64,000 nucleotides of DNA, from positions 1 to 64,000 of the forward strand of contig NZ_QOIL01000016.1 in the NCBI RefSeq assembly GCF_003323745.1, read 5' to 3'. The notes under the pieces were generated by a model. That model did not search any database. It saw nothing but the letters and a program-made list of their open reading frames with translations, and had not been told where the DNA came from. Of this stretch, positions 1 to 64,000 are shown piece after piece. Position 1 is the stretch's first letter; each line of letters starts with the position of its first letter. Made by a program: the position numbers and the translations under genes. This stretch comes from Sphaerisporangium album. Its GTDB lineage: Bacteria; Actinomycetota; Actinomycetes; Streptosporangiales; Streptosporangiaceae.

Positions 1-30
1 CATGCCGACGAACAACGACACCTCGCCGAT

Positions 31-65
31 GAACACCCCGCCGGACCACCCACGGCGGGGTGTTC
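31..65 (-). terminator. Hairpin at the left end of the leftward operon
   Basis: A perfect 12-bp inverted repeat (GAACACCCCGCC at 31-42, its complement at 54-65) with an 11-nt loop lies just past the stop of the last leftward gene at 88. There is no clear U-tract, so efficient intrinsic termination is inferred from position and stem strength only. Confidence 0.5.
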
Positions 66-87
66 TCATCCCAGATCATCGGCATCC

Positions 88-240
88 TCAGCGCCTACCT
101 CGTCGGCAATTTCGGCGCCGGGCAACAGACATGTCCGTGACGAAGGAGTCGGCGAGGGTAACCAGTACGGCGTAGACCGTGCGAGAGGCCGGGGTTGCGC
201 CGTCGCTGCGGGTCATACGGACGAAGGTGACGGTGGTCAT
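88..240 (-). CDS. Small hypothetical protein, 50 aa
   Basis: Starts MTTVTFVRMTRSDG and ends in an Arg-rich tail. The ATG at 238-240 overlaps the upstream stop in an ATGA junction, so translation is probably coupled to the preceding gene. A longer reading start upstream exists but would run through the neighbour in another frame. No family is recognised. It is the last gene of the leftward chain before the hairpin at 31-65. Confidence 0.5.
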   Translation of the reverse strand: MTTVTFVRMTRSDGATPASRTVYAVLVTLADSFVTDMSVARRRNCRRGRR

Positions 241-863
241 CGGGTGCCGCCGTGGACGACGCGGCCGTCGCGGATGAGGGTGAGCTGCGCGGGCCCGGCC
301 TCGAACCACGGCTCGGCCAGCGGGTCACCGGCCACCCCGGGCGAGTACCAGCCGACGTCGTCGGTGTCCTTGGCGGTGTGCGACATCAGCGCGAGCACCA
401 GGCCGCCGTGCTCCTCGGAGTTCTCGACCCGGTAGGTCTCGCCGAACTCGGGCAGCGCGCCGTTGGTCTCGTAGTGGACGTGGAGGACGTCGCCGTCACG
501 GGCGGGATACCAGGGCTGGGACTCCAGGGCGCGCTGGCCATCCTTGAGCCCGTCGATCTCGCCGATGAGGTGCGAGTCAGCCTGATCACCCGAAGCCTCC
601 ACGGCCTCGCGGATCGCCTTGGGGATGATCCACTCCCCGGTGTCGGACTTCTCGCAGACCTCGTGGGCGTGCAGCGACACGAGGATGTGGAGGCCGTCGA
701 TGCGGCCGATGATGTCCACGAAGGTCGTCAGCTCCGTATGGCCGTCGATCGGGTTCAGCTCCACGGTGGGCGGCTCGCTCATCGCCCCGATGTAGAGCAG
801 GGCCTGGCCGATCGGCGAGGTGTCGTCGTCGATGACGGTGGACCAGGGGGCGTCGGCGTCCAT
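237..863 (-). CDS. Hypothetical acidic protein, 208 aa from ATG; coding signal extends upstream
   Basis: From the ATG at 861-863 the protein has 208 residues, acidic, with no signal peptide, membrane segment or domain I recognise; the C-terminal third is Trp/Tyr/Pro-rich. The same frame stays open upstream to about 980 and encodes a plausible amphipathic helix (TAYVSGLRKLANLLE) typical of the N-terminus of many actinophage early proteins, but no ATG, GTG or TTG lies there. The first sensible codon is an ATC at 978-980. The real start may therefore be non-standard or mutated. Neighbours are other small element genes of unknown role. Confidence 0.65.
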   Translation of the reverse strand: MDADAPWSTVIDDDTSPIGQALLYIGAMSEPPTVELNPIDGHTELTTFVDIIGRIDGLHILVSLHAHEVCEKSDTGEWIIPKAIREAVEASGDQADSHLIGEIDGLKDGQRALESQPWYPARDGDVLHVHYETNGALPEFGETYRVENSEEHGGLVLALMSHTAKDTDDVGWYSPGVAGDPLAEPWFEAGPAQLTLIRDGRVVHGGTR

Positions 864-1046
864 GCCGTCGGGCAGTCCGAGGCTCGGGCTGAGCTCCAGC
901 AGGTTGGCCAGCTTGCGCAGGCCGGAGACGTAGGCGGTGCGCCCGAGGGTGGTGCCCTTACAGGGCTTCTCGGTGTCGATGGGAGGTCTCGCTTTCAGGT
1001 GAAGGAAGAGGGGCGGCCCGGACGAGAGAAAGGCCAGGGCGCATCG

Positions 1047-1445
1047 TCAGGCGCCGCCGGGGTCAGGGATCGCCTGGTCGAGGGGAATGCCAGCGTCGGC
1101 GTGCCGCTGGTACTCGGCGAGTGCGCGCCAGATACCTTGCCGCTGGTGGCCGTTCGAGAGGTGTCTCTTGGTCAGCCACGCCTCGACGGCGTCGCCGCGG
1201 CGCGGGATGTACGGCTCGTTGGCACGCAGGGAGCGGACGATGGCGATGGCCTCGTCGACGGAGTCCGGCGCCTGGTCGGCGAGGAAGTGCAGCGCGCCGT
1301 CCAGCTCGCGCGGGGTCATCGTGGCGAAGAACGCGCTGCGCTCGCCGCTGGTCAGCGCGCGGAGGTCGATCTCGACCGTGTGGGTGCGAGGCCGGTCCTG
1401 CGGCTGGCCGAGGCCGAGCGTGGCGGGGTCGATCTGGTCGTTCAT
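1047..1445 (-). CDS. Hypothetical protein, 132 aa
   Basis: Start ATG at 1443-1445 is chosen because AGAGG sits six bases upstream; the frame remains open further upstream but there it reads as a low-complexity Arg/Pro shadow of the next gene. The product is soluble, with two helical halves (one around ALTSGERSAFF, one around RGDAVEAWLTKRHL). No known domain. It lies between two other unknown genes in the leftward chain, with a gap of about 50 bases on each side. Confidence 0.7.
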   Translation of the reverse strand: MNDQIDPATLGLGQPQDRPRTHTVEIDLRALTSGERSAFFATMTPRELDGALHFLADQAPDSVDEAIAIVRSLRANEPYIPRRGDAVEAWLTKRHLSNGHQRQGIWRALAEYQRHADAGIPLDQAIPDPGGA

Positions 1446-1498
1446 GGTCAACCTCTGAGGGGAGAGGGGCGGCCCGCGCGGGGCGGGCCGCCAGGGCT

Positions 1499-2104
1499 TC
1501 AGTGACGTGGGAGCTTGATGGTGAAGGGCTGGTCGAGGCGGTAGCCGTGGACCTGGCGGGCGACGTCGAGGGCGGCGACGCGCATGGCCTGGATGAACGG
1601 CCCGCCGTGCGTACCCACCGCGTCGGCTGCGCTGGCGTAGTGATGGAAGTGGGTGCGGTTGTTCGGGCGCTCTTTGCGCGCGGTCCACAGCCGGTCGTGG
1701 ATGTCGACCAGACAGACCTGGACGAACTCCATTGAGTCGGGTCGCTTGTCCAGCCTCTGAGCGCGGAGGTCGGCGTCCAGGCGCTCCCGCTCCTCGGCAG
1801 GGAGGTCCGCCGGAGATACCACCGCGTAGCCCTCGAAGGTCAGGGTGAAGCCGTAGAGGGTGTGCTCGCTCGCGGCGAGCTGGGCGGCGATCTCCTTACC
1901 GGCGGCCTTGATCATGTAGCCGGGGTAGAGCTCGGGTGGGACGTCGGGGGCGATGGCGTGGAGGGTGGTGGTCTCGATCCGGGTGCCGTCCCAGGTCAGG
2001 GTGCGGAACTCGTGGAGGCTGTCCCAGCCGTCGTGGAGGGCGAGCAGCCCGGACGCGTAGTCGGCGAATACCATCTCGGGCGGGGCTACGAGCTGGTTGT
2101 CCAT
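1499..2104 (-). CDS. Hypothetical protein, 201 aa
   Basis: Start ATG at 2102-2104 has a good GGAAGGA ribosome site. The sequence is a balanced globular mix without signal peptide or membrane spans; the middle (SEHTLYGFTLTFEGYAVV) looks like beta strands, followed by a charged helix. Histidine-rich stretch HFHHYASAADAV near residue 165. No family recognised. Downstream of a possible 19-codon ORF and a DUF5706-like membrane protein. Confidence 0.7.
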   Translation of the reverse strand: MDNQLVAPPEMVFADYASGLLALHDGWDSLHEFRTLTWDGTRIETTTLHAIAPDVPPELYPGYMIKAAGKEIAAQLAASEHTLYGFTLTFEGYAVVSPADLPAEERERLDADLRAQRLDKRPDSMEFVQVCLVDIHDRLWTARKERPNNRTHFHHYASAADAVGTHGGPFIQAMRVAALDVARQVHGYRLDQPFTIKLPRH

Positions 2105-2133
2105 GCGGTGTCCTTCCGGTTCGTTGGCGGGGG

Positions 2134-2193
2134 TCACGAGCTGGTGCTCGGGGAAGGTGAGGCGACCTCACGGTCGGCGCGCGGGCCGTTCAT
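2134..2193 (-). CDS. Possible 19-residue peptide ORF
   Basis: MNGPRADREVASPSPSTSS, beginning in a TGATG overlap with the stop of the upstream membrane-protein gene and preceded by a strong GGAGGCG site. The ribosome site is the main argument; it may simply be a re-initiation step feeding the gene at 2104. No function can be inferred from so short a peptide. Confidence 0.35.
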   Translation of the reverse strand: MNGPRADREVASPSPSTSS

Positions 2194-2651
2194 CACGCGC
2201 CTCCGATGAGGAGCAGGCCTGGCAGGGCGGCCGCGAAGCCGAGCGAGGCGAGCAGCAGATGGACGCTGTGCTGGATGGTCCGGTACTTGCGGCGGACCAG
2301 CCGGGACAGCAGGACCAGTTCGGCCGCGCTGTCCTGCCGGTGGTCGGATCCCGTCCGCGCGGCGAGTTCGGCCGGGTCGGCGTCGGCGTAGCCCATCCAC
2401 CCGGGATGGGGACCGACGCGGCTCAGGGAGGGCCGGATGGCGACGGCGAGCAAGGCGACGCAGGCGATCATGCAGGCCACACACAGCCAAACCACCACCC
2501 GGGCGGCGAGAGGCAGCTGCCGGCCGGTGAGGGCCGCGGCAGCGACGGCCACACCGGCGAGGGTCAGAGTGGTGCCGAGCAGCGTGCCTGCCTTGGCGTC
2601 GGTGCGGGCAAGCTCCGCGCGAACGCCGGCGAGCTCAGCGAGGAGGTCCAT
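2193..2651 (-). CDS. DUF5706/Pycsar-effector-like membrane protein, 152 aa
   Basis: Order of features: an amphipathic N-terminal helix (about 1-20), two closely spaced membrane helices (about 24-78), a soluble loop with Trp/Asp (about 80-110), a basic KYRTIQHSV segment, and a C-terminal membrane helix (about 130-150). This layout, with the ARTDAKAGTLLG motif before the first helix and RxKYRxIxxxV before the last, resembles the DUF5706 family to which PycTM effectors of Pycsar anti-phage systems belong. No pyrimidine cyclase gene is visible nearby, so a Pycsar role is not shown. ATG at 2649-2651 has GGAG upstream. Family assignment is by eye. Confidence 0.6.
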   Translation of the reverse strand: MDLLAELAGVRAELARTDAKAGTLLGTTLTLAGVAVAAAALTGRQLPLAARVVVWLCVACMIACVALLAVAIRPSLSRVGPHPGWMGYADADPAELAARTGSDHRQDSAAELVLLSRLVRRKYRTIQHSVHLLLASLGFAAALPGLLLIGGA

Positions 2652-2723
2652 TGGGCTCCGTTCGGGTGGGCGGGGCGCGAGGGCCAGGGGGCGGCCCGCT
2701 CACGCGGGCCGCCGCGGGTGAGG

Positions 2724-3110
2724 TCAGTTGGCGGTGCTCGTCGAGGCGACGCGGAGGGTGTCGGTCAGCACGGCGATGACGCCGCGCCCGTCGCTGAGCA
2801 CCGTGCTGCGCTCGTTGCCGGACCAGGGGGTGCGGTCGACGAGGACGCGGGTCGTGCGCGGGTGCGTGCTGGCAGTCGTGGCCTCGACCAGGTCTCCCGG
2901 GTGGATGTCGGTGATCTGCACCGGGGCGGTCAGGGCGAGACTCAGGGCGCGCTTCTCGAGCTCGGCGCGGTAGGCGCGGTCCCACTGGTCCTCGTTGCCG
3001 GTGGCGGCGAACCGCTCGGCGGCCGCGGTGGTGGCGCGCAGCTCGTCGGGAGTGAGGGTGTCGAGGGCGGCGATGTCGGCGGCGAGCTCGGCGGCGAAGT
3101 CGAAGAGCAT
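2724..3110 (-). CDS. Hypothetical protein, 128 aa
   Basis: ATG at 3108-3110 with AGGAGA six bases upstream. The N-terminal half is helical and charged (FAAELAADIAALDTLTPDEL); the second half reads as a small beta-rich domain (GDLVEATTASTHPRTTRVLVD) that might be an SH3-like fold. No recognised family. Member of the short leftward transcript controlled from the operator region at 3404-3468. Confidence 0.65.
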   Translation of the reverse strand: MLFDFAAELAADIAALDTLTPDELRATTAAAERFAATGNEDQWDRAYRAELEKRALSLALTAPVQITDIHPGDLVEATTASTHPRTTRVLVDRTPWSGNERSTVLSDGRGVIAVLTDTLRVASTSTAN

Positions 3111-3191
3111 CGGGTCTCCTGGGTTGCGGGGCTGTGTGGGCGAAGGGCGGGGGCGGGTTGGCGGGCCCGGGTTGCGGGCCCGCCGGGTGGG

Positions 3192-3383
3192 TCAGGCGCG
3201 GCGCCAGTCGCCGCCGATCTGGTTGTTCTTCCAGGCCTCGTACTCGGCGTCGCCGCAGCGCTGGCGGTTGTCGGGGGTCATGGCGTCCCATTCCTCGGTG
3301 GGGATGCCGGTGTCGATGACCTCGGTGAGGACCGCGCCCTTGGCGCCGAGGGTGATGCTGACCTCGAGGTGGGTGGTGCTCAT
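3192..3383 (-). CDS. Hypothetical protein, 63 aa, first gene after an operator region
   Basis: ATG at 3381-3383 is preceded by AAGGGCGG; the frame is open further upstream but the extra residues lie in the promoter. Acidic, Trp-containing (TEEWDAMTPDNRQRCGDAEYEAW), no membrane or signal segment. It is the first gene downstream of two TTTGTCC operator-like sites, so it is likely to be tightly controlled and may be the regulator or the target. Function unknown. Confidence 0.65.
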   Translation of the reverse strand: MSTTHLEVSITLGAKGAVLTEVIDTGIPTEEWDAMTPDNRQRCGDAEYEAWKNNQIGGDWRRA

Positions 3384-3403
3384 GGTGGTTCCGCCCTTCA
3401 AAA

Positions 3404-3468
3404 CTTTGTCCTTATGTGCAGACAATGTTAGCGAGGCCACTCTAACTTTGTCCAGACATCAGGACAAA
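3404..3468. promoter_or_regulatory. Paired TTTGTCC operator-like sites
   Basis: Seen directly: a perfect inverted repeat TTTGTCC (3447-3453) / GGACAAA (3462-3468) with an 8-nt spacer, and a second copy ACTTTGTCC at 3404-3411 followed by GACAA at 3421-3425. The two ACTTTGTCC direct repeats are 42 bp apart, four helical turns. The right site overlaps the last codons and stop of the methyltransferase gene. The region is comparatively AT-rich and sits upstream of the leftward gene at 3383, so it probably holds that gene's promoter and a cooperative dimer-binding operator. The binding protein is unknown. Confidence 0.6.
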
Positions 3469-4730
3469 AATCCGGCGAAATCCACCGCCTCCCCACTCGC
3501 CTCCAACACCGGCACAACCCCCGTCAGGTCCTGCCACCTGCGACAGATCACGTCCACATAGCGCGGATCCAGTTCGACCACGTGCGCCGCACGCCCCGTC
3601 AGATGCGCCGCGACCAACGTCGAACCCGACCCCCCGAACGGCTCGAACACCCGCCCACCCGGTCGGCACGAGTTCTGCAGGCACCGCACGATCAGCCCGG
3701 TCGGCTTCATCGTCGGGTGATCCGCGTTGCGCTGCGGCTTCGCCACCTCGAACACCGTGGTCTGCGCGTTATCGCCGTACCAGCCCTCACCGCCCCGGCC
3801 CAGCCGCCCCTTCCCGCCCGCGGTGAACCCGTACAAGATCGGCTCGTGCTGGTAGTGGTAATCCGCCCGGCCCAGCACCATCTGGTCCTTCGCCCAGATC
3901 AGGTTCTGCCGGACCTTCCACCCCGCCGCGAGCATCGCCGCCTCGAACACCCCGCGGAACACGTCCGGGTGCGCCACGTACACCGGCGACCCCGGCCGCA
4001 GCGCCGCACTCGCCCCCGCGAACGCACCCGCCAGCAGCGCCGGCAACCCCTGCGCACCGTCGTTGCGAATCGTCAGCGCGTCCTTGGTCTTCCCCACGTA
4101 CTCCACGCCGTACGGCGGGTCGGTCCACATGCAGTCCGCCAGCTGCCCGCCCATCACCGACTCGACGACCTCGAGCCGGGTGGAGTCCCCGCACACCAGA
4201 CGGTGCGGCCCCAGCAGCCACACATCGCCCTCCGCCGAGCGCGGCACCTCCGGCAGCGGCGGCGCGTCATCGGGGTCGGTGCGCTGCTCGGGGACGTACA
4301 GCGACGCGATCAGCCCGTCGAAGTACCCCTGGTCGTACCCGGTGCCCGACAGGTCCGGCTGGGCCTGCTTGAGCAGCTCGGCGAGCGCCGCCAGGTCGTA
4401 CCCGGCGACGTCGTTGGCCCGGTTGTCGATCAGCACGATCCGCCGGGCCTTGGACTCGTCGACGTCGACGTAGGTCACCGCGATGTGCGTCCACCCGAGG
4501 TCGCGGGCAGCGCCGACGGTGCCGTTGCCGGCCAGGATCTCGCCGGTGCGCCGGTTGACGACCACGGGCCTGTATTGGCCGTTGCGCTCGAGGCTGTCGC
4601 GGAGCATGTCGTCGTCGTGGGTGCGGGCGTTGCCGGGGAAGTGCCGCAGCTGGTCCAGCGGGACGAGCAGATGGTGCAGGGTCTCGGGCACGTTGTGCCG
4701 TGTCACGTCTCGTCGTGTGTCCTGGGTCAT
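3459..4730 (-). CDS. ParB-like nuclease domain fused to DNA N6/N4 methyltransferase, 423 aa
   Basis: Residues about 20-115 are a ParB-N-like domain (PLDQLRHFPGNARTHDD, then RTGEILAGNGTVGAARDLGW). Residues about 190-410 are a DNA methylase domain with catalytic DPPYGVEY and, later, the AdoMet-binding FEPFGGSGSTLVAA; DPPY before the glycine loop marks the beta-type motif order. HPTMKP precedes the AdoMet loop, as is usual. Such ParB-methyltransferase fusions are common in phages and are thought to protect element DNA; no partner endonuclease is seen here. ATG at 4728-4730 has GGAGGA upstream and overlaps a 30-codon ORF. Target sequence unknown. Confidence 0.9.
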   Translation of the reverse strand: MTQDTRRDVTRHNVPETLHHLLVPLDQLRHFPGNARTHDDDMLRDSLERNGQYRPVVVNRRTGEILAGNGTVGAARDLGWTHIAVTYVDVDESKARRIVLIDNRANDVAGYDLAALAELLKQAQPDLSGTGYDQGYFDGLIASLYVPEQRTDPDDAPPLPEVPRSAEGDVWLLGPHRLVCGDSTRLEVVESVMGGQLADCMWTDPPYGVEYVGKTKDALTIRNDGAQGLPALLAGAFAGASAALRPGSPVYVAHPDVFRGVFEAAMLAAGWKVRQNLIWAKDQMVLGRADYHYQHEPILYGFTAGGKGRLGRGGEGWYGDNAQTTVFEVAKPQRNADHPTMKPTGLIVRCLQNSCRPGGRVFEPFGGSGSTLVAAHLTGRAAHVVELDPRYVDVICRRWQDLTGVVPVLEASGEAVDFAGFLS

Positions 4731-4819
4731 GGGGTCCTCCGAGGGGTGCTGAGCTGGGCGTAGGCCGCGTTGCGCGGGTGGGGGTGTGTCATGGCGGCGA
4801 GGTGGATGGCCGTGGTCAC
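4727..4819 (-). CDS. Small ORF, 30 aa, coupled on both sides
   Basis: GTG at 4817-4819 overlaps the stop of the upstream gene (GTGA) and its own stop overlaps the methyltransferase ATG (ATGA). It reads TTAIHLAAMTHPHPRN and onward, ending PRRTP where the codons double as the methyltransferase ribosome site. It may be a coupling peptide rather than a functional protein. Confidence 0.4.
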   Translation of the reverse strand: MTTAIHLAAMTHPHPRNAAYAQLSTPRRTP

Positions 4820-5286
4820 CGGGCGGCTCCGGCTGTGCCGATGTCCTCGGTGGGGAAGAGCGCGCCCTGGTCGTATCTCGGTATCTGCGGGCCGCTGGGC
4901 CGTACGCCGGTCCGCCACCATTCGGCGTGCGCGCGGGCGGCGGCGCGGGCCCGGTCGGCGGAGGCCTCGGCGGGCCGGCACCGGCCGCTGTGGACGCGGC
5001 CGTTGACCATGCGGCGGCCGGGGTGGGGGCAGCAGCTGCAGAGGGCGGCGCTGCTGCAGGGTGTGCCGTCGGGGTCGAGGCTGCCCCAGTACTCCGCCCA
5101 GGGGCGGCCGTCGTCGGTGGTGCCGGTGAGGATGGTGGCGCCGATGTAGCCCTCGACGACGCCGCGGAAGCCGGTGACGGCGTGGTCGTTGAGGTGGCCC
5201 CCGCGGTGGACGTGCTCGCCGGAGTAGCCGTGCATCTGGACGCGGTCGCCGGCCTTGTAGGGGCAGTGCCTGGGGATCTCACTCAC
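4816..5286 (-). CDS. Hypothetical Cys-containing protein with QGALF motif, 156 aa
   Basis: GTG at 5284-5286 overlaps the upstream gene by 8 bases. The N-terminal half has a small beta domain (YKAGDRVQMHGYSGEHVHRG, a likely SH3-like barrel); the middle carries CSSAALCSCCPHPG, a possible metal site; the C-terminal part is Ala/Arg helical and ends with QGALFPTED. QGALF matches the QxxLF form of beta-clamp-binding peptides, one of several such motifs in this element. No family recognised. Confidence 0.65.
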   Translation of the reverse strand: MSEIPRHCPYKAGDRVQMHGYSGEHVHRGGHLNDHAVTGFRGVVEGYIGATILTGTTDDGRPWAEYWGSLDPDGTPCSSAALCSCCPHPGRRMVNGRVHSGRCRPAEASADRARAAARAHAEWWRTGVRPSGPQIPRYDQGALFPTEDIGTAGAAR

Positions 5287-6640
5287 GGGCGGCCGCCGGG
5301 AGGAGTCGGAGGACGTGCAGGGCGTTGGGGGCGTCGTGGCCGCCGATCGTGGCGACCTCGAATCCGGCGGCGCGCAGCGTGTCGGCCCAGGGTCCGAGGG
5401 TCTGGCGTTGGGTGGGGGCCCAGGGGAGTTTGGTGAGGGTCTCGCCGCGGATGAGGGTGACCATGACGACGCCGGCGAGGTGTTCGAGGTGGTAGCCGTC
5501 GCCGGTTTCGGAGTCGGTGGCGGCGGTGTGGCCGGCGTCGGCGAGGGCGGTCTGGACGGCGGCTGCGAGGTGGCTGCGCTCGAGGGTGGCGCCTACAGGG
5601 GTGGGCGGGCGCTCGACTACGGGCGGGGTGGCCTGTGGTTCGCCCGTGTAGACCTTCGGGCGGTCGCCGCTCGGGGCCGTGGTCGCTTCCGCAGCCTCGG
5701 GGGTCACGCCTGCATCGGCGTTGCGGATGGCCTCGGCCCAGCGGCGGAGCTCGTCTTGCCGTGCGGGGGCAGGGAGCTTCGAGTCGGCGTCGTGAAGGTC
5801 GAGCCAATCGGCGAGGAGGTCGAGCGCGGCGGGGCTGGGAAGGAGGATCTTCGGGATGATTACGTAGCTGTTCTTGAGGTCTCGGATGACGTCGCTGGCG
5901 GTTTCTCTGGAGTAGGCCCGCCCGTGGTCGCCGCGCGGCGCTGTGATCGTTTCTGCGCCATCGAGGGATCCTGGGATACCGGCCTCGGGGCCTACGGGCG
6001 CCTGCGGGGCCTCTGGGGCGCGTGCGGGGGCATCGGAGCTTGATCGTCCCTTCCCGGGTGCGGTGATAATGAACGCCATGCCGCGGTAGGCCACCCTGGC
6101 GACGTTGCGGGGGTCGTCTTGGATGGCGCCGCCGATCGCCAGGGTGGGGAGTTTCTCGGCGAGGATCTCGGCGAGCCAGTCGTGGTTGTTGCCGTTGGAG
6201 TCCTCGATGGCGGCGGCGCGGGCGTGCAGGTCGGCGGCGATGGCGGCGCGCTCGCCGAGCTCACCACCGTCGGGGTCGTCGACCTCGGGGTCGAAGAGGT
6301 TCACGGTGCGGTGCACCAGGCGGTACCCCTCCGCGCGCAGTGCGTCGACGAGGACCCACCCGGCCCGCCGGCCGAACGCCTCGCCCGCGCCTGCGAGGTC
6401 GCCCAGCTTGACGTCGCGCAGCGCTGCGGCGAGAACGTCGCCGGGGTCGGGCACCCCGGGGCACTGGTCGCGGTGGTGGCCGTGGGCGGTGGGCTGGGGC
6501 GGGTGGTTACGGCCGTGCTGGATGCAGTCGGGTTCGGCGTGCGCGGGGTCGACCAGGCCGCACGCCTCCTGGGGGCAGGGGCAGAGGTTCTCGGTGCGGT
6601 GGCCGACGGAGTCGACACTGCCGTGGTGGCGGGGGATCAC
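5279..6640 (-). CDS. Large hypothetical protein with Cys-rich N-terminus, 453 aa
   Basis: GTG at 6638-6640 has AAGGA upstream and forms a GTGA overlap with the previous gene; the longer reading upstream is a shadow of that gene. The N-terminus has CPCPQEACGLVDPAH plus a further CIQHG, a likely zinc site. Two internal copies of a TAPxGDxxxxYxxE linker (around 275 and 355) separate three helical or alpha-beta modules, and the C-terminus (LPWAPTQRQTLGPWADTLRAAG) resembles a small DNA- or nucleotide-binding module. It is probably a mosaic early-phage protein. No enzymatic motif is visible. Confidence 0.7.
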   Translation of the reverse strand: MIPRHHGSVDSVGHRTENLCPCPQEACGLVDPAHAEPDCIQHGRNHPPQPTAHGHHRDQCPGVPDPGDVLAAALRDVKLGDLAGAGEAFGRRAGWVLVDALRAEGYRLVHRTVNLFDPEVDDPDGGELGERAAIAADLHARAAAIEDSNGNNHDWLAEILAEKLPTLAIGGAIQDDPRNVARVAYRGMAFIITAPGKGRSSSDAPARAPEAPQAPVGPEAGIPGSLDGAETITAPRGDHGRAYSRETASDVIRDLKNSYVIIPKILLPSPAALDLLADWLDLHDADSKLPAPARQDELRRWAEAIRNADAGVTPEAAEATTAPSGDRPKVYTGEPQATPPVVERPPTPVGATLERSHLAAAVQTALADAGHTAATDSETGDGYHLEHLAGVVMVTLIRGETLTKLPWAPTQRQTLGPWADTLRAAGFEVATIGGHDAPNALHVLRLLPAAARE

Positions 6641-6984
6641 GGGCGGTCCTTCGCGGTGGTGGGGAGGATCTCGGCGCGCACCTGCGACTTCCAGCTCTCG
6701 AGGTCGAGCTGGTCGAGTTCGGCGAGCTGCCGGCAGAGGATGGCGGCCCAGGTGGTGACGCGGTCGCGCTGGGAGTCGGGCACTGGCGCCTCGGCCGGGT
6801 TCTGGCTGCCGGGCATGCCCGCGAGGTGGCCGTCCAGGGCACGCAGCGCCTCGGTCATAGAGCCGCGGAGACGCTCGAGATGGAGGCAGCAGCGCTGCAT
6901 GGTGTACCAGGGCATGGCGCGCGTGATGTGTCCGGCGGTGCTCTCGTCCGGCTGGCGGTGTTCGGGGCGAGGACGGTCGGCCAT
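6637..6984 (-). CDS. Hypothetical helical protein, 115 aa
   Basis: ATG at 6982-6984 in a TGATG overlap with the upstream stop. Mostly helical: AMPWYTMQRCCLHLERLRGSM then a Pro/Ala linker and a C-terminal RVTTWAAILCRQLAELDQLD helix. Possible coiled-coil or helical-bundle protein; no catalytic motif. Part of the chain leading into the initiator-like gene region. Confidence 0.65.
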   Translation of the reverse strand: MADRPRPEHRQPDESTAGHITRAMPWYTMQRCCLHLERLRGSMTEALRALDGHLAGMPGSQNPAEAPVPDSQRDRVTTWAAILCRQLAELDQLDLESWKSQVRAEILPTTAKDRP

Positions 6985-7307
6985 CACGAGGGCGCACCGC
7001 CTCGCCGGTCGATGGCCTCGGCCCACGCCACGGCGTCGACAGCGACGCGGATCAGCGCGGCGCGCAGCTTGGCCGGGTCGTCTTGCGCGAAGGCCTCGGC
7101 GGTGTCCGCGTGCAGAATGTCCAGCCAGGTGGCGCGCCCCTGGGTGAGCCGGCCGAGGCACTCGTGTTGGGCGTGCATGGCGACGTGGCGCGCGATGTCC
7201 GTGCGGCCCCAGAGGACCTCGGGGCCGGTGCCGTCGGCGTAGTCCTGCTGCCCGTCAAGGGCCTGCTGCCGGGCGCGGGCGGCGGTGACGTCGTCGATCA
7301 CGCTCAT
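6984..7307 (-). CDS. Conserved actinophage-type protein, 107 aa
   Basis: ATG at 7305-7307 in an ATGA overlap. The arrangement DYADGTGPEVLWGR, then ATWLDILHADTAEAFAQDDPAKLRAALIRVAVDAVAWAEAIDRR in pieces, matches a recurrent small actinophage/actinomycete protein pattern in which acidic helices are arranged as in all-alpha NTP pyrophosphohydrolases. I cannot confirm the E/D metal ligands of MazG-type enzymes, so the activity is left open. Confidence 0.65.
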   Translation of the reverse strand: MSVIDDVTAARARQQALDGQQDYADGTGPEVLWGRTDIARHVAMHAQHECLGRLTQGRATWLDILHADTAEAFAQDDPAKLRAALIRVAVDAVAWAEAIDRRGGAPS

Positions 7308-7900
7308 CGGGTCGCTCCGGCGGCACGCGCGGCGGCGCGGGCGCGCATACGGGTCTTGATCTGCTCCTGGGTGGGCGGGGCCCAGGTGTGCCATCCGGCT
7401 TGTGCGGTCCAGCGCTGGAGGTGGTCGTGCTTGGCGACGCCGCACCAGCGGCAGCCGCTCGGGGTGAACTCGGTCTGGGCCGGGCGAACTCCGGCGCAGC
7501 CCATCTCCCACCGCGCGCCCACGCGCTGCCACCGGCACTGCCCCGCGTCGCGGGCCTGCTCGACCGTCCACCGGCTGCCGTCGGCGATGAGGGTGCCGTC
7601 GAAGGCAGTGGCGCCGGAGTCCGACAGCGCGACCAGGCGGCCGCACCGGCACTTGGCGCCGGTCAGGACCTTCTCAGCGAGGGCCTGAGCGGCCTGGGCG
7701 GCGCCGGGCTGGTTCTCGACCGTCAGGCGGGCGCCCCGGTACATGGCGTGGGCGTACCAGCCCGCCTGATCGGCCGGGACGCCGTCATGGAGGTAGCCGA
7801 TCTGGAGTTGGCGGGCGCCGCTTCGGCCCACCAGGTCGCTGCATGCGGCGAGGATCTGCTGCTCCTCGGGGGGCAGGTGGGCGGCCAGTTCGTCAAGCAC
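7304..7900 (-). CDS. Hypothetical zinc-site protein, 198 aa
   Basis: GTG at 7898-7900 with AAAGGA upstream. N-terminal helical part (EEQQILAACSDLVGRSGARQ), then CRCGRLVALSDSGATAFDG around 85-103, and a second Cys cluster CRWCGVAKHDH around residue 155. The CxC and CxxC...H pairs could form zinc knuckles. C-terminus is a basic Ala/Arg helix. No named family recognised. Confidence 0.65.
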   Translation of the reverse strand: MLDELAAHLPPEEQQILAACSDLVGRSGARQLQIGYLHDGVPADQAGWYAHAMYRGARLTVENQPGAAQAAQALAEKVLTGAKCRCGRLVALSDSGATAFDGTLIADGSRWTVEQARDAGQCRWQRVGARWEMGCAGVRPAQTEFTPSGCRWCGVAKHDHLQRWTAQAGWHTWAPPTQEQIKTRMRARAAARAAGATR

Positions 7901-8471
7901 AGCTGGTCCTTTCGGTGAGCGCGGCGCGGGCGGCCGCGGCGCCGCGTTCGGCGGCGTGCTGGTGTTCGGGGGTGTGCTCGGCGAGCGCGGCCGTAGTGGC
8001 GACCGGGGGCCGGTCGAGGTGGACGACGTAGGGCCAGCCGCACTGGCCGACGCGCACCCGGACGCCGAACGCGGCGGCGTGCCAGTGGACGCGCTCGCAC
8101 CACGGGCAGGAGTCCACGACGGCCAGGCGGCGGCCGGGCCGGGAGCCGGGGGTGCCGACGGCGAGCCGAGCGGTGACGTGGCGGGTGATGATGCACACGT
8201 CGATCACGTCGGGCTGGGCGGTGTGGGCGCAGACGACGGCGCAGCGGGGCTGGCACAGTCCGCGGCCTTCCGGGCCGCCGCAGCGCAGGCACGCGGGTTC
8301 GCAGTCTTCGTCCTGGTTGGCGCGGCGCCGGCGGGGAGTGTGGGCGAGGGACCGCGCGGTGCGGCGGCCGCGGCGGGGCGCGGGCGGCGCCGGGCGGGCG
8401 GGCGGAGGCTCGGGGTCGCCATCGAGGGCGAACAGCGTGTCCTGGCCGTCGACGACGGCGGCGCGGCTCAT
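7893..8471 (-). CDS. Hypothetical Cys-rich protein with N-terminal QDTLF motif, 192 aa
   Basis: ATG at 8469-8471 (ATGA overlap). Near the N-terminus is GQDTLFALD, which fits the QxxLF clamp-binding pattern. A basic Pro/Arg linker follows, then two Cys pairs (CEPACLRCGGPEGRGLCQPRC) and a later CPWCERVHW, typical of treble-clef or ribbon zinc sites. The middle (DVIDVCIITRHVTARLAV) is a beta-rich segment. Function unknown. Confidence 0.65.
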   Translation of the reverse strand: MSRAAVVDGQDTLFALDGDPEPPPARPAPPAPRRGRRTARSLAHTPRRRRANQDEDCEPACLRCGGPEGRGLCQPRCAVVCAHTAQPDVIDVCIITRHVTARLAVGTPGSRPGRRLAVVDSCPWCERVHWHAAAFGVRVRVGQCGWPYVVHLDRPPVATTAALAEHTPEHQHAAERGAAAARAALTERTSCA

Positions 8472-8710
8472 GCGGGCCCGCCGGGCTCGTGGTCGCCGAG
8501 CGCGCGGTGGGCGTTGGCGGCCCGGGCGCGGGCGACGACGTCGGGGACGGCGTTGAGCGGCGGCCGCCATCCGGGCCCGGCGATGTGCTTGGACACGATG
8601 CGCTTGACCAGATCCTCGAGGGAGACAGCGGCGACGAACGGGCCGAGTTCGCGGCGCACGCCGTCGTACAGCTGGTTCCAGGCGCGCTGGATGTCGGGGT
8701 CGGAGCTCAT
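8468..8710 (-). CDS. Hypothetical helical protein, 80 aa
   Basis: ATG at 8708-8710, ATGA overlap with the gene upstream. One helical domain (IQRAWNQLYDGVRRELGPF, then LEDLVKRIVSKHIAG). No motif of known function. It looks like a small regulatory or scaffolding protein. Confidence 0.6.
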   Translation of the reverse strand: MSSDPDIQRAWNQLYDGVRRELGPFVAAVSLEDLVKRIVSKHIAGPGWRPPLNAVPDVVARARAANAHRALGDHEPGGPA

Positions 8711-9006
8711 CGGGGCCTCCGGGTGGGGAGCAGCAGCGCGTCGGCTGCGTCGCGGTCGGTGGTGCGGCGCGCGGCGGCCAGGTCGTCCTTGGCGGTCTCC
8801 CGGGCGATCAGTGCGTTCCAGCACTCCAGGCCGGCCAGACCCCAGGCGGCTCGGGCACCGGTGACCGGCGCGCCGACCGGGGTGGCACGGCGGATGCGGT
8901 CGTACGCGGCGGTGGCGGTGTCCAGGCGGTTGCGGGCGTCGACGAGCTCACGGTCAGCCTGATCGAAGGTGTCCTGGGCGGCGCGCAGGTCGGCGGATAG
9001 ATCCAT
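8707..9006 (-). CDS. Hypothetical coiled-coil protein, 99 aa
   Basis: ATG at 9004-9006 in a TGATG overlap with the stop of the initiator-like gene. Heptad-like helical sequence (ADLRAAQDTFDQADRELVDA, then RNRLDTATAAYDRIRR) suggests a coiled coil of about 40 residues. Direct coupling to the initiator gene suggests a role in the replication module, as an inference from position only. Confidence 0.6.
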   Translation of the reverse strand: MDLSADLRAAQDTFDQADRELVDARNRLDTATAAYDRIRRATPVGAPVTGARAAWGLAGLECWNALIARETAKDDLAAARRTTDRDAADALLLPTRRPR

Positions 9007-10256
9007 CAGGCGCTCCCGGCGGGGTCGAGTTGGTCGGGGGTGACGCCGAGCTGGTCGAGGCCGCGGGTGAACGCCTCCAGGTCCTCGGGGGTCGGGACCC
9101 GGAAGGCGGTGGCAGGGTCGACGCAGCAGAACGACGGGCCGGTGGGGTCGCCGCCGCAGCGCGGGCAGGTGGTGCCGAGGGCGACGTCGCGGCCGAGGCG
9201 TTGCAGGGCGCCGCGGAGTTCGGGGATGTGCTGGTGGTCGGCGTAGGTGCGTTCGGCGATGACCTGGTGGGCGTACTGGAGGATGACCTCGCGGGCGAAC
9301 CCGGCCTCGAGGGCGTGGGTGGCGAGGGCGATGAGGTGTTTGCGGACCCAGGCGGGGGCGGCGCGGTAGCGGGGGGTGGCCGCGATGATGCCTCGGGCGG
9401 TGAGGTTGTCGGGTTGCGCCGTAGGCGCTGTCGCGGTCGTGCGCGCGGTACGGACCGTTAGCTCGCCTACGGCGAGAACCCCAGATTCGTACTCTTCTCG
9501 TACTCCTGACGTACTCCTTACGTACTCTGCCGCAACGGTTGCGGTTGAGATCCGCTGTGGTTGCGGTTCACTTCCGCAACGGTTGCGGTTGAGATCCGCT
9601 GTGGTTGCGGTTGAACGCGTTCGAATCTCGGGGTTATCCACAGGGTCGAACCGCAATGGTTGCGGTTGATCGGGAGGGTTATCCACAGACGTGAACCGCA
9701 ACGGTTGCGGTTCACTGTCGGTCTCCGCCTCATCCTCCAACCGCAACGGTTGCGGTTCAGGGGTCTCCTCGTGCTCGATGCACGGCCCCTCGCCCTGATG
9801 CTTGGTCCCCCGCCCCGCGCGCTTCTTGCACGCGCCACCCTTGCTCGTCGGCCGCCCGCACAGCTTCACCTCAACCTTGCCTGGCGCCTGGGCGATGACG
9901 TCCTCCGTCGGCCACGCCAGCCGGAACGTCGGGTAGCGTCGCGCCCCGCGGGTAACCAGCCAGCCCTCGTCCATCAGCTGGTGCACCGAGGCGATGGCGG
10001 TGTTCTCCGCCATGTTCAGCTCCGTGGCCAGCGACTTGTACCCCGGGTTGGCCTCCTTGTGGTCCTTGCCAACCGTGTACACGTAGAGCCGCTGCGCGAT
10101 GTTGTAGCGCGAAGAGTCGAGCCCTGTGCGCTTGTAGAAGAGCAGCATCCACACAAGCGCCCGGTTCAACTTGAGCTGCCCAGGGCTCAGATACCGGTGC
10201 GCCCATGCCGGGACGTCGGTCTCATCGATGGCCGCGCCCCGCGCCTGTCCGCTCAC
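9006..10256 (-). CDS. Winged-helix replication initiator-like protein, 416 aa, with the origin inside its gene
   Basis: Residues about 20-115 are a helix-turn-helix/winged-helix domain (LVWMLLFYKRTGLDSSRY, then NPGYKSLATELNMAENTAI and VHQLMDEGWLVTRG). Residues about 165-250 are a low-complexity linker with repeated PQPLRF/L peptides, which is the translation of the palindromic iterons in the DNA. The C-terminal part (about 275-400) is helical and carries CPRCGGDPTGPSFCC, a zinc site. Placing DNA repeats within the initiator gene parallels lambda O. GTG at 10254-10256 lacks a strong ribosome site. Divergent from a ribbon-helix-helix gene with shared palindromic operators. Initiator function is inferred from domain plus embedded origin. 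Confidence 0.75.
   Translation of the reverse strand: MSGQARGAAIDETDVPAWAHRYLSPGQLKLNRALVWMLLFYKRTGLDSSRYNIAQRLYVYTVGKDHKEANPGYKSLATELNMAENTAIASVHQLMDEGWLVTRGARRYPTFRLAWPTEDVIAQAPGKVEVKLCGRPTSKGGACKKRAGRGTKHQGEGPCIEHEETPEPQPLRLEDEAETDSEPQPLRFTSVDNPPDQPQPLRFDPVDNPEIRTRSTATTADLNRNRCGSEPQPQRISTATVAAEYVRSTSGVREEYESGVLAVGELTVRTARTTATAPTAQPDNLTARGIIAATPRYRAAPAWVRKHLIALATHALEAGFAREVILQYAHQVIAERTYADHQHIPELRGALQRLGRDVALGTTCPRCGGDPTGPSFCCVDPATAFRVPTPEDLEAFTRGLDQLGVTPDQLDPAGSA
9488..9531 (+). repeat. Four tandem 11-bp repeats beginning CGTACTC
   Basis: CGTACTC occurs at 9488, 9499, 9510 and 9521, exactly 11 bases apart, with variable last four bases (TTCT, CTGA, CTTA, TGCC after the shared core minus its end). 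Helical phasing on one DNA face is expected. Probable part of the origin. Confidence 0.75.
9530..9757. repeat. Seven iterons with core CCGCAACGGTTGCGG
   Basis: Copies start at about 9530, 9552, 9574, 9596, 9651, 9696 and 9741. The first four are exactly 22 bp apart; the second and fourth are a variant (CCGCTGTGGTTGCGGTT). Each is a 7-bp inverted repeat about a single central base; the copy at 9691-9715 extends to perfect 12-bp arms (GTGAACCGCAAC and complement). The regular 22-bp spacing (two helical turns) and palindromy suggest dimer binding sites for the initiator. Confidence 0.85.
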
Positions 10257-10468
10257 GCCGTTTCAATCCGTTCTCTCGTTGGGGGTCATGTGGAGGCGGG
10301 ACCTGTAATCGGTCAGGCATGGGGCACCCCCGTCTCTCTGGCAAGCAGGGGGCGGCGGCTCTCATGGATCGGCGGTGTCCCGCTGACCGGCGGCGCGGTG
10401 TTTTCAGGCATGCGAAATAGAGCCCCCGTCGGGCGACAAAGTGCTGGCCATAGTGGGACTTGCGGTCC

Positions 10469-10551
10469 CCGTGTATATCCACGACGATAGCAAGCGTGGA
10501 TATACACGGCAACGGCGCGGGCAAGGATCCTGGATATGCACGGGTTACGAT
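10469..10551. promoter_or_regulatory. Divergent control region with 15-bp palindrome and third half-site
   Basis: A perfect inverted repeat, CCGTGTATATCCACG at 10469-10483 and its complement at 10495-10509 with an 11-nt spacer, lies between the initiator-like gene and the ribbon-helix-helix gene. A third, diverged half-site (TGGATATGCACGG, 10531-10543) follows. TACGAT at 10546-10551 could be a -10 box for the + strand gene, which would make that transcript nearly leaderless. Ribbon-helix-helix proteins typically bind such repeats at their own promoters, so autoregulation and initiator control are likely. Confidence 0.7.
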
Positions 10552-10753
10552 GTGCGATGTGAAGGACACCCACACCAGACACCGGCCCATCAGGGTGGAC
10601 ACTGAACTGTGGGAGGCATTCGGCCGGCTGGTCGGCGTGCGGAACCGATCGGCGATGATCCGCGACTTCATCCGCTGGTACATCGGCATCCCCGGCGCCG
10701 AACTCCCCAAGCGGCCAGAGCCAGCCAAGCGATCGAAGCCCGCCGGCGCCTGA
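10550..10753 (+). CDS. Ribbon-helix-helix (CopG/Arc-like) regulator, 67 aa
   Basis: The core RPIRVDTELWEAFGRLV followed by RNRSAMIRDFIRWYI is a classic ribbon-helix-helix: one beta strand (PIRVDT) and two helices, with basic tails. It is the only + strand gene in the first 35 kb, divergent from the initiator gene and adjacent to a 15-bp palindrome plus a third half-site. Start is ATG 10550 or GTG 10559; no ribosome site is present, and a possible -10 at 10546-10551 would give a leaderless message beginning at GTG 10559. Likely role: repressor setting initiator expression or copy number (inference). Confidence 0.85.
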   Translation: MCDVKDTHTRHRPIRVDTELWEAFGRLVGVRNRSAMIRDFIRWYIGIPGAELPKRPEPAKRSKPAGA

Positions 10754-10764
10754 CGCCGACGCCC

Positions 10765-10959
10765 TCAGAACAGCCCGTCCTGCCGCGCGGCGCGGTCGTA
10801 GGGCTTCTCGACGATCGGCCCGCTGGTCTCGTACGCCTTCTGCCGGTGCCTGTCCGCGCACCGGTCGCATGACAGCGCGTTGTACAGGGTCTTGCCGGGG
10901 ACTCGGCCGCTGATGATCAGCGTGGCGGGGCGCGGGCTTGTGGAGCAGTGCGAGGTCAC
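10765..10959 (-). CDS. Small Cys protein ending in QDGLF, 64 aa
   Basis: GTG at 10957-10959 is chosen over upstream starts because GGAGGG lies six bases before it. It contains CDRCADRHRQKAYETSG, a likely zinc-knuckle half, and ends exactly with RQDGLF. A C-terminal QxxLF is the classic form of a beta-clamp-binding tail. Convergent with the ribbon-helix-helix gene (11-bp gap). Function unknown; may act at replication forks if the tail is real. Confidence 0.65.
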   Translation of the reverse strand: MTSHCSTSPRPATLIISGRVPGKTLYNALSCDRCADRHRQKAYETSGPIVEKPYDRAARQDGLF

Positions 10960-11139
10960 AAACGCCCTCCAGCCCGAGCGCATCTGTGGTCGTCCGTGTC
11001 GACGAATACCCTTGCTGTGACCTGCAGAGGTCGTTGGCCGTGATCGCTGGCACACGGCCTCTGAGCGCACATGGCGGGGTGTTTGCCCTGGCCACGGGGG
11101 AGTGTGATCGTTGACACGGATGATGGCAATAGGGCCGCG

Positions 11140-11397
11140 TCACGTTTCCCCCTGACCATCGATGAGGAGGACCAGGCCGTCGGCGAGGAGCACGGAGCCG
11201 CCGAGGGTGACGTGCATGCGGGCGGCATCGGCCGCAGCGGCAGGGGTGAAGCCAGCGTCGACGAGGCGGCCCATGAGGTCGCGGACGCGGCTCTCGATGA
11301 CAGGCCATTCACGGGGGTGGCCGGTGCCCCCGTTGTCGATGGGGCGGAGCCAGCCGCGGCGGATCCAGTGGTCAATCTGGCGGTAGCTCGGGGTCAC
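11140..11397 (-). CDS. MerR-like HTH protein, 85 aa
   Basis: The first 35 residues (PSYRQIDHWIRRGWLRP, then GGTGHPREWP) have the helix-turn-helix plus wing of MerR/BldC-like DNA-binding proteins, with the GGTGHPREW wing typical of actinomycete and phage versions. The rest is helical and hydrophobic without an effector domain. GTG at 11395-11397 has GAGGTGG upstream and overlaps the stop of the methyltransferase-like gene. Probable transcription factor or excisionase-like protein. Confidence 0.75.
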   Translation of the reverse strand: MTPSYRQIDHWIRRGWLRPIDNGGTGHPREWPVIESRVRDLMGRLVDAGFTPAAAADAARMHVTLGGSVLLADGLVLLIDGQGET

Positions 11398-12026
11398 AGC
11401 GGCCACCTCGCGAGCAGCTTGGCGGGCAGCTGGTTGCGGAAGGTGTCGCCTAAGACGATGTTGTCGTCCATGAACGTGATCGGCCGGATGCCGCCGATCT
11501 CCAGCCAGCACACCGACTTGGCCAGGTCGATGGCCACGGCGTCCAGGTCGGTCCCGTAGAGGCATTCGCTCATGACCTGGGCCGTGACTGCCTGGATGAG
11601 GAAGTCCGGGACGTGCGGTGGCGGGTCGGCCTGGGTGATGCACCACTCGGTGAGATGGCGCGCGGTGTGGATCAAGAAGATGCCGGGGCCGCAGAACGGG
11701 TCGTGGATGGTGATGTGGGCGAGCGGCCGCGGGTGGCCGGCGAGCCGGTTGAGGTTGGCGGCCTGGAGCGCGGCGGGCACTTGGAAGTCGACGACCTCGG
11801 GCGGGGTGTAGATGACGCCGTCCCGGGCGCGCCGACGGGGGGCGAGGAGGCGCTGCCGTAGTTCGCCGAGCTCGACGATGCCCCACTGGGAGAAGTCGGC
11901 GTCGGTGAGCCATGAGGGCAGCTCGGCGTCGGCACCCGGCCAGGGCGCGGCCAGGCCGCGGGCGCCGGCGATGCGGTTAATGACCGTGCGCGCGACGAGT
12001 TGGTCGTGGGCGAGTAGGGCGGTCAT
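11394..12026 (-). CDS. N6-adenine methyltransferase-like protein, no NPPY motif, 210 aa
   Basis: GVIYTPPEVVDFQV is the Q/YTPxxVV motif that precedes AdoMet-binding in type I-like N6 methylases; HDPFCGPGIFLIHTARHL is motif I and YGTDLDAVAIDLAKSVCWLE is motif II-III. The protein ends soon after and lacks the catalytic [DN]PP[YF] motif IV and target-recognition domain. It may bind AdoMet without methylating alone, or may act with the similar protein encoded upstream. ATG at 12024-12026 with GGAGG upstream. Confidence 0.7.
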   Translation of the reverse strand: MTALLAHDQLVARTVINRIAGARGLAAPWPGADAELPSWLTDADFSQWGIVELGELRQRLLAPRRRARDGVIYTPPEVVDFQVPAALQAANLNRLAGHPRPLAHITIHDPFCGPGIFLIHTARHLTEWCITQADPPPHVPDFLIQAVTAQVMSECLYGTDLDAVAIDLAKSVCWLEIGGIRPITFMDDNIVLGDTFRNQLPAKLLARWPL

Positions 12027-12172
12027 CGTGGCCTCCTGGCCCAGCGGATGGCGATGAGCGGCACGGGGCACACGTAGATGGCGTCCGGGCCGATGTAGAC
12101 GCCGATCCAGGCGTCGCGTGGCTCGAACCAGAGGGTGAGGCGTCCGGCGGCCGCCAGGCGGGTCTTGGTCAT
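12023..12172 (-). CDS. Small conserved phage-type protein, 49 aa
   Basis: LTLWFEPRDAWIGVYIGPDA followed by IYVCPVPLIAIRW: a compact beta-rich protein with aromatic residues seen in the early regions of actinophages. ATGA overlaps on both sides show tight coupling. No biochemical role is known to me. Confidence 0.65.
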   Translation of the reverse strand: MTKTRLAAAGRLTLWFEPRDAWIGVYIGPDAIYVCPVPLIAIRWARRPR

Positions 12173-12552
12173 GACGCGGCCTCGAACAGGTCGAACGGCG
12201 GAAGCTGAACGTTCTCCACGGGCCGCGGATGGGCGGCTTCCACCCGGTCCGCGTGCGCTTGGATGATCAGGGCGCTCTGGGCCAGGGCGTTCGCTTCGCC
12301 GTGAAGGCGGCGTTGCTCGCGCTGCGCGGCCATGATGTCCTGCCACCCCACGGCGGCGAGGACCGCCGCGTCGGCCTGTACGGCCTGCACGCGGACTTCC
12401 TGTGCTCGATGCAGGAGCTCCGCGGCCTTGGTCCGCTCACCGTTGAGCCAGTCGGGGAGCTGGTCGGGGTGGGCGCAGGCGAGGCAGTCCGGGTCGTTGT
12501 GCCGCGCGGGCGGCTTCGGCGGGCGGCCGTTGGGCTGCGGCGTGGTCGTCAT
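12169..12552 (-). CDS. Hypothetical helical protein with C-terminal FDLF tail, 127 aa
   Basis: N-terminus holds a HNDPDCLACAHPD segment, a likely half zinc site; residues about 45-105 form a long Ala/Gln-rich helix (probable coiled coil). It ends LPPFDLFEAAS, nearly the same tail as the next gene (QQPDLFGAAS). The DLF element with a preceding Gln resembles a beta-clamp-binding peptide. ATGA overlaps on both sides. Confidence 0.65.
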   Translation of the reverse strand: MTTTPQPNGRPPKPPARHNDPDCLACAHPDQLPDWLNGERTKAAELLHRAQEVRVQAVQADAAVLAAVGWQDIMAAQREQRRLHGEANALAQSALIIQAHADRVEAAHPRPVENVQLPPFDLFEAAS

Positions 12553-13646
12553 GAGGCCGCTCCGAACAGGTCGGGCTGCTGGGGGGCGGTGACGACGACC
12601 ACGGGCGGGGCAGGCTCGTGGTCGTGGCCGAGGTTGGCGATAGCGGCCAGGCCGGGGTGAAGGCGGGCGTGCTCCTGGCGGCTGATGCGGCCGGCGAGCA
12701 GGGAGTCCCCGACGGCGATCCGCGGGCGGATGGGCGGGATCCGGTCCAGGCGCAGGACGGGGATCAGGCTGGAGCGGTGCATGAGCTCGCCGATGGTGAC
12801 GACGCAACGGAGGCGGGCGACGGAGGCGGTGAGCGGGTCGATCTCGCAGCCGTGGACGCCGGCGAGGATGCGGCGGATCGCCTCGGCTGGCGGGTACACC
12901 GGGCCGCCGGTGATGCCCTTCACCTTCATCTGGCGGGCCGCCAGGCCGCCCGTGGTGTACCACTCCCAGAGGAAGTCGATCATTCGGACGAGGAAGTGGC
13001 CGGTGCCGCAGGTCGGGTCGACGGTGTGGAGCGTCTGGCCGGTGAACTCGGCGGCGGCCGGGAGCAGGGTGAGGTCGAGGATGCCGTCGGCGATCCACCA
13101 TGGCGTCTGGGCGTTGCCGCCGCCTCCGCCGTGCGGCCGAGGGTCGCGCAGGTGCTGGAGGATGTCGCCGGCCAGCCACCCGGAGATGCTCAGGGGCCCG
13201 CTGGTGGCCTCGTAGGCGAGCGGCGGCGCCTCGTCGGCCCACCAGTGGATCAGGTCCAGGCACGCGTCGTCGGTGGGCGTGTGGTCGTGCAGGGCGCTGT
13301 AGCGGCCGTCCAGGAGGCAGCGTGTGGCGGGGTGGGCGGCGGCGAGGCGGTTGATGGCGGCCGCGACCCAGCCGCGAGGACCGCCGGCGCGGTCGAGGAC
13401 CTCGCGGCGGAGCTCGGGGGTGATGGTGCGCAGGAACGGATCGATCAGGTGATGGTCCTCGGCCCAGGCGACGAGCACGGTGCAGTAGACCCACGCGACC
13501 GCGGCCGGGCGGACTTCGGCGAGCCGGCCGCTGGAGGCCTTGGCGCCGGCCATCGACGCGGCGAAGACTTCGACGTGCTGGCGCAGGGCGCGGATCAGGG
13601 GCCGGGTGAAGGTGTTGTCGTCGACGGGGTTCGAGGGGTTGGTCAT
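12549..13646 (-). CDS. N6 methylase-like protein lacking a clear catalytic motif, 365 aa
   Basis: N-terminal helical region (about 1-190) followed by a methylase-like core: HTVDPTCGTGHFLVRMIDFL (motif I), HGCEIDPLTASVARLRC (motif II) and RIAVGDSLL (motif III region). A catalytic NPPY/F is not seen, although the C-terminal 60 residues follow directly. The tail QQPDLFGAAS fits the beta-clamp-binding consensus. It resembles a shortened PglX/type I HsdM-like subunit; role may be DNA binding or AdoMet sensing. ATG 13644-13646, ATGA overlap. Confidence 0.7.
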   Translation of the reverse strand: MTNPSNPVDDNTFTRPLIRALRQHVEVFAASMAGAKASSGRLAEVRPAAVAWVYCTVLVAWAEDHHLIDPFLRTITPELRREVLDRAGGPRGWVAAAINRLAAAHPATRCLLDGRYSALHDHTPTDDACLDLIHWWADEAPPLAYEATSGPLSISGWLAGDILQHLRDPRPHGGGGGNAQTPWWIADGILDLTLLPAAAEFTGQTLHTVDPTCGTGHFLVRMIDFLWEWYTTGGLAARQMKVKGITGGPVYPPAEAIRRILAGVHGCEIDPLTASVARLRCVVTIGELMHRSSLIPVLRLDRIPPIRPRIAVGDSLLAGRISRQEHARLHPGLAAIANLGHDHEPAPPVVVVTAPQQPDLFGAAS

Positions 13647-14221
13647 GCCGGGGCCTCGCTTGGCGTGCAGGGGTGCTCCAGGGCGTTGATGCGGGCGGTG
13701 ATCTGGTCAATCAGGCCGGCGAGTTCGGTGGCCTCGGCCGCGGGGTGGGGCAGGGCGAGCGCGGGGTCGAGCGAGGCGCGCAGGGCGTGGGCCCACTCGC
13801 GGAGATGGCCCTGGGCGGCAGCTAGGCGCAGCAGGGAGATCGCCCGGGAACCCTCGGGCGTGGCGTGGTCAGGGTGTGCGACGGCCTGGGCACGTTCAAG
13901 CGCGGCGGGAAGCCGTCCGGCCAGGGCTTCGGCGAGGGCCCAGCGGTCCTCGGTCGGCCAGCGGGCGCCGGCGGGGGTGGCGGCCGCGCCGCGGACCACG
14001 ATGTGGATCTGCCGGGCGAGTTCGGCGATCAGGTCGAGGTCGCGCTCGCGCCCGGCGGGGCAGCCGACCAGCGTCGGGTCGCAGTCGTACACGGCGGCCG
14101 CGTCGCGCAGGTGGGCGGCTGCGGTGGTGAGCAGCCGGATCGCGCGTTCGGGCAGGCCGGTTCGGGCCTGGTCGAGTTGGTCCGCCTGCTTCAGCAGATC
14201 AGCCTGCTGGTCCCAGGTCAC
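13643..14221 (-). CDS. Hypothetical helical protein, 192 aa
   Basis: GTG at 14219-14221 with AAGGAG upstream. Almost entirely helical (DQQADLLKQADQLDQARTG, later LAELARQIHIVVRGAAAT), with a single CDPTLVGCPAG pair. Likely a helical-bundle or coiled-coil protein. Upstream partner of the methylase-like gene by ATGA overlap. No known family. Confidence 0.65.
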   Translation of the reverse strand: MTWDQQADLLKQADQLDQARTGLPERAIRLLTTAAAHLRDAAAVYDCDPTLVGCPAGRERDLDLIAELARQIHIVVRGAAATPAGARWPTEDRWALAEALAGRLPAALERAQAVAHPDHATPEGSRAISLLRLAAAQGHLREWAHALRASLDPALALPHPAAEATELAGLIDQITARINALEHPCTPSEAPA

Positions 14222-14859
14222 GGTGCTCCTTCCCTGTCGCTGGCGGGGGCGGGTTGGTGGTCGACACATGCGGGCCACCACGCCCGGCAGTCGGAGGCCT
14301 CGCTCGAGGTCGCGCGCAATCGGCACTTGGGGAAGTTGCGGTGGTTGAGGTATCGGGACTGGCAGGTGCCGCACCGCCGCCCCGGCGCCGTGCGGTCGTC
14401 GTGCGGCGCGGCCTCGGGGTGGAGGCGCAGCTGGACCGAGAGCAGGGCCGACAGTGGGTGGATGCCGGCGGCGAGCATCTCGGCTTGCCGGCGGGTCCGC
14501 CGTACGGTGTCGGACTCCTGTGGTGCGGGAGGCGTGGGTTCGGGGGCGTCGAAGAGCGCGAGGACGGTCTCGGTTTGCGCGCCGGGATCAACGGCTTCTT
14601 CGTCCTCGGGGCCCGTCCAGGAGGGGCACGGCGTGCCAGTGGCCACGCAGTAGTGGCGGCCGGGCGCGCAGTACTGGCCGGTGGCCTCGGGCTTCCCGGC
14701 GATCGCCGCAGGGGTGTGGCGAGGGCACCGGTGGCCGTTGATGTAGAGGCGGACGTCGTCGGTCGCGCCGCAGTAGTCGTCGCCGTCCCAACGCCGGCAG
14801 GCCCGGTCGCGTTGGGCGGCCGGGCTGGTGGTTGTGGTGCCGGGAGGTTGGTCAGTCAC
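14218..14859 (-). CDS. Hypothetical Cys-rich zinc protein, 213 aa
   Basis: Three Cys/His clusters: ACRRWDGDDYCGATDDVRLY with CPRHTP, then CAPGRHYCVATGTPCPSW, and a C-terminal CGTCQSRYLNHRNFPKC. Such repeated zinc-site proteins with RLYINGHRCPRHTP-like segments are common in actinobacterial mobile elements. The middle is helical. GTG at 14857-14859 overlaps the BldC-like gene by 8 bases. Probably nucleic-acid or protein binding. Confidence 0.65.
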   Translation of the reverse strand: MTDQPPGTTTTSPAAQRDRACRRWDGDDYCGATDDVRLYINGHRCPRHTPAAIAGKPEATGQYCAPGRHYCVATGTPCPSWTGPEDEEAVDPGAQTETVLALFDAPEPTPPAPQESDTVRRTRRQAEMLAAGIHPLSALLSVQLRLHPEAAPHDDRTAPGRRCGTCQSRYLNHRNFPKCRLRATSSEASDCRAWWPACVDHQPAPASDREGAP

Positions 14860-15052
14860 GCGGCCCCTCGCCGCGCAGCAGGGCCTGGACTTCGGTCTCG
14901 CGGAATCGGCGGTGCCCGCCGGGGGTGCGGATGCTGGCGATGCGGCCGGCGACGGCCCAGCGGGTCACGGTCTTGGGGTCGACGCGGAAGAGGGCGGCGA
15001 CCTCGCCGGGGGTGAGGAGCCGGTCGGTGGGCGGGGGCGCGGTGACGCTCAT
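14852..15052 (-). CDS. BldC-like MerR-type HTH regulator, 66 aa
   Basis: RLLTPGEVAALFRVDPKTVT, then RWAVAGRIASIRTPGGHRRF: an almost canonical BldC/excisionase-type winged HTH (helix-turn-helix plus TPGGHRRF wing). Length fits BldC (about 68). Host BldC is a developmental regulator that binds direct repeats cooperatively; a phage copy might act as regulator or as excisionase-like recombination directionality factor. ATG at 15050-15052; overlaps a 39-codon ORF upstream. Confidence 0.85.
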   Translation of the reverse strand: MSVTAPPPTDRLLTPGEVAALFRVDPKTVTRWAVAGRIASIRTPGGHRRFRETEVQALLRGEGPRD

Positions 15053-15168
15053 CGTTCGGTGCTTTCTGTAGTGATGGCGGGCTCGTCGGTTTCGGGGAAG
15101 TCGATGTCGAAGGGCTCCCGGGCGCGGTCGCGCTGGCGGTCCCACCAGGCGCGCACGTGGCGGATCAT
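15049..15168 (-). CDS. Small basic-to-acidic protein, 39 aa
   Basis: ATG at 15166-15168 with GGAGGC six bases upstream; ATGA overlaps at both ends. Reads MIRHVRAWWDRQRDRA then REPFDIDFPETDEP. Trp-containing basic N-terminus, acidic C-terminus. Too short for family assignment, but the ribosome site and tight packing support translation. Confidence 0.55.
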   Translation of the reverse strand: MIRHVRAWWDRQRDRAREPFDIDFPETDEPAITTESTER

Positions 15169-15590
15169 CGGCGCCTCCGATCGGCGGCCATGTTGGCGTC
15201 CTGCAGGAGGTGCACCCGCCGCTCGAGGGCGTTGGCGCGGTCATGCTCGGTGCCGCATGGCGCCGGCGGGGCCGGGATGATCTCGGTGGGCTGGTCGTCG
15301 GGCGACACGTGCTCCAGGCCGAGGTACAGCCGCGCCTCCCGGCGGCCGTAGCTGGTCAGCCGGTAGAAGGTCAGCGCAGGCCTGTTCTCGGGGATGGGGG
15401 TCTCCAGGCGAGTGGTCACCCAGCGGTTGGCACGCAGGCGGGTGAGCCACCGGTCGACCTGGCGTGGGGACCTGGCTCCGGATAGGCGCCAGATCGCGGT
15501 GGCCGTGATGTTGCCGGCATCGGTGAGCAGGACCAGGAGAACGGCGCGGAACCACCGGTCGGTGCCGTCGGCGCGGCGTCGGCGCTTCAC
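15165..15590 (-). CDS. Winged-helix protein, 141 aa
   Basis: GTG at 15588-15590 has GGGAGG upstream. Residues about 10-95 form a winged helix similar to PadR/replication-relaxation type domains (FRAVLLVLLTDAGNITATAI, RSPRQVDRWLTRLRANRWV, then LTFYRLTSYGRREARLYL). The C-terminal tail is helical. Probable DNA-binding regulator; target unknown. Confidence 0.7.
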   Translation of the reverse strand: MKRRRRADGTDRWFRAVLLVLLTDAGNITATAIWRLSGARSPRQVDRWLTRLRANRWVTTRLETPIPENRPALTFYRLTSYGRREARLYLGLEHVSPDDQPTEIIPAPPAPCGTEHDRANALERRVHLLQDANMAADRRRR

Positions 15591-16207
15591 AGGGCCTCCC
15601 CTGCTGCGAGGCGGTCGGCCTTCTCGCGGGCGAGGGTGGCGTAGATCCGCGAAGGGAGCGGGGCCGGGAAGGGGTGGGCTTCCAGGTAGGCGGCGAACTC
15701 CCGGACGCCGGCGGCCTTCAGCTCGGCCGCCGCCTTGCGCTGAGCCGCGCGCACGACCTCGCCGAGCGCCTGGCGGCCGCCGTCGTCGAGGTCGCCGGGC
15801 CCGCCCTGCACCCGGATCGCGCCGACGTCGGGCACGTCGACGACGGTGCACTGGTCGGGCTGGTAGCCGCCGTGGGTGGCCTCGTGGTCGATGGCGAGCG
15901 TCATGACGTCGCCGAGCGTCAGCACGGCGCCTTCCTCCCGCTCGTCGTGTACTTCCGTGCGGCACTCGGCGCGTGGGCAGGTCAGCCACACCTCGCAGGT
16001 CGAGGTGATCTCGTAGGCGTCGAAGGCGTCGTCGTCGAACGGCTGGCCGGCGCGCTGGTTGAACACGCTGCGGGCGGCGTCGGTGGCGATCGTGGCGATG
16101 GCGGCCGGGTTGACCGGGGTGCCGTCGTAGTTCTCCGCGATGGCGCGCTCGATCGCCTCGTAGAGGCGGTCCTCGAACTTCTCGCGGCGGGCGTCACGTT
16201 CAGACAC
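15587..16207 (-). CDS. Hypothetical protein, 206 aa
   Basis: GTG at 16205-16207 overlaps the sigma-factor gene by 8 bases. Helical N-terminus, then a central segment with CEVWLTCPRAECRTEVHDE, a possible zinc site, and a C-terminal helical tail ending LAREKADRLAAGEAL. The pattern of VMTLAIDHEATHGGYQPD suggests a beta-helix domain. No recognised family. Tightly coupled to the sigma gene, so could modulate it (inference). Confidence 0.65.
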   Translation of the reverse strand: MSERDARREKFEDRLYEAIERAIAENYDGTPVNPAAIATIATDAARSVFNQRAGQPFDDDAFDAYEITSTCEVWLTCPRAECRTEVHDEREEGAVLTLGDVMTLAIDHEATHGGYQPDQCTVVDVPDVGAIRVQGGPGDLDDGGRQALGEVVRAAQRKAAAELKAAGVREFAAYLEAHPFPAPLPSRIYATLAREKADRLAAGEAL

Positions 16208-16727
16208 GAGCGGCCACCTTCCGCAGGGCGCTGTGCTGCCTCTTCCGGACGTGGCCGTGGGGCACGCCCAGGACGTGGGCGATATCGGCGCCGGGCATGC
16301 CGTAGAGAAACCGGAGCGTCAATACCTGCTGGTCGGTCGTCGAGAGGCGCGCCATGGCGGCTTGCACACGGCTGTACATGTCGGTCGACGCGGCCACCTC
16401 CGCCGGGTCGGGCACGTCGGCGGCGAGGTCTTCGAAGCCCAGTCCATCGAGGCTCATGCTGGGGCGCTGAGCTCGAAGGGCACTCACGCACTTGTTCACC
16501 GCGATGCGGGAGACGACCGCCAGGAAGGGCCGCTCGGGGCGCCACCGCGGCACCACGGACCACGTCGCGATCACGGTCTCCTGCACAGCGTCGTCGACCA
16601 GGTGCGGGTGCCAGGCGAGGCGCCGGCGGCAGACCTTGATGGCGTGGGCTCTGACGAGGCGCAGTAGTTGGTCGGTGACAGCGGCGTCATGCGGGGCGGT
16701 GAGGGCCAGTTGGTCGAGATCAGGCAC
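16200..16727 (-). CDS. ECF-type RNA polymerase sigma factor, 175 aa
   Basis: Region 2: HLVDDAVQETVIATWSVV and FLAVVSRIAVNKCVSALRAQ (about residues 40-85). Region 4: ARLSTTDQQVLTLRFLYG, then ADIAHVLGVPHGHVRKRQHS (about 125-170), a complete sigma4 HTH. Length is usual for ECF factors. No anti-sigma gene with a membrane span is adjacent. A phage-borne sigma factor would redirect host polymerase to element promoters; which promoters cannot be told from sequence. GTG at 16725-16727. Confidence 0.88.
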   Translation of the reverse strand: MPDLDQLALTAPHDAAVTDQLLRLVRAHAIKVCRRRLAWHPHLVDDAVQETVIATWSVVPRWRPERPFLAVVSRIAVNKCVSALRAQRPSMSLDGLGFEDLAADVPDPAEVAASTDMYSRVQAAMARLSTTDQQVLTLRFLYGMPGADIAHVLGVPHGHVRKRQHSALRKVAARV

Positions 16728-16944
16728 GGATGCTCGCCTCCTTCACCGCGCGGCGGGCCCGGCGCAGCGAGGCCGCGAAGGAGTTCCAGTTCCGCGGCTG
16801 TGTGCGCTCGGCGCGGTAGAGCTGCTTGCGGATCTTCGTAGGCACCAGGTTCCAGTGGCCTTTGCACATCAGGTGGCGCAGGGGAATCTTGGTCAGGCAG
16901 TCGATCGCGGCGCAGCGGTGAGTGCCTGTGGGCTGCTCGGCCAT
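16720..16944 (-). CDS. Small zinc-site protein, 74 aa
   Basis: HRCAAIDCLTKIPLRHLMCKGHWNLVP has a C-x4-C...C-x2-H pattern, likely a single zinc knuckle, followed by a very basic tail. HW-x-LVP after the knuckle recurs in actinophage proteins. ATG at 16942-16944, TGATG overlap with the kinase-phosphatase gene. Probably nucleic-acid binding. Confidence 0.65.
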   Translation of the reverse strand: MAEQPTGTHRCAAIDCLTKIPLRHLMCKGHWNLVPTKIRKQLYRAERTQPRNWNSFAASLRRARRAVKEASIRA

Positions 16945-17846
16945 CAGAAATCACCATCCGCGACCTGAAGTACGGTCAGGCCCATGGCGCGCCAGGCGCT
17001 CACGACCTGACGTCGGTCGTCCAGAACGCACGCGACGTCGTAGTGGTCGCGCACGTGGGCGTCGAACAGTTCGGCCTTGACCAGGTAGTCGGGGCGGTGG
17101 TCGCCGATCTTGCGCATGTGCAGGCCCGCGATCGGCATGCCCAGGTGCCGCTCGAGCCACCGGGCAGTGCCCTGCCGGCAGGCTTCGGTGCGGCCGGACA
17201 TGACCACGATCTGGTGGCCGGCCGCGTGCAGCGCGCGGACGACGTTAATGACCGGAGTGTTGGGGAGATCCTCGTGGACGAGGGTCTCGTCATAGGGGGA
17301 GCGGCCGTTCATCAGCGCGGTGGTGCCGTCGACGTCGACCAGTGCCGCGCGGGGCGTGCCCGGCTTGGGCTCGTAGGGGCGCAGCGCGGCCGCGTCCGGG
17401 TCCTCGGGGATGGGGAGCGGCAGGTCGCGGCCGTGCAGGTGGCTGGCGTGCATGCTGCGGATGACCTGCTCGCCGACCGGGCGCTCACGCGCGGCGTCCC
17501 GCGCGATGCACTCTTTCAACGGGACGCGGGTGAAATCGCGCACCGCGAAGTCGGCGCCCGCCCGGCGGGCGAGTTTCATCAGGTCGCGTACGACCCGCTG
17601 AGGCAGGTTGGTGTCGTCGCACACCACCTCCACGCCCTTGCGGAGCAACGCGGCGATCGTGGCGTTGCGGGCCACGATGATGCGGGGTTCGGTCAGGCCG
17701 CTGATGAAGGTGCCGTTGTGCATCATCGACCGCAGGTCGTCCCGGTTCACGCGGGCCCGGGCGCCGGGGTCTTCGGCCACCCACCCTGCCGCCCAGGTGG
17801 TCTTCCCGCTTCCCGGAAGGCCGCGGGTGATGGTGAGGGTGCTCAT
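16944..17846 (-). CDS. Polynucleotide 5'-kinase / 3'-phosphatase (T4 Pnkp-like), 300 aa
   Basis: N-terminal kinase with P-loop GLPGSGKT (9-16), the NRDDLR segment after it, and CDDTNLPQRVV (about 77-87). C-terminal HAD-type phosphatase with DVDGT at 171-175 and later VMSGRTEACR and CVLDDRRQVV. Domain order and length (T4 Pnkp has 301 residues) match T4 Pnkp, which converts 2',3'-cyclic phosphate/3'-phosphate and 5'-OH ends to 3'-OH and 5'-phosphate. It overlaps the RNA ligase gene (ATGA), making a two-step RNA repair pair. Start ATG 17844-17846. Confidence 0.92.
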   Translation of the reverse strand: MSTLTITRGLPGSGKTTWAAGWVAEDPGARARVNRDDLRSMMHNGTFISGLTEPRIIVARNATIAALLRKGVEVVCDDTNLPQRVVRDLMKLARRAGADFAVRDFTRVPLKECIARDAARERPVGEQVIRSMHASHLHGRDLPLPIPEDPDAAALRPYEPKPGTPRAALVDVDGTTALMNGRSPYDETLVHEDLPNTPVINVVRALHAAGHQIVVMSGRTEACRQGTARWLERHLGMPIAGLHMRKIGDHRPDYLVKAELFDAHVRDHYDVACVLDDRRQVVSAWRAMGLTVLQVADGDF

Positions 17847-19039
17847 GCGACCGCCTCGGACCGGGCACCCCAAGGCTTCTCCGCCGGCGGGTAGATCAGC
17901 TTCCAGACGTTGGTGGTGATGTCGCGCCTGTCGCGCAGCAGGAACAGCTCACCGAAGTGGTCGCGCTGCAGGGCGTCTGCGGCGAAGGCCTTGCGGTCGT
18001 CGCCGTACAGGGCCTCCAGTTCCCGGGCCGTCGCGGTGAGCTGCTTGTGGAGGTCGGTGGCCTGGGCGCGCAGGCGGCTGATCGTGGTGCGGATCCAGGT
18101 GTGGAACTCGTCGGGGACACCTTCGATGAGGTGGTGCTCCCAGTCCGGGCCCATGGCGAGGATGGCGGTCGCGCGCTCGGGGTCCAGGCCGATGCGTGAT
18201 CCCCAGTGCTTGGGCACCGTGATGAGGTGCTTGCAGGCGTCGACGGCGCAGAACTCCCACACGTTGCGGGCGGAGGTGCGGGTGACGATGGCGTGGAGGC
18301 GGACGTAGTCCTCCTGTTTGATCTTGACCATGTGGCCGGTGTCGAGCTGGCGGACGACCAGGCCCTCGGCGCCCGGGCGGGGCGGCATGGCCAGGGCGTC
18401 GGCCAGGGTCGGCAGGTTGAACACCGTGGCGGCGGGCCCCGGCCAGCCGGGGATCTCGTCCGGGCCGAGCACCCGGCCGGAGCGGATCTCCACGCCACCG
18501 AGGAGGAACAGGTCGTCGGCGCCGCCGTAGTCGCAGACGATCCGGTTGGCCGGGTAGACGATCTCGAATAGCACCGTCACGCCGGGCGGCGGGGTGAACG
18601 CCGCGGCGTAGCGGGCCCGGTACAGGGCGGTGGCATGGAGGGCCTGCTCGCTGGTGAACGAGCCGCGGGTGGCGACCTCGTAACCGGTCGAGGTGGGCAC
18701 GAGGATGCCAAGGCTTCCGTCGAGCTTGTCCAGCACCTGGGCCGGCGCCGAGAGGTTCAGCTCGTCGGCGAGCGGCTCGCCGTGGTTGAAGAACTTCTCA
18801 TACGGACGGGCGATGACAGCACCGTGGTCGTCGACGACCAGGCCGCGGCACTGCTGGGTAACGGAGGTCCACGCCTGCTCGTAGATGGTCTTCTCGGTGT
18901 AGTTGAAGATCCGCAAAGCCTCGGCCGGGTGGCGCTGCTCGCGGACCAGGCCCTGCTCGACGGCGTCCTCGAGGGAGGAGAGCTTGACCAGATCCCAGAT
19001 GTGCAGGTGGTCGAGTCTCGGATCGAACGTCGGTGTCAT
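17843..19039 (-). CDS. T4 Rnl1-like RNA ligase, 398 aa
   Basis: Nucleotidyltransferase motif I KLDGSLG with adenylated Lys105, motif III-like VLFEIVYPANRIV (about 156-168), motif IV EGLVVR (225-230), motif V MVKIKQEDYV (237-246), and the YEKFFN element typical of Rnl1. The C-terminal helical half corresponds to the tRNA-specificity domain. Together with the downstream kinase-phosphatase it can seal broken RNA, as T4 does after PrrC cuts tRNA-Lys. Start ATG 19037-19039; a TTG at 19058-19060 adds seven residues. No strong ribosome site for either. Confidence 0.9.
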   Translation of the reverse strand: MTPTFDPRLDHLHIWDLVKLSSLEDAVEQGLVREQRHPAEALRIFNYTEKTIYEQAWTSVTQQCRGLVVDDHGAVIARPYEKFFNHGEPLADELNLSAPAQVLDKLDGSLGILVPTSTGYEVATRGSFTSEQALHATALYRARYAAAFTPPPGVTVLFEIVYPANRIVCDYGGADDLFLLGGVEIRSGRVLGPDEIPGWPGPAATVFNLPTLADALAMPPRPGAEGLVVRQLDTGHMVKIKQEDYVRLHAIVTRTSARNVWEFCAVDACKHLITVPKHWGSRIGLDPERATAILAMGPDWEHHLIEGVPDEFHTWIRTTISRLRAQATDLHKQLTATARELEALYGDDRKAFAADALQRDHFGELFLLRDRRDITTNVWKLIYPPAEKPWGARSEAVA

Positions 19040-19095
19040 TGCCGTGGAGGTGTTGCTCAATTCGATATCCAGTTCGCTTGGAGGGGGGTGCCGAG

Positions 19096-19120
19096 CCCCG
19101 GCCCCTGATCGGGGCCCGGC
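19096..19120 (-). terminator. GC hairpin after the glutathionylspermidine-synthase-like gene
   Basis: An imperfect GCCCCGGCCCC / GGGGCCCGGC hairpin lies in the 86-bp gap between the stop at 19126 and the RNA ligase start. No U-run. It probably reduces read-through between the two cassettes. Confidence 0.4.
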
Positions 19121-19125
19121 GAAGA

Positions 19126-20280
19126 TCAGCTGTCGATGAGGTGAGGGACGAAGGAGGAGGTGTTGCCGGTGATCAGGCCGGAGGTCTCCCGGATACCGAG
19201 GCCGGCGGACTCGTCGCCGATGACCCACGAGCCGAGGACCGGCCGCCTGCCCTCGAAGTCCGGGAGCGGCCAGAATTCCTGGTAGACGTAGCCCTCGGCG
19301 CCGTAGTCACCCGGCATGGTGGTCGTTTCGCTGGCCTGGACGATGCGGATCGAGGCGCCTTCTCGGCCGAGGAGCGGCTTGGCCACGTACGCGGCGAGGT
19401 CCCGCGGGCCGTCCAGATGGGCCGGCAGCAGGTTCGGATGGCCGGGGTACATGTCCCACAGCACCGCGAGCAGCGCCTTGTTGGACAGCAGCATCTTCCA
19501 CAGTGGCTCGACCCACGGCGTGCGCGCCTGCCGTTCGATGGCCAGGGCGGCGAACGACTCGGTGACCAGCCACTCCCACGGATACAGCTTGAACAGTCGC
19601 CGTATCTTCTGGCCCTGCAGGTCGACGAACCGCCGTTGGCCGGAGTCCCAGCCGATGTCCTCGATGGCGAGGAGCCGGGTCGGGAGACCCGCCTGGGCAG
19701 CGGTCTCCATCATGTAGGCGGCGTTGAGGGCGTCTTCACCTGCTTCCTCGTCGCGGGTGAACGCGAAGTGGATGCCGGCGCCGGGCGCGGAAATGTGCAG
19801 CCATCGGTCGATCAGCTTCTCGTGGAGAGAGTTCCACTGGTCGCAGGCCGGATGGACGTCTTCCTTCCAGTGCCACTGGATCACCGAGCTCTCCACCAGG
19901 CTGGTGGGGGTGTCGGCGTTGTACTCCAGCAGCTTGGCGTGCCCAGCGCCGTCGTAGCACAGGTCGAACCGGCCGAACAGGTGCGGGTCGCGGCGCTTCC
20001 ACGACTGGCGGATCGGCTCGTGCAACCAGTCCGCGATCCTGAAGTCGGCGTACCGCTCACGAGTGATGACGTGGTCGACGGCCTCCAGGCACATGCCGTG
20101 GAGGTCCTCGGTGACGCGCTCGAGCTCCAGGATCTCGGGCATGGTGAACGCGTAGTACACGGACTCGTCCCAGTAGGGCCGGCCATCCTCGCCTTGCGGT
20201 ACGTTTCCATGAAAGCCCAGTCCCTGGGCCTCGATGGTCTTCTGCCAGTCGGGTCGGCGATCGCTGAGCAGGCGGCGCAT
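19126..20280 (-). CDS. Glutathionylspermidine synthase-like ATP-grasp protein (YgiC/YjfC family), 384 aa
   Basis: ATP-grasp C-N ligase of the GSP_synth family: HAKLLEYNADTPTSLVES (about 110-127), WKEDVHPACDQWNSLH, KPLLGREGASIRIV (about 305), EGYVYQEFWPLPDF (about 335) and GDESAGLGIRE near the end are the conserved family segments. Length equals stand-alone YgiC (about 386); the amidase domain of E. coli Gsp is absent. The true substrate of YgiC-type enzymes is unknown. Encoded next to a YgiB-like lipoprotein and small membrane proteins, mirroring yjfL-yjfM-yjfC. TGATG overlap with the lipoprotein gene. Confidence 0.9.
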   Translation of the reverse strand: MRRLLSDRRPDWQKTIEAQGLGFHGNVPQGEDGRPYWDESVYYAFTMPEILELERVTEDLHGMCLEAVDHVITRERYADFRIADWLHEPIRQSWKRRDPHLFGRFDLCYDGAGHAKLLEYNADTPTSLVESSVIQWHWKEDVHPACDQWNSLHEKLIDRWLHISAPGAGIHFAFTRDEEAGEDALNAAYMMETAAQAGLPTRLLAIEDIGWDSGQRRFVDLQGQKIRRLFKLYPWEWLVTESFAALAIERQARTPWVEPLWKMLLSNKALLAVLWDMYPGHPNLLPAHLDGPRDLAAYVAKPLLGREGASIRIVQASETTTMPGDYGAEGYVYQEFWPLPDFEGRRPVLGSWVIGDESAGLGIRETSGLITGNTSSFVPHLIDS

Positions 20281-20669
20281 CAGGACCCGCTCCCGCTGAC
20301 GGAACCGCGGCTGCCGAACCCGCCACGGCTGACGGTGCCTTTGCCGGCGTTGGACAGTACGGTTCGGCCGGATCGGGAGGCGATGTTGGTGTTCGGCGGC
20401 TTGGTGTAGGACCCGCCGTAGACGTGCCCGTTGGAGTAGCTGCCGCCGTAGATCCAGACGAACGAGCTGGTGCTGTGCCCGCCCCCTCCGCCGCTGTTGC
20501 TGCAGTACTTGTCGTCGACGGCCTTGAGCTTGCCGTCGGCCTCGCGGATGACGCAGTCGGCCGCGACGGTGGGGCCGTCGTCGTCGGAGCACGCCGTGAC
20601 CATGGCGAGTGACAGCGCGCCGAGGGCGACCAGGGTGATGGCGGTGGACGCCTTTCTGGGAGTTTGCAT
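20280..20669 (-). CDS. YgiB-like lipoprotein, Gly/Ser-rich, 129 aa
   Basis: Signal peptide with lipobox VTAC (lipidation at Cys27), then DDDGPTVAADCVIREADGKL and DKYC, followed by a Gly/Ser/Tyr repeat region (IYGGSYSNGHVYGGSYTK) and a basic Ser/Gly tail. This layout resembles the YgiB/DUF1190 partner that accompanies YgiC genes. ATG at 20667-20669, preceded by the 26-codon membrane-peptide gene. It would be anchored on the outer face of the membrane. Possible role: substrate or scaffold for the ATP-grasp enzyme (inference). Confidence 0.8.
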   Translation of the reverse strand: MQTPRKASTAITLVALGALSLAMVTACSDDDGPTVAADCVIREADGKLKAVDDKYCSNSGGGGGHSTSSFVWIYGGSYSNGHVYGGSYTKPPNTNIASRSGRTVLSNAGKGTVSRGGFGSRGSVSGSGS

Positions 20670-20674
20670 GTGGA

Positions 20675-20755
20675 TCAGCTCCAGAGCAGGAGGACGATTG
20701 CGATGAGGAACAGGACGGCGGCGATCAGTACGTAGGGGTTGCAGTCGTGGTCCAT
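20675..20755 (-). CDS. Single-span membrane microprotein, 26 aa
   Basis: MDHDCNPYVLIAAV followed by an uninterrupted hydrophobic helix ending LLLWS. One membrane span with a short acidic outside or inside tip. ATG at 20753-20755 has AGGTGA upstream; the gene fits exactly in the gap between the 74-aa membrane protein and the lipoprotein, with 4-5 bases either side. The clean fit, ribosome site and membrane helix support it despite its size. Confidence 0.65.
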   Translation of the reverse strand: MDHDCNPYVLIAAVLFLIAIVLLLWS

Positions 20756-20759
20756 GCGG

Positions 20760-20984
20760 TCACCTCGTCGGCCAGGTGATCAGCACGGCTGCGAACATCC
20801 CGACGACGACGGTCAGCACCACGGCGACCGCGACGTACGTCGTGATGCGGGCGCTGCGGCGCTGGGCGGGGTCGTCGAGCACCCGGACGGTCTTCGCGCC
20901 GGCGCGCAGGATCCACCAGACGCTGATCGCTGCCCCCACGACCGCGGCGATGGCGAAGATCACGACTCCGAAGCTGTTGCCCAT
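20760..20984 (-). CDS. Two-span membrane protein, 74 aa
   Basis: Membrane helices at about 5-27 (VVIFAIAAVVGAAISVWWIL) and about 47-69 (ITTYVAVAVVLTVVVGMFAA), joined by a charged loop. Located where bacteria keep the DUF350 membrane gene (yjfL) of the yjfLMC-like cassette, but it is half that length, so it is an analogue at best. ATG at 20982-20984, TGATG overlap. Confidence 0.7.
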   Translation of the reverse strand: MGNSFGVVIFAIAAVVGAAISVWWILRAGAKTVRVLDDPAQRRSARITTYVAVAVVLTVVVGMFAAVLITWPTR

Positions 20985-21523
20985 CAGCTCACCGCCCCGG
21001 CCTTGGCGTCTTCCTCGGCCTCCAGGACGGCGTAGTAGACCGACAGGCGCAGCCGCTCCCAAATCTCCCCGTCGACCAGTTCGTCGGGGATCGAGCCGGG
21101 CCACGTGGCATACAGCGCCGGTCCATGCTCGTCCTCGTGCACGGCGACCCCGCACGTCAGCAGTGCCGGCCCGCCCCAGTGCTGGCGCGGCATACCGGGA
21201 AGGCGGTCACGCACGTCGGGACGGCGCAGCCGGTCGAGGACCTGGTCGATCCGCTTGCCTGCGGTGATGGAACGGTTCGGGACCAGGTGGCCGAGCTTGC
21301 GGTGGACACGCCATCCCGCGGGTGGGTCGCCGCCGTCGTGCTCCACGCCGATGATCGCGCCGGTGTACTCGTCGACAATGACCTTGCGGCCGGCCATGTC
21401 GAGCTCGCTCAGAGCGGCCTTGACCTCGGTATTCCACGCGTCGTCGGCATGGGCCAGGTGCTGCCAGAGCTGGAGGACGCCGGGGAGGCGGGTGCGGTAG
21501 ACGGTGAGGTCAGCGTGCGACAT
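20984..21523 (-). CDS. Hypothetical protein, 179 aa, related in part to the next gene
   Basis: ATG at 21521-21523. Helical start, a beta segment (GRKVIVDEYTGAIIGVEHDG), and a C-terminal part with HWGGPALLTCGVAVHEDEHG and ALYATWPGSI. The latter pairs with GYGGPAILTIATHPDGSRYA and GWPVGC in the neighbouring protein, suggesting the two genes share a domain by duplication. No known family. Confidence 0.65.
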   Translation of the reverse strand: MSHADLTVYRTRLPGVLQLWQHLAHADDAWNTEVKAALSELDMAGRKVIVDEYTGAIIGVEHDGGDPPAGWRVHRKLGHLVPNRSITAGKRIDQVLDRLRRPDVRDRLPGMPRQHWGGPALLTCGVAVHEDEHGPALYATWPGSIPDELVDGEIWERLRLSVYYAVLEAEEDAKAGAVS

Positions 21524-22067
21524 CGAGGGCCTCCGGAGCGGGCGGCGCTGGGTCGGTGGGGGCGTAGATCGTGGTGAGCATCGCGGTGGCCCGGCCGCTG
21601 GGGTCGTCGGCGGGCGCCCAAACCAGGGGGCGGTGCGGGCCGCCGTCGAGCTGCCACGGCACGCCGTCGGCGGCGTCCGCCCACGCTTCCCACTGGGCCA
21701 GGTCCGCGATGGTGTACCGGCCGTCAGGCGTGCCGATCAGCTGGTGCCGGATCTTCGCGCTGACCTGGCGGATCCACGGCGAGGCCTCGACCGGTGTCCG
21801 GGCCTGCTCCAGGTAGGGCAGGATCCGCCTCACGACCGTGTCGGCTGGGTAGTTGCCGACGCCGGGTGTGAGCCTGCCGTCGGGAGCGATCCGGTATGTG
21901 CCGTCAGCCGGGTCACCCAGCACCTCCAAGAGCAGGTGATCAAGCCGGATGCAGCCGACGGGCCAGCCGGCGTACCGGCTGCCGTCGGGGTGGGTGGCGA
22001 TGGTGAGGATCGCCGGGCCGCCGTAGCCCACCGCGCGAGCCATCTGGTATAGGGCGCGCGGGATCAT
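21510..22067 (-). CDS. Hypothetical protein, 185 aa
   Basis: ATG at 22065-22067 (ATGA overlap with the clamp-like gene). Contains GGPAILTIATHPDGSRYAGWP (shared pattern with the downstream protein) and a helical middle (DTVVRRILPYLEQARTPVEA). No enzyme motif. Direct coupling to the clamp-like gene suggests a replication-module role by position only. Confidence 0.65.
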   Translation of the reverse strand: MIPRALYQMARAVGYGGPAILTIATHPDGSRYAGWPVGCIRLDHLLLEVLGDPADGTYRIAPDGRLTPGVGNYPADTVVRRILPYLEQARTPVEASPWIRQVSAKIRHQLIGTPDGRYTIADLAQWEAWADAADGVPWQLDGGPHRPLVWAPADDPSGRATAMLTTIYAPTDPAPPAPEALDVAR

Positions 22068-22801
22068 GCGTCGGCTCCGGTGTCGGGCGCGTCCGCGGGG
22101 AACAGCAGTGGCTCCACCGGGCCGTCCGCGGGGACGCAGTCCTCCAACCAGGGGTTGCCGTCCAGGGCGCGCCCGGGGTCGAAACCCTCCTGGGTGATCG
22201 GCATCCACAGGCCGACGAAGCGGTGCCCGACGAGCACCGCGATCGGGTCACCGGGGCGGGGGCCGCCGAGCACGGTGAGGTGGTCCCACTTATGGGCGGC
22301 CCGGGCCCACCGCGGCAGGTACTTGGGGGTGAGCAGAACGGCGGGTGAGACCGGCGCGAGCGGCCGGTGCAGCATCTTGGCCACGATGGGCCGCCAGTTG
22401 AACGCGATGGCGGGCTGGCCTTGATGGGTGAGGCGGGTGCCGTCTTCGGAGTCGACGCGCAGGCTGAGCCCGCTGGGAGTGGGGTTGTCGGTGGAGGTCA
22501 GCTGCAGTTGGTCGATGACCAGGGTGAGCTGCGGGTCGCTGTCTTTGGTGTACCTGAAGGTCCGTAGCATGTTCCGGGCGTCGATGACGCTGATCGCGAT
22601 CTTGACGGGGTCGGTGTCGCCCAGGGGATGGCGGGTCGCGCCGAGGGTGTATCGGTCGGTGCCGACGGCGTACAGGGTGTCGTCGGTGGTCTCCAGGCGG
22701 ACGACGTTGTAGTTGGGGTCGTCCTTGTCGGTGGAGGCGTGCGGAATCACCGGGACGAGCAGCTCGTGCAGCTCGCTGGTGGTCATGTCGATTCTCGTCA
22801 C
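22064..22801 (-). CDS. DNA polymerase III beta-clamp-like protein, 245 aa
   Basis: NVVRLETTDDTLYAVGTDRYTLG in its parts matches the clamp strand-helix element (LYAVGTDRYTL compares with the DRYRLA of DnaN); the C-terminus (DHLTVLGGPRPGDPIAVLVG then HRFVGLWMP) resembles the clamp end before MPMR. Shorter than bacterial DnaN (about 370), as in phage versions. It may give the element its own processivity clamp or modify host clamp function; several element proteins carry QxxLF tails. GTG at 22799-22801 with GGAAGAAGG upstream. Confidence 0.75.
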   Translation of the reverse strand: MTRIDMTTSELHELLVPVIPHASTDKDDPNYNVVRLETTDDTLYAVGTDRYTLGATRHPLGDTDPVKIAISVIDARNMLRTFRYTKDSDPQLTLVIDQLQLTSTDNPTPSGLSLRVDSEDGTRLTHQGQPAIAFNWRPIVAKMLHRPLAPVSPAVLLTPKYLPRWARAAHKWDHLTVLGGPRPGDPIAVLVGHRFVGLWMPITQEGFDPGRALDGNPWLEDCVPADGPVEPLLFPADAPDTGADA

Positions 22802-23286
22802 GATGCCTTCTTCCTGGCTCGGACCCGGCGCATGGCCTCGCGCTTGCAGGTGCGGCACACCCGGCTACCGGATGGATTGCGGTGAGTGTTGACCTCGTCA
22901 TAGGGGTGGTTTTGAGGGCAGTGAGTGATCGCCCGTCGTAGCTCTGCGGCGCGCTCTACACCCCCGCCTCGTCGAAGGTTTTCGGCATGCGTCACGGGCT
23001 CAAGGTGGGTGGGGTTCACGCAGCAGCGATGGCGACAATTCGTGCCACCTGGGCAATCCCGGTCGCGCGTGTGACACAGGTGATCGAGTTCGAGCCCGTC
23101 GGGGATCGGGCCGATCAGTAGCTCGTAGGTGACCTGGTGCGCCTTCCGCCAGCCCTTCTTCGCTGCGATCCAGAGCTGGCCGTAGCCTCCACGGGCTTTA
23201 GACCCGGTCCATCTCCAGCACCCGGTCTCTGCATCGATGCGGAACTTGCTGGTGATGCGAGGAGGCAACAGGTCGATGTTGGTCAA
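22798..23286 (-). CDS. HNH endonuclease, 162 aa
   Basis: LELDHLCHTRDRDCPGG, then NCRHRCCVNPTHLEPVTHAE is a typical HNH core (H in DHLC, N and H in CVNPTHLE) with zinc-binding cysteines, as in phage and homing nucleases. GCWRWTGSKARGGYGQLW precedes it, as in AP2/HNH homing proteins. A C-terminal CPQNHPYDEVNT and CRTCKREAM add another zinc site. Start is TTG at 23284-23286 overlapping the WhiB stop. It cuts DNA; target unknown. Confidence 0.88.
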   Translation of the reverse strand: MTNIDLLPPRITSKFRIDAETGCWRWTGSKARGGYGQLWIAAKKGWRKAHQVTYELLIGPIPDGLELDHLCHTRDRDCPGGTNCRHRCCVNPTHLEPVTHAENLRRGGGVERAAELRRAITHCPQNHPYDEVNTHRNPSGSRVCRTCKREAMRRVRARKKAS

Positions 23287-23525
23287 CGGACGGCCGTCCT
23301 CTCAGGGGTGCGCATGGCTCGGCGCTCGGATTCCGTGGTGGCGGCCCAGATGCCGTATCGGGCCTTGGCGGGGTTGGTCACCACGTAGTCGAGGCACTCG
23401 GCGTAGACCGGGCAACTGCGGCACACCGCGCGGGCGCGCTCGATCTGCTCGCTCAGCAGGTCGCTGACCGGGTGGAACAGCTCTGGGTCCTCATCCCTGC
23501 AGGCGCCTCGCTTCTGCCAGGTCAT
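23283..23525 (-). CDS. WhiB-family iron-sulfur transcription factor, 80 aa
   Basis: Four cluster cysteines Cys9, Cys35, Cys38 and Cys44 (ACRDED, then CRSCPVYAEC), the G[VI]W turn as GIWAATTESERRAM, and a basic C-terminus. This is a complete WhiB protein, binding a [4Fe-4S] cluster and the sigma-A region 4 of RNA polymerase. Phage WhiB proteins (such as WhiBTM4) interfere with host WhiB2/septation. Coupled by ATGA to the gene upstream. Confidence 0.95.
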   Translation of the reverse strand: MTWQKRGACRDEDPELFHPVSDLLSEQIERARAVCRSCPVYAECLDYVVTNPAKARYGIWAATTESERRAMRTPERTAVR

Positions 23526-24118
23526 GGCGTCGCCCCCTCACCGGTTTGGAGGGCGGGCTGCTCCTTCTGGCGAGTGCGCGACGCGCCAGCCAGGCGCTGG
23601 ACGTGCCGGACCGAGCAGCCGAGCTCGCGCGCGAGGGCTTCCTCGTTACGCTCGCCCTGGTCGATCAGGAACTCGTAGTCGCGGACGAGAGCCCTTGACC
23701 GGGCCTGCTTGGGCTGCCACGGCTTCTTGTCCTTGTGCGGGTTCCCCAGCAGCGGGAACTGGGTGAGCGTCCCCTTGCGCTTGTGCCGCCCGTGGCAAAT
23801 CGTGCATAGGCCGCGGCCGCCGTGCGGCCCTCGCTGCTGGCAGCTCTTGCAGGTGACGATGGAACGGTCGCGTTGTTTGGGCGCGGCCTGCCAGAGCATC
23901 ATGGGACGGCTGCCGTAAGGGTTCTTCGTTGGCGTGCCGACGACCAGCCCGGCGAGCTGAACCCGCGGCAGTGCCTTGGCGACGCTGCCCTTGTCGCGCC
24001 TGATCGCGCGGGCGATATCCCCAGCGGTGAGCTGGGCCCGCGGGTGGGCGTCGAGATGGGCGACGATGAGCCGGTCGAGCTCGTCGCGGGCGGCCTGGTG
24101 CTTGCCGGTGGGCGCCAT
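23522..24118 (-). CDS. DNA-binding protein: winged helix plus zinc ribbon plus HTH, 198 aa
   Basis: N-terminal winged helix (AQLTAGDIARAIRRDKGSVA and LPRVQLAGLVVGT, about 15-65), a zinc ribbon with CKSCQQRGPHGGRGLCTIC (about 95-113), and a C-terminal HTH (NEEALARELGCSVRHVQRLA, about 155-175). Three nucleic-acid-binding modules suggest a regulator. ATG 24116-24118, TGATG overlap with the RusA gene. Confidence 0.75.
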   Translation of the reverse strand: MAPTGKHQAARDELDRLIVAHLDAHPRAQLTAGDIARAIRRDKGSVAKALPRVQLAGLVVGTPTKNPYGSRPMMLWQAAPKQRDRSIVTCKSCQQRGPHGGRGLCTICHGRHKRKGTLTQFPLLGNPHKDKKPWQPKQARSRALVRDYEFLIDQGERNEEALARELGCSVRHVQRLAGASRTRQKEQPALQTGEGATP

Positions 24119-24825
24119 CAGCGGCTCACCGCCTCGACGGGCAGCGGCCAGACACGGATCACCGCGCCCGGCGCGCGCAGGGCGTCCGGTTCGCCCGGCT
24201 GGCCGACGAAGACCTTCGCGGCGCGCCGGTACTCCACCACCCGGGCGTCATCCCGCCACGCCCGGGCCTCGGTGAGAGCGTCCTCGGTGCTCCTGATCAG
24301 CTTGGACAGGTCGGGCGCGCCCGCCGGGCGCCACCACAGCAGCCGTGACCAGCGCGCCGACGTCGGCCACCACGTGGGCCTGCTGGCGGGCTTGTCCCTC
24401 AGCGTGAACACCATTTCGACCGCCAGCGGCCCGTCCAGGGGTTCGCCCTTGCCCATGGCCTCGAGCGCGGCCTGCTTGACGTCCTGCCGCCAGGGCTTGA
24501 CCTTCTTCGACGACTCCATGGTCACGACGCGGCGGGACTGCTTGTGGAGGGTGGCGTGCTTGCTGCCCTGCGGCCCGGGGGTGCCGTACACGGTGATGGT
24601 GATCGCCGGGGCCTGGCGTGCCGCGTGGTCGGCGCTGATGTGCGGCCGCCGCGCGAAGATCTCTTCGACCTCCTCGGCCAGGTTCTCCATGTACCAGTCG
24701 CGCAGGCCCCGAGGATTGGCCGGCACGGTGTCGGTCACCAGCTCGTACGCGGCGACCAGGCCATCCTCGAGGATGGCGATGCGTGCCCGCAGGGCGGCGG
24801 GGCTGCTCTCCTCGGGGGAGCTCAT
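24118..24825 (-). CDS. RusA-like Holliday junction resolvase, 235 aa, with N-terminal extension
   Basis: RusA core from about residue 78: TVYGTPGPQGSKHATLHK, then KPWRQDVKQAALEAM and the catalytic PDLSKLIRSTEDALTE with RAWRDDARVVEY (acidic residues in PDxxxLxRxxxDxL and WxDD). RusA resolves Holliday junctions during phage recombination and replication. The first about 70 residues are an extra helical domain (RARIAILEDGLVAAYELVTD) not part of RusA. ATG 24823-24825. Confidence 0.92.
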   Translation of the reverse strand: MSSPEESSPAALRARIAILEDGLVAAYELVTDTVPANPRGLRDWYMENLAEEVEEIFARRPHISADHAARQAPAITITVYGTPGPQGSKHATLHKQSRRVVTMESSKKVKPWRQDVKQAALEAMGKGEPLDGPLAVEMVFTLRDKPASRPTWWPTSARWSRLLWWRPAGAPDLSKLIRSTEDALTEARAWRDDARVVEYRRAAKVFVGQPGEPDALRAPGAVIRVWPLPVEAVSR

Positions 24826-24995
24826 TGGGCCGCCCCCAGCAGGACGGTGAAGATCGCGATAAAGATCGCCCCGGTCGACAACGCGATCGCGGTGACCCAT
24901 CCGTCTTCGTCGCCGGCCTGCCACTTCCGGAAGCCGCGCATGGCGGTGGCCACGGCCAGGGCGAAGAAGAGGACGGCTATGAGCGCCGCGATCAT
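24822..24995 (-). CDS. Two-span membrane protein, 57 aa
   Basis: Helices at about 2-17 (IAALIAVLFFALAVATAM) and about 36-54 (ITGAIFIAIFTVLLGA-type), with a charged connecting loop. ATG at 24993-24995 has GGAAGG upstream. First of a run of small membrane or coiled-coil proteins to 26,029. Confidence 0.65.
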   Translation of the reverse strand: MIAALIAVLFFALAVATAMRGFRKWQAGDEDGWVTAIALSTGAIFIAIFTVLLGAAQ

Positions 24996-25381
24996 CGGAT
25001 GCCTTCCTGTGTACGGGCCTGGATGACGTCGAGCGCCTCGGCCGGGTCGAATGAGTCCACCGCGGCATGCAGCTCCTGCCGCGTGCTGGCCTCGGCGATG
25101 GCGCGACGGGCCCGCGTGCGGACCTCGTCTGGGCTGAGGCCGTCGCGTTCCCACTCCTCCAGGAGCGCGCTCAGCTCGTCGAGCAGCCGCTGGTGGCGCC
25201 GGTTCTGGTCGGTGATCTGCTGGTCGCGGCGGTTTACGACGGCGCGGAGCGACCGGTTGGTGTCCTCGGCCGTGTCGCGCTGGGCCACGGCCAAGTCGCG
25301 GTCGCCGGTGACCCGGATGAGGTCGCGTACGGCCTGGGCCCGGGACAGCAGGGCCCGAACGGCTGAGGGGCGGTGGTTCAC
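24992..25381 (-). CDS. Coiled-coil protein, 129 aa
   Basis: GTG at 25379-25381 with GGAGGAG upstream. Charged heptads (VAQRDTAEDTNRSLRAVVNR and LDELSALLEEWERDG). Spanin- or tape-like coiled coils are possible but no lipobox or membrane helix is present. Function unknown; next to small membrane proteins. Confidence 0.65.
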   Translation of the reverse strand: MNHRPSAVRALLSRAQAVRDLIRVTGDRDLAVAQRDTAEDTNRSLRAVVNRRDQQITDQNRRHQRLLDELSALLEEWERDGLSPDEVRTRARRAIAEASTRQELHAAVDSFDPAEALDVIQARTQEGIR

Positions 25382-25710
25382 GCTCTCCTCCGGTCCATGG
25401 CGTGCAGCTGCTCGGCGATGGCGTCGAGGACGGCCTGCTCGCGGCGGGTCAGGGGGCGGTCGAGAGACTCGGGATGGCCGGGGCCGGGCATACTCGGGTC
25501 CACCGCCGCGGTGGGCTTGCTGCGCTTGCGGGGCGGGCGGCGCCGTCGGCGCGCGGAGTCCCGCTTGCCGGCGGCGGTCGCGACGACGACGCAGACCACG
25601 GTGAGGATCAGGAGCAGGATCAGCGCCGCCATGTCCTTGTCCTGGTGGAGGTATCGCAGGACGGCGCTGGTGATGTCCTGGTCGTCGGCGAGGTACTGCA
25701 GGTGGATCAC
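25378..25710 (-). CDS. Single-span membrane protein, 110 aa
   Basis: GTG at 25708-25710. One membrane helix (about 28-46, MAALILLLILTVVCVVVATA), short N-terminal domain outside or inside, then a basic linker (RRRRRPPRKRSK) and a helical tail. Positive residues after the helix predict the C-terminus in the cytoplasm. Role unknown. Confidence 0.65.
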   Translation of the reverse strand: MIHLQYLADDQDITSAVLRYLHQDKDMAALILLLILTVVCVVVATAAGKRDSARRRRRPPRKRSKPTAAVDPSMPGPGHPESLDRPLTRREQAVLDAIAEQLHAMDRRRA

Positions 25711-25931
25711 TCGGCATCACCCGCCTGCGGCTGTCGATCCTCGGCCAGCACGTCGGCCGGGACGTAGCTCAGCCCGTCGACCCGCAGGTGTCCCTGGGCG
25801 CGGTCGTCGATGTCCCGCACCAGCTCGACCGCCAGGCGGCGCATCTCCGCGAGCTTCTCCCGGTAGCCCGCCAGGCGCTGTATGGACATGCTGATCAGGG
25901 CGCCGGCCGCTAGGCCCATCACCAGAGACAT
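25707..25931 (-). CDS. Single-span membrane protein, 74 aa
   Basis: ATG at 25929-25931, TGATG overlap. N-terminal hydrophobic helix (SLVMGLAAGALISMSIQR, about 2-19) followed by a charged helix (EKLAEMRRLAVELVRDIDD). Ala/Gly-rich membrane anchor with cytoplasmic coiled segment. Confidence 0.6.
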   Translation of the reverse strand: MSLVMGLAAGALISMSIQRLAGYREKLAEMRRLAVELVRDIDDRAQGHLRVDGLSYVPADVLAEDRQPQAGDAE

Positions 25932-26029
25932 CACCGAGTCGCCCAGAGCGTGCCTGCGAAGGCCGGGATGAGGGCGAACCATCCGGCGTTGTCGGCCAAG
26001 CTGTCTTGAGACGATCTTGGCGCGGCCAT
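25931..26029 (-). CDS. Small hydrophobic-tailed peptide, 32 aa
   Basis: ATG at 26027-26029 with a strong GGAGGCG site and TGATG coupling on both ends. Sequence MAAPRSSQDSLADNAGW followed by a short hydrophobic stretch. Probably a real microprotein or coupling ORF. Confidence 0.5.
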   Translation of the reverse strand: MAAPRSSQDSLADNAGWFALIPAFAGTLWATR

Positions 26030-26493
26030 CAGGCGCCTCCAGGGGTTGGTGCTGCCGCCTGCGCGCGCGGCAGGATGGGGATCACGGCCCGCGGGCCCAC
26101 CGTCATGCCCCACTTGCCGCTCCACGCAATGCGTGTGCCGGCGCCCAGCTGCGCCTTGAGGCGGCCGGTGTAGGGCGTGAACTGGTCGATCTTGTAGTGG
26201 CGGCCGAGGAAGTCGATGACATCGCCGATCGCCAGGTCCTGGCCGAAGACGGTGCCCGGCCGCAGTGCCGGAGCCTCCGGGTGGCGGTCGAGCTGCCCGT
26301 CGTACCAGCTGGCGGCATCGGCTCTGGAGGTCTCGGCACGCCTTGCCGCACGCCGCCCGGGGGCCTTGGCCTTGGCGTTCTCGCGGTGCGCCGCGAGACA
26401 CTCCTGGCAGGCGGACACTTTGCGGTACAGGTGCTGCTTGTAACCCCTCGGCGTCCCGTGCTCGATGCCCTCGGCCTGGCCGATGACGCTCAT
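26029..26493 (-). CDS. Conserved actinophage-type zinc protein, 154 aa
   Basis: N-terminal EHGTPRGYKQHLYRKVSACQ with ECLAAHREN is a pattern widespread in actinophage proteins (HGT..GY..H......C..C). A beta-rich C-terminal part (GDVIDFLGRHYKIDQFTPYT) follows. ATG 26491-26493. Molecular function unknown. Confidence 0.7.
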   Translation of the reverse strand: MSVIGQAEGIEHGTPRGYKQHLYRKVSACQECLAAHRENAKAKAPGRRAARRAETSRADAASWYDGQLDRHPEAPALRPGTVFGQDLAIGDVIDFLGRHYKIDQFTPYTGRLKAQLGAGTRIAWSGKWGMTVGPRAVIPILPRAQAAAPTPGGA

Positions 26494-27323
26494 GCCGGCA
26501 CCCCCGCGTGCTCGGGGCAGGGCCCGAATTCCCCGCACGCGTGCGGCGGCGGCGGCGGTGCGTCCTCGCCGACGGCCTCGGCCCACAGGTCGGCCGGGAC
26601 AGCCGACAGCGCGGCGCTGACACCCGTGCCGTCGCTGGTCGTGTGCAACGCCCGAGCCAGCTGCACGATGACGCCGCGTAGTACGTCCCGCTCGGCCTCG
26701 GCCTGCGAACGCGCCTCGTGCGGAGTGACCTTGCCGACCCGCTGCAGGATGAAGACGAACCGCTCCGCCTCGCCGGCCAGTCCAACCTCCATCGAGGCCT
26801 TCGGCATCTCGACCAGCGTCTCGACGTAGTTCGGAGCGTCGCCGAGCATCTCGCGGGCGTAGCGCACCCACGCAACCGCGATCTCGTGCGGCGGGACGAT
26901 CGCCAGCTCCGCGACGCCGTCCTTGACGGTCAGCCCGCGAAGCAGCGTCTGGTCAGCGAGCTCCTGGGCGGCCGCGTCGTCGAGCTCGTCGATCAACTCC
27001 CGGACCCGACCGACGCAGGCGCTACACAGGTCCACGCCAAGCCCGTTCGGCACCCAGCAGCAGCCGCCCTCGCAGGCCGCGTCCTCGGTGCACCCGCACA
27101 ACCGGCAGGTGGCCACCTCGACGTCCTCGCGGCCGAGCTCCACCACGGGCCAGCGCTCCCGGACCTCCTCAACGGTGAGCCCGGCGCCGCCGAGCGCCCG
27201 GCGGGCCCGCAAGATGAGGAACTCCGCGGCCCCCAGTGCCTCGTCACCGGGCAGGACGCTCGGGCTCTGCAGGACGTACCGCAACACCCGGTTGATGGCT
27301 TTCGCCTCCTCGACCGTGGCCAT
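26490..27323 (-). CDS. Hypothetical zinc-cluster protein, 277 aa
   Basis: ATG 27321-27323. CRLCGCTEDAACEGGCCWV with later CSACVGRV forms the Cys cluster of a recurrent phage protein family (C-x2-CGC..xxC...CxW....LCSxC). The remainder is helical, ending HACGEFGPCPEH. Possibly metal-binding and nucleic-acid interacting. Confidence 0.7.
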   Translation of the reverse strand: MATVEEAKAINRVLRYVLQSPSVLPGDEALGAAEFLILRARRALGGAGLTVEEVRERWPVVELGREDVEVATCRLCGCTEDAACEGGCCWVPNGLGVDLCSACVGRVRELIDELDDAAAQELADQTLLRGLTVKDGVAELAIVPPHEIAVAWVRYAREMLGDAPNYVETLVEMPKASMEVGLAGEAERFVFILQRVGKVTPHEARSQAEAERDVLRGVIVQLARALHTTSDGTGVSAALSAVPADLWAEAVGEDAPPPPPHACGEFGPCPEHAGVPA

Positions 27324-27481
27324 CAGCGACCACCGCCCGTCACGACCACCACGGGCGGCCCCGGCGTCGGCGAGGGCACCGCGCCGGACACGGCGCTCCC
27401 CGCTCCCGTGATCAGAAGGAACGCCACACCGGCCACCAGCAGCGCGGCCGGAGCGGCGAACCCGGCGAACGGCGGCCGCAT
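27323..27481 (-). CDS. Single-span membrane or secreted small protein, 52 aa
   Basis: ATG at 27479-27481 (TGATG). Hydrophobic helix FAAPAALLVAGVAFLLITGA then a Pro/Val/Gly tail (SPTPGPPVVVVTGGGR). Could be a membrane anchor or secreted after signal cleavage; no lipobox. Confidence 0.6.
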   Translation of the reverse strand: MRPPFAGFAAPAALLVAGVAFLLITGAGSAVSGAVPSPTPGPPVVVVTGGGR

Positions 27482-28089
27482 CACGCACCACCCGTCACAC
27501 TGGCGCGCAGAGCCTTGATCGCGGCGATCTCCCCGCGGAGTTCCGTGACGCGGCCCGCCGAATGCTCGTCGTCGCGGCACTCGTACAGCGGCAGATAGTC
27601 CTGCTTCTGCCTGGCGTGCTCGTCGAGTGCTTCGAGGACCGCCTCACGGGTCGCCCACTCGCCGTCGAGGATCGGCGTCTGCCCTTGATGCAGGCAGGTG
27701 CCGATGTACCCGTACACGGAGGTGATCGACAGGTCAGCGCGACGGTCATACCAGGCGTTCTTGAAGAAGATGCCGATCCGCTTGCGGCCCAGTTCGTCGA
27801 CGATGTCGGTGTGCATGGAGTGGCCGGTGCCAGTGCGCTTCCACCCGGCGGGCAGCGTCGCCTCACGCATCAGCCGATCAGCCGGATCGACGGGGCCTAG
27901 GACGAAGCCCAGCGCGATCAGGTCTGCCTCGGTGCCGCCGTTGATCTCGACGGGGATGATCTCGCAGTCGCCTCGCTGCATCGCCGCAGCGCCTTCGGCT
28001 TCCTGCTTCTCGATGGCACCAGGGATGCTCATCCCGTGCAGGGCCGGGATCGAGATGATCTGATTTCGGGTGTTACGGGGGCGGCTCAC
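27481..28089 (-). CDS. Conserved phage-type protein, 202 aa
   Basis: GTG at 28087-28089. The segment LPAGWKRTGTGHSMHTDIVD, then ELGRKRIGIFFKNAWYDRRA corresponds to a recurrent phage pattern (GW....T.HS......D..GR.RA.IFYK..FYDR.A). Helical C-terminus with acidic cluster. No activity known. Confidence 0.7.
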   Translation of the reverse strand: MSRPRNTRNQIISIPALHGMSIPGAIEKQEAEGAAAMQRGDCEIIPVEINGGTEADLIALGFVLGPVDPADRLMREATLPAGWKRTGTGHSMHTDIVDELGRKRIGIFFKNAWYDRRADLSITSVYGYIGTCLHQGQTPILDGEWATREAVLEALDEHARQKQDYLPLYECRDDEHSAGRVTELRGEIAAIKALRASVTGGA

Positions 28090-28244
28090 CGGTTCTTCTC
28101 CTGGTTGGACTTGCGGGTAAGAGCAGGGCAGTCGACCGGGGGGACGACGATCGGGTACGCCCGGTAGGCGGCGACCATGGCGGCCAGGTCGCCCCAGCCG
28201 GAGCAGCGCATGTGACGGCCGCCGTGGCGGCGGAAGAGCTTCAT
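28086..28244 (-). CDS. Small basic protein, 52 aa
   Basis: ATG at 28242-28244, ATGA overlap. KLFRRHGGRHMRCSGWGDLA then a Pro-rich and basic tail (RKSNQEKNR). Single Cys pair. Likely nucleic-acid-binding microprotein; no family. Confidence 0.55.
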   Translation of the reverse strand: MKLFRRHGGRHMRCSGWGDLAAMVAAYRAYPIVVPPVDCPALTRKSNQEKNR

Positions 28245-28822
28245 GAGGCCCCCGCCTGCCGGGGCGCCTGCGTGGCGTCCTGCGGCTGCCCGCAGAACTG
28301 GCCGGCGGGGCGCCACCCGTTGTCCGGAAGGTCGTGGATGAGCCCGTGCTCCGCCGTCCAGCGCATCGGCCCGTCCCCCCGCGGGCATGACTCCATCACG
28401 GGCTGCTGCTCGGAAGGGAAAACCTTCACACCGTTCACCGGCGGGGACAGCGCAGCGGTCTCCAGCGCGGTCGCGGCCGCCGAGTAGGCCTCGCTGGTCC
28501 GCTGCTCCTGCTCGGCGTACAGGTTCTCCCGCCGCTCGTCCTCGATGAGCCCGTCGATCCGGCCGCGCAACTCCTCGAGCTCCTGGCGCTTGGCCTCGAG
28601 CTTCGGGGACAGCGCGCCGATCTCGTCGTGGATCCGGCGCGCGTTCGCGCGGTGCTCCTCGGCGTTGCGCAGGCGCTGCTCGGCGGCGACCCGGTTGGAC
28701 TCGATGACGGTCTGGCGTGCCTCGTCCCCGGGCCACGCCGCGGTCTGCGCGGCTGCCGGTGGGGCCGCCGGGGCCTGCGCGGTCGGGTTGGTCGGTCTGG
28801 TGGTGCCGTTACGATCGGTCAT
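28241..28822 (-). CDS. Coiled-coil protein with Cys C-terminus, 193 aa
   Basis: ATG at 28820-28822 with ACGGAG upstream. Central coiled coil of about 60 residues (NAEEHRANARRIHDEIGALS and KLEAKRQELEELRGRIDGLI), then a C-terminal beta part with CPRGDGPMRWTAEHGLIHDL and a second Cys. Might be a zinc-binding tail. First gene after a hairpin following the exonuclease gene. Confidence 0.65.
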   Translation of the reverse strand: MTDRNGTTRPTNPTAQAPAAPPAAAQTAAWPGDEARQTVIESNRVAAEQRLRNAEEHRANARRIHDEIGALSPKLEAKRQELEELRGRIDGLIEDERRENLYAEQEQRTSEAYSAAATALETAALSPPVNGVKVFPSEQQPVMESCPRGDGPMRWTAEHGLIHDLPDNGWRPAGQFCGQPQDATQAPRQAGAS

Positions 28823-28851
28823 GTCGTACTCCGTCGTGCTGATGGGGGCAG

Positions 28852-28881
28852 CCCCGCGCCAGGCCACATCCCGGCGCGGGG
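28852..28881 (-). terminator. Hairpin between exonuclease and coiled-coil genes
   Basis: Perfect 9-bp stem CCCCGCGCC (28852-28860) / GGCGCGGGG (28873-28881) with a 12-nt loop in the only sizeable gap of this stretch. Without a U-tract it could be an attenuator rather than a full terminator. Confidence 0.45.
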
Positions 28882-28899
28882 TTCCGTCGTTCAGGGGGT

Positions 28900-29730
28900 T
28901 CACGTGAGCGCTCCAGTGGGCGCCGGAATCAGCGGCCAGTCGCCGGAGACGACCGCATCCGGGTCGCGCTTCTCGCCCGCCTTCGGGCTGCGCAGGTACT
29001 CCTCGTAGCTCGCTGCCTGTTCGGCGGCCCATCGCTTCTGGGCGGCGAACAACTCGTGCAGGTCCACAGCGAGGTGATCGAACAGGTGCCGCTCGTCCCG
29101 GCGGCCCGATAGGCGCGGCCTCTGATGCACCGGCGCGAACGCGTGCCGGCCCATCCACCACGCCACCCGGGCTGCGATCAGGGCGTCGTACCGGGCGCCG
29201 TGCGCGTCGTCGTCGTTCCACTTCACGCCGAACACCTGGGCGGTCGTCTTCAGCACGTGCGCGCCCTGCTTCTCGCTCACCCGCGGGCGCCACCGGTCGA
29301 CGTGCTTGCTGATCACGTAGGTGTCGATGATCAGGCCGTCGAGCGTGCCGTCGATGCGCTCGGCCAAGCTGGGCAGCCCATGCCGGCGGCAGTCGCGATC
29401 CAGCACCGTGAGGTCGTAGCGGATGTTCTGTCCGACCAGCGGCACCTTCTCGTTGACCGCGTCGGCAACCCGCGTGGCGATGGCATCGACGCACTCAGCA
29501 GCGGGGCCGCCATGCTCGCGGAGGAACTCGGTGGTGTAGCCGTGGATCTCCGCGACCTCGTCCGGCACCTCGACGCCCGGGTCGACTAGGATCGGCGGCG
29601 GGTCGAACTGGGGCAAGCCGCCGCCGACCATGCCGATGTACGCCTCGACGATCCGGGCTTCCTCCGGATCCTTGCCAGTGGTTTCGAGATCGAATGGCGC
29701 GAGCCGCGCAAGGTACCAGGGACCAGCCAT
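28900..29730 (-). CDS. DnaQ-like 3'-5' exonuclease, 276 aa
   Basis: ExoI APFDLETTGKDP (Asp and Glu metal ligands), ExoII GQNIRYDLTVLDRD (Asp), ExoIII HGARYDALIAARV (His and Asp, DEDDh type). EIHGYTTEFLREHGGP sits between ExoI and ExoII, as in DnaQ. It would trim DNA or RNA 3' ends. It lies immediately after the ERF/YqaJ pair, so a place in phage recombination or replication is likely. ATG at 29728-29730, TGATG with a 15-codon ORF. Confidence 0.9.
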   Translation of the reverse strand: MAGPWYLARLAPFDLETTGKDPEEARIVEAYIGMVGGGLPQFDPPPILVDPGVEVPDEVAEIHGYTTEFLREHGGPAAECVDAIATRVADAVNEKVPLVGQNIRYDLTVLDRDCRRHGLPSLAERIDGTLDGLIIDTYVISKHVDRWRPRVSEKQGAHVLKTTAQVFGVKWNDDDAHGARYDALIAARVAWWMGRHAFAPVHQRPRLSGRRDERHLFDHLAVDLHELFAAQKRWAAEQAASYEEYLRSPKAGEKRDPDAVVSGDWPLIPAPTGALT

Positions 29731-29777
29731 CAGAACGGCACCTCGCCCTTGTCGGGCACCGGGTACGGAGCGGTCAT
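29730..29777 (-). CDS. 15-residue ORF resembling an SSB C-terminal tip
   Basis: MTAPYPVPDKGEVPF lies exactly between the ERF and exonuclease genes with TGATG overlaps on both sides. The ending D-x-x-E-V-P-F resembles the acidic DDDIPF tip by which SSB recruits exonucleases and helicases. No SSB gene is visible. It may be only a coupling step. Confidence 0.35.
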   Translation of the reverse strand: MTAPYPVPDKGEVPF

Positions 29778-30583
29778 CAGGCACCACCCGCCTCACGTGA
29801 CTTCCCGACCCGCACGATCAGGTCGCCGATCGCCTCCTCGTCGCCGACCTCGTTCTCCACCAGCTCGCCCAACCGCCGCGCGGACTTGAGCTCCCAGTGC
29901 ATCTGCCGGAGCCGGGTCTTACTGGTCGTCTCCTCCAGCGCCTCATCGCGGTAGTTCGCCGCGGTCCGGACCTGGGCCTCTCCCCGCTCGATGTACTGCG
30001 AGTCCGGATCCGGGTCGCCTGTGGGCACCATCGCGGCGGTGAGCAGCAACACGCGCAGGGCCACGCTCTGGGCCTTGGCCGTGCCCTTGTCGGAGGTGTC
30101 GAGGGCTTCGCCCGCGGACTGAAGCGTGGAGGGCAGCGTGTCGCCACCAGGGCCAATGACCATCCAGGTCACGGTGACGGTGCATTCCCGCTGGATCTTG
30201 TTGTTGTTGTTCTTGAAGTCGCGATAGCTGGCGTCGACCTTGACCGGCAGGACCAGAACGCCGTGTTCGCGAAGGACCGGGGCGAAGTTGTTGACGGTGC
30301 GATCGACACCCCGGAAGTTGAAGGTGCCCGCGGTCCCGCCCTTGAACTCGTCCCTCTTGCCGATCTTGCGGATGCTGGTCATAACCCGCTGCCATGCGAC
30401 GTGCACAGGGACGATGTCGGCGTCCTTGGTCGGCATCTCCGGCAGGTCGTCGTCGTCCGGGGCTGAGGCTGGGGCCGGCGGCTCACGACGCTCAGCCGAG
30501 GACCCTCCAGAGCCCGGTGTGGCGACCGGCGGCCAGTCATCCTCCTGGCGGGCCATCTTGGCGGCTTTCTCACGCAGGGACAT
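29777..30583 (-). CDS. ERF-superfamily single-strand annealing protein, 268 aa
   Basis: Central ERF domain (about 55-200): HVAWQRVMTSIRKIGKRDEF, GTFNFRGVDRTVNNFAPVLR, then CTVTVTWMVIGPGGD, and the signature SAGEALDTSDKGTAKAQSVA with RVLLLTAAMVPTGDPD. Pro/Ser-rich N-terminus and a helical C-terminus. ERF proteins anneal complementary ssDNA during phage recombination, partnered with a 5'-3' exonuclease such as the YqaJ protein encoded just upstream. ATG 30581-30583 with GGAGGAG upstream. Confidence 0.92.
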   Translation of the reverse strand: MSLREKAAKMARQEDDWPPVATPGSGGSSAERREPPAPASAPDDDDLPEMPTKDADIVPVHVAWQRVMTSIRKIGKRDEFKGGTAGTFNFRGVDRTVNNFAPVLREHGVLVLPVKVDASYRDFKNNNNKIQRECTVTVTWMVIGPGGDTLPSTLQSAGEALDTSDKGTAKAQSVALRVLLLTAAMVPTGDPDPDSQYIERGEAQVRTAANYRDEALEETTSKTRLRQMHWELKSARRLGELVENEVGDEEAIGDLIVRVGKSREAGGA

Positions 30584-31620
30584 CAGGGAAGCTCCTCCAT
30601 CCGGAAGGCCTTGCCGATCTTGATGCGGCGTTGTGTGGTCGGGGTCACGCACGCGGCATAGGCGTCGGGGTACTGCTCGGCCATCAGTTCCAGGTCGACG
30701 GCCGGGCGGCCGGCCGACTCCTCGTAGGAGAAGGCGAGCTCGTCGCCGAACAGCGCGACCGCGTTGCCGCCGAGCCGTTCGACCATCCGGGCCTTGGCAC
30801 TGTCCTTCTTCGCCTTGCCGGCCTTTTCCTCCAGCCGCCCGGTCTCGTACTCGGCGAGGAGCTCCACCGCGTCGGTGCCCTCCACGCGCACCGAACCGGC
30901 CCGGCCCGGGTTGAGCCGCTCGTACAACTCGATCAGCTGGTCGGGGTCGCCCGAGGGCTGGGGCGGCCGGCCCTGCCGGATCCGGTGCCACATCCGCTCG
31001 GTCGCGGTGACGATGTCGGCGATCAGGTCCTCGTTGCCCTCGCGCCGCACGGTGTACTGCCGGTAGTCGTTGCCGCCGATCAGCACGGCGACGTGCACGT
31101 GGTCGTAGCCGGTGACGTTGATCTGCCACAGGGTCTGCGCCAGGACGTCGTCGGGGACCTCGCGCTTCCACTTCTTGGCGACGAACGCGTTGCGGGTCTT
31201 GACCTCCAGAGCGCACTTCTCCCGCTCTGTGCGCTTGAGCGGGCACTCGGTGACGCGCCGGTCCAGGGTGCACATCATCCAGCGCGCGTCGATGTGTGCG
31301 ACCAGGCCGACGCGGCGGATGACCGACCGGTTGCGGCGGGCCCACTCGCGGGCGACGGTCTCCTCGTGGAGGGTGCCCCACAGCAGCGCTTCGTCGAGCT
31401 CCTCGTCCGGGTCGGGCGGGAGCTCGCCGCGCTTGTCGTGGTAGACGTGCAGCGGCGGCTTGAATCCGACCTCGAGGATGTTGGCGACGTCGCTGGAGCC
31501 GATGCCACCGAGCCGGGCCGTCAGCCACTCCTCGCGGCTGGCGGTGGCGGGCAGCACCAGGTGGGCGGTCGGGGTGACCCTCCGGGCGGGGGCGGCCGGC
31601 GGCCCGTCGATGACGGTCAC
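30583..31620 (-). CDS. YqaJ-like viral recombinase exonuclease, 345 aa
   Basis: N-terminal WLTARLGGIGSSDVANILEV, then ALLWGTLHEETVAREW, CTLDRRV and CALEVKTRNAFVAKKW with LAQTLWQINVTGYD: the RGxGxSD...E...D...ExK...Q architecture of PD-(D/E)XK YqaJ nucleases. It resects double-strand ends so that ERF can anneal. C-terminal part is helical and charged. GTG at 31618-31620, overlapping the ADP-ribosyltransferase-like gene by 4 bases. Confidence 0.92.
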   Translation of the reverse strand: MTVIDGPPAAPARRVTPTAHLVLPATASREEWLTARLGGIGSSDVANILEVGFKPPLHVYHDKRGELPPDPDEELDEALLWGTLHEETVAREWARRNRSVIRRVGLVAHIDARWMMCTLDRRVTECPLKRTEREKCALEVKTRNAFVAKKWKREVPDDVLAQTLWQINVTGYDHVHVAVLIGGNDYRQYTVRREGNEDLIADIVTATERMWHRIRQGRPPQPSGDPDQLIELYERLNPGRAGSVRVEGTDAVELLAEYETGRLEEKAGKAKKDSAKARMVERLGGNAVALFGDELAFSYEESAGRPAVDLELMAEQYPDAYAACVTPTTQRRIKIGKAFRMEELP

Positions 31621-32060
31621 ACGCCACCCCGCACGGGTCGGCGCCGGGTGGCGGCGGCCATCTTGCGGGTGATCTCACGCTCGGTCATGCGCACCGCGGC
31701 GTCGTAGACCGTCACGATCTCCGCGCGGTCACACTCGATGCAGCCGTCCGGCATGTCGGGGTCCGGCCAGCTCTCGCCCACGGGCCGGGCCACGTACAGG
31801 GCGCCGCGCCCGAGGCGGTACTCCCCGCCGGTCTGGGTGATCCAGCACGCGGCGTAGGCCCGGGCGAGCCCGCGGTCGGTGGTGAGGTACACCCGGTCGC
31901 TGCGCATCCGGTCGGCCTCCACACCGTTGGCGTGCGGATCGAACCCCATGCCCTTGAGCAGCCGGGCGCTGGTGAGGCTGCCGGTCTGGTCGGGCGGCAG
32001 CAGCAAGTCGCTGGGCTTCAGACCCGGGAAGCCGCCGTGCCACAGACGGATGTCGTTCAC
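31617..32060 (-). CDS. Arr-like ADP-ribosyltransferase fold protein, 147 aa
   Basis: RLWHGGFPGLKPSDLLLPPD near the N-terminus has the H-G-x-x-x-LKPGDLI-like element of rifampin ADP-ribosyltransferase (Arr), with the catalytic-type His; RSDRVYLTTDRGLARAYAAC carries the VYxTxxxxxAxxYA strand-helix with Tyr; RGALYVARPVGESWPDPDMP and AEIVTVYDAAVRM complete the fold. Size matches Arr (about 140). Target could be host RNA polymerase, another protein, or nucleic acid; Arr itself modifies rifampin. GTG at 32058-32060 with GGAG upstream. Assignment by motif only. Confidence 0.65.
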   Translation of the reverse strand: MNDIRLWHGGFPGLKPSDLLLPPDQTGSLTSARLLKGMGFDPHANGVEADRMRSDRVYLTTDRGLARAYAACWITQTGGEYRLGRGALYVARPVGESWPDPDMPDGCIECDRAEIVTVYDAAVRMTEREITRKMAAATRRRPVRGGV

Positions 32061-32536
32061 CGGGCGACTCCCAGCTCTCGCCGGACACGGCGGGCAAGGG
32101 CGCTGTGGGCCCGGGCGCGGGTACGAGCCTGGCGCTGCTTCAGCGTCGGCTCCTCGAACCCGCGGCACGACCCCAGCCATGCCAGGTCGTGGTCATCGCG
32201 GTGGTAGCCGCACCACCGGCACCCGCCGACCGGCGGGGGGTCGCCGTCCTGCCAGCGGATCGCTGACCGGCGCAGGCCGGTCTTCCAATCGATGATCGTC
32301 AGCGCCATCACCGCGCGTGTACGTCGCTGGCCGCGCTGTGCCGCGAGGCGCATGGCCTCCCGCAGCTGCCTGTTGTCGGGCACCCGGTAGTTGCCCAGCC
32401 AGCCGAAGGCCGCGCCCAGGTCCCCGCCGGCCGCCACGTAGTCGTGTGCGAGGCACTCCTCGCCCGCGTCGCCGGCGGGGCACTGGTACATCTCCTCTTC
32501 GGTGCGGCCGGGGTCCGCGCACCAGCAGGCGCTCAC
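32057..32536 (-). CDS. Hypothetical zinc-site protein, 159 aa
   Basis: GTG at 32534-32536. N-terminal SACWCADPGRTEEEMYQCPA and a later CRWCGYHRDDHDLAWLGSC supply two Cys/His clusters; the middle is helical with a basic C-terminal tail (RARAHSALARRVRRELG). Similar Cys layouts occur in the 7304-7900 and 7893-8471 proteins, so these may be related domains. Function unknown. Confidence 0.65.
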   Translation of the reverse strand: MSACWCADPGRTEEEMYQCPAGDAGEECLAHDYVAAGGDLGAAFGWLGNYRVPDNRQLREAMRLAAQRGQRRTRAVMALTIIDWKTGLRRSAIRWQDGDPPPVGGCRWCGYHRDDHDLAWLGSCRGFEEPTLKQRQARTRARAHSALARRVRRELGVAR

Positions 32537-33066
32537 TGGTCACCGTCCTTACGGCGGTAGACCAGCGCGATCTCGTCGCAGGCGTACTCCAGGAACTCCT
32601 CCGGCGCCTTCACGCCCGTCGTGCCCGGACTGCGCTCGGTCGGCACCATCACCAGTTCGGAGTGACCGATCTCGTGGAGGACCTGGGCGAACCACAGGGG
32701 CGAGCCGAACGGGTAGCCGTCGTGCCACACGTCGCCGGGCTGCGGCGGCCAGTGCCGGGGCGGCAAGCCAGCCACCTTGCGCGCCGTGGCGGCGACGTAC
32801 GGGGAGATGACGTCCTCGGCCTCCAGGCGGTCGAGGAGTTCGAGGATCTTGGCGGTGCGGTCGCCCTGGTCCCCGGCCGGCAGTTCGCCGATCGCCTCGC
32901 TGGTGTCGGCTCGCCCGACCGCGGCTTGGGGCGGCATGTGAAAACTCGCCGGGCCGCCGTCCCCCGCCTCGGCGGTGATTGTCACGCACCCGTACCGGTC
33001 CACACCTGCGAGGGGGACACCCTTGATGGTGACGTCGACGAGGACCCCAACCTGGACGCCGCTCAC
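32533..33066 (-). CDS. Hypothetical beta-rich protein, 177 aa
   Basis: GTG at 33064-33066 (GTGA overlap). Beta-rich N-terminus (VQVGVLVDVTIKGVPLAGVD), a helical middle, and a C-terminus with PLWFAQVLHEIGHSELVMVP. The HEIGH looks like a HExxH zinc-protease motif, but the context (short, no third ligand seen) makes enzyme function uncertain. ATGA/GTGA coupled on both sides. Confidence 0.6.
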   Translation of the reverse strand: MSGVQVGVLVDVTIKGVPLAGVDRYGCVTITAEAGDGGPASFHMPPQAAVGRADTSEAIGELPAGDQGDRTAKILELLDRLEAEDVISPYVAATARKVAGLPPRHWPPQPGDVWHDGYPFGSPLWFAQVLHEIGHSELVMVPTERSPGTTGVKAPEEFLEYACDEIALVYRRKDGDQ

Positions 33067-33245
33067 CGGGCATCACCCACCCCGGACCGGCCGTACGGCC
33101 GCCGGCCGCTGGTCGTGGTCCGGCCACCGCGGGCGGCGGCGAGGTAATCACCGATCTGCCGGTCGTTCGGCGTCCCGGCCTTCAGTTCGCGGCGCACCCG
33201 AGCCTGCTCACTGCGGTCGCGGAGACGTGTGATCAGGCCGGTCAC
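33063..33245 (-). CDS. Small basic protein, 60 aa
   Basis: GTG at 33243-33245 overlaps the upstream stop. TGLITRLRDRSEQARVRREL followed by an Arg/Gly-rich tail. Highly basic; probably binds nucleic acid. No family. Confidence 0.55.
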   Translation of the reverse strand: MTGLITRLRDRSEQARVRRELKAGTPNDRQIGDYLAAARGGRTTTSGRRPYGRSGVGDAR

Positions 33246-33973
33246 CGCAAGCACCCCTCGACGCAGCCGGGGGTGCACGGCTCGCCGGCCGCCATGCGCG
33301 TCATCTCCGCATCGCCCGGCCACACAAGGTCGAACCCCTGGGCGAACGCCCGCACCTTCGGCGCCCCGTACGGCGGGTACGGCGCCTCGTCCATCGCCGC
33401 CACGACGTCGTCCTGGCCGAGCAGCCACGCGTGCTCGGCCAGCTTCAAGACACTGCGCTCCGCCGACAGGCCACGGTGGTGACGGATCTTGCCGAGCGCA
33501 AACTGGTAGTACTCGCGCGCCGCGTTCTCCCGGTCGGTGACCTGGTGCCAGTCGGTCTCGGTGACACCGTCCTTCAGGAACTCGCGGACGTGCTCGAAGT
33601 CCAGCGCCGCGGCGAGGACCTCTGTCCGGAAACCGAACAAGTCGGTTTCGCCCACGGCGTGGATGCGGGTCACGATCTCGTCCTGAGTGCGGGCGGCCAT
33701 CACACGCCCGTCACGGTTCTGGCTGGCGGCGCGCAGCTCAGCCGCCACCTCGTCGCGGCTGCGCGGCTTGGACCACTCACGCACCCACTGGCTGCTCCCG
33801 GCGGCCTTGGTGTCGAGGTAGCTCGCGAACGCCTCCAGCGCCGCCTGCGCCTGGTGGTAGTCGCCCCCGGCGGCGCTGCGCAGCGCCAGGCCGAGGTCCA
33901 CCGGGCTTACCCGGGCGTGCGGCAGCGAGCCCACGATGTCGGCCGCCCCCCGGAGGGTCTGCTGGAGCGTCAC
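33242..33973 (-). CDS. Hypothetical protein, 243 aa
   Basis: GTG at 33971-33973. Helical N-terminal domain, then GETDLFGFRTEVLAAALDFE around residue 110 and a helical C-terminal half (AAREYYQFALGKIRHHRGLS, then LAEHAWLLGQDDVVAAMDEA), ending in a Cys pair CTPGCVEGC. No recognised family. Confidence 0.65.
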   Translation of the reverse strand: MTLQQTLRGAADIVGSLPHARVSPVDLGLALRSAAGGDYHQAQAALEAFASYLDTKAAGSSQWVREWSKPRSRDEVAAELRAASQNRDGRVMAARTQDEIVTRIHAVGETDLFGFRTEVLAAALDFEHVREFLKDGVTETDWHQVTDRENAAREYYQFALGKIRHHRGLSAERSVLKLAEHAWLLGQDDVVAAMDEAPYPPYGAPKVRAFAQGFDLVWPGDAEMTRMAAGEPCTPGCVEGCLR

Positions 33974-34526
33974 GCGGTCACCGCCGACGCGTCCTCGGAC
34001 CGCTCCACCCGGTCGACGTACGCCCACATCTGCACCAGCACGCCGTGGTAGCTGCCCTCGACCTCCAAGTGGATCTTCTCGTCCGCCTCCCTCTCGCTCA
34101 CCTCGACGCCCAGCAGCGTCGCGTACGCGGCGAGGGCCGCCCGCTTGTTCTCATGGCGCGTCCCGATACTCGCCACCAGCCCGACCTGCCGCGGACGCGT
34201 CACCAACGTCCAATCGACGATGGGGAGCGGGAGGCTTACGATCCGCGCCAGGACCGCCCCCGCCTGCCGGACCGCGACCCGCAGCAGCAGTTCGTCGGTG
34301 GCCTCTTTCCAATCGCCCCAGACCATCCCCTTGCCGGGGGCCTTGGTGTAGGTCCGCATCACCAGGAGGGACTGCTTGTAGGGGCCGTGCTTGAAACTGT
34401 CCATCAGGTCGCGGACGATCTGCTGGTTGTCGGTGGGCATGGTGCTGGTGATGTCGGTCTCACCGCCGCGGATCCAGACGGCGTATTCGACCGCGCCGTC
34501 GTACGGCCAGTCGCTAGGCTTGGTCA
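33970..34526 (-). CDS. Hypothetical protein, 185 aa
   Basis: ATG at 34524-34526 with AGGAGAGC upstream. Alpha-beta protein (VEYAVWIRGGETDITSTMPT, LLVMRTYTKAPGKGMVWGDW, VDWTLVTRPRQVGLVASIGT). No signature residues. First gene after a hairpin-containing gap of about 100 bases, so it may start its own transcript. Confidence 0.65.
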
Positions 34527-34557
34527 TCTCTCTGCTCTCCTGTTCAGCGCGTTGAGC

Positions 34558-34608
34558 GGGTTGAGCCGGGGGTGTGCGGGTTCGGCCGGGTGCGATCCGG
34601 CCGGCCCG
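34558..34608 (-). terminator. Hairpin region upstream of the 185-aa gene
   Basis: Between 34526 and 34625 lies an interrupted inverted repeat (GCGGG..GGCCGG / CCGGCC..CCCGC). It follows the stop of the 68-aa gene and may end the short repressor-linked transcript. No U-tract. Confidence 0.35.
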
Positions 34609-34624
34609 CCTTTTCATGCGAGGG

Positions 34625-34831
34625 TCAGCGGCGGAAGACGCCGACCGGCAGGGACGCCCGCCGCTTCTGGGCGTCGGCGGCCTCCGCGGACTTGGCCTGG
34701 CGTGCGGCGAGGGCCGCGAGCGTGCGGCGGCCCTCCTTGCGGCGGATCCGTCGGAACTGGGCGGCGGTGAGGCGGGACCCGCCGCCGTTCTGCCGCAGGT
34801 AGCGGTCCACCCTCTGGTCCGTGGTCAGCAT
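34625..34831 (-). CDS. Small very basic protein, 68 aa
   Basis: ATG at 34829-34831 with AGGAGA upstream. RYLRQNGGGSRLTAAQFRRI then RRKEGRRTLAALAARQAKSA: an actinophage pattern (LTxxQxRRxxxK). Probably nucleic-acid binding. Second gene after the repressor. Confidence 0.65.
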   Translation of the reverse strand: MLTTDQRVDRYLRQNGGGSRLTAAQFRRIRRKEGRRTLAALAARQAKSAEAADAQKRRASLPVGVFRR

Positions 34832-34856
34832 CGGTGTCTCCTTCAGGCAGGGGCGG

Positions 34857-35093
34857 TCAAGCAGCGGCCGTACGGCCTTGCGCGGCGCGGGCCTCGGCCC
34901 TGTGCCGCTCGATCAGGGCGGTGAGCTCCTCGATCGACGGGCCGCCCGGGACATAGGCCTCGCGGGCGGCCTCCTCCGGGGGGAGGGAGTCCCGGCGCTG
35001 CCGGGCGGCCGCCAGGATGCGACCGGCGCTGGCGATGGCCTGGTCGTAGAGGGGGCGCTGCTCGGGGCGGAGGCTGTCGCGGTAGGCCGACAT
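34857..35093 (-). CDS. Hypothetical helical protein, 78 aa
   Basis: ATG at 35091-35093 (TGATG with the repressor stop). Helical: YRDSLRPEQRPLYDQAIASA and SIEELTALIERHRAEARAAQ. Cotranscribed with the repressor, so it may be expressed in the lysogen. No family. Confidence 0.65.
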   Translation of the reverse strand: MSAYRDSLRPEQRPLYDQAIASAGRILAAARQRRDSLPPEEAAREAYVPGGPSIEELTALIERHRAEARAAQGRTAAA

Positions 35094-35392
35094 CAGGACG
35101 GCCGCCCGTCGTTGTCGTCCGCCGAGGCGGGGGTGGTGTTGCTGTTGTCCTCGTCGGCGGGGGTGCACAGGTCGTCGACCGTCACTCCCAGCGCGTCGGC
35201 GAGGACCTTGACGCTCGGCGCGGTAGGGCCGAAGTCACCGGACTCCCAGCGGCTGATCGTGGTGTGTGCGAAGCGGCGGCCGGCCTCCGCGCAGCGATCG
35301 GCGAGAGCGACGAGGGTCAGGCCCTGGCGCTCCCGCTCGCGCCGTGCCCGGAGACCGTCGAAGGGAAGGCTCAGGCGTGTTGGAGGTGCCAT
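35093..35392 (-). CDS. XRE-family repressor (immunity repressor-like), 99 aa
   Basis: HTH_3 domain about residues 10-70: RRERERQGLTLVALADRCAE, RFAHTTISRWESGDFGPTAP and VKVLADALGVTVDDL. Acidic Ser/Asn-rich tail, no RecA-sensitive peptidase domain. Divergent from the + strand HTH gene with palindromic operators between them, the layout of a CI/Cro switch. ATG at 35390-35392; a -35/-10 (TTGCGC, 17 bp, TACGTT-type) overlapped by operator palindromes would make the message nearly leaderless. Confidence 0.88.
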   Translation of the reverse strand: MAPPTRLSLPFDGLRARRERERQGLTLVALADRCAEAGRRFAHTTISRWESGDFGPTAPSVKVLADALGVTVDDLCTPADEDNSNTTPASADDNDGRPS

Positions 35393-35520
35393 GTGCGGAA
35401 CGTAGCGCACATGTGCGGTGCTGCGCAACAAACCGCACATGTGCGCCCTTGTGTCGGATTCTTGTCAAAACAGAAAGGGCCTCGGACCTGCGAATGTGCG
35501 GTACTGTGCGATACAGTGCG
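35391..35520. promoter_or_regulatory. Immunity-type operator region with CGCACATGTGCG palindromes
   Basis: Two perfect 12-bp palindromes CGCACATGTGCG at 35406-35417 and 35434-35445, centres 28 bp apart. A third related site has ACTGT (35503-35507) / ACAGT (35513-35517) flanked by TGCGG and GCGC. The first palindrome lies between a leftward -35 (TTGCGC on the minus strand) and -10, so occupancy would block the repressor promoter; the third sits before the + strand gene. Multiple sites of graded similarity fit a lysis-lysogeny switch. Confidence 0.75.
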
Positions 35521-35561
35521 CCCAGTGCCGCAACTCGACGAGTTCGCCAGAAGGGCCATGC

Positions 35562-36077
35562 ATGATCAGCGCAAGCGCCGAGGGGCAGACACGCGAGCAC
35601 CTCGGCCACTTGATGGATCAACGGCGTAAGCAGCTGCGCCGCCAATGGGAGGACATCGCCGACCATGCATCCATCTCGGCGACGCACCTACGGCGCTTCC
35701 GCCGTGGCCAAGCCGGCGTAAGCGCCATCGTCGAGGCGCGCCTCGAAGAAGCCCTCTTGTGGGCGCCCGGCTCGATCAAGCTTGTCCTGGCCGGGCAGGA
35801 ACCTATTCTCATCTCCGGCATCGGAGGCGTGCCCCAGGACGCGGTCGGGGCGAAGGCGGCCGCGCGTACCAAGGAGGCAGCCCCCGACATCGCCGCCATG
35901 GAAGCGGAGCTCGCACAGCGGCTCGCCGCCATGACCCCCGAAGAGCGTGAGCAATTCGAGCGGGTCATACGAGAAGAGGAGGTGGACTACCAGCGCCGCA
36001 GACTTCGACGGAATCTGATATATGCCAAGTTGTTGCGAGGAGAATGGACCCCCGAAGAACCTCCCGAAGACACCTGA
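35562..36077 (+). CDS. HTH protein, Cro-side regulator candidate, 171 aa
   Basis: ATG at 35562-35564 with AAGGG upstream (the frame is open further left but passes through the operators). Residues about 12-75 form an HTH (RRKQLRRQWEDIADHASISA, THLRRFRRGQAGVSAIVEAR) ending ALLWAPGSIKLVLAG, a form common in actinomycete elements. C-terminus is a charged helix (TPEEREQFERVIREEEVDYQ). Transcribed toward the integrase; could regulate it or the switch. Confidence 0.8.
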   Translation: MISASAEGQTREHLGHLMDQRRKQLRRQWEDIADHASISATHLRRFRRGQAGVSAIVEARLEEALLWAPGSIKLVLAGQEPILISGIGGVPQDAVGAKAAARTKEAAPDIAAMEAELAQRLAAMTPEEREQFERVIREEEVDYQRRRLRRNLIYAKLLRGEWTPEEPPEDT

Positions 36078-36171
36078 AAAATCCGGAGCGGCACGTAACC
36101 CGCATCAGGTTCTGGAGCGTCCATATCTAGCCAGAGCGCACCAAGAAACGCTCCTAACCTGAGGTAAGCGC

Positions 36172-36537
36172 ATGCAACAAAAAGCCATCGGCTACATCGC
36201 CGTAGCCCTGTGGGCGCTCGTTCCACTCGACACCCTCGTCATCGTCACGGGGATTGTCGATCCCGACCAGTGGAACGCCACCCTTCGGGCAATCGCCGTC
36301 GCTGCGCTCGGATGCACCGTCGTCTGGTGTATCGGACGCATCGTGACCGCAATCAGCGAACTGGCCGAAAACCAGCGACGCGCCGCAGAAGCCAGCAGGG
36401 TCGTCGCAGAAAAGATCGATGACCTGACCAAGAGCCTGGCCGACATATCGCTCCGCGCCAGCTACCTGCGAGGGCGGCTCGACGCGCTGACCCCCGACGC
36501 CATCGACAACCCACTCGAGTTCGTTCCCCGGATTTGA
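36172..36537 (+). CDS. Membrane protein with coiled-coil tail, 121 aa
   Basis: Two membrane helices (about 5-27 IGYIAVALWALVPLDTLVIV and about 40-62 AIAVAALGCTVVWCIGRIVT), then a coiled coil (ELAENQRRAAEASRVVAEKI). ATG 36172 with GAGGTAA upstream. A lysogen-expressed membrane protein beside the integrase could act in superinfection exclusion; this is inference from position. Confidence 0.7.
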   Translation: MQQKAIGYIAVALWALVPLDTLVIVTGIVDPDQWNATLRAIAVAALGCTVVWCIGRIVTAISELAENQRRAAEASRVVAEKIDDLTKSLADISLRASYLRGRLDALTPDAIDNPLEFVPRI

Positions 36538-36624
36538 CCCCTACGACAACCTGACCCCCTACAAAGGCTCGCTCGTGCCCCCTGCCACGGGCAGCCCCGG
36601 GACCCGACCCCGGACGAGAGTCAC

Positions 36625-38172
36625 ATGCCCCCCCAACAGCGCACAATCGCCAGCGGCGAACTGATTCCCGCCATCGGCTACATACGCGTCTCGATGCTCA
36701 TGGAAGAGCAGATCTCCCCGGAGATCCAACGCGCCGCCATCACCGACTGGGCCCGCCGCAACGGCCGGCGAATCGTGCGATGGATCGAAGATCTTGACGC
36801 CACAGGCCGCAACTTCCGTCGCAAGATCATGAAGGCGATCGAAGGTATCGAATCAGGCGACGCCCGCGAGATCATCGTCTGGAAATTCAACCGCTTCGGC
36901 CGCAACCGCACCGGCAACGCCGTCAACCTCGGCCGCGTGAACCTCGCCGGCGGTGAACTCCAATCAGCCACCGAAGACGTTGACGCCCGCACCGCCGTCG
37001 GGCGACTGACCCGCGGCATGCTCATGGAGATCGCGTCCTTCGAAAGCGACCGCATCGGCGAGCAATGGGCCGAGACTCACGCCTACCGCGTCGCCAGCGG
37101 ACTCCCGGCCAACGGCCGCCCCCGATTCGGGTACGTTCTCCGCGGCCGCCAGCCCGACCCCCTCCACGCGCACCGGACCCTCCGAGCTCCCGACGACGGC
37201 CCCGAGCGGTATGAGCCAGATCCCATTACCGGGCCGGTCCTGGCGGACCTCTACCGGCGATACATCGCCGGCACCGGCGGTCAAAAACTCGCCGCCTACC
37301 TCAACCAGACAGGCTTGCGCACCACTCGCGGCAACCACTGGTCCGATGTAGCCATAAGGGGCATGCTCGACCGCGGCTTCGGCGCCGGCCTGCTGCGCAT
37401 CCACGACCCCAACTGTGAATGCAACCAGCCCGCCAACTGCAGCAACATGACCCTCATCAAGGGCGCTCACCAACCTGTGATCAGCGAGGAAGAGTGGCAG
37501 GCATACCGCCGCCGGCGACTCCGCGTTGCCGCCACCCCACCCCGCGCCCGTGCCTCGATCTACCCCCTGGCAGCCTCCTTGCGTTGCGGCCACTGCGGCA
37601 GCCGGATGACGCCCTGCGCGGAAGGCCCCGAGCCGGCCGTCCGGTACCTCTGCAGCGGCTACCTACGAAAGCGCACGTGTCTTGCTCGAAGCGCACGACG
37701 GAGCGCCATCGAGGCCATCGTGGTGCGCGAGCTCGCCCAGTGGGCCGACGACATCGCCGCCGAGGCGCCCGTCGCCAATGAGCCATCCCAGGCCACAATC
37801 CAGCCCGAGCGCGCCAAGCTCGAGGCCGAGGTCGCCGCCGCTGACGCCGCCATGGACGCACTGACCTTGAAAATGGCTAAAGGGATCATCCCCGAGGACT
37901 CCTACATCCGAGCCAGGGACGTGCTCCTGACCGAGCGGGCCGTGGCTGCGGCAGCTCTGGAGGAGGACGATCGACCGGCGCCGCTGCAACGGCACGAGTA
38001 CGTGCCAGTGATCCGGACAGTGGTGGAGGAATGGCTGACGCTTCGCCCCGAAGCACGGCGAGAGATGGTCGCTGATCTGCTGCCGGAGATTCTGATCTTT
38101 CGCGAGTCGCGCAGGTCGGCATGGGTGACGTTGCGCGCGGCATGGGGCGAGGAGCGGACCTTCCCCATTTAG
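36625..38172 (+). CDS. int: Large serine integrase, 515 aa
   Basis: Resolvase domain (about 14-165) with IGYIRVS (nucleophile Ser23), ESGDAREIIVWKFNRFGRN and MLMEIASFESDRIGEQWAET; recombinase domain (about 180-290, GRPRFGYVLRG and DLYRRYIAGTGGQKLAAYLN); zinc ribbon LRCGHCGSRMTPC...YLCSG...TC (about 318-355); coiled coil about 385-440. This is the large serine recombinase architecture that integrates phages at attB. ATG 36625, GAGAG upstream. Its stop abuts the host junction, the usual position of int next to attP. Confidence 0.95.
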   Translation: MPPQQRTIASGELIPAIGYIRVSMLMEEQISPEIQRAAITDWARRNGRRIVRWIEDLDATGRNFRRKIMKAIEGIESGDAREIIVWKFNRFGRNRTGNAVNLGRVNLAGGELQSATEDVDARTAVGRLTRGMLMEIASFESDRIGEQWAETHAYRVASGLPANGRPRFGYVLRGRQPDPLHAHRTLRAPDDGPERYEPDPITGPVLADLYRRYIAGTGGQKLAAYLNQTGLRTTRGNHWSDVAIRGMLDRGFGAGLLRIHDPNCECNQPANCSNMTLIKGAHQPVISEEEWQAYRRRRLRVAATPPRARASIYPLAASLRCGHCGSRMTPCAEGPEPAVRYLCSGYLRKRTCLARSARRSAIEAIVVRELAQWADDIAAEAPVANEPSQATIQPERAKLEAEVAAADAAMDALTLKMAKGIIPEDSYIRARDVLLTERAVAAAALEEDDRPAPLQRHEYVPVIRTVVEEWLTLRPEARREMVADLLPEILIFRESRRSAWVTLRAAWGEERTFPI

Positions 38173-38205
38173 TTGCGGTACACGAGCCTTCCTGACCAAG
38201 TACCT
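38173..38205. other. Probable attachment-site junction (attL/attR)
   Basis: Immediately after the integrase stop (38170-38172) host coding sequence of an MFS transporter begins; recognisable homology (TKYLSNTAGLSKSD) starts at about 38,190. The crossover dinucleotide cannot be fixed without the other junction. The complementary half of the transporter gene should lie beyond the left edge of the window, at the other prophage end. Confidence 0.65.
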
Positions 38206-38731
38206 CTCCAACACAGCCGGCCTGTCGAAGTCCGACGCCACACTGGTCGGCTTCCTCGCCCTCACGATCTTCTGCCTGCTCCAGCCGCTGGCCGGGGCGC
38301 TGTCGGACCGGGTCGGCCGCAGGCCCCTGCTGATCACGTTCGGCGTCGGCTCGATGCTGGGCACCGTCCCGATCATGACCGCGCTGGCCGGGGTCACCAC
38401 CGTCGGAGCCGCGCTCGCCCTCTCCCTGACCGCGCTGGTGATCGTCACCGGCTACACCTCGATCAACGCGTGCGTGAAGGCCGAGCTGTTCCCCACGCAC
38501 GTGCGCGCGCTCGGCGTCGCCCTGCCGTACGCCATCGCCAACGCCCTGTTCGGCGGCACGGCCGAGTACGTCGCGCTGTGGTTCAAGAACGCCGGCGCCG
38601 AGTCCGGTTTCTACTGGTACGTCGCCGGCTGCGCCGCGGTGTCGCTCGTCGTCTACACGACGATGCGCGAGACCCGCGACGCGGCCCTCAGCCGCTCCGA
38701 GCGCGGCGGCGACATCCCCCAGCCCGCCTGA
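38173..38731 (+). pseudogene. C-terminal half of KgtP-type MFS metabolite:H+ symporter, interrupted by the element
   Basis: In frame from 38,175 to TGA at 38729-38731: FLALTIFCLLQPLAGALSDR, VGRRPLLITFGVGSM, ACVKAELFPTHVRALGVALP and YAIANALFGGTAEYVALWFK match the C-terminal six helices of alpha-ketoglutarate permease-like symporters (including RxLGVGLxYAxANAxFGGxAEYVAL). No start codon belongs to this fragment and the N-terminal half is missing at the junction. Integration has disrupted the gene, unless the left junction recreates an alternative end. Confidence 0.85.
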
Positions 38732-38749
38732 GCCGTCCGTCCGGGCCGG

Positions 38750-38937
38750 TCAGGCGGTGGTGCCGGAGGCGTCCAGGCGAGCGAGCTCCAGGCCGGGCTC
38801 GGCCGGTTCGCCGGGCCCGTCGACCGCGGCCGCCTGCACCCGCTCGGCCTGCTGGAGGTGCCCGTGGGCGGTGGACAGGATGACGATGCCGAGCACGAGC
38901 GTCCCCGCGCCGATGTAGAAGGGCACGTGGACGTGGT
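38750..38937 (-). pseudogene. Remnant of an MFS transporter C-terminus next to marR
   Basis: Directly after the MarR stop the frame reads VPFYIGAGTLVLGIVILSTA then HGHLQQAERVQ, like the last membrane helix and tail of a MarR-regulated MFS exporter, ending at 38750. Everything before that helix is missing, suggesting an internal deletion in a marR-MFS operon. A GTG at 38924-38926 could give a 58-residue product, so a small membrane protein is the alternative. Confidence 0.45.
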
Positions 38938-39393
38938 TCAGCGGTCCTCGGGTGCCAGGTGCGTCAGGCGGTCGATGGCGGGGACGGCCGCGACGAGCGA
39001 CGCGCGCTCGTCCTCGCTCAGCTGGTCCAGCAACTCGGCCAGCATGGCGGCGCGCGTCTCCCGGCGTCCGGCCAGCGCGGCGCGTCCCGCGTCGGTGATG
39101 CGCACCTGGACGACCCGCTTGTCGTCCGGGTCGCTCGTGCGGGTGACCAGGCCGGACTCCTGCAGTCGTGAGACGAGCTGCGTCATCGCGGGCTGGGTGA
39201 CGCCCTCGTGCGCCGCCAGTTCGGTCAGCCGGCAGGGGCCCGAGCGCTCCAGCGTGCCGAGGGTGCCGACGGCGGTGAGGGAAAGGTCGCCGCGCGGGCC
39301 GAGCCGGACGAGGAAGCGGGTCAGCCGTTCCAGGGCTCCCGTGACGTGGGCGGCGGGGTGCTCGCGTGTCGAGGCCGGACCGGAGATTTCCAT
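38938..39393 (-). CDS. MarR-family transcriptional regulator, 151 aa
   Basis: Winged helix about 40-110: GTLERSGPCRLTELAAHEGV, TQPAMTQLVSRLQESGLVTR, then DPDDKRVVQVRITDAGRAAL (wing with DxRxx). Normal MarR length with dimerisation helices at both ends. ATG at 39391-39393; an AT-rich CATAAC...ATTATG inverted repeat just upstream (39391-39420) is a likely autoregulatory operator. The gene it would normally control (an MFS exporter) appears deleted downstream. Confidence 0.9.
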   Translation of the reverse strand: MEISGPASTREHPAAHVTGALERLTRFLVRLGPRGDLSLTAVGTLGTLERSGPCRLTELAAHEGVTQPAMTQLVSRLQESGLVTRTSDPDDKRVVQVRITDAGRAALAGRRETRAAMLAELLDQLSEDERASLVAAVPAIDRLTHLAPEDR

Positions 39394-39527
39394 AACATGC
39401 TTATATCACCACATTATGTATCCGTCCACGTCGCCTGTGACGTGCGGTTCGGGGGCTCATGCTCGGTGTAAGACCGGTTTGATCGAACAAATGGCCGATC
39501 GAGCCGCATATCCGTACCGTAGAGATC

Positions 39528-40481
39528 ATGGCCGGGGGCGCGGGACAGGATGGGCGGTTGTGCGGTACGACGGAAGGTGTGACGGATCCCCCTCGCACTA
39601 CCATCTCGGCTTACCGGAATGCTTTTGGTGTGGTCGGTACCGGAACGGTTGAGATGGACGATGGTGAAGGCCGGATGCTGCCGGCCGCCGTGTGCCGGTT
39701 GTTCGACGACGGCGGCGGCGGGCGCACGCTCTCGGTGGATCTCCCGCCTGGAACGCTGGTGTGGCCCGACCCGACGTACGCGCGCTTCCCCGCGCGCCGG
39801 CGCCCCGCCTTCTGGCTGAGCGAGACGCCCGCGACGGGCACGCTGTGGGCGCGGCTGCGCGCCGAGCACCCGAGGTCCGGCCTGTGGCCCGTCCTGCTGG
39901 AGGAGTCGGTCCAGCCGTGGTCGGTCGGCCAGATCGCGCCGGACGCCGCCGCCGAGATCGACAACTACAACATCGGCGCGTTCATGGACGAGGTCTGGGC
40001 CGACTGGATCCAGCGGGCGCACGAGGACCAGGTCGAGACCCTCGACCCCTTCGGCCCGGTCTGCCCCGGCCCCGCGGACCCCGGCGAGCTGAAGACCGAC
40101 CCCGACGCCCTGGCCGACCGGTACGCGGCCATGCTGGCCGAGCAGGGCATGCCGATCGGCCTGGCGGCGGTGCAGCGCGGCGCGGACGCGCTGGCCGTCA
40201 TGGGGTGGCAGGGCGCCCTGCACCACAACGAGTGGAATGTGCCGCTAGCCGCCGTCGTGCGGAGCTGGGAGGACCGCTTCGCCGCCCGCCTGGTCGGCAT
40301 GGGGTTCAACACGCTGGAGCTCAGCGTCGCCGCGCCCCCGCAGACGCCGGCCCACGCCGTGCACGTCGCCGCCGAGCACTGGGCGTTCTGCCCGGACGCG
40401 ATCATCCAGAGCGCGGGCACGCTGATCGACTACGCCGAGCAGATTCTGGGCAAGTACACCTGGTCGTTCTGGTGGGACTGA
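39528..40481 (+). CDS. DUF4253 domain protein, 317 aa
   Basis: The C-terminal 110 residues (AAVVRSWEDRFAARLVGMGF, LELSVAAPPQTPAHAVHVAA, ending GKYTWSFWWD) match the DUF4253 pattern, which typically closes with W-x-FWWD. N-terminal about 150 residues are a separate Pro/Trp-rich region. No biochemical function is known. The start may be ATG 39528 or a later one (GTG 39579, ATG 39654); only the later part is firmly coding. Monocistronic. Confidence 0.75.
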   Translation: MAGGAGQDGRLCGTTEGVTDPPRTTISAYRNAFGVVGTGTVEMDDGEGRMLPAAVCRLFDDGGGGRTLSVDLPPGTLVWPDPTYARFPARRRPAFWLSETPATGTLWARLRAEHPRSGLWPVLLEESVQPWSVGQIAPDAAAEIDNYNIGAFMDEVWADWIQRAHEDQVETLDPFGPVCPGPADPGELKTDPDALADRYAAMLAEQGMPIGLAAVQRGADALAVMGWQGALHHNEWNVPLAAVVRSWEDRFAARLVGMGFNTLELSVAAPPQTPAHAVHVAAEHWAFCPDAIIQSAGTLIDYAEQILGKYTWSFWWD

Positions 40482-40740
40482 TACTTCGGACATTCTTCGA
40501 CGTTCAGCGTCAAAGTGGTGCGAGGTGCCACTGTCCGTGTCGACACACTTGCACCACGAAGTCAGTTCATGTCAGGACAGGCGTATGAAGCGCAACGACC
40601 AGCCATGAGATGATGTCCGCGTGCTTCGCCGGATCTCGGCGTGACGTAATCGGGGGCGGGGGCAGGCCACCGTCGTCGGGCGAGCGGTCACGCGCGCGTG
40701 CGAGGCCCAGTGGTACCCCGTCCAAGAGCAGGAGGTCCGC

Positions 40741-40938
40741 ATGACCGCCAACGCACCGGAGCCCGAGGCCGAGACTTCGGACGACGAGTTGAAGCGCAAG
40801 TTCCGGGAGGCCCTGGAACGCAAGCGCCAGACCCAGGCGGAGTCGAACGCCGCCGGCCGAGGCAAGAACGCCTCCAAGATCGCCGGCGCCCACGGCCCCG
40901 CGGCAGGCAAGCGCTCCTTCCGCCGCAAGAGCGGCTGA
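40741..40938 (+). CDS. DUF5302 protein, 65 aa
   Basis: Acidic N-terminus, then DDELKRKFREALERKRQ and the invariant GAHGPAAGKRSFRRKSG tail. This is the actinobacterial DUF5302 family; role unknown. ATG 40741 has AGGAGG upstream and is followed by a strong terminator. Confidence 0.92.
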   Translation: MTANAPEPEAETSDDELKRKFREALERKRQTQAESNAAGRGKNASKIAGAHGPAAGKRSFRRKSG

Positions 40939-40962
40939 CCCCTCGGAGCCACCCAGCCCGCG

Positions 40963-40998
40963 AAAGGCCCGTTCTCAGCAAGCCTGAGACGGGCCTTT
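40963..40998 (+). terminator. Intrinsic terminator after DUF5302
   Basis: AAAGGCCCGT...CTCAG / CTGAG...CGGGCCTTT stem with one mismatch and a 5-nt loop, followed by TTT. A-tail and T-run on opposite arms allow bidirectional termination, but no gene converges close by. Confidence 0.8.
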
Positions 40999-41089
40999 GT
41001 GCCATGCGCGTCCGCACGTCACCGTGCCCGCGAGGCCGCGTCGTTCACGACCCCCGCGGGACACGGCCACACTCCGTGGGCGGGGCCGC

Positions 41090-42262
41090 TCAGCGGAAGG
41101 CGTCCAGGCCCGTGAGGGCGCGGCCGAGGGTCAGGGCGTGGACCTCGGCGGTGCCCTCGTAGGTGGCGACCGTCTCCAGGTTCACCATGTGGCGCATCAC
41201 GGGGTATTCGAGGGTGATGCCGTTGGCGCCGTGGATGCTGCGGGCGGTGGCGGCGACGCGCTGGGCGGCGCGGACGTTGGCCAGCTTGCCGAAGCTCACG
41301 TGCGCGTGGGTCGCGAGGCCCTCGTCCTTGAGACGGCCGATGCGCAGGGCGGTCATCATCGCGTGGTTGACGTCCACCAGCATGTCGGCGAGCTTGGCCT
41401 GGGTGAGCTGGAAGCCGGCGATGGGCCGGTCGAACTGCACGCGGTGCTTGGCGTAGTCGATCGAGGCAGTCAGACAGGCCCTGGCGGCGCCCGCGACGCC
41501 CCAGACGATGCCGTACCGCGCCTCGGACAGGCACGACAGCGGCGCCTTGAGCCCCTCCGCGCCCGGCAGTATCGCGTCCCCCGGCAGCCTCACCCCGTCC
41601 AGCACCAGCTCGGAGGTGATGGACGCGCGCAGCGACAGCTTCTTGTGGATCACGTTCGCCGAGAACCCGGGTGTGGAGGTCGGCACCAGGAAGCCGCGGA
41701 TGCCCTCGTCGGTCGCGGCCCAGACGATCGCGACGTCGGCCACCGAGCCGTTGGTGATCCACATCTTGGTGCCGTCCAGCACCCAGTCGTCGCCGTCGCG
41801 GCGGGCACGGGTGCGCATCGAGCCGGGGTCGCTTCCCGAGTCGGGCTCGGTGAGGCCGAAACAGCCGAGCGCGTCGCCCGTCGCCATGCGGGGGAGCCAC
41901 TCGTCCTTCTGCTCGGGCGACCCGTACCTGTGGACGGCCGTCATCGCGAGCGAGCCCTGGACGGAGACGAAGCTGCGCAGCCCGCTGTCCACGGCCTCCA
42001 GCTCGCGGCAGGCCAGGCCGTAGCTGACGGCGTTGGTGCCCGCGCAGCCGTACCCGGTCAGGTGCATGCCGAAGACGCCTAGCTTGCCGAGCCCCTTGGC
42101 CAGCCCGCGCGGGTCGGGCAGCGTCCCGGCGTCGAACCAGTCGGCGACATGCGGCAGCAGCTCGGCGCCCGCGTAGTCGCGGACGGCGTCGCGGATCGCG
42201 CGCTCCTCGTCGGAAAGTTCGCGGTCTACTTCGAGAAAGTCGTGAGCGTTAATGCCGATCAC
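41090..42262 (-). CDS. Acyl-CoA dehydrogenase, glutaryl-CoA dehydrogenase-like, 390 aa
   Basis: FAD-dependent acyl-CoA dehydrogenase: GCFGLTEPDSGSDPGSMRTR, KMWITNGSVADVAIVWA, and GVAGAARACLTASIDYAKHR, then FGKLANVRAAQRVAATARSI, IHGANGITLEYPVMRHMVNL and the catalytic-Glu segment TYEGTAEVH. The last two blocks are closest to glutaryl-CoA dehydrogenase, which uses YEGTHDIH. Catalyses alpha,beta-dehydrogenation (and decarboxylation if GCDH) of CoA thioesters. GTG at 42260-42262 is chosen for the usual length. Confidence 0.9.
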   Translation of the reverse strand: MIGINAHDFLEVDRELSDEERAIRDAVRDYAGAELLPHVADWFDAGTLPDPRGLAKGLGKLGVFGMHLTGYGCAGTNAVSYGLACRELEAVDSGLRSFVSVQGSLAMTAVHRYGSPEQKDEWLPRMATGDALGCFGLTEPDSGSDPGSMRTRARRDGDDWVLDGTKMWITNGSVADVAIVWAATDEGIRGFLVPTSTPGFSANVIHKKLSLRASITSELVLDGVRLPGDAILPGAEGLKAPLSCLSEARYGIVWGVAGAARACLTASIDYAKHRVQFDRPIAGFQLTQAKLADMLVDVNHAMMTALRIGRLKDEGLATHAHVSFGKLANVRAAQRVAATARSIHGANGITLEYPVMRHMVNLETVATYEGTAEVHALTLGRALTGLDAFR

Positions 42263-42502
42263 CGCCCAGGGGTCGTGAGGTGACTTGTGTGCCCTCGTGC
42301 TAGTCAGCACCCAATCACAGCTCTTCCCGGCCCCTCCAACGCGCCCGGGCGAAGGCGGCCGAAGACGTCCTCCGCGTGATCGCCGATCGCCGTGATCGGC
42401 CCTGCCGGGCGCGCTGTGGTGGGTGGGCGGTTCCAGGGGCGGAGGTCCGCGGTGGCGGGTGTGCCATGACCCCGCCCCCACGGCCGGTCCCGGGCGGCGG
42501 GC

Positions 42503-43078
42503 CTAGCCCGCGTCGGCCAGGGAGACGCCGGGCCGCTCCGCGTCGGAGCGGCCAGGGACGTCCAGGATCGGGCTCTGAGCCGGCATCTGCCCGTCGGCCG
42601 CGGGCTTGGGGGCCACCCCTTGGGCGAGCAGCGCGTTCGGCTGGGAGTGATTGCGCGGCCGCGGAGAGTGGGGCCGCGGGTAGGGGGCGGGGTAGTGATG
42701 ATGATGCTTGTGGTACCAGCCGTAGGGCGGCCACGCGGGCGTGGGGTACGGGTACGGGTAGGGATATGGGTATACCGGCAGGGTGTACGGCGGGGTCGGG
42801 GGGGTCGCGGTCCCGTTCGGGACGCACTCGTACTGAGGGCACGGAACGGTCAGGCACTGCTTGGGCGCGTACACACAGGCGTAGCCCTGCGGACACGCCA
42901 CCTCGGCGCAGCCCTGCGGCGCGCAGGCGGGCCGCCGAGCTTCGGCCGTGACGGCCGGCGACGCGAGGGAGCGCGCCGAGACCGCGGGCGCGAGGCGTGC
43001 CGCGTCGGCCGGCGTGGTGACCGCGGAGAACGGCAGCCCGGCCAAGGCGGTCGCGATGACGAACGCTGATCGGAACAT
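42503..43078 (-). CDS. Secreted Cys- and Tyr/Pro/His-rich protein, 191 aa
   Basis: Signal peptide FRSAFVIATALAGLPFSAVT, then six closely spaced cysteines (ACAPQGCAEVACPQGYAC, then CLTVPC and CVPNG), a Tyr/Pro repeat (PVYPYPYPYPYPTP), and HKHHHHYPAPYPRPHSPR, followed by a disordered tail. Possible metal-binding or adhesive cell-surface protein. ATG at 43076-43078 is preferred over one at 43110-43112, which extends the signal. No family recognised. Confidence 0.7.
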   Translation of the reverse strand: MFRSAFVIATALAGLPFSAVTTPADAARLAPAVSARSLASPAVTAEARRPACAPQGCAEVACPQGYACVYAPKQCLTVPCPQYECVPNGTATPPTPPYTLPVYPYPYPYPYPTPAWPPYGWYHKHHHHYPAPYPRPHSPRPRNHSQPNALLAQGVAPKPAADGQMPAQSPILDVPGRSDAERPGVSLADAG

Positions 43079-43513
43079 ATTGACCCCGACTTTCCTTTTC
43101 GTTCGCTCCATGGATTCGATGGGCGGAAATTCGCCAGGGCATCGCATGGAATCGTAGGGCATTTGGTGCGTCAGGCTTTCGACCTACCGAGATGGTCGCA
43201 TTATGTGGCCGCCGTCCGTCGGAGGCGGCCGGGGCGGGAAGGCCAGGAATTGGTAAGAACGGCGACCGCCGTTCTGGCCCGGCGAATCCATCGGCCGGTC
43301 GTTTCGCCACTACGGGCATTTCCCTGCAAGGCGGGACATTCGCGGGGAGGCGGGAATGTCCACCGGTGGTCATATGGCGACCGGCGCCCTGACGAATTTT
43401 GACCCTAACGGATGGCACACGCGGAGCGGCGCGACGATTACGCCGCACGGATGATCGTTACTGTCTGGAGGACGAATGAAGCTCAGGACGGGGACGAGCT
43501 CTGAAGGGATGCG
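43079..43513. promoter_or_regulatory. Divergent intergenic region, 435 bp
   Basis: No coding signal on either strand. It must hold promoters for both the leftward secreted protein and the rightward subtilase. The part around 43,160-43,420 is less GC-rich than its surroundings. I see no clear palindrome or ribosomal-type site beyond the GAAGGG before the subtilase start. Confidence 0.5.
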
Positions 43514-44761
43514 ATGGTCATGCGCTCCGCACGCCGATTTCACAGGATCAGGGGAGGTGCCTCGCCTGCGGTGATCGGGCTCGCGTTCGTCAGCGCCCTG
43601 ATCGGAGTGGCCCCGGGCGCCCAGGCCGGTACGGCGGCCGTACGGCGAACCGCGATAGAAGTGACGGTTCCTCCCGCCGCGAGCGCTGTCCCCGGCCAGT
43701 ACATCGTCACGCTCAAGCCAGGCGCTCTCAGCTCCGGCGTGATGGCCCCGAGCGGGGTGCGGCCCCTCTACATCTACGAGCGGGTGATCAACGGGTTCAC
43801 CGCCCGGATGACGCTCGCCCAGCTCAACGAGATGCGGACCCATCCCGATGTCGCCGCGATCGAACAGGACGCCGTGGCCCGGGCGGTGGACGTCCCGCGC
43901 GGCTTCGCCGGGCCGATCACGCGCGTTCCGCCGGCGGCGCCCACCACTTCCTGGGGACTCGATCGCATCGACCAGCGCCGTCTTCCGCTCAATCGTGTCT
44001 ACAACGCCGCGCACACCGGCGCCGGGGTGACCGCGTACATCGTCGACAGCGGCATCGACAAGACCAACAGCCAGTTCACCGGCCGCATCGCTCCCGGCTA
44101 CAGCACCGTCGACGACGGCAACGGCACCAACGACTGCCTGGGCCATGGCACCATGACCGCCGGCATCGTCGGCGGCACCACTTGGGGGGTGGCCCGATCG
44201 GTCAAGCTCTCCCCGGTACGCGTCCTCGGCTGTGACGGCTTCGGCACCTTTTCCCAGATCATCGCCGGCTTCGACTGGGTGGCCGCCCACGCGGTCAAAC
44301 CCGCGGTCGCCAACATGTCCCTCGGCGGCCCGAAATCCGCCGCGGCCAACGCCGCCGCGACCGCGCTGGCCGACTCAGGTGTCTTCGTCAGCGTCGCCGC
44401 CGGGAACAGCGCGGACGACGCGTGTGACTTCTCCCCGGCCGGTGCCTCCCGGGTGCTGACCGTCGGAGCGTCCGCCGGCGACGACACGCTTTCCGGTTTC
44501 AGCAACGTGGGCCCATGTGTCGATCTGTTCGCCCCCGGCACCGACGTCGTCTCGGCCAGGATGGGCGGCGGCAGCGCCCAAGGCAGCGGGACCTCCTTCG
44601 CCTCGCCTTACGTCGCCGGGGTCGGCGCCCTGTTCAAGCAGACATATGGGGACTACCCCACGGCCACCGTCCTCAAGTGGATCAACGACGCGTCCACGAG
44701 TGGTGTCCTCAAGGGCCTTCACGGCGCCAACGACAGGCTGCTGTACACCGCGGGGCTGTAG
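43514..44761 (+). CDS. Secreted S8 (subtilisin-like) serine protease, 415 aa
   Basis: Signal peptide to about residue 38, then I9 propeptide (PGQYIVTLKPGALSSGVMAP to AIEQDA, about 60-120). Catalytic triad Asp178 (AYIVDSGIDKT), His211 (DCLGHGTMTAGI), Ser361 (QGSGTSFASPYVAG), oxyanion Asn298 (VAAGNSADDACD). Proteinase K-type subtilase of normal length. Hydrolyses extracellular protein. Followed by a subtilisin-inhibitor-like gene, so activity may be held in check by that product. ATG 43514 (or 43520), GAAGGG upstream. Confidence 0.95.
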   Translation: MVMRSARRFHRIRGGASPAVIGLAFVSALIGVAPGAQAGTAAVRRTAIEVTVPPAASAVPGQYIVTLKPGALSSGVMAPSGVRPLYIYERVINGFTARMTLAQLNEMRTHPDVAAIEQDAVARAVDVPRGFAGPITRVPPAAPTTSWGLDRIDQRRLPLNRVYNAAHTGAGVTAYIVDSGIDKTNSQFTGRIAPGYSTVDDGNGTNDCLGHGTMTAGIVGGTTWGVARSVKLSPVRVLGCDGFGTFSQIIAGFDWVAAHAVKPAVANMSLGGPKSAAANAAATALADSGVFVSVAAGNSADDACDFSPAGASRVLTVGASAGDDTLSGFSNVGPCVDLFAPGTDVVSARMGGGSAQGSGTSFASPYVAGVGALFKQTYGDYPTATVLKWINDASTSGVLKGLHGANDRLLYTAGL

Positions 44762-44789
44762 GCCAGTCCCGGTCCGCTTCCCGGTCCGC

Positions 44790-44811
44790 GAGCGGCCCGG
44801 CGGGGCCGCTC
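44790..44811 (+). terminator. Hairpin after the subtilase gene
   Basis: Perfect 9-bp stem GAGCGGCCC / GGGCCGCTC with GGCG loop, 29 bases after the stop. No U-run, so partial termination is likely. Confidence 0.5.
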
Positions 44812-44822
44812 GGCAACGCGGC

Positions 44823-44840
44823 GCGTTCGACGTCGAACGC
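44823..44840. promoter_or_regulatory. 18-bp perfect palindrome upstream of the inhibitor gene
   Basis: GCGTTCGAC directly joined to its complement GTCGAACGC, 64 bases before the inhibitor start. Its TTCGA...TCGAA core recalls operator sites. It may be a repressor-binding site for the inhibitor promoter; the protein is unknown. Confidence 0.5.
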
Positions 44841-44903
44841 CCGCTCGCAGGATTTCGTCCGAAAGATCGACAGCACTGGGCTTCCATTCATCGGGGGATA
44901 TAG

Positions 44904-45368
44904 ATGGGACTTCGTTTCAGTCGTGCGGCTTGCGTCGCGGCGATCATCGCCGCGACGGCCGTGCTCGGGCAAACGGCCGCGGACGCCGGTTCGGCCGCAG
45001 GTGACCCGCCGCCGAAAGACCCCACCGCCACGTCGGGCGCACCCGGCGCCGTCTCGTCCCCCCGCTCGCTGGTGTTGGTGATACACGAAGGACGGGACGC
45101 CTCCACCAGCGTGGTGCTGCGGTGCGCGCCGCAGCAGGGCGGCACGCATCCGAGAACGGCCGAGGCGTGCGCGCTGCTCGGGACGGTGGGCGGCGACCTG
45201 CGAAAGCTCAAGGCCCAGGTGGGGACGGCCTGCCCGGCGATGTACGAGCCGCTCACCGTGACGGCGTCCGGCGTCTGGGACGGTCGTATGGTCATGACCT
45301 CCCGCACTTTCGGCAACAAGTGCGAAATGCGCAGCACCCTCGGTCCTGTGGCGGACGTTCGGTCTTGA
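44904..45368 (+). CDS. Subtilisin inhibitor-like (SSI, I16) secreted protein, 154 aa
   Basis: Signal peptide (about 1-27), a Pro/Ala linker, then the SSI domain: SVVLRCAPQQGGTHPRTAEA, CALLGTVGGDLRKLKA, reactive-loop region TACPAMYEPLTVTASGVWDG and FGNKCEM. In SSI the scissile bond follows the CPMVYDPV segment; here the loop is CPAMYEP, so Met is the likely P1 residue. Inhibits subtilases tightly. Immediate neighbour of the S8 protease. ATG 44904 with GGGGGA upstream. Confidence 0.92.
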   Translation: MGLRFSRAACVAAIIAATAVLGQTAADAGSAAGDPPPKDPTATSGAPGAVSSPRSLVLVIHEGRDASTSVVLRCAPQQGGTHPRTAEACALLGTVGGDLRKLKAQVGTACPAMYEPLTVTASGVWDGRMVMTSRTFGNKCEMRSTLGPVADVRS

Positions 45369-45384
45369 ACGCGTGAACCAGGAG

Positions 45385-45422
45385 ACGCGAAGGGGCCCGG
45401 CCGATGCCGGGCCCCTTCGCGT
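45385..45422 (+). terminator. 17-bp perfect hairpin after the inhibitor gene
   Basis: Arms 45385-45401 (ACGCGAAGGGGCCCGGC) and 45406-45422 with CGAT loop; starts 16 bases after the stop. Very stable, probably a terminator despite no U-run. It also insulates the next gene. Confidence 0.75.
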
Positions 45423-45710
45423 GTGGGCAGGACGTTCCGGCGGACGGGGAGCATCGGACCTCCGGACTCCGGGCGGAGCCGATGGCTCCGATTCTGTGGC
45501 CGGTATTTGTTTCATTAATTCAGGCGATTCGCTACAGCTGTCGTTTTGGGATGTTCTGGGCCGCGGTCGCGTTACCGCCGGGCAAGGGAATTCCGCGACA
45601 CCCGGCACGGGGGTTATACGGGTCGGAAACAATTGAGCATCCGAACCTCCGTCGCGGAAACTTTCCGTCTCCCGGGTGCTTTCTCCGAACTTCTGGGAAG
45701 AGAGCGCAGC

Positions 45711-46784
45711 GTGGCTACGCTAATGAAACGAACCCTGCTGGGCGGCGCGCTCGGCGGGGCAATTCTCCTCTACTCGCCCGGGCCGGCGGGCGCGGAAACA
45801 ACGACCGAACTGCGGCCAGATCGCCCGATGGGGAACCACGCGGGGATCGGCACGCGCGACGGAGCGCCGGCCGGGGTTTCGCCGACCCCTTCGCGGCTTT
45901 TCGTGTCTCCCGCGGACTGCGTCCTTTATGTGTGTGTGGCGCCGCCCGGCGCGGCCGTCCAATGGGTCGAGACCCCCGGAGCCGTTCCGGCAGAGCCCGG
46001 GACCATCCCGCTGTGCAGATGGCTTCACCTGCCCGAAGCGCTCTGCAAGGTCCCACCAGGGCCGCGCGGCCCCGCCGGCCCACAGGGTCCCCCAGGTCCG
46101 GCCGGGCCCCCAGGCCCCCGAGGTCTTCCCGGACCGGCAGGCCCGGCAGGGGCCGACGGGGACGCGGGGCCCGCCGGTCCTGCGGGTCCCACGGGCGCTC
46201 CGGGGGCCGACGGTGCTCCGGGTCCTGAGGGCCCTCCCGGGCCTGAGGGTCCTCCCGGGCCTGAGGGTCCTCCCGGGCCTGAGGGTCCTCCCGGGCCTGC
46301 GGGACCTGCCGGTCCTCCGGGACCTGCCGGTCCTCCGGGGACCGATGGCGCCCGCGGTCCCGCCGGTCCCGCCGGTCCCGCCGGTCCCGCCGGTCCTGCC
46401 GGTCCTCCTGGGGCCGATGGCGCTCCAGGCCCAGAGGGTCCTCCTGGGCCGGAGGGACCTGCGGGGCCTGCGGGACCTGCGGGGCCTCCGGGGCCTCCGG
46501 GGAGCGATGGCGCTCGCGGTCCGGCGGGTCCTGCGGGTCTTCCGGGGGCCGATGGCGCGCCCGGCCCCGAGGGTCCTGCCGGTCCCCAAGGTCCCGTAGG
46601 CCCTCCCGGTCCTCCCGGGCCTGAGGGTCCTGCCGGTCCGCAGGGGCCCGCGGGTCCTCCCGGTCCTCCGGGTCCGCCAAGCAGTCCCGCGGCACAGGCG
46701 GTCACGACGAGACCTCGTCCGGTCCCCGTAGGGCTGTTGACGTATCCGTGTGCGAGGTCGATCTATCCCGTGTGCGGCGGCTGA
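45711..46784 (+). CDS. Secreted collagen-like protein, 357 aa
   Basis: Signal peptide ([20 protein letters not shown]), an N-terminal domain of about 100 residues with Cys pairs ([38 protein letters not shown]), about 210 residues of uninterrupted Gly-X-Y triplets rich in Pro at both positions and acidic ([10 protein letters not shown]) or charged ([10 protein letters not shown]), and a short Cys-containing C-terminus ([13 protein letters not shown]). A triple-helical rod on the cell surface or secreted is expected. GTG 45711 (AGAG upstream) preferred; ATG 45723 is the alternative. Confidence 0.88.
46050..46680 (+). repeat. Gly-X-Y coding repeat region
   Basis: Direct nucleotide repeats of 9 and 18 bp (GGTCCTCCCGGGCCTGAG-type) encode the collagen triplets. 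Near-identical tandem blocks (46,215-46,320 especially) make length changes by slippage likely. Confidence 0.85.
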
Positions 46785-46813
46785 TCGTCCTCGAGGCGCA
46801 GCGGACCGGATAC

Positions 46814-46850
46814 CCGAGGGGGTGCGCGCAGGCCGCGCGCACCCCCTCGG
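46814..46850 (+). terminator. 16-bp hairpin after the collagen-like gene
   Basis: CCGAGGGGGTGCGCGC (46814-46829) / GCGCGCACCCCCTCGG (46835-46850), 5-nt loop, 30 bases after the stop. Lies between convergent genes and may stop both. Confidence 0.75.
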
Positions 46851-46876
46851 CCGACGACGCGCCCGCCGCCGTGATC

Positions 46877-47086
46877 TCATCGGGCGGGCCGTCCGGCCGT
46901 GCCCGGCCTGGTGAGCCGTTCCGGGACCACCACCTCGTCGAAGAGTTGCTCGCTGACGCCGCACTTCAGGGCGGCCTCCTTGAGGGGCAGGTCCTCCTCC
47001 AGCGCGAGGTGCGCGATGCGGGCGGCGCGGTCGTAGCCGATCACGGGGCTCAGGGCGGTCACCATCATGATCGACCGGCCGGCCAT
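46877..47086 (-). pseudogene. Fumarase/aspartase C-terminal remnant, 69 codons
   Basis: SIMMVTALSPVIGYDRAARI, AHLALEEDLPLKEAALKCGV and FDEVVVPERLT match the very C-terminal helical domain of class II fumarases or aspartases (MLVTALNPxIGYDxAAxIA). The preceding 400 residues, including the signature GSSxMPxKxN, are missing, and an unrelated P450 gene lies just upstream. A relic, not a functional enzyme. Confidence 0.75.
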
Positions 47087-47117
47087 GGAACCACCGCCAC
47101 CGCGGTTCGAGGGACCT

Positions 47118-48476
47118 TCAGGCTGCGACCACTGTGCCGGGGACCTCGCGGCCCGGTTGCAGGGTCAGGGCCGCCTTGGCCGGTATCTCGCCGGGATCCA
47201 CGCGCAGGGAGAACCGGCGTGCCACCGTAGCCAGCACCAGGACCGATTCGACCAGTGCGAACCGGGCGCCGGGGCAGGCGCGCGGGCCGCCGCCGAAGGG
47301 GAACCACGCGTGGGCGGGCAGGGTGGCGTCGAACGCGTCGGTCCAGCGCTCGGGCCGGAACTCCTCGGGGTCGGGGAACCAGCGAGGGTCCCGGTGGGTC
47401 ACCCAGGGGCTGGTGTAGACGCGGCTGCCCGCCGGGATCCGCACCCCTCCCACGGTGGAGCGTTCGGTCGCATGCGCGTACACCAGCCACACCGGCGGAT
47501 AGAGGCGCAGAGTCTCCTTGATCACCTGCTGGGTGTAGGTGAGGCGCGGGTAGTCGTCGTGGTCGGGGAAACGGTCTTGGAACACCTCGCGCGCCTCCCC
47601 GGCGAGCTTGGCCAGCACCTCGGGATGATCGGACAGCAGATACCACGCCCAGGTCAGCGTGGTGCCGGTGGTCTCGTGCCCGGCCACGTAGAGCGTCACC
47701 GCCTCGTCGCGGACCTCGCGGTCGGTGAGCGACCGGCCCTGCTCGTCCCGGGCCGTCATCAGCCGGCTGATGAGATCTTCACGCTCCCCGGCGCTCTGTT
47801 TGTGCGCCTTGATGAGCCGGAGCACCTCGGCGTCCAGTTCCGTGATGGCGGCCTTGAGGCGGAGTCGTCCAGGCGTGGGCACCCAGCTCGGCACCATCGA
47901 GGCGAAACCACCCAGCTCAGCCCCGATCTCCCGCTGGGCGACCTCCATGGTGCGGCCGACGGTCGCCTCCTGTTCCGCGGTGTCGGTGCCGAACAGCGTA
48001 CGCACGGCGATGCGCTGGGTCAGCTTCAACATGTGGCGCCGGATGTCGAGGCGTTCGCCCGCCTTCAGCCCGTCGGCGAACTCCTCGGCGCACTGCGCCA
48101 TCGTGCGCGCGTAGGCACGCACCTGACGCGGGCGTATCGCGGGCTGGACCAGGGCGCGCTTGCGCCGCCACGCGTCGCCGCTGCTGTTGACCATGCCCTC
48201 GCCGTGCAACTGGAGGAAGGTGGGCGGCATCTGGGCGTGAACGAAGGTGCTCTCGGCGCCGGCGAGCACCTCGCCGACGTGGTCCGGCCTGGCGAGGAAC
48301 AGGCACCTTTGCCGGCCGAGCCGCCATTCGACCATGTCGCCATGGTCGTCGCGCAGCCGTGTGAAGAAGGCCAGCGGGTCCCTGGCGAACTCCGGAAGGT
48401 TGCCCAGCAACGGAGTCCGGGAGGCGGGCACCGGCCGGACGGGTTCGGTGTACGCGGGGACGGTAGGAACGGACAT
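47118..48476 (-). CDS. Cytochrome P450, 452 aa
   Basis: I-helix AGHETTGTTLTW, ExxR as KETLRLYP, PERF-type FRPERWTD, and heme-binding FPFGGGPRACPGARF with the Cys thiolate. Length and GEGMVNSSGDAWRRKRALVQ suggest a bacterial CYP of the family that includes terpene oxygenases (CYP183 type). Monooxygenase; needs ferredoxin and reductase, none seen nearby. ATG at 48474-48476. Monocistronic. Confidence 0.93.
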   Translation of the reverse strand: MSVPTVPAYTEPVRPVPASRTPLLGNLPEFARDPLAFFTRLRDDHGDMVEWRLGRQRCLFLARPDHVGEVLAGAESTFVHAQMPPTFLQLHGEGMVNSSGDAWRRKRALVQPAIRPRQVRAYARTMAQCAEEFADGLKAGERLDIRRHMLKLTQRIAVRTLFGTDTAEQEATVGRTMEVAQREIGAELGGFASMVPSWVPTPGRLRLKAAITELDAEVLRLIKAHKQSAGEREDLISRLMTARDEQGRSLTDREVRDEAVTLYVAGHETTGTTLTWAWYLLSDHPEVLAKLAGEAREVFQDRFPDHDDYPRLTYTQQVIKETLRLYPPVWLVYAHATERSTVGGVRIPAGSRVYTSPWVTHRDPRWFPDPEEFRPERWTDAFDATLPAHAWFPFGGGPRACPGARFALVESVLVLATVARRFSLRVDPGEIPAKAALTLQPGREVPGTVVAA

Positions 48477-48782
48477 AGCGGTCCTCCGATAAATGGCCTA
48501 CGGGACGGCCGATGCCGGAAAGGCGAAAGCGGGCACGGAAGGTGAGTGAGAAAGCGACGACGGAAGCGGCGGACGAGGAACTCCCGGTGCCCCGGGCTCC
48601 ACCTTTTCGTTGTTCCTTGTTCCACGAATTCCCTGCCCGCCCAACCAACTATCGCCGTGCGCCACGATCTTCGCAACAGCCGGATTCAACGAAATAGAAC
48701 CGGTTCTAGTCAAGTCACTCGAAGCCCGGCAGGAGCACCTTTCCGTGTCCTGTCGGCAGGCTCGTCAGAGGCCACGGCGAGG

Positions 48783-49142
48783 CGTTGCGCTGGGGCTGTA
48801 CTACCGGGGCGATCTGGACGTGGCGGCGCTGCGCGCGTTGGCCGTTCAGGAGGCCGGCGCAGAGGCTGAAATCACCGAGCCGGGCGGCTGGGGGCCATGG
48901 GTAGACGGCGGCGGCTGGCTGACCATCGAAGGCCGACGCGTCGACTGGATCTACCGCGACCTGGACCGCGTCCACCCGGATCTGGGCCGACTGCCGGGAA
49001 GGCCGCTACGAGGTCGGGGTGCAGCCCGGACATCCGCTGGGGTTCTACGGCAACGTCGGCGAGTCACCGCACCAGATCGCTCAGACCGTCACCGACGCGA
49101 CCACCCTCCTGGATGAGGTACGGACGACCGTCAACCGCTGAC
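48783..49142 (+). pseudogene. Frameshifted nucleotidyltransferase-like relic
   Basis: ALGLYYRGDLDVAALRALAV, EPGGWGPWVDGGGWLTIEGR and RRVDWIYRDLDRVH in one frame, then CREGRYEVGVQPGHPLGFYG in the next frame: together these match a nucleotidyltransferase-domain protein, broken by a frameshift at about 48,975-48,990 and truncated at the C-terminus. No usable start. Nonfunctional. Confidence 0.65.
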
Positions 49143-49275
49143 CCGCGGTCACGGTTCGTCCACCGTCGGTCGAAGGTGGCCGGGAGCCCCTGGGGAAAGC
49201 AGCCCGGCCCGGTGGCGAGGGCCATTCCTTGCGGGGCCGGTCTATGAACACGGCCGGCCCCGTGCTTCCGGGGCT

Positions 49276-51540
49276 TTAGTCGTCGAGGGATTGGCGGCGC
49301 TTTGATCTCGGGGTTACGAGGTTCTTCAGGGCTCGGTCGAAGGCGCTGCCGAAGGGGTTGTCCTGGACGAGGTAGGTCCAGGTGGCGGTGGGGCGCTTCA
49401 GGCCGCTTTCCTCGGAGTCCAGGCCGTCGGCGGTGATCGTCGCCGTCTCGAAGGTCTCGATGGAGCGGCGCTCGACCTCCTCCAGCAACTGCTTGTACGC
49501 GGCCACGCCCTCGCGGTGGAACTCGTCGATGGGCTTGAGCTTGTGGCCGAGGCCGCGCAGGTGGATGCCCTCGCGGATGTCGGACATGAAGCCCAGGTGC
49601 TCGGTCCAGCAGCGGTCGAGGTGGAACAGGACGATCTGCCGGGCGGCCTCGCGCAGCACCGCATCGCCGACCTCGGCGCCCAGCTCTTCCCAGCGCTGGG
49701 GACGGGCGGCGGCCAGCGCGTCTCCGCCGGCCTCGCCGCGCAGCACCTTGTCACGCTGTTCGAGGACCTGCGCGCGCTGCGTTTCGAGCAGCCGCGTGTA
49801 GCGCCAGGTGTTGCGGTGGATCTCCAGGTGGGTGCCCTCGGCGACCCGCTGGGCGTGGCCGACGATGTACCCGGCCCGCTTGCTGCGGACGACGCCGGTC
49901 TCGTCGTCGGCGGGGGGCAGGGACTCGTGGGGCGCGTACTGGGTGATCAGGTCGTCTTCCAGGCTCACGTAGAAGACCGAGCCGCCGGGGTCTCCCTGGC
50001 GGCCGGCGCGGCCGCGGAGCTGGTCGTCCAGGCGGCTGCTGGCGTGACGGCCCGCGCCGATGACGTACAGGCCGCCGAGCTCGGCGACGCCCTCGCCGAG
50101 GCGGATGTCGGTGCCGCGCCCGGCCATCTGCGTGGAGACGGTGATGGTGCCCTTCTGGCCGGCCTGGGCGATGATCGCGGCTTCCTCGGCGTCGTTCTTG
50201 GCGTTGAGGACGACGCACTCCAGGCCTTCGCGGCGCAGGTCGTCGGCCAGGCGCTCGGACTCGGAGACGTCCAGGGTGCCGATGAGGATGGGGCGGCCGG
50301 TCTCGTGCACGCGGGCGATCTCGTCGACCAGGGCCATGCGCATGTCGACGACGGCGCCGAACACGCGGTCGGGCTCGTCGACGCGGACGTTCGGCCGGTT
50401 CGGGGGGATGACCGCGACCTTGAGGCCGTAGAACTCGCGGAGCTGGTCCTCGACCGCGACCGCCGTACCCGTCATGCCACAAATTTCGGGGTATCGGCGG
50501 ATAAGGCCTTGAATGGTGATCGAGTCCAGGATCTCGCCGGTCTCGCTGGCCGGGAGGGCCTCCTTGGCCTCGACCGCCGCCTGAAGGCCGTCCGGCCACC
50601 GCTGCAGCGTCGCGACGCGCCCGCGGGACTGGTTGACGAGCTGGATGCGCCCGTCGCGCACGAGGTAGTCGACGTCGCGGGTGAGCAGCGCGTGGGCGTG
50701 CAGCGCCAGGTTGACCTGGGTCAGCACCTCGGGCGTCTCGTACAGGTTGATGCCGCCGAGGGCCCTCTCGACCGCGTCGGTGCCCTTCGCGGTGAGGAAG
50801 ACGTTGAGCCCCTGGTCGTCCAGTTCGTAGTGGTAGCCGCGCGACAGGCGCCGTACCAGCTCGGCGGTCTCGGCCGAGTCCAGGCCGGGGTCGGCGGCGC
50901 CGGCCAGCACGAGCGGGACGCGCGCCTCGTCCACCAGCACCGAGTCGGCCTCGTCGATCAGCGCGACCTCGGGCTCGGGGACGATGAGGTCGTCGGCGGA
51001 CGTCGCGATGCGGTCGCGCAGCACGTCGAAGCCGATCTCGCTCACCGAGGCGTACATCACGTTCTTGGCGTACGCCTCGCGGCGCTCCTCCGGCGTCGAG
51101 GACTGGCTGATCCAGCCGACGGAGACGCCGAGCGCCTCGTACAGCGGGCCCATCCACTCGGCGTCGCGGCGGGCGAGGTAGTCGTTCACCGAGATGACGT
51201 GGACGCGCCGTCCGCGCAGGGCGTGGCCCGCCGCGGCGATCGCGCCGGAGAGCGTCTTGCCCTCGCCGGTGGCCATCTCGGCGACCTGCCCGGACAACAG
51301 GGCCAGGGCGCCGACGAGCTGCACGTCGAACGGACGCTCGTCGAGCGTGCGCCGGGCGGCCTCTCGGGCTATCGCGCAGAACTCCGGCAGATCGCCCATG
51401 CGAGGTGGCGGGAGCTCGTCCAGCTCCTTGAGCCGATCCTCATGCGCGCCGGCCTGGGTGGCCACGCGTTGAAAAGGGCTGATGTTTGCACTTCCCGGGC
51501 GATCCAGGAGGTTTCTAATCAACTGCGATATCGAGGCCAC
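49276..51540 (-). CDS. secA2: Accessory preprotein translocase ATPase SecA2, 754 aa
   Basis: DEAD-motor: Walker A MATGEGKTLS, VHVISVNDYLARRD, Walker B VALIDEADSVLVDEA, ICGMTGTA, and MAGRGTDIRLGEGV with LDDQLRGRAGRQGDPGGSVF; the C-terminal helical scaffold (DIREGIHLRGLGHKLKPIDE) is present but the zinc-binding C-tail of SecA1 is absent. Short total length also marks SecA2, which drives export of a subset of proteins in actinobacteria. GTG at 51538-51540 with GGAGGGAAT upstream is chosen over a longer reading. Confidence 0.92.
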   Translation of the reverse strand: MASISQLIRNLLDRPGSANISPFQRVATQAGAHEDRLKELDELPPPRMGDLPEFCAIAREAARRTLDERPFDVQLVGALALLSGQVAEMATGEGKTLSGAIAAAGHALRGRRVHVISVNDYLARRDAEWMGPLYEALGVSVGWISQSSTPEERREAYAKNVMYASVSEIGFDVLRDRIATSADDLIVPEPEVALIDEADSVLVDEARVPLVLAGAADPGLDSAETAELVRRLSRGYHYELDDQGLNVFLTAKGTDAVERALGGINLYETPEVLTQVNLALHAHALLTRDVDYLVRDGRIQLVNQSRGRVATLQRWPDGLQAAVEAKEALPASETGEILDSITIQGLIRRYPEICGMTGTAVAVEDQLREFYGLKVAVIPPNRPNVRVDEPDRVFGAVVDMRMALVDEIARVHETGRPILIGTLDVSESERLADDLRREGLECVVLNAKNDAEEAAIIAQAGQKGTITVSTQMAGRGTDIRLGEGVAELGGLYVIGAGRHASSRLDDQLRGRAGRQGDPGGSVFYVSLEDDLITQYAPHESLPPADDETGVVRSKRAGYIVGHAQRVAEGTHLEIHRNTWRYTRLLETQRAQVLEQRDKVLRGEAGGDALAAARPQRWEELGAEVGDAVLREAARQIVLFHLDRCWTEHLGFMSDIREGIHLRGLGHKLKPIDEFHREGVAAYKQLLEEVERRSIETFETATITADGLDSEESGLKRPTATWTYLVQDNPFGSAFDRALKNLVTPRSKRRQSLDD

Positions 51541-51588
51541 ATTCCCTCCAACGCCAACTACTCTACCGGCGTTCCCGCCTCTGATCAC

Positions 51589-53118
51589 TCAGGTGCTGTG
51601 CGCGGCGACGTCCCGGCGTGCCGCGCCCGGCCGCGTGGAGAGGGGGACCTCCTTGATGAAGAAGGCGAGGACGAACCCGATCGCGACGATCGGCGCGACG
51701 TACAGGAAGATCGGCGGCAGCGCCTGCGCGTACGCCCTGGCGATCGCCGCGCGCGCGGGCGGCGGAAGGTGGTGCACCATCTGCGGGGTGAGCGCGTTGA
51801 CGCCGCGCACCGGCAGCCTCGTCCCACCGGCCGTGATGGCGTCCGTCAGGCGGTGGATGAAGACGGCGCCGACCAGCGACGTGCCGAGGGACGCGCCGGT
51901 CTGGCGGAAGTAGTTCACCGCGGAGGTGGCCGCGCCCACGTCCCGATAGTCGACGGAGTTCTGCACGATCAGCACCAGCGTCTGCAGCACCATGCCGAGG
52001 CCGAAGCCGGCCACGAACATGTAGAGGCCGTTGACCAGCATCGAGGAGTCGGCCGTCATCCGGGACAGCAGCACCAGGCCGGCCGTCAGCAAGCCCAGGC
52101 CGAGGATGGGGAACACGCGGTAGCGTCCCGTTGCCGAGATGACCCGGCCCGAGCCGATCGACGTGATCGTCATCCCCGCGACCATGGGGAGCATCAGCAG
52201 GCCCGACTGCGTGGCGCTGGCGCCGTTCACCATCTGCAGGAACGTCGGCAGGTACGCGATCATGGCGAACATGCCGATGCCCACGAACACCGACACCGCC
52301 GCGGGCAGGGCGAACAGGTTGTCACGGAACAGGCGCGGCGGGATGATCGGCTCCGCCGCGACCCGCTCGGCCAGCACGAAGCCGACGGCGAGGACGACCG
52401 CCCCCGCCGCCAGGCCGATGATCACGGGCGAGCTCCAGGCGTACTCGGTGCCGCCCCAGCTCGTCACCAGCACGACGCACGTGGACGTGCCCGCGAGCAG
52501 CGCCGTGCCGAGGATGTCCAGCTTCGGTTGGACGTCCGGCTTCGGGAGCTTCAGCACGAGGGCCGTGACCACCAGCGCCACCAGGCCGAGCGGCAGGTTC
52601 ACGTAGAAACACCAGCGCCAGCTCGCGTGGTCGGTGAAGAACCCGCCGATCAGCGGGCCGATCACCGACGACAGGCCCCAGACGGCGCCGATGATGCCGG
52701 TGTACCGGCCGCGCTCGCGCGGCGAGACGAGGTCGGCCACGATCGCCTGCACGCCGATCATGAGGCCGCCCCCGCCCAGCCCTTGCAAAGCCCGGAAGGC
52801 GATCAGTTCGGGCATGTTCCGCGAAAGCCCGCAGAGTGCCGACGCGATCAGGAAGATCACGATGGCCGCCTGAAACACGATCTTCCTGCCGAACAGGTCG
52901 CCCAGCTTGCCGTAGATCGGCAGGCCGATGGTGGAGGCGAGGATGTACGCCGTGACGATCCAGCCGATGTGCTCAAGGCCCTTCAGATCGCCGACGATCG
53001 TCGGCAGGGCCGTGGACACGATCGTCTGGTCCAGGGCCGCCAGCAGCAGGGCGATCATGAGCCCGCCGAACACGAGGTTCCGCTGCCGGGGGTTCACCTG
53101 TGATCGTTCGACGTTCAT
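51589..53118 (-). CDS. DHA2/EmrB-type MFS drug exporter, 509 aa
   Basis: Fourteen predicted membrane helices. Motif [11 protein letters not shown], motif C-like [15 protein letters not shown], and [20 protein letters not shown] (motif D1) identify the DHA2 family of H+-driven multidrug exporters. ATG at 53116-53118 with AGAGGCGG upstream. Exports drugs or lipids; substrate unknown. Ends 48 bp before the secA2 start on the same strand. Confidence 0.92.
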
Positions 53119-53230
53119 CCACGCCGCCTCTCTTCCGGGGCCGGATGGTCTTTTCCAGCGTATGCAGCGCAAAAACCTTCGCGCCCGATTCAACCACCGG
53201 TTGCACCGGCCATGCGCGGCGCGCCGATCG

Positions 53231-54178
53231 CTAGCCTGACGTGCCCGCGCCGCCGACCTGGCGTGACTCGCCGAAGGCCAGCAGCGCCACCGAGCCGAGC
53301 AGCACGGCCGCGCCCGCCGCCGAGGTCGCGCTCAGGCGCTCGCCGAGCAGGAGGACGCCGATCGCCGTCGCGCCCGCGGGCTCCAGCAGCGCCACCACGG
53401 ACGCGGTGGTCGCCTGGACGGCCGAAAGCCCGGTGAAGAACAGGCCGTACGCGACCGCCGTCGGCATCACCCCTAGGTAGCCGAGCAGCGCCACCGTCGC
53501 GGCATGCCCGCCGCTCGGGGCCAGCCCCTCCACGGCGGCGACCGGGAACAGCAGCAGGCCCCCGACCGCGAACCCCCACATGGCCGTGGCCCAGCCCTCC
53601 GCCCCGGACCCCGCCAGATCCGACCCGGTCGGGGCGGGCGACGAGGAGTCGCGCCGCCGTGCCGACGCGCGGGGGAGCAGGGTGACCGCCGCGTACGCGA
53701 CCGCGGACACCAGCGACAGCCCCACACCGGTGACCGAGACCGTCGTCAGGTCGCCTGTCAGCAGGAACAGCCCCGCGACGGCAAGCCCCATGCCGACGGC
53801 CCCCGTGCGGCTCAGCCGCTCGGCCAGCGCCAGCCGTGCCCCGACCGCGACGAGCGCCGGGCTCGCGCCGAGCGTGATCACCGTGGCCATGGCGACCCCG
53901 GTTTCGGCCACCGCCCCGAAGTACGCGGCCTGGGAGATGGCCAGCCCGCAGCCGGCGAGCGCCACCGTGCCCCGCAGCGGGCGCGGCAGGGCGAGCCGCA
54001 GTACGCGGGCCGCGGCGAACATCACGGCGGCGCCGAAGACGAACCGCCAGAACGAGACGGCGACCGGGCCGAGGCCGCTGACCTGGTAGAGAACGGCCGC
54101 CGCGGGGCCGCCCGTGCCCCAGATCGTCGCGGCGACGGTGACGTACAGCAGACCCCGCCGTACGGAGACATGCGTCAT
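53231..54178 (-). CDS. EamA/DMT-family transporter, 315 aa
   Basis: Ten membrane helices in two EamA repeats ([40 protein letters not shown], then [20 protein letters not shown]). Typical drug/metabolite exporter length. ATG at 54176-54178 with GGAGAG upstream. Substrate unknown (amino acids or metabolites). Faces the intergenic region. Confidence 0.92.
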
Positions 54179-54617
54179 GAAGGTCTCTCCAAGGGAGTGG
54201 TCGGAAATGTCCCGCGCATGCGGGCAGCCGCCACCCACCGGGCCACTCAGACCCGGACAAATGGAGAGGAACCGCCCGCTAGTGGGCGGCGGGCGGAGAA
54301 ACGATCAAAACTCGACGCATGGCGGCCAGGGTAGCCACCCCCACCAGGGCCAGGCTACGGAATAACGTCTGGACCACCGGTCCGGCGGTCACGCGACCGA
54401 TCGACCGTCGGGCGGGTGACCGGTTCGACGTGCGAAGCGTCGATCATCCAGGTCTGGGAGCCCCTATGTCGATGGCCGCGCTCCCAGCGTGGGACGCACA
54501 TCCGGGTGACTTGTCCAGGTGGGCGGGAGCGCGGTCAGGGGCGGGACGCCCCTTCCCCACCGCGCGGATTTGGGGGATGTTGGGGTGGGGGTAGTTGAGG
54601 TCACTGGAGGCGGGGAA
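54179..54617. promoter_or_regulatory. Divergent intergenic region, 439 bp
   Basis: Between the leftward EamA gene and the rightward hydrolase. A GC inverted repeat CCGCCCGC/GCGGGCGG lies near 54,278-54,298. No coding signal recognised despite open frames. Promoters for both genes are expected. Confidence 0.45.
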
Positions 54618-55496
54618 TTGACCAAGGTCGTGTGCACGGCGGACGGCAGGCGACTCGCAGTGGAGGAAAGGGGGAAGCCTGGAGGCGATCCGATCTTCCT
54701 GCTGCACGGGACGCCGGGGAGCAGGATAGGCCCGAGCCCGCGAGGCTCGGTGCTGTACAGACTCGGAGTGCGACTGATCAGCTTCGACCGGCCGGGCTAC
54801 GGCCTGTCGGACCGCCTGGTCGGCAGGTCGGTGGCGACCGCGGCGGACGACGTCGCCGAGATAGCCGACGCGCTCGGCCTCGACCGCTTCTCTGTCGTCG
54901 GCAGGTCAGGAGGCGGCCCGCACGCGTTGGCCTGTGCCGCACTGCTCCCTGAGCGGGTCATCCGCGTCGCGGTACTCGTGGGTCTGGCGCCACGCGCCGC
55001 CGAAGGGCTCGATTGGTTCGGAGGCATGACCGAGTCGAACGTCACCGAGTACACGGTGGCACTCACCGGCCGCAGCCGATTCGCCGATTGGCTGGCCCCT
55101 GCCGCGCGGGAGATCCGCACCGACCCGGCGAACCTGATCGCCGCTCTCTACGCGGAGCTGCCTGAGGTCGACCGCCGTATGGTGGCCAACCCACGTGTGC
55201 GCGCCATGCTGCTGGAGAACTACGCCGAGGCCCTGCGCCACTCAGAGGACGGATGGGTGGACGACGCGATCGCGTTCTGCTCTCCGTGGGGCTTCGATCT
55301 CGATGACATCGAGGCCCCCACTCTGCTCTGGCACGGAGCGAAAGACCGCTTCTCGCCTGTCGCGCACTCCCGCTGGCTCGCCGGCCGCATCCGGACGGCC
55401 ACGTTCAAGCTCGAGCCCGACGCGGCGCACTTCGGTGCCCTGACCGTGCTCCCCGACGTGCTGCCGTGGCTGGTCAGGGACGCTCGAGCCGCCTGA
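54618..55496 (+). CDS. Alpha/beta hydrolase, 292 aa
   Basis: Oxyanion HGTPGSRIGPSP, nucleophile elbow VVGRSGGGPHALA (Ser), acid in LLWHGAKDRFSPVAHS and His in PDAAHFGALTVL. Alpha/beta-hydrolase fold with esterase/epoxide-hydrolase-like spacing. TTG start at 54618-54620 has GGAGGCGGGG upstream. Convergent with fxsT; cooperation with the fxs operon is not shown. Confidence 0.88.
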   Translation: MTKVVCTADGRRLAVEERGKPGGDPIFLLHGTPGSRIGPSPRGSVLYRLGVRLISFDRPGYGLSDRLVGRSVATAADDVAEIADALGLDRFSVVGRSGGGPHALACAALLPERVIRVAVLVGLAPRAAEGLDWFGGMTESNVTEYTVALTGRSRFADWLAPAAREIRTDPANLIAALYAELPEVDRRMVANPRVRAMLLENYAEALRHSEDGWVDDAIAFCSPWGFDLDDIEAPTLLWHGAKDRFSPVAHSRWLAGRIRTATFKLEPDAAHFGALTVLPDVLPWLVRDARAA

Positions 55497-58400
55497 TCAC
55501 CAAGGCTGCAACTCAAGGTCGCGGTTCAGCCTGCGCCACGCCGCGAGAGCGGCGATGTGCGAGTGGTTCTCGCCGAGGGTGTGGCGCATCATGTTCAGCG
55601 CGCGCTCGCGGATCTGCCTGGCCTCGACCGTCCTGCCCAGCGCGTTCAGCGTCATGGCGAGGTTGGCCTCGCAGACCAGGCTGTCGGGGTGCTCAGCACC
55701 GAGGATCTTCCGCAGCTCGCCGAGAGTCTGCCGGTCGAGCTGTTCGGCGGCGCTCAGCTCGCCCTGTTCGGCCAGGCAGTTGGCGACGTTGATCGCGCAC
55801 ACCAGCGTGGACGGGTGGTGCTCGCCGATTCTCTGCGCCAGCGTGCGGAACGTCGTCTCGGCCAGTTGCCGTGCCTCCTGGACGTCACCCAGCTCACGCA
55901 GGTAGGCGGCACTGTTGTTCGCCGCCGCCAGCGTGTAGGGATGGTCTTCCCCCAGGACCTGGGAGAAGTTGCGCATGACGTCCATGGCGGAGTCGTAGGC
56001 GCGTGAGGTCTCGCCGGTCACGTCCAGGCAGGACGCGAGCTCCAATCGGCAGGCGAGAGTGTCCGGGGCGTTCTCGCCGATGTGCGCGACGAACCGCTCG
56101 TGGGTGTCCTCGGCGCGCCGCCTGGCCTCGGTCTCCAGGCCGATCCGCCGCAGGGACACGGCGAGGTTCGTCGCGGCGCGCAGCGTGTCGACCAGGTCCT
56201 CCCCCAGCACCCGGCGGTAGTCCTCCAGGTTGGCCTGCAGCATCTCCAGAGCCTCCTGGAGCCTGCCCAGCTCGCGAAGGTCGCGGGCGAGCATGGACGT
56301 CGTGTGCAGCGTGTACGGGTGCAGGTCGCCGCTGACCCTGCGGCGCCGCTCCACCGTCTCCTGGTCGAGGTTTCTCGCCCGGGCGAAGTCACCGGCCAGG
56401 CGGAAGCTGACGGCCAGGTTGTGCGCGGCGGCGAGCGCCCGGGGGTGATCCTCCCCGAACAGGTCCTTGACCCGGTCGTAGTTCTCGCTCGCCATGCGCA
56501 AGGACTCCTGGAACTCCCCGAGGGCCCTCAGGTCGGCCGCGAGCCCACCCGCGGTCATCAGGGTGTACGGATGGAAGTCGCCCAGCTCTCGGCTCTGGTG
56601 GGTGAGGACCTCCGTGTCCACGACGTGCGCCTCGCGGTAACGCCCGAGTGAGCGCAACGTGTTCGCGATGTGGAATCGCAGGTGCACCGTCTGCCGGTCG
56701 CCCGGGCCGAGCTTGATGTTCCACGCGTCCTCCAGGCGGTTGCCGAGTTGGAGGCTCTGGTTCAGCTCGCCACGCTTCCACAGATACCGCACGCGGTCGA
56801 TCAGCAGCTTGCGGGTCTCCTCCTCGTCGCAGTCCTGTGCCCGCGACGGGGCGAGGTGGGGCCAGATCTCGTCGTAGCGCGGCCAGTTGCCCGGGTCGTC
56901 GGTGTCGCCCACGCGGGGACGTCCCGCGACGAGGATGCGGTGGACATCGTGGACGGTGACGTCCTCCTCCTCCGCGTTCATGCGATCACGGACGACCGCT
57001 TGGATGAGGCGGTGGACCTGGATGGAGTTGTCCGCCTGGTCGACCCGGGCGAGGGCGTACCGGCCGAGTTGCCGGATGACCGGGCCGATCATGAGCTTCT
57101 CGCGCATGGCCTCGTCGTACGGCACGAGGATGTCGACCATCGCGTCGCAGTACAGCATGTCCATGGAGACGGGCTCGGGGGCGAAGTACGCGAGGAGCTC
57201 CAGCAGGCGCACCGACGCCGGTGAACGCTCTTTGAGCCGTTCGAAGGACAGGTTCCAGGTGGCCACGACGGGTGTGGGATAGCCGCTCGGCGGCTCGCCC
57301 AGGGACAGTACCTCGGTGACCTGACGTTCCAGTTGCTCGACGTACTGGTCGGCGGGCATGCCCGTCTGCTCCAGCCAGGCGCCGGCCTGCTCGATGGCCA
57401 GCGGCAGGTCTCCCAGGGCGGAGGCGACCTTGTCCGCGTCGTCCGCGGCGAGGCCGGGGGCCCGGCGCAGGAGGTGCTCGACGCTCTCCGGACGGGTGAA
57501 CACGTCCACCTCCAGCGGGTCGGCCACGCGCGACCATGCCGGATTGCGGGAGGTGATGAGCACATGTCCCGACCCGCTCGGGATGAAGTCCTCGAGGTCC
57601 TTCGGGTCGTCGGCGTTGTCGAAGATCAGTAACCAGCGGGAGTAGGGCCTGCCGAGCCGCAGCGCCTCCCGTACGGCCTTGGCGGCCTCGGCGACGCTGT
57701 CGCTCACCGGAGTGCCGAGCCTGCCCGCCAGCTCCGCCATCTCCGGATTGATCAGCTCCAGGTGCTCGGCGGGAATCCACCAGACCACGTCGTAGTCCGC
57801 CATGAACCTGTGGGCGTACTCCAAGGCGACCTGGGTCTTGCCCACCCCGCCCAGGCCGTACAGAGCCTGAGGCAGCACGACGGTCTTGCTCCCGCCGACG
57901 ATCTGGTCGCGCAGCTTCTCCAGCACGGCGTTGCGGCCGGTGAACGCGGCATTGCGTGTGGGGACGTTCCATACGGGCGGACGTGTACCGGGGAAGCGCG
58001 GGCCCGCGGGGGCGTGCCCGGCCGGATGCTCGGCGAGTTGCGACGGCCGCCCCAGCGAGCGCAGCAGCGCCTCGGCGGCCTGCGGCTCGTCCAAGCGCAT
58101 GAGGTCGACGAGGGCGCCGTCGTTGAGCGGCGCGATCGGTCGCACGTCCGAGACCTTCACCACGAGAAGCCGGGGTCGGCTTCCCGCCGGCTCGGACATC
58201 GCCAGAGTGTCCCAGAGCGCACGCGGCTCGGGAGAACGCATGTAGGCACTGGACATGATCGCGACGACTCGGTTGTAGGAGCCCATCCTGCGCGCGCCGT
58301 CGCCTTGCGCGGAGCCGGAGGTGTCGTCCGCCTGCACTATGCGAAAGCCCGCACGGGTGAGCAGCGAGCCGATCCACTCGGCCCACATGCGGTCCTCCGG

Positions 58401-59423
58401 GACGTAGCTGAGGAGGATGTCCGTCGGGACCGACGCCGGCCTGCGGACGAAGGTGTCCCTGATGCGCAGTCGGACGTCCTCGCGCAGCGGTGGCATGGAC
58501 GGGACGGCGCCGTGGGTGATCACGTTCACCAGCCGTTCGAACGCCGCCAGCATCGATGTCGGCGAGCCCGGGGCGTCGCCGAAGGTCGCCAGCGTCTCCT
58601 CGAACGCGTAGAACGGCTTGTACGGGATCTCCACCGCACCCCAGTAGCCGCGCACTTCCTCCTGGGCCATCCCCGAGGGAAAGCCCTCGAACCGTCGCCG
58701 GGCCAGCGCCCGGCCCGCGTCGAGCTTTTCCTTCTCGCCGTCGTCGATGCGCATCGGCACGGGAAGCACTCGGATGTTGCGATCGCCGTAGCGGTCATCG
58801 ATATGCCGGGCGACGGCCGCGGCGCCCTCGATGCTCTGGTCGCTGAGCGTGAAGCAGACCACGAGAGTGTCGGGAAAGTGCACCGTGCAGATGTCGGCGA
58901 TGTCGCTCAGGCCGGTGCGGCTGTCGATGAGGATGTAGTCGTAGTGGCTCTTCATGTCGGCTCGTAGCGCGTCGAAGAACTGGCCGCCGCCCAGCCGCTC
59001 GTAGAAGTTGTCCCAGTCGAAGGTCGACACGAGCGAGGCGTAGTCGCGGTTCTGACGGCCGGCCGAGATGAAGTCCAGCGTTCCCTGGTCGGGAAAATGG
59101 TTCCACTCCAGGGACACCGCGTGGGGGAGGACCTTCGCGTACGTCAGGTGCCAGTCGCCGGGGCGTGGATCCGGACGCAAGGTGGCCAGCGAGTACTCGT
59201 TGATCATCTCGATCACGCCGGGGGTGGCGCCGATCATGGTGACGTCCAGGAACGGATGGAAGAACTTATGTAAACCGGGCGATTCCAGATCCCAGTCGAC
59301 GACCAGCACCCTTTTCCCGCTCGCCGCGAGGATCCACGCGGTGTTGGCGAGGGCCATCGTGCGGCCGGTCCCGCCCTTGTAGGAGTAGAAAGTGATGATG
59401 TGGCCCTCGGGAGCGTCGGTCAT
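55497..59423 (-). CDS. fxsT: FxSxx-COOH system ParA/TIR/NB-ARC/TPR protein, 1308 aa
   Basis: ParA/MinD-like ATPase at the N-terminus with deviant Walker A KGGTGRT (16-22), Asp in VVDWDLESPG; TIR-like domain about 332-430 (PTDILLSYVPEDRMWAEWIG); NB-ARC P-loop GLGGVGKTQ (523-531) with IFDNADDPKDLEDF and ITSRNPAWSRVADPLEVDVF; winged region; then about 480 residues of TPRs of the kinesin-light-chain type (DHPxTLxxxxNLAxxLRxLG repeats). This matches the TPR protein of FxSxx-COOH operons. Likely a STAND signalling protein activated with the modified peptide. ATGA overlap with fxsC. Confidence 0.92.
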   Translation of the reverse strand: MTDAPEGHIITFYSYKGGTGRTMALANTAWILAASGKRVLVVDWDLESPGLHKFFHPFLDVTMIGATPGVIEMINEYSLATLRPDPRPGDWHLTYAKVLPHAVSLEWNHFPDQGTLDFISAGRQNRDYASLVSTFDWDNFYERLGGGQFFDALRADMKSHYDYILIDSRTGLSDIADICTVHFPDTLVVCFTLSDQSIEGAAAVARHIDDRYGDRNIRVLPVPMRIDDGEKEKLDAGRALARRRFEGFPSGMAQEEVRGYWGAVEIPYKPFYAFEETLATFGDAPGSPTSMLAAFERLVNVITHGAVPSMPPLREDVRLRIRDTFVRRPASVPTDILLSYVPEDRMWAEWIGSLLTRAGFRIVQADDTSGSAQGDGARRMGSYNRVVAIMSSAYMRSPEPRALWDTLAMSEPAGSRPRLLVVKVSDVRPIAPLNDGALVDLMRLDEPQAAEALLRSLGRPSQLAEHPAGHAPAGPRFPGTRPPVWNVPTRNAAFTGRNAVLEKLRDQIVGGSKTVVLPQALYGLGGVGKTQVALEYAHRFMADYDVVWWIPAEHLELINPEMAELAGRLGTPVSDSVAEAAKAVREALRLGRPYSRWLLIFDNADDPKDLEDFIPSGSGHVLITSRNPAWSRVADPLEVDVFTRPESVEHLLRRAPGLAADDADKVASALGDLPLAIEQAGAWLEQTGMPADQYVEQLERQVTEVLSLGEPPSGYPTPVVATWNLSFERLKERSPASVRLLELLAYFAPEPVSMDMLYCDAMVDILVPYDEAMREKLMIGPVIRQLGRYALARVDQADNSIQVHRLIQAVVRDRMNAEEEDVTVHDVHRILVAGRPRVGDTDDPGNWPRYDEIWPHLAPSRAQDCDEEETRKLLIDRVRYLWKRGELNQSLQLGNRLEDAWNIKLGPGDRQTVHLRFHIANTLRSLGRYREAHVVDTEVLTHQSRELGDFHPYTLMTAGGLAADLRALGEFQESLRMASENYDRVKDLFGEDHPRALAAAHNLAVSFRLAGDFARARNLDQETVERRRRVSGDLHPYTLHTTSMLARDLRELGRLQEALEMLQANLEDYRRVLGEDLVDTLRAATNLAVSLRRIGLETEARRRAEDTHERFVAHIGENAPDTLACRLELASCLDVTGETSRAYDSAMDVMRNFSQVLGEDHPYTLAAANNSAAYLRELGDVQEARQLAETTFRTLAQRIGEHHPSTLVCAINVANCLAEQGELSAAEQLDRQTLGELRKILGAEHPDSLVCEANLAMTLNALGRTVEARQIRERALNMMRHTLGENHSHIAALAAWRRLNRDLELQPW

Positions 59424-60703
59424 GGCGAAGCCTCCGCGTCGTTGCCGTCGAACGGGGACATTGGACCTTGCAGTCGCGGGCGTTCAATGGACGGACGCCC
59501 CTCGGGCGGGTGCGCCGTCGCGTGGCGGAGATAATGCGCGATGGCGGAGCGCGCGATTTCCGGCACCTGCTTGGTGAACTGGTCGAGCGTGGGGATGCCG
59601 TGCGCGGCGGCCCGCGGCGCGATCCGCCCCTCCTCGAGTTTGCGTGGGAGCACGGAGTGCAGAGAGTCGCGTAGGACGGGGGTCGCCTGGGTGGTCTCGT
59701 GGTCGTCCTGGTTCCAGGGCACCATCACGCTGATCCACGGGCAGTGCGCGTCGTCCAGCGCGCGCAGAGACTCCTTGAACGCCGGCGAGGTGGCGGCCCA
59801 AGCGTCCATCAGAAGCAGCCCCGGGCACGTCGGTGCGCCGTCGTCGGTGATCTGCTCGGCGTGCTCGGCCAGCGAGCCCACCTCGGGGCGGTGGCCCATG
59901 CTCCGGACGATGTCGGCGGTGTGTTCGGCGAGCGGCCTGCCGAGTTTGGGGCGGTAAGGATTCCATTCCTGAGAGTTGTGGCCGTAGTGGTAGGGGCCTC
60001 GCCCTTTCGGCAGATCGGTGATGTCGGGGGCGACGACGGTGACGCGGAGGCGGTGGCCGTTCGGCCGGGTGTGGTCGCCGGCCCCGAACGCGCTTTCCAG
60101 CGATTCATAGTCGGCCGGTGCCATCGGCGAGAGGTTCGCCCTGTCGCCGACCTCCACGATGCGCCGGGCCAGGTTGTAAACAGCGAGGTCATAGGCCGAG
60201 CGGAACTGGCGCAGCTTCATGATGCCGTAGAAGCCGTGCTCGGCATATCGAGCCCCGAGATCGGGGTCGACGAACTGGATGGACCGGCTCACCTCGGGTA
60301 GTTCATCGACGGGAACAGGCACCCAGAGTGCGGGAACGATGGTCTCCACTTTCTCTGAGCCCCGCGCGCGGTGGTGCAGAATACGTTGCGCGAACGCCAT
60401 CCACTCCTTACCGCACTGCTCGCTTTCGAAGTAGCGCCTGGAGTACAGCGGAACGAAGACCCTGCAGGTGGCCAGAGCCTCCGCCAGCCTGTCCGGCCAG
60501 ACACTTCCCGGATGGAGCTCCCGGTCCATGAATCCCGGCCGGACTCCACGGGGCAGACCGGTAAGAACCATCACATGTCTGCATAGATCATTGAAGAGCT
60601 TCTCGACCCATTGGTCGGGATCATAAGGATCGTTCAGATCGTGCCGCGGAGTGTGTGCATAGCTCAGAAAGAAGTACGGAGCGGCTCGTGGAACTTCTCG
60701 CAC
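59420..60703 (-). CDS. fxsC: TIR-like FxsC protein, 427 aa
   Basis: N-terminal TIR-like fold: APYFFLSYAHTPRHDL at residues about 9-24, VFVPLYSRRYFESEQCGKEW, then a middle and C-terminal region with VTVVAPDITDLPKGRGPYHY and GLLLMDAWAATSPAFKESLR, a second Rossmann-like unit. This is the FxsC family of FxSxx-COOH operons. GTG at 60701-60703 is chosen because a -35/-10 (TTGCAC, 17 bp, TAAGGT) at 60750-60778 places the transcript start about 40 bases upstream. Could hydrolyse or bind nucleotide signals; catalytic Glu not certain. Confidence 0.9.
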   Translation of the reverse strand: MREVPRAAPYFFLSYAHTPRHDLNDPYDPDQWVEKLFNDLCRHVMVLTGLPRGVRPGFMDRELHPGSVWPDRLAEALATCRVFVPLYSRRYFESEQCGKEWMAFAQRILHHRARGSEKVETIVPALWVPVPVDELPEVSRSIQFVDPDLGARYAEHGFYGIMKLRQFRSAYDLAVYNLARRIVEVGDRANLSPMAPADYESLESAFGAGDHTRPNGHRLRVTVVAPDITDLPKGRGPYHYGHNSQEWNPYRPKLGRPLAEHTADIVRSMGHRPEVGSLAEHAEQITDDGAPTCPGLLLMDAWAATSPAFKESLRALDDAHCPWISVMVPWNQDDHETTQATPVLRDSLHSVLPRKLEEGRIAPRAAAHGIPTLDQFTKQVPEIARSAIAHYLRHATAHPPEGRPSIERPRLQGPMSPFDGNDAEASP

Positions 60704-60749
60704 GAGCGGATCCACCCCCAGCGCATCACGGTCCCGGACTGTAAAACGC

Positions 60750-60778
60750 ACCTTAGGCCGATGGAAACAGTCGTGCAA
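60750..60778 (-). promoter_or_regulatory. Predicted promoter for fxsC-fxsT
   Basis: On the minus strand TTGCAC (60773-60778), 17-bp spacer, TAAGGT (60750-60755). It lies in the 172-bp gap after fxsB and suggests fxsC-fxsT can be transcribed independently of fxsAB. Confidence 0.6.
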
Positions 60779-60875
60779 CGAAAAGCAGTGAAAAACTCCC
60801 ATCACTTTTAGGAGCCGTCCGGAAACCGGCGAATCGGTGCGGACCGGAAAACGGCGTGGCGGGGCCCGGAGACGC

Positions 60876-63239
60876 TCAGGCGCCGTGGGGCACCCGGGCA
60901 GCGGCTCGGCTCCTGTGCCGCGCGGCCGCCAGGCGGGCTTCCTCCTCGGCTGAGGCGGGGATGGGCTCTGCCAGCCATGGCCGGATCGAGTTCCCCATGG
61001 CGGCCACGAAACGCCGTCCTGTTCCGGTGAGCGCTCCAGAGCCGGCGAGGGTCTCGACGGCCTCCGCCGTCTGTGTACGCCAGCGGGCGAACTGGACGCT
61101 CGCCCTCTCGGCCGCAGGACCGTCGTCGGCCTGGCGGCGCACCCGCCAGAAGTCGGTGACCGCGATGTGGGCGTACGTGCCCTGAAGAAGCCCCTCGATC
61201 GGGCGTGGGTCGTCCCGCCAGGGGGCATAGTAGAGGGTGGTGTCGTCCTGATCGTACAAGTCCACCATGTCCAGCAGCGCCCCCAGCTTGACGTGCTGGA
61301 ATTCGTGGATGAGCAGCAGGGCGAGCGTCGCGGCGTCCGCGGGCGGGGCCACGGCGACCGCGCCGAACGCGTCGCGTGCGGTCGAACTGACCTCGGAGCC
61401 GTCGGCGGCGGGCTTGAGGGGCATGACGGCCCGCAGCCCCGCGGCCAGGCCGGCGGCATAAGCGGAGTGATCACGGGTGATCAACGCCCAGGCGTCCGAG
61501 AACAGCGTGGACCAGCGCTCCACCTCTTGATCGTTCAGCCTCTGGGTGGCCGGCCACTGATGGCAGTCCCGGTAGAGATCGACATCCTCCAGAGCCACCG
61601 TGAGGCCGTTCACGGACAGGTGGCGTACCGGTGACCATTCGCCGGGACCGCCCGGCTCGTCCAGCCTGACCTCATGGTGGAGCCCATCGGCGTGGACGCG
61701 GAACCCGCCCGCCTCGGTCTCGACCGTCGCGCCGGAGACGGCGCCGACCCGCAGCAGCCCGAGCCCGGGCAGATGGAGCGCACCGTCGCGCACAGGCAGT
61801 CGCACCGAGGCCTCGACCCCGGCATGAAGCGCGGCGGTCGCCGCGATGGACGCGAGGTGCCCGTCGTCGGCGGTTCCCCTGAGACACTTCACCGCCCACA
61901 CGCGCACGTACGGATGGCCCAGCACCGTGTCGAGCGCTGCCGGTGTTTCCCGGTCGATCTCGGTGAGCAGCCGCCAGGCCTCCATCGACGGGGAGGCATT
62001 GCCGATCGCGGCCAGCAAAGCGCGCCGCACGCTTCGCTGCCCGGCCTCCAGATGGGCGATCGCCTCGACCCCGCCGTACCCCGCCGCGAGTGCCGCGACG
62101 TCCGCCGCCGGGAGTGTGTGAGCGGTTCGGTCCATGGTGGTGACGGCCTTCTGGACGTGGGTGATCAATTTCATGAGATCGGCGCAGTAGACGCTCGGGT
62201 TGGCGAATCCGGTGCCGGTGCGATAGCGGTGCGCGTAGAGGCCGCCGCCGCATGTACTCACCACAGGACAGGACCGGCATTCGGCGCACAGCCCGGCGAG
62301 ACCGGTTTGGCGGCCGTGGATGCCCGGATGCAGGCCGACCGTGTCCAGCGAGTGGTCACTGACGTTGAAGCCCGTGGCGGGCGCGCCGTCATAGGAGGTT
62401 TTTAGGGAGTCGGCCTGCTCGTAGGTGCCTTCGGTCTCGATCACGACGAGGTCGCTCGGCTCCAGGCCCAGCGACTCGGTGAGGCTGGTCTCGGAACCGA
62501 TGGTCCGGAGCGCGGACTCGAAGAGCCGTACCTTCATCATCCGGCCGTCGGCCAGCCACCGGTCGAAGATCCGAACGAGCCAGTCGCCATAGGCCCCGGG
62601 GGGACCGGGGGGCGGGGCGTCCCACGTGGCATGGGGCAGCAGGAAGTCCACCCGCGGGGGGTGCAGTGCGGCGAGCGCCTCGTAGACGGCCAGAGGGTCG
62701 TTGGCGACGTCGATGGTGCAGAGCAGGCCGGCGTACAGCTCGGGACCGCGCCGTCGCACGAGATCGATGGCGCGCAGGACCTTGTCGTAACTGCTGCGGC
62801 CGTCGGCGTACAGGCGGTGCCGGTCGTTCGCGACGCGGTCGCCGTCGAGGGATATGCCGATCTTGACCCCGTGTGCGGCGAAGAGGTCGCAGAACGCCTC
62901 ATCGAGTAGGACGCCATTGGTGTGAATACGCAGGTCCAGCGCGCAGACTCCGTCGAGGGCGCGGATCAGCTCGCGCGAGATCCGCTCCAGCCGGTGACGG
63001 CCGGCCAGAAGAGGTTCCCCGCCGTGCAGCACCACCGTGACGCCCGGCAGGCCGTGACGCTTCGCGTGGTCGGCGATTCTGCTCGCCGACCACGCGATGG
63101 TCTCGTCGGACATGACCTTCGGACGGGCTCGCCAGCTTTGGTCGGCGTGTTCGTACACATAGCAGTGGTCGCACGCGAGGTCACATCGGCTGGCGACCTT
63201 GAGGACGAACTGCCGGAACGGAACGGCGGGCCCGGCCAC
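60876..63239 (-). CDS. fxsB: FxsB radical SAM/SPASM peptide maturase with HExxH domain, 787 aa
   Basis: Radical SAM cluster CDLACDHC with Cys19, Cys23, Cys26; VLHGGEPLLAGRHRL and ISLDGD complete the TIM-barrel half. SPASM auxiliary cluster cysteines 318, 321, 324, 330 (CAECRSCPVVSTC) and 352. A C-terminal domain carries HEFQH (645-649), a HExxH metal-site motif. FxsB enzymes form C-C crosslinks (cyclophanes) on precursor peptides ending FxSxx. GTG at 63237-63239, seven bases after fxsA; no clear ribosome site, so coupling is likely. Confidence 0.93.
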   Translation of the reverse strand: MAGPAVPFRQFVLKVASRCDLACDHCYVYEHADQSWRARPKVMSDETIAWSASRIADHAKRHGLPGVTVVLHGGEPLLAGRHRLERISRELIRALDGVCALDLRIHTNGVLLDEAFCDLFAAHGVKIGISLDGDRVANDRHRLYADGRSSYDKVLRAIDLVRRRGPELYAGLLCTIDVANDPLAVYEALAALHPPRVDFLLPHATWDAPPPGPPGAYGDWLVRIFDRWLADGRMMKVRLFESALRTIGSETSLTESLGLEPSDLVVIETEGTYEQADSLKTSYDGAPATGFNVSDHSLDTVGLHPGIHGRQTGLAGLCAECRSCPVVSTCGGGLYAHRYRTGTGFANPSVYCADLMKLITHVQKAVTTMDRTAHTLPAADVAALAAGYGGVEAIAHLEAGQRSVRRALLAAIGNASPSMEAWRLLTEIDRETPAALDTVLGHPYVRVWAVKCLRGTADDGHLASIAATAALHAGVEASVRLPVRDGALHLPGLGLLRVGAVSGATVETEAGGFRVHADGLHHEVRLDEPGGPGEWSPVRHLSVNGLTVALEDVDLYRDCHQWPATQRLNDQEVERWSTLFSDAWALITRDHSAYAAGLAAGLRAVMPLKPAADGSEVSSTARDAFGAVAVAPPADAATLALLLIHEFQHVKLGALLDMVDLYDQDDTTLYYAPWRDDPRPIEGLLQGTYAHIAVTDFWRVRRQADDGPAAERASVQFARWRTQTAEAVETLAGSGALTGTGRRFVAAMGNSIRPWLAEPIPASAEEEARLAAARHRSRAAARVPHGA

Positions 63240-63246
63240 GGAAATG

Positions 63247-63420
63247 CTAGATCGAGGACTGGAAGGCGGCGACGGTCACCTGCTTGGCCGGGGACTCGGG
63301 AAGGATGCGCTTCAGCAGCCCCGCGTCGGCCAGAGAACCCACCCGTGAAAGGGGCATATCGCGCAGGTCCACTAGATCTGTTGAGATTCCGGACTCGGCA
63401 CCCTCAGATATGTTGTTCAT
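63247..63420 (-). CDS. fxsA: FxSxx-COOH precursor peptide FxsA, 57 aa
   Basis: Leader-like N-terminus with STDLVDLRDMPLSRVGSLAD, then the conserved C-terminal VTVAAFQSSI. F53-Q-S55-S-I57 fits F-x-S-x-x-COOH, the crosslinking substrate of FxsB. LRDMPL and LADAG are leader elements recurrent in this family. ATG at 63418-63420 with GGATGG upstream; a TTG 12 bases earlier is possible. Ends seven bases before fxsB. Confidence 0.93.
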   Translation of the reverse strand: MNNISEGAESGISTDLVDLRDMPLSRVGSLADAGLLKRILPESPAKQVTVAAFQSSI

Positions 63421-63465
63421 GGTTCCATCCAAATTAGCCCGGAACCCCAGGGTAGGCTGGGGCGA

Positions 63466-63507
63466 TCGGTAACCGGCCGATTACAATGGGTATCACTAGT
63501 CTCGCAA
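63466..63507 (-). promoter_or_regulatory. Predicted fxsA promoter
   Basis: Minus strand: TTGCGA (63502-63507), 16-bp spacer, TGTAAT (63480-63485). ATCGG...CCGAT (63466-63482 region) forms an inverted repeat across the expected start point, a possible operator. A small CCCCAG/CTGGGG hairpin follows in the leader. Confidence 0.5.
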
Positions 63508-63910
63508 ACCATCCCCGCCCAGGATCCCAAGGCGAGCCCCCAATATTGGATTGTAGCGGTTAAGTTGCGACCCCTTGCCGGGTGTATAGGGGTAGATAGT
63601 GTCAGGTCTCGCCCTTTTCCTCCATTGATGTCCATCGGTGCGGTGAATTCTGATGGTAGGCCGGTTTGGTGGCAATCGCGTGCGATGTCCTTTATTGCCG
63701 AAATAGCACTATTGTTCGAGTGGATGCTCCGGCCCGTGCTGCTCGGGTGAGACCTTCTGTGTCGTGCGGCGATATCGGTGGGGCTTGATTCTAGCGGTGA
63801 GCCTCCAAACGATCGCGGTGTCGGGGCGGCCCTGGAAACCGCGACGGTAGTCGGAAACGGTTGGGAAGGTAGCTTTTCTGTATCGGCGGAGATCGGGTTG
63901 GTCGCCGTTC
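63508..63910. other. Less GC-rich intergenic region upstream of fxsA
   Basis: About 400 bases between the fxsA promoter and the divergent gene. Open frames exist on both strands but none has codon usage, a ribosome site or similarity I trust. The base composition is clearly lower in GC than in the flanking genes, as in promoter-dense regions. Confidence 0.5.
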
Positions 63911-63940
63911 TTGACACGAATCGTCTCAGCGGTTCCAGTG
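63911..63940 (+). promoter_or_regulatory. Predicted promoter of the divergent gene
   Basis: TTGACA at 63911-63916, then TCCAGT 17 bp later as a weak -10. The start point would be at or near ATG 63942, implying a leaderless message. Confidence 0.45.
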
Positions 63941-63941
63941 A

Positions 63942-64000
63942 ATGGATATGGGCAGCCACCCGGAGGCGGATTTCCCGGCGCTCTACCGTGCGGCCGATCG
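63942..64000 (+). CDS. 5' end of a gene truncated by the window edge
   Basis: ATG 63942 (or 63948) begins MDMGSHPEADFPALYRAAD and runs off the window. FPALYRAAD-type openings occur in DUF4231/SLATT-like membrane proteins, but 19 residues cannot prove this. Divergent from the fxs operon, so it may belong to the same defence-like locus. Confidence 0.4.
   Translation, partial: MDMGSHPEADFPALYRAAD

What the first reader, a model, noticed from the sequence alone, without database searches (positions are those of the whole stretch)
9488..9757. Replication origin built inside an initiator-like gene
Seven palindromic iterons (the first four spaced exactly 22 bp), two perfect TTATCCACA boxes in the same orientation, and four helically phased 11-bp CGTACTC repeats sit inside the coding sequence of a winged-helix protein. 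The repeats force a PQPLRF/L peptide repeat into the linker, so the DNA signal appears to have shaped the protein. This resembles lambda O/ori but with different repeat geometry and in an actinomycete element.
Basis: partly seen in the sequence, partly recalled or inferred. Interest (0 to 1): 0.85.

Follow-up and report, generated by a model that had tools for sequence, protein, structure and literature searches.

The report
Replication start site inside phage gene
A gene of an actinomycete prophage appears to carry its own DNA replication start site inside its coding sequence, and relatives show that the site also includes a pair of unusually stable DNA hairpins, one on each strand, that seem to have shaped the protein.

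Summary
Confirmed: seven 15-bp iterons, two TTATCCACA boxes and four 11-bp CGTACTC repeats lie inside a 416-aa minus-strand gene. Copies spaced 22 and 11 bp fall in all three reading frames, so DNA, not peptide, is repeated.

Relatives support an in-gene origin. 31 loci in Streptosporangiaceae genomes or viral contigs share the C-terminal domain; their N-terminal domains differ, and iteron type largely follows them. DnaA boxes are minor: 3 of 31.

The GNA loop occurs in 31 of 31 (synonymous null mean 1.6, maximum 7); H1 stem arms co-vary. The pair recurs in another reading frame, with other stems, in genes with another C-terminal domain, mostly on Streptomyces plasmids (12 of 19; null mean 0.09). 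GNA/GNNA is the loop rule of extraordinarily stable DNA mini-hairpins (PMC4686876, passages).

Best reading: a lambda-O-style in-gene origin with a strand-specific hairpin module, inferred to be a priming or helicase-entry site. No replication or binding was tested.

The parts
9006..10256 (-). initiator-like gene, 416 aa, GTG start
   Evidence: ORF; no Pfam or PHROG family at a meaningful score; homologues
9891..10208 (-). N-terminal winged-helix domain (residues about 17-122), inferred iteron binder
   Evidence: AlphaFold2 model; Foldseek top hits are MarR/ArsR-type winged helices, E >= 0.13; Pfam HTH_36 E 0.05, below cut-off
9530..9755 (.). seven iterons CCGC-N7-GCGG (starts 9530, 9552, 9574, 9596, 9651, 9696, 9741)
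   Evidence: own genome otherwise has one stray 1-mismatch copy
9634..9642 (+). TTATCCACA, DnaA-box-like
9679..9687 (+). TTATCCACA, DnaA-box-like, same orientation
9488..9527 (.). four CGTACTC repeats at 11 bp, in the purine-rich (gene strand) tract between the iterons and H1
   Evidence: degenerate copies in same-class homologues; tract purine 0.70
9406..9485 (-). conserved DNA element as modelled (covariance model R1, flanks included), holding H1, CCGTA-CGCGCG and H2
   Evidence: 86.4 bits here (the sequence was in the model); wobble conservation
9462..9476 (-). mini-hairpin H1: CTCGCC-GTA-GGCGAG on the gene strand
   Evidence: folds at -6.1 kcal/mol as ssDNA
9416..9428 (+). mini-hairpin H2: GCGCC-GTA-GGCGC on the strand opposite to the gene, 47 nt from H1
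   Evidence: folds at -5.9 kcal/mol as ssDNA
9051..9410 (-). C-terminal helical domain (residues about 283-402), shared by the 31 loci
   Evidence: AlphaFold2 block means of 90 or more over residues 291-360; alignments
36625..38172 (+). serine recombinase, likely integrase of the prophage
   Evidence: Pfam Resolvase and Recombinase

Best explanation
The region is the replication origin of an integrated actinophage, built inside the coding sequence of its own initiator. Inferred order of events: (1) the winged-helix N-terminal domain binds the palindromic iterons, probably as dimers; (2) DnaA may help at the two boxes in this clade; (3) melting spreads through the purine-rich tract and the conserved element next to it; (4) each separated strand then shows one extraordinarily stable C-GNA-G mini-hairpin (H1 on the gene strand, H2 on the other), which marks where the replisome (primase, helicase, or RNA polymerase making a primer) starts on that strand; (5) the helical C-terminal domain recruits replication proteins. 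Shown here by sequence: the repeats, their frame-independence, the association of iteron type with N-terminal class, the conserved hairpin pair with compensating changes in the H1 stem, and the recurrence of the pair with another C-terminal domain and in another reading frame. Inferred: binding, melting, and the role of the hairpins (about 0.45 for strand-initiation sites specifically).
For: Repeats beyond the synonymous null in 19 of 29 linkers against 3 of 31 C-terminal bodies. Iteron motif largely follows N-terminal class. Same-class homologues keep the iteron core CAACCGTTG or a near form while the arms change on both sides: CCG..CGG, CTC..GAG, CCC..GGG. H1 loop GNA in 31 of 31 (null mean 1.6, max 7), H2 loop TNC in 31 of 31 (null mean 2.3, max 8), H1 stem 177 of 186 pairs (null 124 +/- 5, max 144), H2 stem 136 of 155 (null 77 +/- 4, max 94). 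Wobble choices GNA, CGT and CCT are each fixed in 30 of 30 loci of median 37% amino-acid identity; GTA, GCA and CCT are 4-8% choices in window genes. Four of six H1 pairs have changes on both sides and 0 of 500 shuffles reach the covariation score; over 11 distinct H1s, permutation p 5e-5. Covariance model: 29 hits of 69 bits or more in 338 genomes, all of them loci of this gene family. The pair recurs in 12 of 19 genes of another family (null mean 0.09, max 1). The residues coded by H1 and H2 (261-265, 277-281) are predicted disordered, so protein structure does not readily explain their conservation. C-GNA-G is the loop rule for stable DNA mini-hairpins (PMC4686876, passages) and for supercoil-driven extrusion at N4 promoters (PMC4496689, passages).
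Against: No replication, binding or melting data. 10 of 29 linkers do not reach p<=0.01 for repeats. The outer H1 pairs are broken in 5 of 31 loci (L022, L031, L046, L047, L051). In the slid controls one count, pairs with changes on both sides, is as high or higher at +3 (5 against 4), although cells paired and covariation score are far lower. The H2 stem shows no double changes in the aligned loci: four pairs are invariant and the outermost is unpaired in 16 of 28. H2 is not found near H1 in L103 and L135, and no pair is found in 7 of 19 genes of the other family. Mycobacteriophages Charlie and Rebel and Gordonia phage Matteo, 3 of 467 phage records matched, have initiator genes with linker repeats but no such pair with three-base loops. 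No primase or helicase was recognised among 35 window ORFs scanned in at least one library; the contig starts at window base 1, so genes may be missing. A long-range H1-H2 pairing is a weaker but possible alternative fold.
Confidence: 0.75

Rival explanations
1. The iterons are an operator or partition site (autoregulation, incompatibility, or ParB-type binding), not an origin; the protein is a regulator.
For: Top fold matches are MarR/ArsR-type regulators, not significant. A ParB-like domain fused to a methyltransferase is encoded at 3459-5282.
Against: Five of six homologues with other N-terminal domains match replication-initiation families, and iterons largely change with the N-terminal domain, which a separate ParB would not explain. 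Relatives of the other-domain family lie on plasmids, two of the 14 fetched with a dnaB-type gene next to or near them.
Confidence: 0.12
2. The hairpins act as RNA structures in the mRNA (translation pausing between two domains, mRNA stability, or attenuation) rather than as DNA. This concerns the hairpins only and could hold together with an in-gene origin.
For: They also fold as RNA, at -8.7 and -8.6 kcal/mol, and they lie between two predicted folded domains.
Against: The loop rule (GNA or GNNA closed by G-C pairs) is that of DNA mini-hairpins (PMC4686876, passages). H2 obeys it on the non-coding strand, which an mRNA would not explain. The pair is kept in different reading frames.
Confidence: 0.12
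3. The hairpin pair forms a cruciform that serves recombination or resolution (for example by the phage's RusA-like resolvases), coupled to recombination-dependent replication. This too concerns the hairpins only.
For: Two RusA-like genes and a RecE-like exonuclease are encoded in the window. H1 and H2 can also pair with each other in the window sequence.
Against: The long-range pairing is less supported than the local hairpins and is broken in L050 while H1 is kept (alignment). In what was examined the pair was seen only in initiator-like genes with linker repeats, apart from a remnant of the element beside a transposase (L102).
Confidence: 0.08
4. The conserved stretch is a protein motif (LAVGELTVRTAR..APTAQP) and the hairpins are by-products of biased codons.
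For: The motif is recognisable throughout the alignment of 14, and central stem residues (A, G, P, A) are nearly constant.
Against: Synonymous resampling does not reproduce the loops or stems; unusual wobble choices are fixed; amino acids change in pairs that keep the stem in 26 of 31 loci (L-E, P-G, T-G, R-A, L-Q); the residues are predicted disordered; like hairpins occur in another frame.
Confidence: 0.03

Closest known systems
Lambdoid phage O gene with ori inside it (lambda, Stx phages)
   Same: Origin in the middle of the initiator gene, inverted-repeat iterons plus an adjacent AT-rich region; extra iterons lengthen the protein (13 residues in Stx phages; passages of PMC7466680).
   Different: No detectable sequence relation of this protein to O; 7 iterons with 22-bp and 45-bp spacing; DnaA boxes in this clade; a hairpin pair with GNA loops, one per strand, that the passages read do not mention for lambda.
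RSF1010 (IncQ) oriV with ssiA and ssiB
   Same: One hairpin-type single-strand initiation site on each strand (passages of PMC4434180); iterons beside them (recalled).
   Different: No RepB'-type primase recognised here; other hairpins; the site lies inside an initiator gene.
Phage N4 virion RNA polymerase promoters
   Same: C-GNA-G hairpins whose loop G, loop A and closing pair are required for extrusion under negative supercoiling (passages of PMC4496689).
   Different: Those are promoters; no such polymerase was recognised here, and here two hairpins face opposite strands.
Streptomyces theta plasmids and plasmid-phages (pFP1, pFP11, pWTY27, pZL12, pCQ4, pSAM1)
   Same: rep gene plus iterons bound by Rep (pFP1, pFP11, pWTY27; passages of PMC3583192). 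Genes of ZL12, pCQ4 and pSAM1 carry in-gene GNA hairpins.
   Different: Other C-terminal domain (profile comparison with ours: probability 9.5%, E 0.0034), other iterons, other reading frame. The pZL12 and pFP1 papers were not held, so in-gene iterons may already be described there; that ZL12 gp082 is its tested rep gene was not checked.
Mycobacteriophage and Gordonia phage initiators (Charlie, Rebel, Matteo)
   Same: Match to L011 over the N-terminal domain and linker, with GGAACAGG repeats.
   Different: C-terminal sequence not alignable with ours in full (match covers 65-80% of L011) and no GNA/TNC pair with three-base loops.

Membership tests
Lambda O/ori type in-gene origin | iteron array inside the initiator coding sequence | tested here: met
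Lambda O/ori type in-gene origin | initiator binds the iterons | not testable with these tools
   only indirect: iteron type largely follows N-terminal class
Lambda O/ori type in-gene origin | AT-rich region beside the iterons | tested here: inconclusive
   54-nt tract GC 0.54 against linker 0.59 in the window; clearer in many relatives, e.g. 0.31 against 0.57 in L031
Lambda O/ori type in-gene origin | sequence homology to the O family | tested here: not met
   no O-like PHROG for the window protein; O-like hits of E 3.1e-5 to 0.17 only for L017, L018 and the L035 protein
Lambda O/ori type in-gene origin | helicase loader (P-like) downstream | tested here: inconclusive
   none recognised among window ORFs scanned
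DnaA-dependent iteron plasmid origin (pSC101, P1 type) | DnaA boxes beside iterons | tested here: met
   two boxes in the window, but only 3 of 31 loci have any in the 320 nt before H1
DnaA-dependent iteron plasmid origin (pSC101, P1 type) | Rep family protein with iterons outside the gene | tested here: not met
   no Rep family in Pfam; iterons are inside the gene
RSF1010 oriV | one hairpin initiation site per strand | tested here: met
   met for the anatomy only: H1 and H2, GNA on opposite strands; priming not tested
RSF1010 oriV | dedicated RepB' primase | tested here: inconclusive
   none among 35 window ORFs scanned in at least one library; the contig is cut at base 1
Extraordinarily stable DNA mini-hairpins | GNA or GNNA loop closed by at least two G-C pairs | tested here: met
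   sequence rule only: 31 of 31 loci GNA; GNA or GNNA in the 12 of 19 other-family genes with a pair; stability not measured

The most novel reading that the evidence does not exclude
This is one member of an undescribed class of actinobacterial replication origins that are written inside initiator genes and made of two exchangeable modules: iterons that travel with the DNA-binding domain, and a host-facing array of extraordinarily stable GNA/GNNA DNA mini-hairpins, one facing each strand (often with a further one 18 nt upstream in Streptomyces plasmids), that extrude under supercoiling and serve as strand-specific entry or priming sites for the replisome.
Probability: 0.4. Interest if true: 0.9.

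Novelty: new variant of a known kind. Interest (0 to 1): 0.78.

Why it matters
In-gene origins are known from lambdoid phages, but here comparative data separate the DNA signal from the protein: two amino acids change together, apparently because a DNA stem must pair. If the hairpins are strand-initiation sites, actinobacterial phages and theta-type plasmids would use a mechanism that I recall only from RSF1010-like and single-stranded replicons, and the loop rule would give a search term for finding origins in unannotated mobile elements. It would also explain why these initiators have repetitive, poorly alignable linkers.

Tried and rejected
DnaA boxes as a core feature: rejected, 3 of 31 loci. 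The 11-bp repeats as universal: rejected, other classes have other purine-rich tracts or 8-bp GGAACAGG arrays. Long-range pairing of H1 with H2 as the main structure: less supported. Peptide repeat as the cause: rejected by the frame analysis and synonymous nulls. The relaxed 32-bp pattern hit 65 of 338 genomes at up to 3 mismatches; most 3-mismatch hits look like noise, since the reversed control also hits many genomes. Its two 2-mismatch hits outside the family were followed: L102 is a remnant beside a transposase, L103 a gene with another C-terminal domain. The covariance model gave matches at E<=0.01 in 122 of 338 genomes; below the 29 strong hits seven places were followed in all (L102, L103, L134-L138). 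L135 and L138 are initiator-like; in L134, L136 and L137 no initiator-like ORF was recognised, and L134 and L136 may be decayed remnants. The other weak hits were not followed. PDB fold search: no significant match. Phage and plasmid searches with the window protein: none. Three pattern scans of viral contigs gave three contigs in all, each a member already counted or L085.

Rows dropped: L014 (MocR-type, judged spurious), L042 (partial, no domain start) and L043 (judged spurious) from the 31; one family hit, G350:C49, had no locus and was not examined; L039 (duplication) from the wobble table and the pair alignment; L025 (stop in linker) and L036 (too short) from the linker test. Of 72 plasmid records with a ZL12 gp082 relative, 14 were fetched; 13 of these matched through its C-terminal part, L154 through the N-terminal part only. 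The iteron motifs were defined by eye before counting. The 38-50 nt limit was set, and the GNNA extension with 36-50 nt. No null was computed for the extra upstream hairpin. In one search the H1 position is the best stem found and is held fixed in the null, and window codon usage is applied to all loci; this favours the stem count somewhat, less the loop count, and not.

Papers: only passages were seen of PMC7157519, PMC7466680, PMC3583192, PMC4434180, PMC4496689, PMC4686876 and PMC9547003 (reference list entries only). That the hairpin pair is not in print rests on searches of an open-licence library alone, seen as listings. DnaA-box identity, theta-plasmid background and the RSF1010 iterons are recalled.
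Full report
WHAT IS THERE. The reported repeats are real. In the minus-strand ORF 9006-10256 (416 aa) seven 15-mers CCGC-N7-GCGG start at 9530, 9552, 9574, 9596, 9651, 9696 and 9741; TTATCCACA lies at 9634 and 9679; CGTACTC lies at 9488, 9499, 9510 and 9521. Four iterons are perfect palindromes, one has a single change, and two have a degenerate half. The first four iterons fall in frames 1, 0, 2, 1 and the four CGTACTC copies in frames 0, 1, 2, 0, so it is DNA that is repeated. The last three iterons share one frame and give the PQPLR peptide. Against synonymous-codon resamples the repeats are far beyond chance (99 direct and 25 inverted repeated 9-mers against means of 6.1 and 1.7). In the host genome the iteron occurs otherwise as one stray copy with one mismatch.

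CONTEXT. The window starts at the first base of a contig. A serine recombinase (36625-38172), two RusA-like resolvases, a RecE-like exonuclease, an exonuclease-domain protein, polynucleotide kinase, RNA ligase and a ParB-like methyltransferase point to a prophage whose left part may be missing. Same-class relatives of the gene lie in Microbispora corallina, Planobispora (now Paraplanobispora) siamensis and Nonomuraea thailandensis; the last two were looked up and belong to Streptosporangiaceae.

RELATIVES. The window protein hits 5 of 99 other genomes, one of them judged spurious; no phage or plasmid record matched. A C-terminal-domain alignment matched 25 of 341 genomes of the family, own included, two of them weakly, 10 of 121 in the order draw and 6 of 394 in the class draw, where the only one outside the family is a weak partial match. 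One search gave three viral contigs, one a duplicate of a genome locus, and one more. After removal of duplicates, 31 loci with the domain start remained: 28 in family genomes and three in viral contigs only. Only the window was examined for prophage genes.

IN-GENE REPEATS ARE A FAMILY TRAIT, BUT THEIR SEQUENCE IS NOT. The 31 loci fall into four N-terminal classes by single-linkage BLAST plus two with truncated N-terminal parts. The HTH_36-like class (15 loci) carries GACGGR-NNN-YCCGTC-type repeats, 5-8 matches in six loci but only 1-2 in nine; the DnaD-like class (6) CCGCA-NNN-TGCGG in five and CCGCTCACAGCGG in L018; the RIRTIKPE class (4) CTCGGCGG/CCGCCGAG in two and GACGAGTC in two; the window's class (4) CAACCGTTG-cored palindromes, as has L025, one of the truncated two. 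Single matches of CTCGGCGG/CCGCCGAG also occur in six loci of the first class. Within the window's class the core is kept and both arms change together. 19 of 29 testable linkers pass p<=0.01 for repeats, against 3 of 31 C-terminal bodies. Of six homologues of other classes, five match PHROG replication-initiation families at E 3.5e-6 or better.

THE HAIRPIN ELEMENT. Directly before the C-terminal domain all 31 loci carry an inverted repeat with a three-base loop G-N-A on the gene strand (GTA 21, GCA 8, GAA 2), and 38 to 86 nt further (44 or 47 in 29 of 31; L018 38, L039 86 with a duplication) a second with loop T-N-C, which reads C-GNA-G on the other strand. Synonymous resampling with window codon usage gives GNA in 1.6 loci on average (maximum 7) and TNC in 2.3 (maximum 8). 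The window copies are H1 9462-9476 and H2 9416-9428. A codon table of 30 loci with median 37% amino-acid identity shows A- or T-ending choices fixed in 29-30 of 30 only inside this stretch (columns 2, 5, 11, 20: GNA, CGT and CCT each 30 of 30); further on, conserved wobble bases are mostly the generally preferred C or G, or mixed, with an A in 25 of 30 at column 25 just after H2. H1 stem arms change on both sides in 4 of 6 pairs; the covariation score (0.121) is reached in 0 of 500 shuffles and by no slid control (highest 0.036), although at slide +3 the bare count of doubly changed pairs is 5. Over 11 distinct H1 sequences, 59 of 66 pairs form against 48.2 when right arms are shuffled (p 5e-5). 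The outer H1 pairs are broken in 5 of 31 loci. The encoded residues vary in pairs (L-E, P-G, T-G, R-A, L-Q), although AlphaFold2 predicts this part as disordered (residues 167-281 below pLDDT 50; model mean 67.9, pTM 0.37, 8 sequences). A covariance model of the element gives 29 hits of 69 bits or more in 338 genomes, all at loci of this gene family, nearly all of them in the model itself, then a gap to 48 bits.

A LIKE ELEMENT ELSEWHERE. Weak hits led to initiator-like genes with another C-terminal domain (L103, L135, L138), and from there to Streptomyces phages ZL12 and TurkishDelight and, with the ZL12 protein, to 72 plasmid records, 67 of them Streptomyces. In the 2 phages and 14 fetched plasmids (13 matched through the C-terminal part, L154 only through the N-terminal part), a GNA...TNC pair 38-50 nt apart occurs in 9 of 16 genes (null mean 0.04, maximum 2), in reading frame (1, 0) instead of (0, 2), with five kinds of H1 stem. 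Allowing GNNA and TNNC loops, 36-50 nt, and adding the three genes from family genomes, 12 of 19 have the pair (null mean 0.09, maximum 1); 9 of these 12 have one more GNA hairpin upstream, 18 nt away in eight and 17 in one, with yet other stems; no null was computed for it. Five of these genes were examined for repeats and all five have palindromic direct repeats, mostly 21-23 bp apart. A dnaB-type gene directly follows the S. reticuli plasmid gene, which has no pair, and lies one gene further on in pSAM1, which has it. The two C-terminal domains are at best remotely related (hhalign probability 9.5%, E 0.0034).

HOW IT PROBABLY WORKS. GNA and GNNA loops closed by G-C pairs define extraordinarily stable DNA mini-hairpins (passages of PMC4686876). 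At N4 promoters the same closing pair and loop G and A are needed for extrusion, which occurs at physiological supercoiling, and SSB melts the non-template hairpin but leaves the template-strand one (passages of PMC4496689). RSF1010 has one hairpin initiation site per strand (passages of PMC4434180). Lambdoid origins lie inside gene O, with iterons beside an AT-rich region (passages of PMC7466680). The most economical model joins these: initiator binding to iterons, melting of the adjacent tract (purine fraction 0.63 or more in 28 of 31 loci), and one stable hairpin left on each strand as a mark for strand initiation. Everything after the anatomy is inference.

LIMITS. No experiment bears on replication here. 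Phages Charlie, Rebel and Matteo have related initiators without the pair (three-base loops only), and 7 of 19 genes of the other family lack it, so it is common but not required. DnaA boxes occur in 3 of 31 loci. Papers on pZL12 and pFP1 that may describe in-gene iterons were not available; one paper on mycobacteriophage RepA suggests an origin upstream of or within the repA gene (passages of PMC7157519).

Noticed in passing
window 16944-20592: Polynucleotide kinase, T4-type RNA ligase and a glutathionylspermidine-synthase-like gene lie together, an RNA-repair-like cluster in the prophage.
   Followed up: no
window 3459-5282: A ParB-like domain fused to an N6/N4 DNA methyltransferase.
   Followed up: no
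window 11394-13646: Two neighbouring ORFs match pieces of the BREX PglX methyltransferase, below the curated cut-offs, possibly a broken or trimmed gene.
   Followed up: no
L039, H1 region: In-frame tandem duplication of the H1-bearing stretch (39 bp) in one locus.
   Followed up: partly
L102, around 2628: Remnant of the hairpin element fused to the end of a transposase-like ORF.
   Followed up: partly
L139, L141, L142, L144-L146, L148-L150: A further GNA hairpin 17-18 nt upstream of H1 in Streptomyces plasmid and phage genes, with freely varying stems.
   Followed up: partly
L010 1675-1702, L011 1612-1651, L086-L088: An 8-bp GGAACAGG array shared by two Streptosporangiaceae loci and by Mycobacterium and Gordonia phage initiator genes.
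   Followed up: partly
window 9400-9490: The element is nearly symmetric: the model also matches its own reverse strand (E 3.2e-5), and H1 can pair with H2 in the window copy.
   Followed up: partly
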